From positions 1 to 25,471 of the IMG/VR virus record IMGVR_UViG_3300006805_000143: a stretch of DNA of 25,471 nucleotides; one strand, written 5' to 3'. This document shows, in pieces, positions 1 through 25,471 of the stretch. The notes under the pieces were generated by a model. It did no database searches. It was not told the origin of the DNA and was given only the letters and a program-made list of their open reading frames with translations. Positions within the stretch are counted from its first letter, which is position 1, and each line of letters opens with the position of its first letter. The DNA is from a virus. The position numbers were made by a program, and so were the translations under genes.

Positions 1-113
1 GCCCGCAATTTTCGCTGTAAGCCAAATGTCGGTCATTCGCTTACACATACTTACATTCAGCAAAACCATACATACCTACAAGCCTACAAGCTTCGCACCC
101 GCCAACAAAAAAA

Positions 114-233
114 CTGTACCGTTCAGTAATAATCTGTACCGTATAGTTTCTGACTGATCAGTATATTTTCTGACTGTACCGTTCAGTAATAAACTGCACC
201 GTATAGTTTCTGACTGATCAGTATAGTTTCTGA
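114..233. repeat. two 60-bp tandem copies, each made of three related 20-bp units
   Basis: Positions 114-173 and 174-233 are direct copies that differ at three positions (57/60). Each copy divides into three 20-bp units beginning CTG (114, 134, 154, then 174, 194, 214). Units 1, 2, 4 and 5 start with CTGTACCGT or CTGCACCGT; units 3 and 6 start with CTGATCAGTA and include the perfect palindrome ACTGATCAGT (153-162 and 213-222). Units 1 and 4 show ACTG and CAGT as an inverted pair around a 7-base spacer. A 20-bp period is close to two helical turns, so bound proteins would line up on one face of the DNA. This looks like an iteron array or a set of operators. Confidence 0.85.
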
Positions 234-318
234 CCGCTAGGTTTTTGCTGTTTGCTTTTTGCTATCGAGGGGGGAAGGGGGCCTGCGGCCAGTGTGTGTA
301 TGGCTGGGTGCGTTCACG

Positions 319-347
319 AACAATTTTTATTTTTTTTAGTATATACT
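319..347 (+). promoter_or_regulatory. weak candidate promoter before the terminase genes
   Basis: TATACT at 342-347 resembles a -10 element and follows a T-rich tract. The -35 region at the expected 17-base spacing (319-324, AACAAT) does not match the consensus. The sequence could instead be served by a phage-encoded polymerase or an activator bound at the repeats upstream. It is offered only because some promoter must drive the rightward late block. Confidence 0.2.
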
Positions 348-422
348 CGCACGCATATAAGTCGGCGCAGGCCCATGTGTAGCATCGACATGCGCGCCGG
401 ATAATCGTAACCGGCAATAACT

Positions 423-860
423 ATGATCTTCTCACTACCACTTGCTGTGCGGGACGTTAAAGCGACTGAGGCGCGCCTCCAGTCCATCTACGACGCTGCC
501 GCGCTTGGTCTTAAAGGCGACGCATTGGCGTTAGCTGCTGGCATGTTGCCTATCGAGTACCGCCAACTCTGCCAGCTAGACCCTATGGCCGAACTGGCCG
601 CGCAGAAGGGGCGCGCTGACTCTGAGATTGAGGCGTCATCACAGCTACGCGAAGCAGCGCGTGCGGGCGACGCTAAGGCGGCGCTGGCTATCCTTCAGCA
701 CAGCCACGGCTGGACGGCCAAACAAGAGATCGCGGTCAACGTACACAACATCAGCATCACGCAGGCGCTCGAAGATGCGCAGAAGCGTGTCATTGAAGGT
801 CAATTTACTGAAATAAATGTCTTGGAGAATAGGCAATGTCAGAATTCGGTACTGGATTAA
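423..860 (+). CDS. terS: putative terminase small subunit
   Basis: The small terminase subunit recognises phage DNA and hands it to the large subunit for packaging. This 145-residue protein is placed by position, two genes before TerL, and by its make-up. It is mostly helical and Ala-rich in the first 110 residues, and the stretch around residues 75-98 (REAARAGDAKAALAILQHS..GW) looks like small terminase proteins of this phage type. P22 gp3 is about 162 residues. The frame opens at 411, so ATG 423 is the only ATG available near the 5' end. No clear Shine-Dalgarno precedes it. The last 20 or so codons are more AT-rich than the rest and overlap the next gene by 25 bases. Confidence 0.7.
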   Translation: MIFSLPLAVRDVKATEARLQSIYDAAALGLKGDALALAAGMLPIEYRQLCQLDPMAELAAQKGRADSEIEASSQLREAARAGDAKAALAILQHSHGWTAKQEIAVNVHNISITQALEDAQKRVIEGQFTEINVLENRQCQNSVLD

Positions 861-1699
861 CTGCCGCTGCGTTACGTGCGTACGATGCGTTAAGCGATAG
901 AAAAACTATGCCGTCTAACCGACGCGTATTATTAGAAACTTTGGTTGATAAGTCAAAAGAACCAATAACTGAAAATGCTTTGCGCCCCGCTGAGTTAGAC
1001 GCATTAAACAATTTAATTAGTAGTAAATATTCAAATTTGCAAAAACCGGCAACGCAATACAAAAATTATATCGACCGTACGTTAAGCGAACATGAATCTG
1101 CGGGTAAAACTAAACGTAAAGAAGGGCGAATAAATGCAGATTATGAAAAACAATTAAGAACCGACAGAAAAATTATCGATGGTTATTTAAGCGGAAATTT
1201 AACGCCTGAATTTTTAGACATGGCGCATGGTAAACCTGAATACCACAGAAATGTTGCGCTTACATTAGCTGGCATCGGCAACGGTGAAGGAACACCTTTT
1301 TCGGTTAAACCAAATATACAATACGAAGATTACAATAAATTTACAGACCCCATGGTAGCCCGCAACATATTAAGCGGGTCAAATCCGTATGATTCTTTGG
1401 CTACGCTTTTAGGGCGTTTTAACTATGGTATTGACCCTAAAACAAAACAATTTGTAGCAACTGATAAATATGATTTTAATCCTTATAAATCAATCCTGAC
1501 CAACAAAGACGCAACACCTGTAATACCCTACGCCGAAGATTTAATTACGCTGCCTATTGATGGCGGGACTAGCGGCGGCGCGTATAATTTATTGCGTAGA
1601 TACGCAGGCACTGTTGTTCCACCTGGGCAAGGCCGCGATGTACGCATCCAATTAAATAATTTATTACCCGCGCCTAAAAACGCATTTGTAGGTAAATAG
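836..1699 (+). CDS. unknown protein between the terminase subunits
   Basis: This 287-residue protein is not recognised. It starts at ATG 836 behind a clear Shine-Dalgarno (GGAG at 824-827) and overlaps the terS end by 25 bases. Its stop shares one base with the GTG start of terL. The N-terminal half is charged and helical (Lys/Glu/Arg-rich around residues 75-120). The C-terminal half has YDFNPY near residue 215, a Gly-rich stretch near 245 and ends in a basic segment. No signal peptide or membrane segment is visible. Codon choice leans clearly to A/T endings (TTA, AAA, AAT, TTT) compared with the GC-richer terS and terL on either side, which suggests separate acquisition. A virion or packaging accessory role is possible but not shown. 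Confidence 0.75.
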   Translation: MSEFGTGLTAAALRAYDALSDRKTMPSNRRVLLETLVDKSKEPITENALRPAELDALNNLISSKYSNLQKPATQYKNYIDRTLSEHESAGKTKRKEGRINADYEKQLRTDRKIIDGYLSGNLTPEFLDMAHGKPEYHRNVALTLAGIGNGEGTPFSVKPNIQYEDYNKFTDPMVARNILSGSNPYDSLATLLGRFNYGIDPKTKQFVATDKYDFNPYKSILTNKDATPVIPYAEDLITLPIDGGTSGGAYNLLRRYAGTVVPPGQGRDVRIQLNNLLPAPKNAFVGK

Positions 1700-3222
1700 T
1701 GCAAACAACCATCTACTCGCCAGACGAAGAACAAGCGTTAATGAGCCGGCTTTGGTCGGCACAGATTAAAGACAATCCATTAGCGTTCGTTCTATATGTG
1801 TTCCCGTGGGGCGTTAAAGGCACACCGCTGGAGAACTTCGCTGGCCCGCGCAAATGGCAACGAGACATCCTCCTGCTTATAGCCGATCAGATTAAGAGCA
1901 ACCAAGGCAAGATTGACTTCGATACGCTGCGCTTGGCAATCTCGTCAGGCCGTGGTATTGGTAAGTCTGCATTGGTTAGCTGGATTACGATCTGGATGCT
2001 GTCGACCCGCATTGGGTCTACGACCATCATCTCGGCCAACAGCGAGAGTCAGCTACGCTCGGTTACTTGGGCTGAGATTACTAAATGGCTGGCGATGTCG
2101 ATCAACAGCCATTGGTTTGAAGTGTCGGCGACAAGACTCATGCCAGCTAAATGGCTGACTGAGTTGGTCGAACGTGATCTGAAGAAAGGCACGCGTTACT
2201 GGGGCGTTGAAGGCCGGTTGTGGTCGGCAGAGAATCCTGACGCCTACGCGGGTGTGCATAACTACGACGGTGTGCTGGTCATCTTTGATGAAGCGTCGGG
2301 TATTGATGACGCCATCTGGGCGGTGACGTCTGGTTTTTTTACGGAAAACACACCAAATCGTTTCTGGTGCTGTTTTTCTAACCCACGACGCAATACGGGG
2401 TACTTTTACGAGTGTTTTAACGCCAAACGGGCGTTCTGGAAAACTAAAGTAGTGGACGCCAGGACTGTAGAAGGTACGGACAAGCAGGTGTACCAGCAGA
2501 TTATTGACGAATACGGCCCAGACTCTAGCCAAGCGCACGTTGAGGTGTACGGTGAGTTCCCATCGGCTGGCGATGATCAGTTCATCTCGTCAGGCATTGT
2601 GGACGACGCAATGAAACGGCCTAAGTATAAGGATTTGTCGGCGCCGATTGTGATTGGTGTCGATCCGGCGCGGTTCGGGGCTGACGCAACCGTCATCGTG
2701 GTGCGCCAAGGGCGCGATATTGTCGAGATTAGGCGCTATCGGGGCGACGACACCATGACGGTGGTGGGCCATGTGATCGACGCGATCGAAGAATACAAGC
2801 CAACACTGGTCGTGATCGACGAGGGCGGCGTGGGTGGCGGTATTGTGGACAGGCTGAAAGAGCAACGGTACAAGATTCGGGGTGTAAACTTCGGTAATAA
2901 GTCTAAAAACCCGCTGATGTACGGCAATATGCGAGCGCAGATGTGGGGTGAAATGCGAAATTGGTTGAAAGAAGCAAGTATTCCACTAGACCGCACACTA
3001 AAAACGGACTTAATATCGCCAATTATGAAGCCGGACTCAAAAGGAACGATTTTCTTGGAGTCTAAGAAGGATATGAAGTCACGCGGGCTGTCGTCGCCGG
3101 ATGCGGCTGACGCGCTATGCGTAACTTTTGCTTTTCCTGTTGCCAACCGCGAGTATAATGCTCGTACAACAACCCGCCAGGTGTCATCTGGCACTGTTAC
3201 TAGTTCATGGATGGGGTCATAA
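1699..3222 (+). CDS. terL: terminase large subunit (ATPase and nuclease)
   Basis: TerL is the motor that pumps DNA into the prohead and cuts the concatemer. The 507 residues show the expected order. The ATPase comes first: Walker A SGRGIGKS (83-90), Walker B LVIFDEA (193-199, with D197 and E198) and a coupling motif SNPRR (227-231). An RNase H-like nuclease follows, with acidic residues D322 (IGVDPARFGAD), D374 (VVIDEGG) and D468 or D471 (SPDAADAL). Length is close to P22 gp2 (about 499). The start is GTG 1699, sharing its first base with the stop of the preceding gene; only a weak AGG precedes it. The next gene begins one base after the stop. Confidence 0.95.
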   Translation: MQTTIYSPDEEQALMSRLWSAQIKDNPLAFVLYVFPWGVKGTPLENFAGPRKWQRDILLLIADQIKSNQGKIDFDTLRLAISSGRGIGKSALVSWITIWMLSTRIGSTTIISANSESQLRSVTWAEITKWLAMSINSHWFEVSATRLMPAKWLTELVERDLKKGTRYWGVEGRLWSAENPDAYAGVHNYDGVLVIFDEASGIDDAIWAVTSGFFTENTPNRFWCCFSNPRRNTGYFYECFNAKRAFWKTKVVDARTVEGTDKQVYQQIIDEYGPDSSQAHVEVYGEFPSAGDDQFISSGIVDDAMKRPKYKDLSAPIVIGVDPARFGADATVIVVRQGRDIVEIRRYRGDDTMTVVGHVIDAIEEYKPTLVVIDEGGVGGGIVDRLKEQRYKIRGVNFGNKSKNPLMYGNMRAQMWGEMRNWLKEASIPLDRTLKTDLISPIMKPDSKGTIFLESKKDMKSRGLSSPDAADALCVTFAFPVANREYNARTTTRQVSSGTVTSSWMGS

Positions 3223-3223
3223 T

Positions 3224-3361
3224 ATGCCATTGAAGAAAAGCACTACGCCTAAAGCGTTTCGTGAAAACGTGAAAGCGGAAGTTAAAGCGGGTAAACCTAT
3301 TAAGCAAGCGGTGGCGATAAGTTACGCCGTTAAACGTGAAGCTGCGAAAAAATCTAAATAA
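3224..3361 (+). CDS. small basic phage protein
   Basis: A 45-residue, Lys-rich protein (starts MPLKKSTTPKAFREN) with a central KAGKPIKQAVAISYAVKR segment. Proteins of this type (MPLKKS..., followed by a GKPxKQAVAI helix) are common in tailed phages next to the portal or terminase genes, with no established function that I know of. The ATG at 3224 lies one base after the TerL stop, and the stop shares its last base with the portal ATG, so it is translated as part of a tightly coupled set. The high charge suggests nucleic-acid contact, but that is inference. Confidence 0.8.
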   Translation: MPLKKSTTPKAFRENVKAEVKAGKPIKQAVAISYAVKREAAKKSK

Positions 3362-5556
3362 TGGCATATAACAGCGACGTTAAAGCGGCAGGTAAAGTAT
3401 CTGAATCTGACGATACTGACTCACTAGCCACCATGCGCAGCCGGCTTTCGCTGGCTATTGGCGCTTATAGCGAGTCGCGCGAAGATGAACTGGACGACCT
3501 GCGCTTTTATGCCGGCTCACCCGACAATCAATGGCAATGGCCGGCAGATGTGCTAGCAACGCGTGGTGCGGTGCAAGGCCAAACCATTAACGCACGCCCC
3601 TGCCTGACCATTAACAAGCTGCCACAGCATGTGCGGCAAGTTACCAACGATCAGCGCCAGAATCGTCCAAGCGGTAAAGTCATCCCTGTGGATGACAAGG
3701 CCGACGTTGAAGTAGCTGAGATTTTTGATGGTATTGTGCGCCATATTGAGTATATCTCGGATGCTGACGTAGCCTACGACACCGCCTGCGAGAATCAGGT
3801 CACCTACGGTGAAGGTTACATCCGTATTCTGACTGAATACTGTAACGAAGATAGTTTCGACCAAGACATTAAGATTGGCCGTATCCGCAATTCGTTCTCC
3901 GTGTACATGGACCCAACCATTCAAGACCCTTGCGGCTCGGATGCTGAATGGTGCTTCATTACAGAGGACATGCTCAAAGAAGATTACGAACGCGAGTTCC
4001 CGAACGCTAAACCTATCTCGACGTTGGAACAAGGCGGCGTAGGCGATCAAACACTGTCCAACTGGGTCAATAAAGATACCATTCGGATTGCTGAGTACTT
4101 TTACATTGAGCATACGTCTAAGAAATTGCATCTGTACCACGGCAATGTGTCGGCTTTTGAAGATAGCCCAGAAGATAAGCAAATGAAAGCAATGGGCATG
4201 AAGCCGTTGCGCACCCGCGTGGTGGACGTTAAAAAGGTCAAATGGTGCAAAACCAATGGCTACGAGTTCATTGAAGAAAACGATTGGGCTGGCGCGTCGA
4301 TTCCTGTTGTTCGCGTGGTTGGTAATGAATACGAAGTAGATGGCAAACTGTACGTGGCAGGTCTGGTACGCAATGCGAAAGACGCGCAGCGTATGTACAA
4401 TTATTGGGTTAGCCAAGAAACTGAAATGCTGGCATTAGCGCCTAAAGCACCATTTATTGGCTATGGCGGTCAGTTTGAAGGCTACGAGAACCAATGGAAA
4501 ACCGCTAATACGACCAATTGGCCGTATTTGGAAGTTAATCCAGACGTAACCGACGGCCAAGGCGGCGTACTGCCATTGCCAGCACGCTCACAGCCACCAG
4601 TGGCATCTAGCGGTCTGTTGCAGGCCAAGATGGGTGCATCGGACGATATTAAGTCTACTACAGGCCAATATGATACAAGTCTGGGTCAAACTTCTAACGA
4701 GCGGTCGGGCAAAGCAATTATGGCGCGTGAGCGTCAATCTGATACTGGCACTTACCATTACGTTGACAATCTGGCACGCGCTGTTCGTTATGTTACGCGT
4801 CAAATTGTAGACTTGATCCCTAAGATTTACGACACACAACGCATCGCCCGCATTATTGGAATTGACGGCGAAACCAGCATGGCTAAGATTGACCCAATGC
4901 AAGCCGAGCCGGTCAAGAAGATTGTTGACCAAGCCGGTATTGTGCTGGAAAAAATCTACAACCCTGGCATTGGTAAGTACGACGTCTGCGTAACGACCGG
5001 CCCGAGCTACATGACCAAGCGTCAAGAAGCATTGGAAGGCATGTCTGTACTGCTGCAAGGCAATCCACAACTGTGGGCTGTGGCCGGCGACTTGTTTATT
5101 AAGAACATGGATTGGCCTGGCGCACAGGAAATGTCTAAACGGTTTGCTAAGACGATCGATCCTAAGTTGCTGTCGAACGAGGATGAATCGCCTGAATTGC
5201 AAGCTGCACAGCAACAGATTCAAGCAATGGGTCAGGAAATGGATCAGATGCACCAGATGCTGCAAAACGTCGGTAAATCGATGGAAGCGCAGGATCAGGA
5301 GCGTAAAGACTTTGAAGCGAAGATTAAGGCTTTTGAAGCGGAAACTAAGCGCATTACGGCTGTGCAAGCCAGCATGTCGCCTGAGCAGATTCAGGATATT
5401 GTCATGGGTACGGTTCATGGCATGATCGACAGTGGTGACTTGATTCAGGAAATGCCTGGCCGTGAGACGAATGAGCAAATGCCTGAGTCGGCTGAGTACG
5501 CACCACAACCACAAGAGCCGCAACAACAAATGCCACTTGAAGGAATGGGACAATGA
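3361..5556 (+). CDS. portal protein, P22 gp1 type
   Basis: The portal forms a dodecameric ring at one head vertex, through which DNA enters and leaves. This 731-residue protein matches the P22 portal type in length (about 725) and in the N-terminal block: LRFYAGSPDNQW (around 42-53), INARPCLTINKLPQHVRQV (around 76-94) and DVAYDTACENQVTYGEGY (around 137-154). A Gln/Glu/Lys-rich helix at about 608-670 resembles the long C-terminal helical barrel of P22-like portals. It is followed by a Pro/Gln-rich tail. The start shares one base with the preceding stop, and the end overlaps the next gene as ATGA. Confidence 0.93.
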   Translation: MAYNSDVKAAGKVSESDDTDSLATMRSRLSLAIGAYSESREDELDDLRFYAGSPDNQWQWPADVLATRGAVQGQTINARPCLTINKLPQHVRQVTNDQRQNRPSGKVIPVDDKADVEVAEIFDGIVRHIEYISDADVAYDTACENQVTYGEGYIRILTEYCNEDSFDQDIKIGRIRNSFSVYMDPTIQDPCGSDAEWCFITEDMLKEDYEREFPNAKPISTLEQGGVGDQTLSNWVNKDTIRIAEYFYIEHTSKKLHLYHGNVSAFEDSPEDKQMKAMGMKPLRTRVVDVKKVKWCKTNGYEFIEENDWAGASIPVVRVVGNEYEVDGKLYVAGLVRNAKDAQRMYNYWVSQETEMLALAPKAPFIGYGGQFEGYENQWKTANTTNWPYLEVNPDVTDGQGGVLPLPARSQPPVASSGLLQAKMGASDDIKSTTGQYDTSLGQTSNERSGKAIMARERQSDTGTYHYVDNLARAVRYVTRQIVDLIPKIYDTQRIARIIGIDGETSMAKIDPMQAEPVKKIVDQAGIVLEKIYNPGIGKYDVCVTTGPSYMTKRQEALEGMSVLLQGNPQLWAVAGDLFIKNMDWPGAQEMSKRFAKTIDPKLLSNEDESPELQAAQQQIQAMGQEMDQMHQMLQNVGKSMEAQDQERKDFEAKIKAFEAETKRITAVQASMSPEQIQDIVMGTVHGMIDSGDLIQEMPGRETNEQMPESAEYAPQPQEPQQQMPLEGMGQ

Positions 5557-5915
5557 AGGCTGCGGATTTCGTAGGTTTGCTGTTTTTAGCGCGTGATGTT
5601 GCACATAGCGTGCATTTAAACACACGCAGCTTTTCTAAGCACATGGCGCTCAATACCTTTTACCATGAGATTATTGAGAATGCCGATGAGTTTACTGAAG
5701 CGTACCAAGGCCGACACGGTTTGGTCGGCCCGATCTCGCTAATGTCAGCTAAGAAAACATCGAATATTGTTGAGTTTCTTCAGAATCAACTTGAAGAAAT
5801 TGAAAAGGAGCGATATAACGTAGTCGATAAATCCGATACGTCGTTGCAACAAATCATCGACAATATCGTTCAATTGTACCTATCCACGCTGTATAAGATA
5901 AGGTTTTTGGCATGA
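5553..5915 (+). CDS. helical protein resembling the DUF5856 (ferritin-like) phage family
   Basis: The 120 residues begin MKAADFVGLLFLARDVAHSV and contain an N-terminal helical pair with conserved-looking H17, H21 and H30, then EII..DEFTEAYQGRHG around 42-58. I recall this pattern from small phage proteins annotated as DUF5856, which are ferritin-like four-helix proteins of unknown role. I could not verify this by search. ATGA overlaps couple it to the portal upstream and the structural gene downstream. A head-associated or DNA-protecting role would be speculation. Confidence 0.7.
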   Translation: MKAADFVGLLFLARDVAHSVHLNTRSFSKHMALNTFYHEIIENADEFTEAYQGRHGLVGPISLMSAKKTSNIVEFLQNQLEEIEKERYNVVDKSDTSLQQIIDNIVQLYLSTLYKIRFLA

Positions 5916-6694
5916 GCGCATTTGTATCGCAAACACAATACGGCAAAACTGAACAATTTAATTTGCAATTGGCGCGAAATCAAATTCAAGGCCATAAATT
6001 TCAATTTAAATTTGGTTATAACCCTACGGTTACTACTGCGGAAACTACTGTTTGGACTCAAGGTGGGGTATACGCATATCAAGCGTCTGCTATTCAGCTA
6101 AAAATTTCTAGCAGCTCAGCTAACGATACTGCTGCGGGTACTGGCGCTAGAACAATAAGCGTACAAGGATTAGATTCTGCATACAATGAAATTAGCGAAA
6201 CTGTAACGCTTAACGGGCAAACACCAGTTCTTACCGCGAATAATTTTTTGCGCGTTAATCGTATGTTTGTAATAGCCGCAGGCAGCGGAAATACCGCAGC
6301 GGGAACTATTTACGCAGGCGACGGAACAGTAACTGCGGGTGTTCCGGCCACAGTTTATGCAGTTATTAGCTTGGGTGAAAACCAAACTTTAATGGCTATT
6401 TGGACAGTTCCTGCTGGGTATACGGGCTATTTAGTTGAATCTACTTTAAATGTAGGTGATGCGGGAGCATCCCAGTCACTTATTGGCCGATTAATGCAAA
6501 GACAGATAAATGGCGTTTTTAGAACAGTGTCTAAAATAGTTTTACATGATGGTACGGCTAACTTTGACGGGTCTACAATTCCATTAACTTTTCCCGAAAA
6601 AACAGATATAGAAATTCGCGCAACTAGCACAGCTGGAACTAATCAAGCGGGCGCTAATTTTGCGCTGATTTACATTAAAAATTCAACGGACTAA
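5912..6694 (+). CDS. putative virion structural protein
   Basis: This 260-residue protein is rich in Thr, Ala, Gly and Asn and has an alternating pattern typical of beta-sandwich virion proteins. It has an N-terminal segment (residues 1-45), a central TAAGTGARTISVQGLDSAY region (about 72-90) and a C-terminal half with TVPAGYTGYLVESTLNVG near 168-185. Similar proteins occur between portal and scaffold in aquatic phages, where they are usually labelled structural. There is no signal peptide or membrane segment. It overlaps the previous gene as ATGA. Codon use is AT-leaning compared with portal and coat. Head decoration or head fibre are possible roles. Confidence 0.75.
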   Translation: MSAFVSQTQYGKTEQFNLQLARNQIQGHKFQFKFGYNPTVTTAETTVWTQGGVYAYQASAIQLKISSSSANDTAAGTGARTISVQGLDSAYNEISETVTLNGQTPVLTANNFLRVNRMFVIAAGSGNTAAGTIYAGDGTVTAGVPATVYAVISLGENQTLMAIWTVPAGYTGYLVESTLNVGDAGASQSLIGRLMQRQINGVFRTVSKIVLHDGTANFDGSTIPLTFPEKTDIEIRATSTAGTNQAGANFALIYIKNSTD

Positions 6695-6696
6695 AC

Positions 6697-6963
6697 ATGG
6701 CAAATTACGCGTACATTACCGCTTCGGCAAATATCAAACCAATGGCAGGTAAGCTAAAAGCTATTTTTGTTAGCGCCGCGTCGCTTGTGCCAACTATTAC
6801 AGTCTACGATTCTTCGTCCACAACCACGTCAAAAACAATTTTGGGCGTGTTTACGCCTGCGGCAGCAACAGTATATAACTTTCCGTTAGATGGAGTTTTT
6901 GCCAATAACGGCATATACGTTGTCATTAGTGGTACAGTTGCTGCTACAATTATTTACGAATAA
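6697..6963 (+). CDS. small putative structural protein
   Basis: An 88-residue protein starting two bases after the previous stop, with no evident Shine-Dalgarno, so probably translated by coupling. It is hydrophobic and beta-rich (TITVYDSSSTTTSKTIL, VFANNGIYVVISGTVAA) with hardly any charged residues. This is the make-up of small capsid-associated proteins rather than enzymes. It shares the AT-leaning codon use of the gene before it, and the two may have entered together. The specific role is unknown. Confidence 0.7.
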   Translation: MANYAYITASANIKPMAGKLKAIFVSAASLVPTITVYDSSSTTTSKTILGVFTPAAATVYNFPLDGVFANNGIYVVISGTVAATIIYE

Positions 6964-6986
6964 CCTTATCGGCGAGGCACACCGAG

Positions 6987-7000
6987 GATTCTAAGGAATC
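6987..7000 (+). promoter_or_regulatory. short hairpin overlapping the scaffold ribosome site
   Basis: GATTC (6987-6991) and GAATC (6996-7000) are complementary around a TAAG loop, and the Shine-Dalgarno AAGGAA (6993-6998) lies across the loop and the 3' arm. The stem has only five base pairs, so the structure may not form stably in the cell. It is recorded because P22 scaffold synthesis is known to be controlled after transcription. Confidence 0.25.
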
Positions 7001-7006
7001 AATACA

Positions 7007-7768
7007 ATGTCTGATGAAGTAGAACTAGCGGCAGTAGAACCCGCGCCAGAACTGGAAGTTACGGCAACTCCAGAACCTGAAGAACTAGCGCCGGAAGTGC
7101 CAGCAGCATCTAAGACCTTCACACAAGAAGAATTAGACGCAGCAATTGGCAAACGACTTGCAAGAGAGCAACGTAAATGGGAACGGGAACAGGCTCAGCG
7201 ACCAGTCGCTAAAGCTGCTGAACCGCCACCCGCGCTTGACCAGTTTAATACTGTGGATGAGTACGCCGAAGCATTGGCGGCATCAAAAGCAGAACAAATG
7301 CTGGCTGACCGCGAAGCGAGACGGCAACAGTCTGAACTTTTAGAGTCCTATCACGATAGAGAAGAGGAAGCGCGGGGCAAATACGATGACTTTGAACAAG
7401 TCGCGTACAACCCTAACCTGCCGATCACTACCGTGATGGCTCAGACGATTCAATCGTCGGATGTTGGCCCCGACTTGGCTTATTACCTTGGGACTAACCC
7501 GAAAGAAGCGGATCGCATTTCCAGATTGCAGCCTTTCATGCAGGCTAAAGAAATTGGACGGATTGAGGCCAAACTGATCTCAAGCCCGCCCGCAAAGAAA
7601 ACATCGACTGCTCCGGCACCGATTAGCCCTGTTACCGCGCGTTCCTCTGGGAACCCGATTTATGACACTACTGATCCACGGTCCTCCAAGACCATGACGG
7701 ATTCGCAGTGGATTGAAGCAGAACGGTTGCGGCAAGCTAAGAAATGGGAAGCATCGAAACTCCGCTAA
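7007..7768 (+). CDS. scaffolding protein
   Basis: Scaffolding proteins direct coat assembly into proheads and then leave. This 253-residue protein sits directly before the coat gene. It has an acidic, Pro/Glu/Ala-rich N-terminus (1-36), then FTQEELDAAIGKRLAREQRK (about 38-57), the usual start of the helical region in phage scaffolds. A long charged helical middle follows, and the end is a basic helix (LRQAKKWEASKLR), the kind of element that contacts coat protein in P22 gp8. P22 gp8 is about 303 residues. The Shine-Dalgarno AAGGAA at 6993-6998 supports ATG 7007. Confidence 0.88.
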   Translation: MSDEVELAAVEPAPELEVTATPEPEELAPEVPAASKTFTQEELDAAIGKRLAREQRKWEREQAQRPVAKAAEPPPALDQFNTVDEYAEALAASKAEQMLADREARRQQSELLESYHDREEEARGKYDDFEQVAYNPNLPITTVMAQTIQSSDVGPDLAYYLGTNPKEADRISRLQPFMQAKEIGRIEAKLISSPPAKKTSTAPAPISPVTARSSGNPIYDTTDPRSSKTMTDSQWIEAERLRQAKKWEASKLR

Positions 7769-7788
7769 TTTTACTTTTAGGAAATATC

Positions 7789-8997
7789 ATGGCAAATAGC
7801 ATTCTTACCATCGACATGATCACGCGCAAGGCGCTTGAGATTCTCGAAAACAATCTGGTTCTGACCCGTAACGTCAATCGTCAATACGACGATTCTTTCG
7901 CCGTTGAAGGCGCTAAAATTGGTTCCACACTGCGTATCCGTCTGCCGGATCGCGCTCTGGTGACCGACGGCGCCGCCCTGCAAGTTCAGGACGACAACGA
8001 GCAATTCACCACCCTGTCTGTGGCTAACCAAAAGCATATCGGCGTGAACTTCACTTCTGCCGAACTGACCATGCAATTGGATGACTTCGCAGAACGTGTG
8101 TTGAAACCACGTATTTCCCAATTGGCTTCCAGCATTGATGCTGACGTTGCCAATGCTTACCGTACCATCGGTAACTCAGTCGGCACGCCAGGAACAACGC
8201 CTTCAACTTCGTTGGTTCTGCTGCAAGCTCAGCAAAAACTGAACGAAAACGCTGCTGTTATGTCCCCACGTTACGCAACCGTCAACCCTGCCGCTAACGC
8301 TGGTCTGGTTGAAGGCATGAAAGGTCTGTTCAATCCAACCGACACTGTTAGCCGCCAATTCAAAAACGGCATGATGGGTACTGGCGTGTTGGGCTTTGAA
8401 GAAATCAACATGTCGCAGTCGATCAAACAGCACACCACGGGTTCCCGTGATGCGTCTGCTGCCACCATCGTTGCCGCTTCGGTGACTTCGGAAGGTGCTT
8501 CGACCCTGTCGCTGTCACAAGCTTCGGTTACCACCACGATTAAAGCTGGCGACGTGTTCACCATCGGTAGCGTGTTTGCGGTCAACCCACAAACCCGTGA
8601 ATCCACTGGTTCGCTGTTCCAGTTCGTCGCTCTGGCTGACGCTACTGCCGTGTCTGGTACTTGGACTGTTACCGTTGCTCCGATCTATTCGGCTAATCAT
8701 GCTTTGGCAACCGTCAACGCTCTGCCGCTGGTCAACGCCACTGTTACTTTCTTGGGCGCTGCTTCTACTCAGTACGCTCAGAACTTGGTCTACCACAAAG
8801 ATGCGATCACTTTTGCAACCGCTGACTTGCTGCTGCCACAAGGCGTAGACATGGCTTCGCGTGCTGTTCATAACGGTATCTCCCTGCGCGTGGTTCGCCA
8901 GTACGATATTAACAATGACCGTATGCCTTGCCGTATTGACGTCCTGTACGGTTACAGCACCATCCGTCCACAAATGGCTGCTCGTATCTGGGGCTAA
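7789..8997 (+). CDS. major capsid (coat) protein, P22 gp5 type
   Basis: The coat protein forms the icosahedral head. The start is placed at ATG 7789 (MANSILTIDMITRKALEILE), 9 bases after an AGGA ribosome site; an upstream in-frame ATG at 7744 lies inside the scaffold gene and is rejected. This gives 402 residues, against about 430 for P22 gp5. The N-terminal arm with EILENNLVL, the segment VGVNFTSAELTMQLDDF-like around 78-95 and the P22-coat-like order of helical and beta regions support the assignment, as does its place after the scaffold. Codon use is GC-rich and biased (CTG, GGT, CGT), as expected of the most abundant virion protein. A TTCG-loop terminator follows the stop. Confidence 0.92.
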   Translation: MANSILTIDMITRKALEILENNLVLTRNVNRQYDDSFAVEGAKIGSTLRIRLPDRALVTDGAALQVQDDNEQFTTLSVANQKHIGVNFTSAELTMQLDDFAERVLKPRISQLASSIDADVANAYRTIGNSVGTPGTTPSTSLVLLQAQQKLNENAAVMSPRYATVNPAANAGLVEGMKGLFNPTDTVSRQFKNGMMGTGVLGFEEINMSQSIKQHTTGSRDASAATIVAASVTSEGASTLSLSQASVTTTIKAGDVFTIGSVFAVNPQTRESTGSLFQFVALADATAVSGTWTVTVAPIYSANHALATVNALPLVNATVTFLGAASTQYAQNLVYHKDAITFATADLLLPQGVDMASRAVHNGISLRVVRQYDINNDRMPCRIDVLYGYSTIRPQMAARIWG

Positions 8998-9002
8998 GTC
9001 TG

Positions 9003-9024
9003 AAGGGGGCTTCGGCCCCTTTTT
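9003..9024 (+). terminator. intrinsic terminator after the coat gene
   Basis: AAGGGGGC (9003-9010) pairs with GCCCCTTT (9015-9022) around a TTCG tetraloop and is followed by T residues. It begins six bases after the coat stop. It is the first of three near-identical hairpins within 0.75 kb. As a terminator inside a late operon it would reduce, not abolish, downstream expression. Confidence 0.85.
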
Positions 9025-9048
9025 CAAAATTCTTTTAAGGAAAATATC

Positions 9049-9441
9049 ATGGCAATTCCAAATGGCGCAGGCGGCTATCAACTTGGTGACGGCAATCTGA
9101 GCGAAGTAAGTATTGGCGTTCAATCAGCTCCAGTGGCTAAAACCGCTGCTGCCACTCTGACCGCTGCTGAACTGACTAACGGCATCGTTACTTATACCGG
9201 CGCTGCTGTTAACCTGACTCTGCCTACCGTGGCTGACCTTGAAGTGCTGGTTTCCAGTGCTAAAGTGAATAGCTGCTTTGACTTCAGCATCATCAACACC
9301 GGCGCAACTAATGCTGCCACCGTGGTTGTTGGTACTGGCTGGACTCTGGTTGGCGTGGCTGCTGTTTCGGCTGTTACTTCGGCTACATGGCGCGCACGCA
9401 AGACCGGCGACGGTACTTGGATTGCATACCGTCTGGCTTAA
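9049..9441 (+). CDS. putative capsid decoration or minor head protein
   Basis: This 130-residue protein is Ala/Thr/Val-rich with almost no charge. Alternating beta-type segments include TAAELTNGIVTYTGAAVNLTL (about 41-61) and ARKTGDGTWIAYRLA at the end. Proteins of this kind are frequent directly after the coat gene in podoviruses and are often found in virions. The leader (AAGGAAAATATCATGGCAA) closely matches that of the coat gene, and the gene lies between two TTCG hairpins, so it forms its own expression cassette. Codon use is as biased as in the coat gene, which suggests high expression. The decoration role is inference. Confidence 0.75.
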   Translation: MAIPNGAGGYQLGDGNLSEVSIGVQSAPVAKTAAATLTAAELTNGIVTYTGAAVNLTLPTVADLEVLVSSAKVNSCFDFSIINTGATNAATVVVGTGWTLVGVAAVSAVTSATWRARKTGDGTWIAYRLA

Positions 9442-9445
9442 TACG

Positions 9446-9469
9446 AAGGGGGCTTCGGCCCCTTTCTTT
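9446..9469 (+). terminator. second TTCG-loop terminator
   Basis: The stem AAGGGGGC (9446-9453) pairs with GCCCCTTT (9458-9465) around TTCG, followed by CTTT. The stem-loop sequence is identical to the one at 9003-9022 and starts five bases after the preceding stop. The T tract is interrupted by a C, so termination may be weaker. Confidence 0.8.
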
Positions 9470-9481
9470 AAAGGATAAATC

Positions 9482-9718
9482 ATGGCAAATACAAAAGCAG
9501 TCGGCATTGCATATGCTGACCCGTCATTTGACAACGCCCAATACAAACTGTATTTGGTGGCTGACTTGCCTGCCGCATCGGTTGCTTTGGCAGGAACGCG
9601 TGCTGCGGTTAGTAACTCTAATGCTGCTTACACAGCGGGCATTGGCGCAACGGTTGCAGGTGGCGGCGCGTTTATCGTGCCTGTGTTCTGTAACGGTGTA
9701 AATTGGCTTATCGGCTAA
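9482..9718 (+). CDS. small uncharacterised head-region protein
   Basis: A 78-residue protein, Ala/Gly/Val-rich, with NAQYKLYLVADLPAASVALAG near residues 18-38 and a hydrophobic Gly-rich end (GGGAFIVPVFCNGVNWLIG). AAAGGA seven bases before the ATG is a good ribosome site, and the leader resembles those of the two genes upstream. It has no clear signal peptide. Its position between two TTCG hairpins and next to the decoration-like gene suggests a virion component made in quantity, but no family is recognised. Confidence 0.7.
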   Translation: MANTKAVGIAYADPSFDNAQYKLYLVADLPAASVALAGTRAAVSNSNAAYTAGIGATVAGGGAFIVPVFCNGVNWLIG

Positions 9719-9723
9719 TATGA

Positions 9724-9741
9724 ATGGGGCTTCGGCCCCAT
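9724..9741 (+). terminator. third TTCG-loop hairpin, without a T tract
   Basis: ATGGGGC (9724-9730) pairs with GCCCCAT (9735-9741) around TTCG, again just after a stop codon. Unlike the other two, it is followed by CTAAAC rather than T residues. It is probably a poor terminator and may instead protect the 3' end of the upstream message or be a decayed copy. Confidence 0.55.
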
Positions 9742-9748
9742 CTAAACT

Positions 9749-9922
9749 ATGAACATTTACCTCCAACACCCTGTGCATGGCCGCAAGATCGCAACAATGG
9801 AACTTGAAGCGGAACAGGATGAACAAAACGGCTGGACGCGATACAATGACGACATTGTGGAAGCGCCTAAAGTCGAAAACGAATTAGTTAGCCGACGCAA
9901 GCGCGCAACTAAAGGAAATTAA
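9749..9922 (+). CDS. small conserved phage protein between coat and gp4 genes
   Basis: A 57-residue protein starting MNIYLQHPVHGRKIATMELE, with EQNGWTRY in the middle and a basic end (RRKRATKGN). This matches a recurrent small phage protein type (xVYLxHPxHG.KVATME..A..DE.NGW.RY) found just after head genes, usually listed as hypothetical. It begins seven bases after the third hairpin and ends two bases before the gp4-like start. No strong ribosome site is seen. Function is unknown; the location suggests a head or connector accessory. Confidence 0.8.
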   Translation: MNIYLQHPVHGRKIATMELEAEQDEQNGWTRYNDDIVEAPKVENELVSRRKRATKGN

Positions 9923-9924
9923 TC

Positions 9925-10641
9925 ATGGCAACATACACAGCCGGCGAACAAATTAATGCAGCATTGCGCTTAATTGGCATGTTGGCTGAAGGTGAAGACC
10001 CAACGCCGCAAACGTCGCAAGACGCGTTAGCCGCGCTGAATCAGATGATTGATTCATGGAACACCGAACGGTTGTCTGTTTTTAATACCCAAGACCAAGT
10101 GTTTACTTGGCTTGCCGGCACGTTGACACAAACTGTTGGCCCTACAGGCACGTTTGTGGGCAACCGCCCTGTAGCGATTGATGACGCTACTTATTACAAA
10201 GACCCAGGCACTGGCGTATCTTTTGGCATTAAGTTCATCAATCAGCAGCAATATGACGGTATTGCGGTTAAAACCGTAACGTCCACCTACCCGCAAGTCT
10301 GTTGGGTAAACATGGAATACCCGAACATTACGATGACGGTATATCCACGCCCTACGCGGGACTTGGAATGGCACATTATTTCGGTTCAAGAGTTAGATAA
10401 ACCAGCAAATCTTTCTACAGAAATTCTGTTCCCACCAGGTTATTTGCGTGCGTTTAAGTACAATCTGGCTTGTGAAATTGCTGCTGAATTTGGCGTAGAA
10501 CCATCGCCAACAGTGCAACGCATTGCAATGACAAGTAAACGTAACCTTAAACGCATCAATAATCCTGATGACGTTATGTCGATGCCTTACGCGATTGTTG
10601 CAACGCGTCAACGCTTTAATGTTTACGCGGGTAATTTTTAA
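9925..10641 (+). CDS. head-tail connector, P22 gp4 type
   Basis: P22 gp4 attaches under the portal and begins the tail. The 238-residue protein begins MATYTAGEQINAALRLIGML and has DALAALNQMIDSWNTERLSVF (about 33-53), a pattern typical of gp4-like tail accessory factors (short helical core, then a longer C-terminal extension). The C-terminal half has FPPGYLRAFKYNLACEIAAEFG (about 172-193), also usual in this family. It is longer than P22 gp4 (about 166), as many relatives are. AAAGGAA is the ribosome site. The gene is followed after three bases by the antisense HNH gene. Confidence 0.87.
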   Translation: MATYTAGEQINAALRLIGMLAEGEDPTPQTSQDALAALNQMIDSWNTERLSVFNTQDQVFTWLAGTLTQTVGPTGTFVGNRPVAIDDATYYKDPGTGVSFGIKFINQQQYDGIAVKTVTSTYPQVCWVNMEYPNITMTVYPRPTRDLEWHIISVQELDKPANLSTEILFPPGYLRAFKYNLACEIAAEFGVEPSPTVQRIAMTSKRNLKRINNPDDVMSMPYAIVATRQRFNVYAGNF

Positions 10642-10644
10642 CTA

Positions 10645-11139
10645 CTAAATAGTGCAAGCACTATGGTATTTACGTTTTCCAGCCAAATAAGCTTGGTGAG
10701 CTTTTTCCGGCGTTAAATAATCACCAAGCCATTTGGATTTGCCGTTAACTGACATGCTTGCGCGCCATTTATTTTGAAACCATATAACGCCCATAAAACC
10801 GGATTTATTTCGTTTATTTGGTTTCTTAATATTTTGAGAATTACCTTCTGCGGTTACATTTCTAAGATTAGCTATGCAATTGTCCGCTTTTTTGCAATTG
10901 ATATGGTCAATCAAACCGGTAGGCCAAACGCCATGCACGTAAAACCACGCCAATCTGTGCGCTTTGTACACTTTACCGTTGATACCAATTGTAACGTAGC
11001 CAATTCTTTTTTCAATGCAGCCTGCAATAGTACCGGCTTTAACAGCTTTGCTTCTATTTGTTTTCCATATAAAAATTCCCGTATTTCGGTTATAGTCCAG
11101 AATTGCGTGCAGGTATTCAATCGTAAGTTCAAGTGCCAT
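10645..11139 (-). CDS. free-standing HNH homing endonuclease with AP2-like domain
   Basis: HNH homing endonucleases cut phage genomes lacking them and so spread by repair. The 164-residue protein has an HNH core: H61 in KAHRLAW, the IDHIN motif (77-81, H79) and N91 in ANLRNVT. NSQNIKKP..NKSGFMGV leads into an AP2-like DNA-binding region (about 114-160; GVIWFQNKWRASM, GKSKWLGDYLTPEKAHQAY). It lies antisense between the gp4- and gp10-like genes and is more AT-rich than its neighbours, as expected for an inserted selfish gene. Its ribosome site AAGGAG, five bases before the ATG, lies partly in a hairpin. There is no sign of an intron. Confidence 0.92.
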   Translation of the reverse strand: MALELTIEYLHAILDYNRNTGIFIWKTNRSKAVKAGTIAGCIEKRIGYVTIGINGKVYKAHRLAWFYVHGVWPTGLIDHINCKKADNCIANLRNVTAEGNSQNIKKPNKRNKSGFMGVIWFQNKWRASMSVNGKSKWLGDYLTPEKAHQAYLAGKRKYHSACTI

Positions 11140-11141
11140 TT

Positions 11142-11162
11142 AAGCTCCTTAGTAATGAGCTT
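11142..11162 (-). promoter_or_regulatory. hairpin over the HNH ribosome site
   Basis: On the minus strand AAGCTC (11162-11157) pairs with GAGCTT (11147-11142) around a nine-base loop. The Shine-Dalgarno AAGGAG runs from the loop into the 3' arm. Homing endonuclease genes of phage T4 are known to have ribosome sites hidden in hairpins of some transcripts, so this could limit HNH translation. The stem has only six base pairs. Confidence 0.4.
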
Positions 11163-11189
11163 GAATATTAACACAGAAACTATTAAATA

Positions 11190-12617
11190 ATGCAAACGCC
11201 TATTCTCGGTCAATCATACGTTGCCCGTAGCGTTAACGCTGCGGATAACCGTATGGTTAATCTGTTTCCGGAAGCTACGCCAGAAGGCCAAACAGCCGGT
11301 TTTCTTAATCGTGCGCCTGGGTTGCGTAAGCTGGCAACCGTGGGTACTGGCCCTATTCGTGGGCTGTGGACGTTCGGCGGTTACGGTTACGTTGTGTCTG
11401 GTAGCAGGCTATATAAGCTAGACACAAGCTGGAACGCTACGCCACTAGGCGTTATTAGCGGTTCTGGCCCCGTGTCAATGGCTGACAATGGCACGCAATT
11501 GTTTGTTGCGGCTAATCCTGCGGGCTACATTTATAACGCCAGCACAGACGTATTTCAACAAATTAACGATCCAGATTTTGCCGGCGCCGTTATGGTGGGC
11601 TATCTGGATGGTTATTTTGTATTTCAGCAGCCCAATTCACAAATCTTTTGGACTACCAAGCTGTTAGATGGTACGTCAGTCGATCCACTGGATTTTGCCA
11701 GCGCCGAAGGTTCGCCTGACGGTTTAATGTCGTTATTTGTTGACCATTTGGAAGTGTGGCTGTTTGGTACACAAACTGTTGAAGTTTGGTACGACGCGGC
11801 TAACGTAGGCTTTCCATTTTCGCGTATTCAAGGCGCGGTTAATGAGTTTGGTTGCGCTGCAACATACTCGCCTGCCAAACTGGACAATTCGTTATTCTGG
11901 CTTGGATCAGACGCCCGTGGGCATGGCATTGTGTATCGTGCTAACGGCTACATCGGCCAGCGTGTGTCTACGCACGCGGTTGAGTACGCTATTCAAAGTT
12001 ACGACGTTATTAGCGACGCGATTGGCTTTTCGTACCAGCAGGATGGCCATTCGTTCTATGTGCTGATATTTCCTAGCGCCAATGCAACTTGGGTGTACGA
12101 CGTTGCCACACAAGCTTGGCATGAACGTGCCGGCTTTGCTAATGGTCAATTGATTCGCCATCGAGCTAACTGCCAGATGTTTTTTAACGAAGAAATTGTT
12201 GTTGGCGACTTTCAAAACGGCAAAATCTATGCGTATGATTTAAATGTGTATGCTGACGATACGCAGCCACAGAAATGGGTTCGATCATGGCGCGCACTGC
12301 CAACCGGCCAAAATAACCTCAAACGCACTGCGCAGCATACGCTGCAACTTGATTGCGAGACGGGTGTAGGCTTGAACGATGGTCAAGGCAACACGCCGCA
12401 AGTTATGCTTCGCTGGTCAGATGATGGCGGTCATACTTGGTCAAACGAACATTGGGCGTCTATGGGCAAGATTGGCGGGTATTTCACGCGTACATTTTGG
12501 CGCCGGCTTGGCATGACGATTAAACTGCGTGACCGCGTGTATGAAGTGTCTGGCACTGATCCGGTTAAGATTGCGATTACAGGCGCAGAACTTGTTTTGA
12601 CGCCTACTAATGGCTGA
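11190..12617 (+). CDS. packaged-DNA stabilization protein, P22 gp10 type
   Basis: P22 gp10 binds beneath gp4 and helps hold DNA in the filled head. The 475 residues match gp10 in length (about 472) and in style: the N-terminus MQTPILGQSYVARSVNAADN, then NLFPEATPEG, then a beta-propeller-like series with repeated short hydrophobic strands (GYVVSGSRLYKLD, YLDGYFVFQQPNSQIFWTT, LFVDHLEVWLFGTQTVEVWYD). The start region is AT-rich and shows no Shine-Dalgarno, perhaps because the HNH insertion displaced the original leader. It overlaps the next gene by eight bases. Confidence 0.9.
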   Translation: MQTPILGQSYVARSVNAADNRMVNLFPEATPEGQTAGFLNRAPGLRKLATVGTGPIRGLWTFGGYGYVVSGSRLYKLDTSWNATPLGVISGSGPVSMADNGTQLFVAANPAGYIYNASTDVFQQINDPDFAGAVMVGYLDGYFVFQQPNSQIFWTTKLLDGTSVDPLDFASAEGSPDGLMSLFVDHLEVWLFGTQTVEVWYDAANVGFPFSRIQGAVNEFGCAATYSPAKLDNSLFWLGSDARGHGIVYRANGYIGQRVSTHAVEYAIQSYDVISDAIGFSYQQDGHSFYVLIFPSANATWVYDVATQAWHERAGFANGQLIRHRANCQMFFNEEIVVGDFQNGKIYAYDLNVYADDTQPQKWVRSWRALPTGQNNLKRTAQHTLQLDCETGVGLNDGQGNTPQVMLRWSDDGGHTWSNEHWASMGKIGGYFTRTFWRRLGMTIKLRDRVYEVSGTDPVKIAITGAELVLTPTNG

Positions 12618-14052
12618 TAACCTTAAAATTCCTGCCGATCGGGTTGCGTTACTTGATCCTAAAACTAACGCGGTAACGCGTCAGTGGTATCGCTATTTTC
12701 AAGATTTGCAAAACATCGGCGGTGGTGGCGGCACAGGCACAGTTACGTCTATCAATGTATCCGGCGGCACAACGGGTCTGACAACCAGCGGTGGGCCAGT
12801 TACAACAAGCGGCACGATTACGTTTGCTGGTACGCTAAACGTTCTTAATGGCGGCACAGGCGCTACAACAGCGTCAGGCGCACGCACAAACTTAGGTTTA
12901 GTGATTGGCGTCGATGTGCCTAGTCCGACAGGCACAGGCGCGTCAGGCTCATGGAGTATCAATGCGGCTACAGTCACTAATGGCGTTTACACGACGGGCA
13001 GTTATGCTGACCCTACTTGGATTACAAGCCTTGCTGGTTCTAAAGTTACTGGCGCCATATCTGGTCAAGCTGGCAGCGTAGCAAATGCGCTGACCGCTGG
13101 CTCAGGCATTTCGTACAGTTCCGGCACAACGTATGATGGCTCAGCAGCCATTACAATTACTAATTCGGCGCCAGATCAGGTTGTATCGTTAACCGGCGCC
13201 GGCACGACTACGATTAGCGGTACGTATCCTAGCTTTACAATCACATCCACGGATGCGTTTACGGGTACGGTTACAGCAGTTACTGGAACTGCGCCGGTTA
13301 TATCGTCCGGCGGTACAACACCGGCTATTAGTATGCCAGCGGCCACAACGTCGGTTAGCGGTTATTTGACCAACACTGATTGGAACACGTTTAACAATAA
13401 GCAACCGGCTTTTGGTTCACAAACGGCTAACTTCTTTTATGCAGCGCCAAATGGTTCTGCCGGCGTGCCATCGTTCCGCGCAATTGTTGCGGCTGACATT
13501 CCTACGCTTAACCAAAACACAACCGGCACAGCATCAAATATTACCGGCGTGGTAGCGATTGCCAACGGTGGAACAGGCCAAACTACACAAACGGCTGCGT
13601 TTGACGCGTTGTCGCCAACGACGACCAAAGGCGATTTAATCGTATACAACAGCACGGATAATGTCCGTCTGGCTGTAGGCGCGGATAATTTAGTATTAAC
13701 CGCTGACTCAACGCAAGCCACCGGCGTTAAATGGGCTGCTGTTGCGGGTACGGTTACTGTATCCAACGATACAACGACTGCCACAAACGAATACCCATTG
13801 TTTTCTGCTGCTACGTCAGGCAGCATTACGACGGTCTATACCAGCGATGCGAAGTACCTGTACAAGCCTAGCACTGGCGAGTTAACATCGCCTGCACCAA
13901 TAGCAAGTAACGGCATATTTGTAAATAGCCAAACAGTAGCAACCAGCTATACAATAGCGGCAGGTAATTCAGGTATGTCGGCAGGGCCGATTACGATCAA
14001 TTCAGGCGTGACCGTGACGTTAGCGTCTGGCGCAAGATGGGCGGTAATATGA
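12610..14052 (+). CDS. tail fibre or needle-position protein with fibre repeats
   Basis: This 480-residue protein occupies the gp26 (tail needle) slot of the P22 order but does not look like gp26. The N-terminus (MADNLKIPADRVALLDPKT..VTRQWYRYF) is a common adaptor in podovirus fibre proteins. It is followed by a Gly/Thr/Ser-rich body with VLNGGTGATTASGARTNLG (78-96) and a second GGTGQTT block (around 320), then TTKGDLIVYNSTDN..LTADSTQATGVKW. The last 40 residues form a cap, ITINSGVTVTLASGARWAVI, also present in the fibre gene at 18563. It could plug the tail or bind a receptor. ATGA overlap with the next gene. Confidence 0.8.
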   Translation: MADNLKIPADRVALLDPKTNAVTRQWYRYFQDLQNIGGGGGTGTVTSINVSGGTTGLTTSGGPVTTSGTITFAGTLNVLNGGTGATTASGARTNLGLVIGVDVPSPTGTGASGSWSINAATVTNGVYTTGSYADPTWITSLAGSKVTGAISGQAGSVANALTAGSGISYSSGTTYDGSAAITITNSAPDQVVSLTGAGTTTISGTYPSFTITSTDAFTGTVTAVTGTAPVISSGGTTPAISMPAATTSVSGYLTNTDWNTFNNKQPAFGSQTANFFYAAPNGSAGVPSFRAIVAADIPTLNQNTTGTASNITGVVAIANGGTGQTTQTAAFDALSPTTTKGDLIVYNSTDNVRLAVGADNLVLTADSTQATGVKWAAVAGTVTVSNDTTTATNEYPLFSAATSGSITTVYTSDAKYLYKPSTGELTSPAPIASNGIFVNSQTVATSYTIAAGNSGMSAGPITINSGVTVTLASGARWAVI

Positions 14053-14393
14053 TTAGCCATTATTTTAGCTCTGGCTTGTACACAAAAGAAACTAAAATTC
14101 CTGCGCATCATGTGCTGGTTCAGCACGCGCACAAGCACGATCATTTTTCCATTCTTGCGCAAGGTTCAGTCGAATTAATCGTTGATGGCGTTAAATCTAT
14201 TGTTACTGCACCCGCTTGTTTGACGATTGAGGCAGGTAAGCACCATGGCATTAAAACTTTGACCGATGTGGTTTGGTACTGCATACACGCTACAGATTGC
14301 ATTGATGAAAACGAAATTGACGCTGTATTAGTACAGCCTACAGACATGAGCGTAGCCAATGCTATCGCGCAAGAATTAGTTAAGGAGCATTGA
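14049..14393 (+). CDS. cupin-fold protein in the virion module
   Basis: The start is placed at ATG 14049 (ATGA overlap) instead of the in-frame ATG at 14037 inside the upstream gene, giving 114 residues. Cupin motif 1 is visible as H26-A-H28-K-H30-D-H32 followed by SILAQGSVEL, and motif 2 around IEAGKHHGIKTL (60-71), with a beta-rich layout between. Histidines 26/28/30/32 and 65/66 could bind a metal ion. Single-domain cupins occur in tail or ejection regions of several phages, with no settled role; sugar or small-ligand binding is one idea. The place matches gp14 in P22 order. A strong AAGGAG near its end serves the next gene. Confidence 0.85.
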   Translation: MISHYFSSGLYTKETKIPAHHVLVQHAHKHDHFSILAQGSVELIVDGVKSIVTAPACLTIEAGKHHGIKTLTDVVWYCIHATDCIDENEIDAVLVQPTDMSVANAIAQELVKEH

Positions 14394-14394
14394 T

Positions 14395-15123
14395 ATGCCT
14401 TGGATGATGGCAGCGGCAGTAGTAGGTTCTTCACTTATTGGTTCTAGCCAACAAGCTGGCGCAGCAAAAGATGCCGCTAATACAACGGCAGCAGCGACAA
14501 ACAGAGCAACTGCACTGCAAGAAAAGATGTACAACGAAGGCGTGCAGCGTCAGCAACCGTTTTACAACGCTGGCGTTAACGCATTAGGCCAGTATGTACA
14601 AGGCGTGCAGCCTGGCGGCGCGTTGACGCGTGGTTTTACAATGGCTGATTACCAAGCCGACCCAGGCTACGCGTTTCGGCTAAGCGAAGGTTTGAAAGGT
14701 CTAGAACAGACTGCGGCAGCTAGAGGGGGTTTGCTGTCCGGTAACGCATTGCGCGGCGCGCAGCGATTTGGGCAAGACCTTGCATCGCAAGAGTACACAA
14801 ACGCGTATAACCGCTACACAGGTGAGCAAGCAACGCAACGTAACGCGTTAGCTGGATTAGCCGGCCAAGGTCAAACTACCGCAAATACAATTGGTAATTC
14901 GGGCGCTGCGTATGGTCAAAATGTTGGCAATATGATGGTTAACCAAGGTGTAAATCAAGCCAATGCGGGCTTAGTCGGCGCTAACGCAAACGCTTCCGCT
15001 TATCGCAATATTGGCAGTTATTTAGGTAGCCAAAATTATGGCAGTATGTTTGGCGGCAATAGCGGCGGTGCAGGTACTGCGGAAAATAATTGGTCAGGCC
15101 AGTTGGCGAATCCATACAAATAG
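14395..15123 (+). CDS. DNA ejection protein, P22 gp7-like
   Basis: Ejection proteins leave the head with the DNA and help it cross the envelope. The 242-residue protein has a hydrophobic Ala-rich N-terminus (MPWMMAAAVVGSSLIGSSQQ), a helical middle and the segment DPGYAFRLSEGLKGLEQTAA followed by RGGLLSGNALRG (about 90-122), typical of phage DNA transfer proteins of the gp7 type (about 229 residues). The end is Gly/Asn-rich (YGSMFGGNSGGAG). The ribosome site AAGGAG lies within the end of the cupin gene. It is the first of three successive ejection-type genes. Confidence 0.86.
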   Translation: MPWMMAAAVVGSSLIGSSQQAGAAKDAANTTAAATNRATALQEKMYNEGVQRQQPFYNAGVNALGQYVQGVQPGGALTRGFTMADYQADPGYAFRLSEGLKGLEQTAAARGGLLSGNALRGAQRFGQDLASQEYTNAYNRYTGEQATQRNALAGLAGQGQTTANTIGNSGAAYGQNVGNMMVNQGVNQANAGLVGANANASAYRNIGSYLGSQNYGSMFGGNSGGAGTAENNWSGQLANPYK

Positions 15124-15131
15124 GCACAAAC

Positions 15132-16664
15132 ATGGCTGAAATTAATTTTGGTTTACTAACGCCGCAAACTGGCCCGACAGAATACGAGCAAATGCAAGCG
15201 CGTACCGCGCAGAATCAGCTTGTACAACAGCAGCTTGCGCAATCCCGTCAAGCCACGCAATTAGGCGCGGCGCAATTGCAAAAGCTGGTTGAAGCCGATC
15301 AGCGAGTTAAGCAGTTCGCGGAAAAGATGCGCCAAACAGGTGGCCCCGAAGATTGGCGCGGTATTGCTAAAGCCATGTTTGATTCGGGTGACCCTGAGCA
15401 AATTAAACGTGCGCAAGAAATGATCGAGGACCATAAAGCATCTGCACGGCTTAACCAAGCATTTGGTTTAGGTGAACCTGAAGCACCACCAGCGCAGGCG
15501 CAGCAAATGCAAGCGCCAGCAGCGCCTGTAGACCAAAATGTGCCGTCAAACGACAGATTACGGGAATACACCGCGCAAATTGGAAATTTAGAAAATCCAG
15601 AAGCAAAAGACATGGAGTGGGTGCTTAACGCGCAACAACGCGTTAATAATTTAGCGCCTGCGCAAACTGTTTCTGTTAACACGCTTGGCGAAAAAATAAT
15701 GCCTGCGGTTGAGAAAAAGTCTAAGCCATTACCTATGCTGCCTACGGTGGAGCAAGGTTTGCTAATGGCAGGTTCGCAAAATAAAGGCGAAGCTGAAACA
15801 GGCAAACGTATTGTTGACTACTACGAAAAACAACCTGAATTATTGAAACTGCAAGCGCAACAAAATCGTTTGCTGCAAATGGCCGACACGCCGCAAAGCC
15901 AAAAACTAATTGAAGCTATGCCTGAGTATCGAGACATTACAGCTCAAATTAAAAAAATCACGACGCACGCAGCACCAATTCAAATTAATACCGGCCAGCA
16001 ATTAGAAAAAGCTGAGTCCGTTCAAAAAGGCGCGTCAAACATTAAGCTTTTGGACGAAGTGTCAAATGATGCGCGTTCTAGCGCTAAATTGCTGCCGGCG
16101 ATTGACGTAGCCGAACGCATCATGAACAAAGGTTTTGAAACTGGTTTTGGCACAGATGCTAAAGTTGCTGGCGCGCGTTTGCTATCCGCTTTCGGTGTCC
16201 CCGAAGCAACTAAATACGCTTCCGACGCGGCTACAATGCAAGCTATGCTGACGCAAACAGTGCTGCAACGTCAGCTTGAACAAAAAGGCGTAGCAACAGA
16301 AGGCGACGCGCAACGTATCGCTGACACGTCAGCTAAGCTAAGCAATCCAGTAGACGCCAATAAGTATATTCTTTCGGTCGCTCGCGCTACTATTCAGCGT
16401 GATCAGGAGAAAAAAGACTTTTTCCAAAAATGGTGGAATACCAATAAAACAGTTGAAGGCGCCGAACAAGCATGGGACGCTGGTCCGGCTAATAAGTCTA
16501 TCTTTACTTATCCGGCGCTCAAAGCATACGCACCTGCTACTAAACCTACTGCCGGCCCTAAAACGCCAATTGCTACGGCGCAGGATAAAGCAGCTTTAGA
16601 TTGGGCAAATGCAAACCCCAATGATCCACGCGCAGCACAAATTAAGTCACGTTTAGGACAATAA
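15132..16664 (+). CDS. putative DNA ejection protein, gp20 position
   Basis: The start is set at ATG 15132 (MAEINFGLLTPQTGP), nine bases after the preceding stop; an upstream ATG at 15090 lies inside the previous gene. The 510-residue protein is Gln/Ala/Lys-rich and largely helical. Residues 20-75 form a heptad-like stretch (RTAQNQLVQQQLAQSRQATQ), followed by a Pro/Gln-rich linker near 125-150. Such long helical, Gln-rich proteins between gp7-like and gp16-like genes are injected into the cell in P22 (gp20, about 471). Sequence identity to gp20 cannot be judged here, so the call rests on order, size and composition. Confidence 0.8.
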   Translation: MAEINFGLLTPQTGPTEYEQMQARTAQNQLVQQQLAQSRQATQLGAAQLQKLVEADQRVKQFAEKMRQTGGPEDWRGIAKAMFDSGDPEQIKRAQEMIEDHKASARLNQAFGLGEPEAPPAQAQQMQAPAAPVDQNVPSNDRLREYTAQIGNLENPEAKDMEWVLNAQQRVNNLAPAQTVSVNTLGEKIMPAVEKKSKPLPMLPTVEQGLLMAGSQNKGEAETGKRIVDYYEKQPELLKLQAQQNRLLQMADTPQSQKLIEAMPEYRDITAQIKKITTHAAPIQINTGQQLEKAESVQKGASNIKLLDEVSNDARSSAKLLPAIDVAERIMNKGFETGFGTDAKVAGARLLSAFGVPEATKYASDAATMQAMLTQTVLQRQLEQKGVATEGDAQRIADTSAKLSNPVDANKYILSVARATIQRDQEKKDFFQKWWNTNKTVEGAEQAWDAGPANKSIFTYPALKAYAPATKPTAGPKTPIATAQDKAALDWANANPNDPRAAQIKSRLGQ

Positions 16665-16665
16665 C

Positions 16666-18330
16666 ATGGCGGCACAATTTGATCCGGACGCATACTTAGC
16701 TCAACCGCCGGCATTTAATCCGGACGCTTATTTGGCGTCTGGCGGCGGTGTGCCTACTGGCCGTCGTTCTTACGCCGCGTCGGAAGTGCCGGCTGCTGCG
16801 TTGTCTAATTTAGGTGGCAGTGCTAAGCGCGCTGCGCAAGGGTTAGGCGAAACAATTATGCACCCGCTAGATACGCTTGAAACAATGCGTCAAGCGGTAG
16901 GCGGCGGCGCGTATAATTTACTGCCAGAAGATGCGCAAAAGTTTGTCATGGGCATTTCTAACGATCCAGAAAGACTTAAAAAGTCTATTGCTACAGCAAA
17001 TGCTATCGGCGGTGTGTATAAAGACCGTTACGGTGACTGGGAAGCCATTAAACGCACAATTGCTGAAGACCCTATTGGCGCGGCAACTGATCTTTCGACT
17101 ATTTTAACTGGCGGCGGCGCGGCAGCGACTAAACTAGGCGCAGTCAAAACTGGCGCTGCGTTGGGGAAAGCGGCTGAGTTTACCAATCCTGTATCGGCAA
17201 TTACTAAGCCGGCCAACATGATGGTTGAAGCGCGTCAAGCAGGGTTAAACAAACAGCAACAGTTAAACGCCGTTCGTGATCAAACTTTGGCCGCAGGTCA
17301 ACAAGCTGGCTATGTAGTAACGCCTGGTTCAATATCGCCTACTGGCGCCAACATTATGTCCGAGCGAATGGCGGGAAAAACGCAATTAGAACAGCTTGCG
17401 TCAGTCAAGAATCAAGCCACAACGGACAAATTAGCAAGAAAAGCGGCGGGTATTCCTGAAACCGCGCCTTTAACTTCCGATACGATGAAACAAATTCGTG
17501 CGGAAGAATTTAAAAAAGGTTATGAACCAATTGAACAGTTAGGCCAAATTAAAACTGATCCGCGATACATAACTGATCTTAATAACGTAGCGGCTAAATT
17601 TAAAGGCCCTAGCGCGTCTTTTCCTGGCGCAGTTCCAGATAGCGTTACAAAGCTAATTGACGCGTTTAAACAAGGCGATTTTGCTGCCGGCGACGCGGTT
17701 GCGGCTACGCGCATGCTACGTGAGCAAGCCAAAGGTAATTTTGCCAAAGGTGAAAATGGTTTAGGCAAAGCACAATTGGCGATATCTGACGCGTTAGAAA
17801 ATCAAATTGAACGCAGCATTCCTAATCCCGATATGCTGGATCAGTTTAAAGCGTCGCGTCGTCGCATGGCGATTAGCCACACGATTGAAGATGCCATTCG
17901 TCAAGGTACAGGCACTATTGACCCTAAAAAATTAGCGCGTGACATTCAAAAAGGTAAGTATTTTTCGGGTGAATTAAAAACCGCTGCTGAGTTTTCCAAC
18001 GCATTTCCTCGCGTTAGCCAATCTAGCGCAAGTATTGGCGCGCCTACAGGATCAGTTTTGGGTCGCGGCGCGGCGGGTTTAACCGGCGCAGGATTAGGTT
18101 ATTTATTGGGTGGTACGCCAGGCGCGGCAGCGGGCGTTACATTAGGAACACAATTTGCACCTGAAGCTGTATCATCTGGCTTACGTAATTATTTGTTGTC
18201 TAAAACCGGTCAAGCACGCATTGCACCTAATTACGAGCAGAATTTTTTACTGCGAAATATTAACGATCAAGCTGCACGTAATGCGATGTTAGCATCGCAA
18301 GCAGGGCAACAAAACAAGTTAGGCCGATAA
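16666..18330 (+). CDS. putative DNA ejection protein, gp16 position
   Basis: This 554-residue protein begins with a repeated short motif (FDPDAYLAQPP then FNPDAYLASGG, residues 5-27) that I recognise from N-termini of several phage internal virion proteins. The middle is helical and Ala/Lys-rich. Residues about 460-500 (GSVLGRGAAGLTGAGLGYLL, followed by GGTPGAAAGVTLG) are Gly-rich and hydrophobic, like a membrane-inserting helix hairpin, which would suit a protein that helps DNA cross the inner membrane. P22 gp16 is about 609 residues. The start is one base after the preceding stop, and the end shares one base with the next ATG. Confidence 0.8.
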   Translation: MAAQFDPDAYLAQPPAFNPDAYLASGGGVPTGRRSYAASEVPAAALSNLGGSAKRAAQGLGETIMHPLDTLETMRQAVGGGAYNLLPEDAQKFVMGISNDPERLKKSIATANAIGGVYKDRYGDWEAIKRTIAEDPIGAATDLSTILTGGGAAATKLGAVKTGAALGKAAEFTNPVSAITKPANMMVEARQAGLNKQQQLNAVRDQTLAAGQQAGYVVTPGSISPTGANIMSERMAGKTQLEQLASVKNQATTDKLARKAAGIPETAPLTSDTMKQIRAEEFKKGYEPIEQLGQIKTDPRYITDLNNVAAKFKGPSASFPGAVPDSVTKLIDAFKQGDFAAGDAVAATRMLREQAKGNFAKGENGLGKAQLAISDALENQIERSIPNPDMLDQFKASRRRMAISHTIEDAIRQGTGTIDPKKLARDIQKGKYFSGELKTAAEFSNAFPRVSQSSASIGAPTGSVLGRGAAGLTGAGLGYLLGGTPGAAAGVTLGTQFAPEAVSSGLRNYLLSKTGQARIAPNYEQNFLLRNINDQAARNAMLASQAGQQNKLGR

Positions 18331-18563
18331 TGGAACCTCAAAACCTTTTCAATCTTATCTCCGGCGGTATTATGGCCGTTACCGGCTGGTTTGCACGCGA
18401 GTTATGGACTGCGGTTAAAGAACTGAAATCCGACTTGTCTAAGCTGCGCGAAGAATTACCGAAAGTGTACGTTACCAAAGACGATTTCCGTGAGGACATG
18501 CGCGAGATCAAAGACATGCTGAGTAAGATATTCGATAAGCTCGAAAATAAGGCAGATAAATAA
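18330..18563 (+). CDS. small protein with N-terminal hydrophobic helix and coiled coil
   Basis: The 77 residues have a hydrophobic or amphipathic N-terminal helix ([21 protein letters not shown], about 5-26) followed by a charged heptad region ([17 protein letters not shown], then [25 protein letters not shown]). This layout is common in small phage proteins beside ejection or lysis genes. It is shared at both ends by single-base overlaps. A membrane-anchored trimeric coiled coil, a holin partner or a tail accessory are all possible. It is not close to the holin candidate at 21420. Confidence 0.75.
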
Positions 18564-19450
18564 TGGCTTCATTATCACCAACACCACGGCAACAGTTCTT
18601 TGATGCGGCAGGCGTTCCGCTAGTCGGCGGTAAGGTTTACACTTACGCTGGCGGCACAACGACCCCGATTGCGACGTACACGACGCAAGCCGGTAACGTC
18701 AACAACACTAATCCAATTATTCTAGATTCACGCGGCCAAGCTAACATTTGGCTGTTCCCGTCAATCGCATACAAATACGTTATCACAGACGCTAATGACG
18801 TAACGCAGTACACCGTCGATAATATCTTAGTTCCAATCGACAACCTGTCGTTCTCGTCTCCACCGCCTATGGGCGATGTAGCACCCAATAGTGGCGCGTT
18901 TACCACGCTGTCTGCAACGGATAACGTAACCTTTACCGGCTCGGGCGCCACGCAGTTGCAAGTAGGCTCTACATCTGACCGGCCAACGCCCGTCATTGGT
19001 ATGATCCGCTACAACAGCGCTTTGGCTGCTTTTGAAGGCTACGGCTCAACTGGTTGGTCAGCGATTGGCGGCGGTGCTGGCGCAACAGGTGGCGGCACAA
19101 ACGAACTGGTTATTGAGAATGATCAAACCGTCACCGCCAGCTACACACTTGGCGCGGGTAAAAATGCTATGTCTACCGGCCCGTTGACTTGGGGTACGCT
19201 TTTTTCAGGCACAGGTAGCATTGCGGGTACAATGCTGACCATTGACGCAGTGACAGTCGGCGCGTTAGCAGTAGGCGAGGTGATTGTTGGCACAGGCATT
19301 ACTGCCGGTACAACGATAACAGCGTTGCTTACCGGCACAGGCGGCGTAGGTACGTATACGGTTAGTGTATCGCAAAACGCAAGCTCTACTACGATTACGG
19401 CGCCGATTGTTATTACTGTCCCTACCGGCGCACGCTGGGTAATTTTGTAA
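18563..19450 (+). CDS. tail fibre or tailspike with head-binding-like N-terminus
   Basis: Of 295 residues, the first 95 ([20 protein letters not shown], then [15 protein letters not shown], ending VDNILVPID) form the adaptor domain common to podovirus tailspikes and fibres. Residues 103-170 have [20 protein letters not shown] and a [20 protein letters not shown] motif, usual fibre elements. The C-terminal cap ([20 protein letters not shown] ... [10 protein letters not shown]) matches the cap of the protein at 12610, but here it is split by about 70 residues (210-281) that look like an independent [17 protein letters not shown] repeat module. There is no beta-helix enzyme domain, so the protein is much shorter than P22 gp9 (about 667). 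Confidence 0.85.
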
Positions 19451-19460
19451 AAGGATTATT

Positions 19461-19925
19461 ATGTCATCAACAATTACCGCCGGTAATGCAACAAATGGCT
19501 TGGCTATCGCGTCCGATAATACTGGCATATTGCAGCTTAAAACGGGTACGGGCGCAGGCACAACCGCGCTAACGCTGGATACATCGCAAAATTTACAATT
19601 TAACTCCGGTTATGGTTCTGTCGCCACAGCATATGGTTGCCGTGCTTGGGTAAACTTTAACGGCACGGGTACGGTAGCTATTCGCGCTTCTGGGAACGTG
19701 TCGAGTATCACGGATAATGGCACGGGTAACTACACGGTAAACTTCACAACTGCGATGCCGGACGCGAATTATTCTGCGGTTGGTATGTGCAATGACAACA
19801 GCAACACAAGTTCAATCATGTACAGAACTGGTGGGCTTTTTTCCACCACTCAGCTTCAGGTTTCAACAGGTGCGGGTGGAAGCCTTGTAGATAACGCAAA
19901 TTGTCTCGTCGCCATCTTCCGCTAA
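19461..19925 (+). CDS. short tail fibre-type protein
   Basis: The 154 residues begin with MSSTITAGNATNGLAIASDN and GTGAGTTALTLDTSQNLQF (about 29-47), the usual opening of short phage fibre proteins. They end in a fold unit with RAWVNFNGTGTVAIRASGNV (about 61-80), NGTGNYTVNFTTAMPDANYS and DNANCLVAIFR, which is frequent at the tips of phage fibres. AAAGGA nine bases before the ATG is the ribosome site. It lies in a series of similar small fibre genes and probably contributes to receptor binding or forms a separate fibre subunit. Confidence 0.8.
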   Translation: MSSTITAGNATNGLAIASDNTGILQLKTGTGAGTTALTLDTSQNLQFNSGYGSVATAYGCRAWVNFNGTGTVAIRASGNVSSITDNGTGNYTVNFTTAMPDANYSAVGMCNDNSNTSSIMYRTGGLFSTTQLQVSTGAGGSLVDNANCLVAIFR

Positions 19926-19962
19926 CCGCATGACTCGGACACTTAATCAGAAAGGCTAACAA

Positions 19963-20139
19963 ATGAATTCCAGAATAATCTACCCGACTGACGAAGGCGG
20001 TGTCGCAGTAATCATTCCTGCTGTCAGTGTTGAACTGGCACTTAAAGACGTACCAGATGGCAAGCCTTTTGAGATTGTAGACGTAGCAGACATTCCTTCA
20101 GATAGAACTTTCCGTGGGGCATGGTCATGGGCATCGTAA
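19963..20139 (+). CDS. small tail-region protein, possible N-part of a split protein
   Basis: The 58 residues begin MNSRIIYPTDEGGVAVIIPA and contain DVPDGKPFEIVDVADIPSDR and TFRGAWSW at the end. In many phages this pattern is the N-terminal part of a tail-associated protein that continues with a segment like INLDKAKxIxRD..R.AR, which here is found in the next ORF in a different frame. AAAGG upstream is a usable ribosome site. The function of the family is not established; association with fibre assembly is suggested only by position. Confidence 0.75.
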   Translation: MNSRIIYPTDEGGVAVIIPAVSVELALKDVPDGKPFEIVDVADIPSDRTFRGAWSWAS

Positions 20140-20354
20140 TTAATCTTGATAAAGCTAAAGCTATCGGCCACGATATGCGCCGCGCTGCCCGAGCGGAAGA
20201 GTTTAAACCTTTGGATGTGAAGGCGACTATTCCTAGCGAAGCCGCTGCCGCTGAAGCTGCCCGTCAGCTAGTACGTGAAAAGTATGCTGACATTCAAGCT
20301 AAGATTGATGCAGCAGCTACGCCAGAAGAAATTAAGGAGGCTGTATGTCGATAG
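20121..20354 (+). CDS. small helical protein, possible C-part of a split protein
   Basis: The 77 residues (start at 20121, or at the second ATG 20127) begin GIVINLDKAKAIGHDMRRAARAEEFKPLD and are then helical and Ala/Glu-rich. This looks like the C-terminal part of the protein type seen in the preceding ORF. It overlaps that ORF by 19 bases in the -1 frame and has no separate Shine-Dalgarno of note, so it may depend on coupled translation. The stop overlaps the next gene, whose strong AAGGAGG lies within its last codons. Confidence 0.7.
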   Translation: MVMGIVINLDKAKAIGHDMRRAARAEEFKPLDVKATIPSEAAAAEAARQLVREKYADIQAKIDAAATPEEIKEAVCR

Positions 20355-20926
20355 GGTTGAAGGGTAATGCAGATGGCAGCGGTGCTGTCCAAGTAGGTGG
20401 CTCAGACGCCATTACGATCAGCACTGGACTTGTGGTAACCGGCTCAGCGGGTAATTTGATGCTGCAATCGGGTACTGCGGTTGCGTCTACTTCAGGCACA
20501 TCGATTGACTTTACTGGCATACCGTCGTGGGCTAAACGTGTCACTGTAATGTTTAGCGGTGTTAGTACATCCGGCACAAGCAATGTGCTTATCCAGCTAG
20601 GTGATTCTGGAGGCGTGAAAATTACAGGCTATATAGGATCATCTTCGAATATTAGTAGTGCAGTGTCGTCAGTAACTTCCACTGATGGTTTTATACTAAA
20701 CGCATCAGCGGGGGCATCTTTGCGGTCGGGTATATTAACTATTAACTTGCTTAACGGCGCAACATTTACTTATGCTGCTGCGGGTACTTTTGGGGAAGCA
20801 GCGGCAACAACTTACATTACCGGCGGTTACAAATCATTGCCAAATATTTTAGATCGCGTACGCATTACTACAGTCAGCGGTACAGTTACGTTTACCGCTG
20901 GCACGATCAACATTCTTTGGGAGTAA
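20345..20926 (+). CDS. short tail fibre-type protein
   Basis: The 193 residues are Ser/Thr/Gly-rich with GSAGNLMLQSGTAVASTSGT and then SIDFTGIPSWAKRVTVMFSG (about 53-72), a fold unit found in many phage fibre and tail proteins, and a C-terminal strand ITTVSGTVTFTAGTINILWE. The ribosome site AAGGAGG (20334-20340) is the strongest in the late block. It overlaps the preceding ORF by ten bases. It is likely a receptor-contacting or decoration subunit; the exact role is not known. Confidence 0.8.
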   Translation: MSIGLKGNADGSGAVQVGGSDAITISTGLVVTGSAGNLMLQSGTAVASTSGTSIDFTGIPSWAKRVTVMFSGVSTSGTSNVLIQLGDSGGVKITGYIGSSSNISSAVSSVTSTDGFILNASAGASLRSGILTINLLNGATFTYAAAGTFGEAAATTYITGGYKSLPNILDRVRITTVSGTVTFTAGTINILWE

Positions 20927-20929
20927 ATT

Positions 20930-21028
20930 ATGCACAGAATCGTAGTGGACTGCCAGACAGGCGAAGTAATCAAATACACACCTGAAGAACAAGCAGCGTA
21001 TGATGCTGCGTTGGAGCAAGCAGAATGA
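20930..21028 (+). CDS. very small phage tail-region protein
   Basis: A 32-residue ORF (MHRIVVDCQTGEVIKYTPEE...) that ends in an ATGA overlap with the next gene. The pattern RIVVDxxTGEV followed by a TPEEQAA helix recurs in tiny phage proteins next to fibre genes, which supports a real gene despite its size. It starts four bases after the preceding stop. Function is unknown. Confidence 0.65.
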   Translation: MHRIVVDCQTGEVIKYTPEEQAAYDAALEQAE

Positions 21029-21423
21029 GCATAATTCTAGATGGCACTAATGGTATTACTACGCCGGATATGGAAGTTAATTCGGCTACATCAATGGGCT
21101 ATGCGACTGGCGCAGGCGGTACTGTCACGCAGCTAACATCGAAGGCAACTGCGGTGACGCTAAATAAGCCTACTGGTCAGATTACTATGAATAACGCTGC
21201 ATTGGCTGCGGGTGCAAGTGTTGTTTTTCAATGCGCTAACACACTTGCATCAGATGTTGACATACCTGTTGTTTCGCTAGGAACCTCGCTTTTGCCAAGC
21301 TATACCATTCGTGCTAAGTGCAGCACGGGGTCAATTTCATTTCTGCTGAAAAACGAAACTGCGGGTTCTTTATCTGATGCACTAATAATTAACTTCGCCA
21401 TCATTAAAGGAGCAACGTCATGA
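21025..21423 (+). CDS. short tail fibre-type protein
   Basis: The 132 residues open with MSIILDGTNGITTPDMEVNS and then carry GYATGAGGTVTQLTSKATAV and TLNKPTGQITMNNAALAAGA (about 25-64), a unit widespread in phage fibre tips. The C-terminal half is beta-rich (YTIRAKCSTGSISFLLKNET). ATGA overlaps link it to the genes on both sides. With the genes at 19461 and 20345 it makes three short fibre-type ORFs after the adaptor-bearing protein at 18563. Confidence 0.8.
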   Translation: MSIILDGTNGITTPDMEVNSATSMGYATGAGGTVTQLTSKATAVTLNKPTGQITMNNAALAAGASVVFQCANTLASDVDIPVVSLGTSLLPSYTIRAKCSTGSISFLLKNETAGSLSDALIINFAIIKGATS

Positions 21424-21590
21424 GTTTTATCGCACGTTTTAAAGAGCCATCGTCGTGGGCCGGCATTGCCGTTTTGTTTAATGTCTTTGGCCCTGTTATT
21501 GGTCTGCCACCAGGTGGTGCTGACGTTATCGTTCAAGCTGGCGCAGGCGTTGCTGCTGCGGTAGCATTTTTTATGGCTGAGAAAAAGTGA
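21420..21590 (+). CDS. holin candidate
   Basis: A 56-residue protein with a charged start (MSFIARFKEPSSW), two hydrophobic segments (WAGIAVLFNVFGPVIGLP, about 13-30; VIVQAGAGVAAAVAFFM, about 36-52) and a basic end (AEKK). This is the layout of small two-segment phage holins, which open the inner membrane at lysis. Its stop overlaps the GTG start of the M15 endolysin, a usual holin-endolysin arrangement. There is no second start that would suggest an antiholin. Confidence 0.78.
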   Translation: MSFIARFKEPSSWAGIAVLFNVFGPVIGLPPGGADVIVQAGAGVAAAVAFFMAEKK

Positions 21591-21994
21591 CGCCTAACTT
21601 TACTTACGAAGAACTTACGCGCACCGATCATCGGGAACTGTTAAATGTTCCCGATGCGGCGGCGCTTAAGAACTTGGATAAGTTAGCGTTGTTTTTAGAA
21701 GAAGTACGCGCATTGATTGGCCGGCCAATTATTATTAACAGCGCGTATCGTTCGCCCGAAGTAAATAAAAGCGTTGGTGGCGCGCCAACTAGTCAGCATG
21801 TCAAAGGTCAAGCCGCTGACTTCCGCGTGATCGGCATGACGCCAGACCAAGTGACGCGGTTACTGCACAAATCTAAACTGCCATACGACCAGCTTATCCG
21901 CGAATTCGATAGCTGGACGCATATCAGTATCGCGGATAAGCCTCGTAAGATGGCGTTAATCATCGACCGGAAGGGTGTTCGACAATTCGTGTAA
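21587..21994 (+). CDS. endolysin, M15 peptidase (D-Ala-D-Ala/L-Ala-D-Glu type)
   Basis: The 135-residue protein has the M15_3 zinc peptidase pattern: SAYRSPEVN (52-60), S69-Q-H71 followed by KGQAAD78, a Glu at 106 (DQLIREF) and W110-T-H112. H71, D78 and H112 are the expected zinc ligands. It would cut peptide cross-links of the host cell wall. The start is GTG 21587, overlapping the holin stop as GTGA. There is no signal sequence, so release would depend on the holin. Its 3' end overlaps the convergent minus-strand gene by 39 bases. Confidence 0.92.
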   Translation: MTPNFTYEELTRTDHRELLNVPDAAALKNLDKLALFLEEVRALIGRPIIINSAYRSPEVNKSVGGAPTSQHVKGQAADFRVIGMTPDQVTRLLHKSKLPYDQLIREFDSWTHISIADKPRKMALIIDRKGVRQFV

Positions 21995-22162
21995 CGCACG
22001 CTGGATGTACACCGTTGCATCCATTAGTTCTTCCTGTAGATGCGTCAGCCATCCAACCAGATCAATATCAGTACGTTCAGTTGTTACGCCGTACTTTGTT
22101 AGCCCAACGTCAGCGCGCTGCGTCAGCTTTTCAATCACTGCGGTTACGTTTTTATCTTGCAC
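21956..22162 (-). CDS. small dNTP pyrophosphohydrolase-like protein
   Basis: The 68 residues contain ADVGLTKYGVTTERTDIDLV followed by GWLTHLQEELMDATVYIQRA. This KYGV..(W)L.H..EEL.D..VY..R pattern belongs to small all-alpha dATP/dGTP pyrophosphohydrolase-like phage proteins. The EE..D helix would hold magnesium. The start is GTG at 22162, with AAGGA seven bases upstream; the ATG two bases upstream is in another frame. It overlaps the upstream gene by 19 bases and the endolysin 3' end by 39 bases. It is the last gene of the leftward operon. Confidence 0.75.
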   Translation of the reverse strand: MQDKNVTAVIEKLTQRADVGLTKYGVTTERTDIDLVGWLTHLQEELMDATVYIQRALHELSNTLPVDD

Positions 22163-22341
22163 ATCTTATCCTTTATCGAGCGCGGTATGCGCGGTTTTGG
22201 ACACCAGCCTAAACAGTCGTCTGTCCACGGGCCAACGACTAATACGCCGCCTGGGTTAAGCAACAACAGACTTGTTGCTCTAGGCGCCGGTTCGTCATCC
22301 GGATCACGAAAATACAGTTGGTCAGTTGTTATCTGTAGCAT
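22144..22341 (-). CDS. small hypothetical phage protein
   Basis: The 65 residues have LLLLNPGGVLVVGPWTDDCL followed by GWCPKPRIPRSIKDK (about 25-58). Small phage proteins with GGVLVVG.W....AW.PLPK..K are recurrent beside nucleotide metabolism genes, without known function. The ATG at 22341 lies two bases after the preceding stop, and AAGGGG at the end of the upstream ORF is the ribosome site. It has two cysteines in the C-terminal part but no clear metal site. Confidence 0.7.
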   Translation of the reverse strand: MLQITTDQLYFRDPDDEPAPRATSLLLLNPGGVLVVGPWTDDCLGWCPKPRIPRSIKDKMCKIKT

Positions 22342-22343
22342 TG

Positions 22344-22508
22344 TTAACCCCTTGCGCGAATCTTTTGTTTTAGTGTTTGTCTTGGTTCTTGCTCTAATTT
22401 TTTAATGTGTTCTTGGAGTTCAAGTATTTCTTTGTCGTGGTCTTTTATTCTTTCAGCTATAACTTTTACAATATCTTCTATAACTTTAATTAGTTTGTAT
22501 TCGTTCAT
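22344..22508 (-). CDS. small coiled-coil protein
   Basis: A 54-residue Lys/Glu/Ile-rich protein (MNEYKLIKVIEDIVKVIAER...), almost entirely heptad-like from residue 5 to 42, ending KIRARG. It is more AT-rich than the genes beside it. The ribosome site AGAGGA is made by the last codons of the upstream gene. The two lowest neighbours share the terminal IRARG. No function can be assigned; a short coiled coil may oligomerise. Confidence 0.7.
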   Translation of the reverse strand: MNEYKLIKVIEDIVKVIAERIKDHDKEILELQEHIKKLEQEPRQTLKQKIRARG

Positions 22509-22510
22509 AA

Positions 22511-22684
22511 TTATCCTCTTGCGCGTATGGCTGCGCTAAGGTAAAGAAATAGCCCCAACGTAGCTGCACCTTCGCTAATGTAAATTTCACCAATCTCATC
22601 AACAAGGGTTGCGCACGCTTCCCGTTCGGCCAGCACCGCCTTTTCCAATTCCGCTTCAATAATAGATCGTAGTGTGTGGTTCAT
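22511..22684 (-). CDS. small helical phage protein with IRARG tail
   Basis: The 57 residues read as helix (LRSIIEAELEKAVLAEREAC), then ATLVDEIGEIYISEGAATLG and a C-terminal LSAAIRARG. Small phage proteins with a REACA...AAIRARG pattern are common in early regions and are usually unannotated. The ATG at 22684 overlaps the preceding stop as ATGA. The last codons, for RARG, contain AAGAGGA, which is the ribosome site for the next gene. Confidence 0.72.
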   Translation of the reverse strand: MNHTLRSIIEAELEKAVLAEREACATLVDEIGEIYISEGAATLGLFLYLSAAIRARG

Positions 22685-22812
22685 AGCCAGCCCATATTTA
22701 ACGCCATGCTAAGCAATAAAAATACAGAACCAAAAAGTCCATTAAACCAACGGGGCATAATTGGGGCCATATAAACAGTGCCGATTAAGCCTAAAAGTTG
22801 AACTTCAGTCAT
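22681..22812 (-). CDS. tiny predicted membrane protein
   Basis: A 43-residue protein with two hydrophobic stretches (VQLLGLIGTVYMAPIMP, about 4-20, and LFGSVFLLLSMALNMGWL, about 26-43) separated by RWFNG. It shares one base with the ThyX stop and overlaps the next gene as ATGA, so it is translated in register with the operon. It could be an inner-membrane protein affecting the host early in infection, but nothing specific can be said. Confidence 0.65.
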   Translation of the reverse strand: MTEVQLLGLIGTVYMAPIMPRWFNGLFGSVFLLLSMALNMGWL

Positions 22813-23495
22813 TATTGCACCCCCATCAATGCAGCCCAACTAACAGGAAACAGCGCGCTCATTTCATTAGCGATCAATGCGGCAACTTCACGCGACTCTG
22901 CTTGGCTATGCGCATCCAAGCGAAGCCGGCACATGTCAGCGATAGCGCCCAACGATCCAGACCAAACCCATTCAGTCATCGTATTCAACAGTAACGCAGC
23001 GCGTGCTTGCTCAGGGCAAACGCCAAGGTCAAGTAAATCTTCGTAGGCATATAGCGAATGGGCTATTAAGTTAGCGAATATTTCATCAGCGACTTTTAGT
23101 TTGTCACCCGTTAACGCGCCACCAGACCCCTGCTTAACATTGTCGGCTGCCTTACGCCATTCCATTACGTGCATCTCAGGCTCACTGCTGACGTATCGGC
23201 GGGATACTTCATTCCAAGGCATAAACTTATGCTTAACCAACTGCCGCGCGACAAAGATCGGCGCCTTGACGCGGAACGTTGCAAATGCGTGATTGAACGG
23301 GCTAGTGTGCTTGTGGCACGCCAGATAATTAATCAGCTTTACATCTGCTGGCGACAACTTTTTAACTGTTGACGCTTTGTAATCCTCGCTGATTGTGCAA
23401 CCTAAGTCCCAAGTGCTTTCTTTTTCAAACGATACCCTGGCAGCGTTAACTACGGATAAGTCTGAACCCATATGGTCGATTAGTGTAACTTTCAT
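22812..23495 (-). CDS. thyX: flavin-dependent thymidylate synthase
   Basis: ThyX makes dTMP from dUMP using FAD and NADPH, supplying thymidine for phage DNA. The 227 residues show HKHTSPFNHA (61-70), the signature region K88-H-K-x7-S98 within VKHKFMPWNEVSRRY (the classic form is RHRx7S; spacing is kept), and a C-terminal block with EQARAALLLNTMTEWVWSGS and LRLDAHSQAESR, matching the dUMP/FAD-binding end of the family. AAGGA nine bases before the ATG is the ribosome site. It overlaps the MazG-like gene by four bases, so both nucleotide enzymes are made together. Confidence 0.95.
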   Translation of the reverse strand: MKVTLIDHMGSDLSVVNAARVSFEKESTWDLGCTISEDYKASTVKKLSPADVKLINYLACHKHTSPFNHAFATFRVKAPIFVARQLVKHKFMPWNEVSRRYVSSEPEMHVMEWRKAADNVKQGSGGALTGDKLKVADEIFANLIAHSLYAYEDLLDLGVCPEQARAALLLNTMTEWVWSGSLGAIADMCRLRLDAHSQAESREVAALIANEMSALFPVSWAALMGVQ

Positions 23496-23797
23496 TTTTG
23501 CTCATCCTTAACAAATACACCATTCGGCAACAGCGTTCCTTTACGGTCTTTAATCTCGTCGTAAGCGGCTTGTAAGCAGCGTTCCAGCGTAGTGCCGCGC
23601 AAAGCGCAATACAAGATTAGCGTAACCAATACATCGCCAACGCCATCCTCAATGCCCGCCGTATCGTTTTTAATCTCTGCATCACACAACTCGCCCAGTT
23701 CGCTAACCGTTTTCATTAGCTGAACATACGGTTTAGCGTTTGGGATAATTTTTCTATCTTCTGCCCACTGGATTACTTTAATTTCTAATTCGTTCAT
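23492..23797 (-). CDS. MazG-like nucleotide pyrophosphohydrolase
   Basis: MazG-type enzymes hydrolyse (d)NTPs to monophosphates, and in phages they may shape the nucleotide pool or lower stress signals. The 101 residues show the all-alpha core: ELGEL (33-37, with E33 and E36) and DGVGDVLVTL (51-60, with D51 and D55), the expected acidic magnesium-binding clusters in consecutive helices. ATGA overlaps couple it to the upstream gene and to thyX. It is a compact single-domain form. Confidence 0.88.
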   Translation of the reverse strand: MNELEIKVIQWAEDRKIIPNAKPYVQLMKTVSELGELCDAEIKNDTAGIEDGVGDVLVTLILYCALRGTTLERCLQAAYDEIKDRKGTLLPNGVFVKDEQK

Positions 23798-24012
23798 TTC
23801 ATGTAGCTCATCAATTCAGCGTTACGTTTAGCTTCAGACCATCGTTTGCTACCTTCGGCTTGCATGAGCGCTAACGCAAACTGCAAGAAATTCGATAGCT
23901 TATCAATGTCCTCCTCGTTTACTTCACCGTTGCGAATGTCGTTAATGATGCGCACGCATTGCTGTCTGCTGTACAGCACATTGTGCGCAAAGTCGCGGTC
24001 ACGGTAGCTCAT
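23794..24012 (-). CDS. small hypothetical protein
   Basis: The start is set at ATG 24012 because it overlaps the preceding stop as ATGA; a TTG nine bases upstream is less likely. The 72 residues are charged and helical (RDRDFAHNVLYSRQQCVRII, then NDIRNGEVNEEDIDKLSNFL) and contain an acidic NEEDID patch and a basic KRWSEAKRN segment. No family is recognised. It lies between a small membrane protein and the MazG-like enzyme in a tightly coupled series. Confidence 0.7.
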   Translation of the reverse strand: MSYRDRDFAHNVLYSRQQCVRIINDIRNGEVNEEDIDKLSNFLQFALALMQAEGSKRWSEAKRNAELMSYMK

Positions 24013-24197
24013 TTTTTGCAAATCCTTTTCTTTGCTTCTTTCAGATTGCTATCGAACAGCCATGCGGAACACTGCTTGTCTAAGTCTATCGCTGGCGCGG
24101 TAACAACGATAACCTGCCCCTTACCCAACTCAAAACAAGCCACGCCGTATAACGAGAACGCGATAAAAAACACGCCTACCATCATAAAATCTTTCAT
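24009..24197 (-). CDS. small membrane-anchored protein
   Basis: The start is set at ATG 24197, which follows AAAGGAGAAG and overlaps the preceding stop as ATGA; a longer frame to 24260 is rejected. The 62 residues have an N-terminal hydrophobic segment (MMVGVFFIAFSLYGVACFEL, about 5-24) followed by a short outside or periplasmic part with AIDLDKQCSAWLFDSNLKEA and a basic end (KKRICKK). The cysteine after GVA is not a canonical lipobox. Similar AIDLD.QC..WLF..N proteins recur in phages, with no known role. Confidence 0.72.
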   Translation of the reverse strand: MKDFMMVGVFFIAFSLYGVACFELGKGQVIVVTAPAIDLDKQCSAWLFDSNLKEAKKRICKK

Positions 24198-24424
24198 GTG
24201 TTCTTCTCCTTTAATGTTGCTTCTGCCCACCGCAGGATTCCTATAGCCGGTTCTCTCCATATAGCAAAATCATTTTCAGTCAGCCCTACCCATTCTTTCT
24301 CAGGCTGCGCTAGTGCTGTGCGTAGTGCTTCAATTGCTTGTTTAATTGGCGTTTTCCATATGGGCTCATTTGCGTGTGAATTTTCCAGCGCATCAAGCGC
24401 CATTTCCATTGCTTCTCTGCTCAT
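24194..24424 (-). CDS. accessory protein with shared EALR/EWVGLT/LKEKNT modules (shortest copy)
   Basis: The 76 residues begin MSREAMEMALDALENSHANE, then EALRTALAQPEKEWVGLTEN (about 32-51) and end AEATLKEKNT. The EALR.ALAQPE and EWVGLT segments also occur in one or both of the two upstream genes, and the end is nearly the same in all three. The start overlaps the previous stop as ATGA behind AAGGAGAAG. Proteins with an EWVGLTDEE segment are common in phages and prophages of Burkholderiales but uncharacterised, as far as I know. No enzyme motif is visible; the shared modules may be protein-protein contacts. Confidence 0.72.
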   Translation of the reverse strand: MSREAMEMALDALENSHANEPIWKTPIKQAIEALRTALAQPEKEWVGLTENDFAIWREPAIGILRWAEATLKEKNT

Positions 24425-24938
24425 GTGTTCTTCTCCTTTAGCTTTGCTTCAGCCCACCAAGCAGCAGATTCCCATGCTTGGCTAGTAACCCATGAGTCCT
24501 TGTTTCCTTCTCTTATTTCTTTATCAGTCAGCCCTACCCATTCTTTCTTTCGGTAGAACCCCGCGCTGTTCAGCACTTCTTCTAGATTCGGGCCAAATAT
24601 TTTTGTTGGCTTATCCGTCAGCCCTTGCCATTCTTTTTTATTTTTACGTGCCGCTATTGCTGCATCAAGCTGCTCAATTTGATAAAAACGAATGTCATCC
24701 ATTATATTTAATGAAGCGTACTCTGATTTCATGTTTCGATTAATCATGTCCCAAAGCCTGTCTCTGTGTTTTTGTAGAGCGTCAGCTATAACGTCATAGG
24801 CATCCATTGTTCTTCTCCTTTAGCTTTGCTTCGATGGCTCTGTAAAATTCTTCATACGGCGGCCTTGAAAAATCAGTTCTGCCTTGCGTTGCAAGTATTT
24901 TTACTTCCTTATCCGTCAACCATACCCATTCTTTCTTT
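24271..24938. repeat. four dispersed copies of a 30-bp unit (EWVGLTDKE module)
   Basis: Copies lie near 24271-24300, 24521-24550, 24611-24640 and 24909-24938 (plus-strand core CAGCCCTACCCATTCTTT with small changes). They encode the EW(V/Q)(G/W)LT(D/E) segment in three consecutive genes, twice in the one at 24421. The range given covers all copies. Confidence 0.8.
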
Positions 24939-25193
24939 GATAGCCATTTCTCTGGCGCTCCGCGAAATACTGGTTCCCTGCCTTCTAGTACCGCAAGCAT
25001 AACTTCCATGCCGGTATACATGCCGTGAAAATAATGGTCATAATTCCACGTACCATCACGCCCTTGCACTTCAAGCATTTCTTTTAGCTTTATTAACGGC
25101 TTTGGACACTTTTTACAATATCCACCGATACCACATTGCCCACCGTCACATTCGGCTGGTTCAGGCTGCGCTAGTGCTGCGCGTAGTGCTTCA
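24300..25193. repeat. dispersed 33-bp direct repeat (EALRxALAQPE module)
   Basis: Positions 24300-24332 and 25161-25193 agree at 32 of 33 bases and encode the EALR(T/A)ALAQPE segment in two different genes of the leftward operon. The coordinates given span both copies. The near identity at nucleotide level points to recent duplication or exchange. Confidence 0.85.
24421..24807 (-). CDS. accessory protein with two EWxGLTDK repeats
   Basis: The 128 residues start MDAYDVIADALQKHRDRLWD, a helical domain not shared with the other copies. Two near-identical decapeptides follow, KKEWQGLTDK (57-66) and KKEWVGLTDK (87-96), 30 residues apart, and the end is WAEAKLKEKNT. The duplication is also visible in the DNA as two 30-bp units (24611-24640 and 24521-24550). 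AAAGGAGAAG precedes the ATG, and the end overlaps the next gene as ATGA. It looks like a mosaic of a unique N-terminal domain and shared modules. Function is unknown. Confidence 0.72.
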   Translation of the reverse strand: MDAYDVIADALQKHRDRLWDMINRNMKSEYASLNIMDDIRFYQIEQLDAAIAARKNKKEWQGLTDKPTKIFGPNLEEVLNSAGFYRKKEWVGLTDKEIREGNKDSWVTSQAWESAAWWAEAKLKEKNT

Positions 25194-25297
25194 GCAAGCA
25201 TTACAAACTGTGGTGTATAGGAATTTGGTGGAGGCATTTGAAAAGCAAGGTATTCAATCTGCGTAGCGATTCGCTTTATTGCTTCTCTGTCAGTCAT
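24794..25297 (-). CDS. accessory protein with Cys cluster and shared modules (longest copy)
   Basis: The 167 residues begin MTDREAIKRI, then EALRAALAQPE (36-46), which matches the copy at 24194 in protein and DNA. A unique middle has four cysteines (C50, C55, C61, C64: CX4C..CX2C) that could bind zinc. KKEWVWLTDKE (about 121-131) and a C-terminal EAKLKEKN follow. Here the usual stop after LKEKNT is lost: the frame reads on for a few codons (GCL) into the next gene, giving a 14-base overlap. AAAGGAGAAG lies before the ATG, which overlaps the upstream stop as ATGA. Confidence 0.72.
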   Translation of the reverse strand: MTDREAIKRIATQIEYLAFQMPPPNSYTPQFVMLAEALRAALAQPEPAECDGGQCGIGGYCKKCPKPLIKLKEMLEVQGRDGTWNYDHYFHGMYTGMEVMLAVLEGREPVFRGAPEKWLSKKEWVWLTDKEVKILATQGRTDFSRPPYEEFYRAIEAKLKEKNNGCL

Positions 25298-25471
25298 GCG
25301 TTCTTCTCCTTTGCGTACAGTTCTTCGGCAAGCAGATACCCCTCAAGTGGCCACAGCTTATTGATGGCATCCTCATAAGCGAACTTCTCACCTAGCCCTT
25401 GGTTATACTTGCTCGGGTCTACACAGGCGCTCATACCCCAGACTGAATACCCGTTGACCATCTCTAGCTGA
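25294..25471 (-). CDS. phage gp49/gp66-family protein, N-terminus beyond window
   Basis: This partial gene runs off the right edge; about 59 C-terminal residues are visible. VNGYSVWGMSACVDPSKYNQ, then GLGEKFAYEDAINKLWPLEG and YLLAEEL match the N4 gp49 / Sf6 gene 66 family (Phage_gp49_66), a small phage protein of unknown role. The end AKEKNA and the overlapping AAGGAGAAG site repeat the junction found after the next three genes. It is the most upstream visible gene of the leftward operon; the promoter must lie beyond the window. Confidence 0.85.
   Translation of the reverse strand, partial: QLEMVNGYSVWGMSACVDPSKYNQGLGEKFAYEDAINKLWPLEGYLLAEELYAKEKNA

What the first reader, a model, noticed from the sequence alone, without database searches (positions are those of the whole stretch)
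24194..25471. Tandem accessory genes built from shared short modules
Three adjacent minus-strand genes have unlike N-terminal or middle parts but share two short modules: EALR(T/A)ALAQPE (two genes, 32/33 identical at DNA level) and EW(V/Q)GLTDK (three genes, four copies). They also share a common end, AEAKLKEKNT. The pattern is a mosaic in which unique domains are placed between reusable linkers, not simple gene duplication. It could be a site where early accessory genes are exchanged between phages. The function is unknown, and the cluster is the best candidate here for an undescribed system.
Basis: partly seen in the sequence, partly recalled or inferred. Interest (0 to 1): 0.62.

Follow-up and report, generated by a model that had tools for sequence, protein, structure and literature searches.

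The report
Phage gene array with swappable modules
A phage from an environmental DNA sample carries a row of small genes assembled like snap-together parts, whose shared joints double as the start signal of the next gene; the same parts recur in new combinations in over 200 related genes of otherwise unlike phages, which suggests a way for phages to keep making new accessory proteins.

Summary
Three minus-strand genes (24194-25297), chained by overlapping stops and starts, share a DNA-conserved joint (W[V/Q]GLTDE), a linker (ALAQPE) and a common end. The common end is also the ribosome-binding site and start of the next gene (AAAGGAGAAGAACAC-ATGA). Among 235 unlike proteins of this build from IMG/VR contigs there are 168 N-part and 171 C-part clusters in 206 combinations. 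DNA similarity between pairs that share one side mostly stops at the 24-nt W joint. Relatives with 65-90% identical core proteins carry unlike arrays, and phages with unrelated virions share array modules. Modules are mostly under purifying selection. No informative family match was found in Pfam, PHROGs, NCBIfam or PADLOC. Best explanation: a cassette array of small accessory genes, diversified by recombination at short conserved joints that keep reading frame and translational coupling. The constant helical C-terminal module may be a docking handle and the variable parts host-directed effectors; that part is inference. Shuffling of phage modules is a known kind; joints inside coding sequence that carry the next gene's ribosome-binding site appear to be an undescribed variant.

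The parts
24194..24424 (-). array gene 1 (76 aa): N helical module + ALAQPE linker + W joint + own C segment + end
24421..24807 (-). array gene 2 (128 aa): N module, W joint, short KPTKIFGPN module, second W joint, C segment IREGNKDSWVTSQAWESAAWWAE, end
24794..25297 (-). array gene 3 (167 aa): N part, ALAQPE linker, Cys-rich module, SPO1 gp34.22-like core, W joint, C segment, end
25294..25470 (-). 3' part of a Phage_gp49_66 family gene (95 aa in G001), whose end carries the same ribosome-binding/start joint
24009..24197 (-). next gene in the chain (62 aa, MKDFMMVG..., N-terminal hydrophobic stretch); its start overlaps the stop of gene 1
24194..24212 (-). end joint of gene 1: codes LKEKNT, and is Shine-Dalgarno + start of the next gene
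   Evidence: (D3, D4)
24421..24439 (-). end joint of gene 2
   Evidence: (D3, D4)
24803..24821 (-). end joint of gene 3 (start of gene 2 lies inside it)
   Evidence: (D3, D4)
25294..25312 (-). end joint of the gp49_66 gene
   Evidence: (D4)
24270..24300 (-). W joint copy 1 (gene 1)
   Evidence: (D1)
24518..24548 (-). W joint copy 2 (gene 2, second)
   Evidence: (D1)
24608..24638 (-). W joint copy 3 (gene 2, first)
   Evidence: (D1)
24906..24936 (-). W joint copy 4 (gene 3)
   Evidence: (D1)
24300..24332 (-). ALAQPE linker, gene 1
   Evidence: D5
25161..25193 (-). ALAQPE linker, gene 3 (97% identical DNA)
   Evidence: D5
25100..25159 (-). Cys-rich module PAECDGGQCGIGGYCKKCPK, found at DNA level in 38 loci
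24935..25099 (-). core module related to phrog_23796 / SPO1 gp34.22, found in 27 loci
24830..24907 (-). exchangeable C segment of gene 3 (cluster C1, seen on several unlike N parts)
24451..24519 (-). exchangeable C segment of gene 2 (cluster C2, seen on several unlike N parts)
22511..22684 (-). gene of a second module family (EREACA...AIRARG); its start is the polymorphic junction in G001

Best explanation
This is a chained array of small phage accessory genes built as exchangeable cassettes. Shown: each gene ends in bases that do two jobs, coding a conserved C-terminus (EAKLKEKN) and supplying the Shine-Dalgarno sequence and overlapping start codon of the next gene; inside the genes lie DNA-conserved in-frame joints (24-nt TGG-GTN/CAR-GGG-CTG-ACN-GAT-GAR-GAR, and the 33-nt ALAQPE linker); modules on either side of the joints occur in many combinations; similarity between related genes starts or stops at the joints; most tested modules are under purifying selection; the array differs between phages with similar cores. 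Inferred: the swaps happen by homologous or annealing recombination at these short joints, between co-infecting phages and between array copies within one phage, which keeps reading frame and translational coupling intact so that recombinant products are expressed. Inferred with low confidence (about 0.3): the constant C-terminal helical module is a docking or oligomerisation handle, and the variable parts (membrane-like segments, Cys-rich knuckles, small helical domains) are effectors against changing host targets or defences.
For: 235 proteins: 168 N clusters, 171 C clusters, 206 combinations; pairs with the same C part share the N part in only 19 of 163 cases, pairs with the same N part share the C part in 19 of 267. 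In 53 pairs alike upstream but unlike in C, DNA similarity ends 3-42 nt after the W codon, median 24 nt; in 63 pairs alike in C but unlike in N it ends within 10 nt upstream of W in 41. Synonymous codons in the joint are fixed beyond background (GGG 81% against 20%, CTG 76% against 14%, GAT 92% against 51%). 45 of 49 adjacent array genes overlap by 4 or 8 nt. pN/pS 0.03-0.26 for four tested modules, 0.60 for a fifth. Core proteins 65-90% identical but arrays unlike in G014 and G031; modules shared with G003, whose virion genes are unrelated. G001, 99.8-100% identical to the window, has at its contig end an array gene end fused to the MNHTL gene exactly at the ribosome-binding site/ATG. L010 has the ribosome-binding element read in frame (KKKGEEHM) inside a fused gene, a likely recombination scar. 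ERF recombinase in 3 of 10 array contigs.
Against: No ERF or RecT gene was found in the window's own phage, so the recombinase is unidentified there. Pairs are not independent and the first set was chosen for unlike C parts. Assortment is not free: 36 combinations where free assortment gives 44 and full linkage about 20-23. Many similarity edges lie at other places. One C segment shows weak constraint (pN/pS 0.60). No direct evidence for expression time, docking or any target; the AF2 model of gene 1 has no structural relative.
Confidence: 0.72

Rival explanations
1. Ordinary duplication and divergence of one gene family with a fixed domain order; shared motifs are what is left of the common ancestor.
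For: Three adjacent genes with similar ends; W joint and end always in the same order.
Against: Nearly identical modules sit beside unrelated ones; 206 N-C combinations; joints keep synonymous codons while flanking modules differ.
Confidence: 0.06
2. The shared ends and joints are conserved only as DNA (ribosome-binding site, recombination homology); the protein ends are by-products with no function of their own.
For: The LKEKN codons are nearly invariant and coincide with the Shine-Dalgarno sequence; the C segments differ widely; pN/pS 0.60 for segment C1.
Against: W and L of the joint are conserved in all members as residues while synonymous sites vary; the end conserves E-A-.-L upstream of the Shine-Dalgarno part; other modules show pN/pS 0.03-0.26; the C end models as a helix.
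Confidence: 0.25
3. A dedicated diversifier (reverse-transcriptase DGR, integron-like or site-specific recombinase) moves the cassettes.
For: Cassette-like organisation with a constant joint.
Against: No reverse transcriptase in 10 array contigs; tyrosine integrase in only 4 of 40 and not in this phage; the joints are coding sequence and no Rfam family matches the window. Serine recombinases were not searched.
Confidence: 0.05
4. The mosaics are assembly chimeras made at repeats in metagenome data.
For: The array records are metagenome assemblies; the G001 variant lies at a contig end.
Against: The same combinations recur in different samples (window/G001, L007/L008, L014/L015, L023/L024, L030/L031); the joints are shorter than usual assembly k-mers (own knowledge); chimeras would not create hundreds of unlike partners under purifying selection.
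Confidence: 0.04

Closest known systems
PeSLs (promoter early stem-loops), mobile regulatory cassettes of T4-type phages (Arbiol 2010, Comeau 2014, cited in PMC4503421; the original papers were not held)
   Same: Short repeated expression signals between small genes of unknown function act as homology for shuffling them.
   Different: PeSLs combine an early promoter and a stem-loop. Here the element is a ribosome-binding site embedded in coding sequence with a 4-nt gene overlap, and further joints lie inside genes. No promoter or terminator excess was seen in the array.
Ea22 proteins of lambdoid phages (PMC7093339)
   Same: Proteins of an early region with unlike C-terminal domains and a constant short tail (K/R-G-E); in lambda the tail codons AAAGGAGAG are Shine-Dalgarno-like.
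   Different: One gene in the lambda region read here, another tail, no W joint, and no Pfam match of array members to that family.
Domain mosaicism of phage proteins (Smug et al. 2023, PMC10684548)
   Same: Otherwise unrelated proteins share recent fragments; the authors expect more in accessory proteins and proteins of unknown function.
   Different: They describe mainly receptor-binding proteins, lysins and replication proteins; here the joints are defined short sequences that also carry the next gene's start signal.
PHROG 23796 / Bacillus phage SPO1 gp34.22
   Same: Homologous to the core module of gene 3 (residues 68-119, E 8e-10; 40-47% identity).
   Different: Only the core (about 45-51 residues) matches; the joints and the rest of gene 3 do not.

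Membership tests
PeSL mobile regulatory cassettes | early promoter plus stem-loop between genes | tested here: not met
   no minus-strand promoter-like or terminator-like site in the array; genes overlap, so there is no intergenic space
PeSL mobile regulatory cassettes | repeated element associated with shuffled neighbouring genes | tested here: met
Ead/Ea22-like proteins | match to a curated Ead/Ea22 family model | tested here: not met
   93 members give only two single weak Pfam matches and two NCBIfam ones, none of them Ea22
Ead/Ea22-like proteins | K/R-G-E C-terminus | tested here: not met
   ends are LKEKN(T/G/NG)
Diversity-generating retroelement targets | reverse transcriptase in the same genome | tested here: not met
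   0 of 10 array contigs
EF-hand proteins (calmodulin) | helix-loop-helix with a conserved DxDxDG calcium loop | tested here: not met
   the profile hits calmodulin EF-hand IV at E about 1e-4 through LTDEE, but the loop is variable in length and has no conserved Asp
Known defence families (PADLOC) | match to a PADLOC model | tested here: not met
   0 of 93; the library holds defence rather than counter-defence models

The most novel reading that the evidence does not exclude
A phage-borne plug-in system: a constant C-terminal docking module recruits an open-ended, constantly reshuffled set of effector domains to one host or phage partner, and the joints are selected at DNA level so that any recombinant is in frame and translated.
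Probability: 0.28. Interest if true: 0.82.

Novelty: new variant of a known kind. Interest (0 to 1): 0.62.

Why it matters
Phage genomes are full of small orphan genes whose origin is unclear. Here the parts, the joints and the likely exchange points can all be read from sequence, so the birth of new phage genes by recombination can be tested directly. If the constant end is a docking module, finding its partner would bear at once on the role of hundreds of proteins that no family library describes.

Tried and rejected
Family libraries gave no informative match for the array proteins beyond the gene 3 core. Fold comparison of the gene 1 model found nothing. AF2 of gene 3 was too poor to use (pLDDT 55). 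The calmodulin similarity was rejected, see the membership test. GTDB genomes: the first search found none; a DNA pattern found real members in four beta-proteobacterial MAGs and one Flavobacterium MAG fragment, the rest of the 40 hits looked like chance. Phage records: only partial matches, the best to metagenome-derived 'Manatee Spring' records. An overall test of similarity edges showed only about twofold enrichment at the joints with most edges elsewhere, so the argument rests on the conditioned test. My first count of start signals behind array genes used too loose a background and was replaced. Literature searches for the joint peptides and for beta-proteobacterial phage mosaics returned nothing.

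Full report
What is there. The window is an entire 25,471-base IMG/VR record. Its right end carries a minus-strand chain of small genes: a gp49/Sf6-66 family gene (cut by the record end), gene 3 (167 aa), gene 2 (128 aa), gene 1 (76 aa) and a 62-aa gene with a hydrophobic N-terminus. Each gene overlaps the next by 4 nt (14 nt between genes 3 and 2). AAGGAGAAGAAC occurs exactly four times in the window, always at these junctions, and a W-joint pattern is found 4 times against 0.14 expected.

The common end is a dual-use element. On the coding strand the end reads CTA AAG GAG AAG AAC AC-ATGA. In the frame of the finishing gene it spells LKEKNT and stops at TGA; to the ribosome it is a strong Shine-Dalgarno sequence 7-8 nt upstream of an ATG that overlaps the stop. 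Variants (KEKNNG, KEKNG) keep about the same spacing with the start codon moved. In 49 adjacent array pairs, 37 overlap by 4 nt and 8 by 8 nt.

The same build elsewhere. The distinct proteins with the build [variable part]-W.GLT(D/E)-[about 10-25 variable residues]-(A)IEAKLKEKN number 235, a few of them chance frames. N parts fall in 168 clusters, C parts in 171, with 206 combinations. The variable parts include hydrophobic membrane-like segments, Cys-rich knuckles, EPVAW...PLYTAPP modules, NDFNPDWDAMAVMVEEQQRM helices and the SPO1 gp34.22-like core. One alignment shows 13 proteins with nearly the same core but at least five unlike C segments and several unlike N parts.

Where the parts are joined. 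In 53 pairs that are alike for 90 nt before the W codon but have unlike C segments, DNA similarity stops 3-42 nt after the W codon begins, with a median of 24 nt, the length of the WVGLTDEE codons. In 63 pairs with like C segments and unlike N parts, similarity stops within 10 nt upstream of the W codon in 41; most of the longest ones share the whole middle module. These pairs are not independent, and the first set was chosen for unlike C parts. Synonymous codons in the joint are far more uniform than elsewhere in the same genes (GGG 81% against 20%, CTG 76% against 14%, ACG 64% against 17%, GAT 92% against 51%), which fits spread of the joint as DNA. Assortment is broad but not free (36 combinations among 50 genes; 44 expected under free assortment, about 20-23 under linkage).

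Population and genome context. Contig G001 (37,296 bases) is the same phage, circularly permuted (99.85% over 22.7 kb, 100% over 2.8 kb). Its right end carries a variant in which an array gene end (...SFHDAICRAEAKLKEKNT) runs straight into the MNHTL gene through the ribosome-binding/ATG joint, where the window has another gene. This is consistent with exchange at the joint within one population, but it lies at a contig end. The phage has P22-like portal and coat, a family A DNA polymerase, a RepB-primase/DUF5906 protein, a DUF2800 nuclease-like protein and a SNF2-type helicase. The array lies beside the replication genes. G014 and G031 have the same layout with most main core proteins 65-90% identical, yet unlike arrays. 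G003 shares replication proteins (62-69%) but has an unrelated virion block, and still shares the gene 3 core and the EPVAW module. Among 40 array or end-joint contigs, six had P22-like portals over cut-off, two HK97-type portals and two T7-type connectors. Tyrosine integrases were found in 4 of 40 and RecT in 1 of 40; ERF recombinase in 3 of 10 and reverse transcriptase in 0 of 10. Real members in cellular assemblies were found only in four beta-proteobacterial MAGs and one Flavobacterium MAG fragment; a beta-proteobacterial host is therefore likely but not shown.

Are the proteins functional? pN/pS is 0.14 for the gene 3 core, 0.03 for the DWDA module, 0.05 for one EPVAW module, 0.26 for the gene 2 C segment and 0.60 for the gene 3 C segment. 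So most tested modules are under purifying selection. AF2 with 82 aligned rows gives gene 1 as all-helical (pLDDT 84; helices 3-16, 21-24, 26-39, 50-54, 60-75). The W joint precedes the short helix at 50-54 and the common end lies in the last helix. No fold match was found. No informative family match was found in Pfam, PHROGs, NCBIfam or PADLOC for 93 diverse members.

How it most likely works. Shown: the dual-use ends, the in-frame joints, the recombined modules, the different arrays on like cores. Inferred: exchange by homologous or annealing recombination at 24-33 nt joints. Because every cassette ends with the start signal of the next gene and every internal joint is in frame, recombinants are translated. 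L010 shows what a misaligned event may leave: the ribosome-binding element read in another frame (KKKGEEHMN) inside a fused protein. A second family (EREACA...AIRARG) uses the same principle: 44 of 55 genes have a start codon overlapping the stop by 4 nt behind a Shine-Dalgarno-like sequence. The function of the products is open. The constant helical end on very unlike partners, some membrane-like, is what a docking handle would look like, and fast turnover beside replication genes is what effectors against host defences would look like; I give that about 0.3.

Novelty. Module shuffling in phages is known: PeSLs in T4-type phages (described in PMC4503421), Ea22 in lambdoid phages (PMC7093339) and domain mosaicism at large (PMC10684548, which expects more in accessory proteins and proteins of unknown function). 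What I found no record of is a set of joints inside coding sequence that double as the next gene's start signal, across some two hundred proteins with no family entry; a text search for the joint peptides found no paper, though such peptides are rarely printed. I rate it a new variant of a known kind.

Noticed in passing
window 22511-22684 (-); L221, L225 and others: Second modular gene family, EREACA...AIRARG(E/Q), whose ends also encode a Shine-Dalgarno-like sequence for the next gene; 55 non-redundant genes, 44 with 4-nt overlap.
   Followed up: partly
window 8992-9029, 9435-9472, 9712-9749: Three copies of a GGGGCTTCGGCCCC stem-loop, each near the end of one virion-region gene and just upstream of the next start; two copies also share the following ribosome-binding site and gene start. 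Reminiscent of shuffling linkers.
   Followed up: no
L207 18182-18296 (contig G001 37182-37296): Contig end carries a variant of the MNHTL gene (EEELQKAYERGAIDEREECADLV against EAELEKAVLAEREACATLV) behind an array gene end; a strain variant or an assembly branch.
   Followed up: partly
L249 548-560 (lambda ea22 end): The K/R-G-E tail of Ea22, whose significance PMC7093339 calls unknown, is coded in lambda by AAAGGAGAG, a Shine-Dalgarno-like sequence; possibly the same principle, though no start codon follows directly in lambda.
   Followed up: no
window 10645-11139 (-): AP2/HNH endonuclease gene (homing-type) on the opposite strand between virion genes.
   Followed up: no
window 22812-23495 (-) and 23492-23797 (-): ThyX thymidylate synthase and MazG-like pyrophosphatase genes downstream of the array on the same strand.
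   Followed up: no
L010 5001-5561: Array gene with the ribosome-binding element AAAGGAGAAGAACACATG read in frame as KGEEHM, a probable recombination scar.
   Followed up: partly
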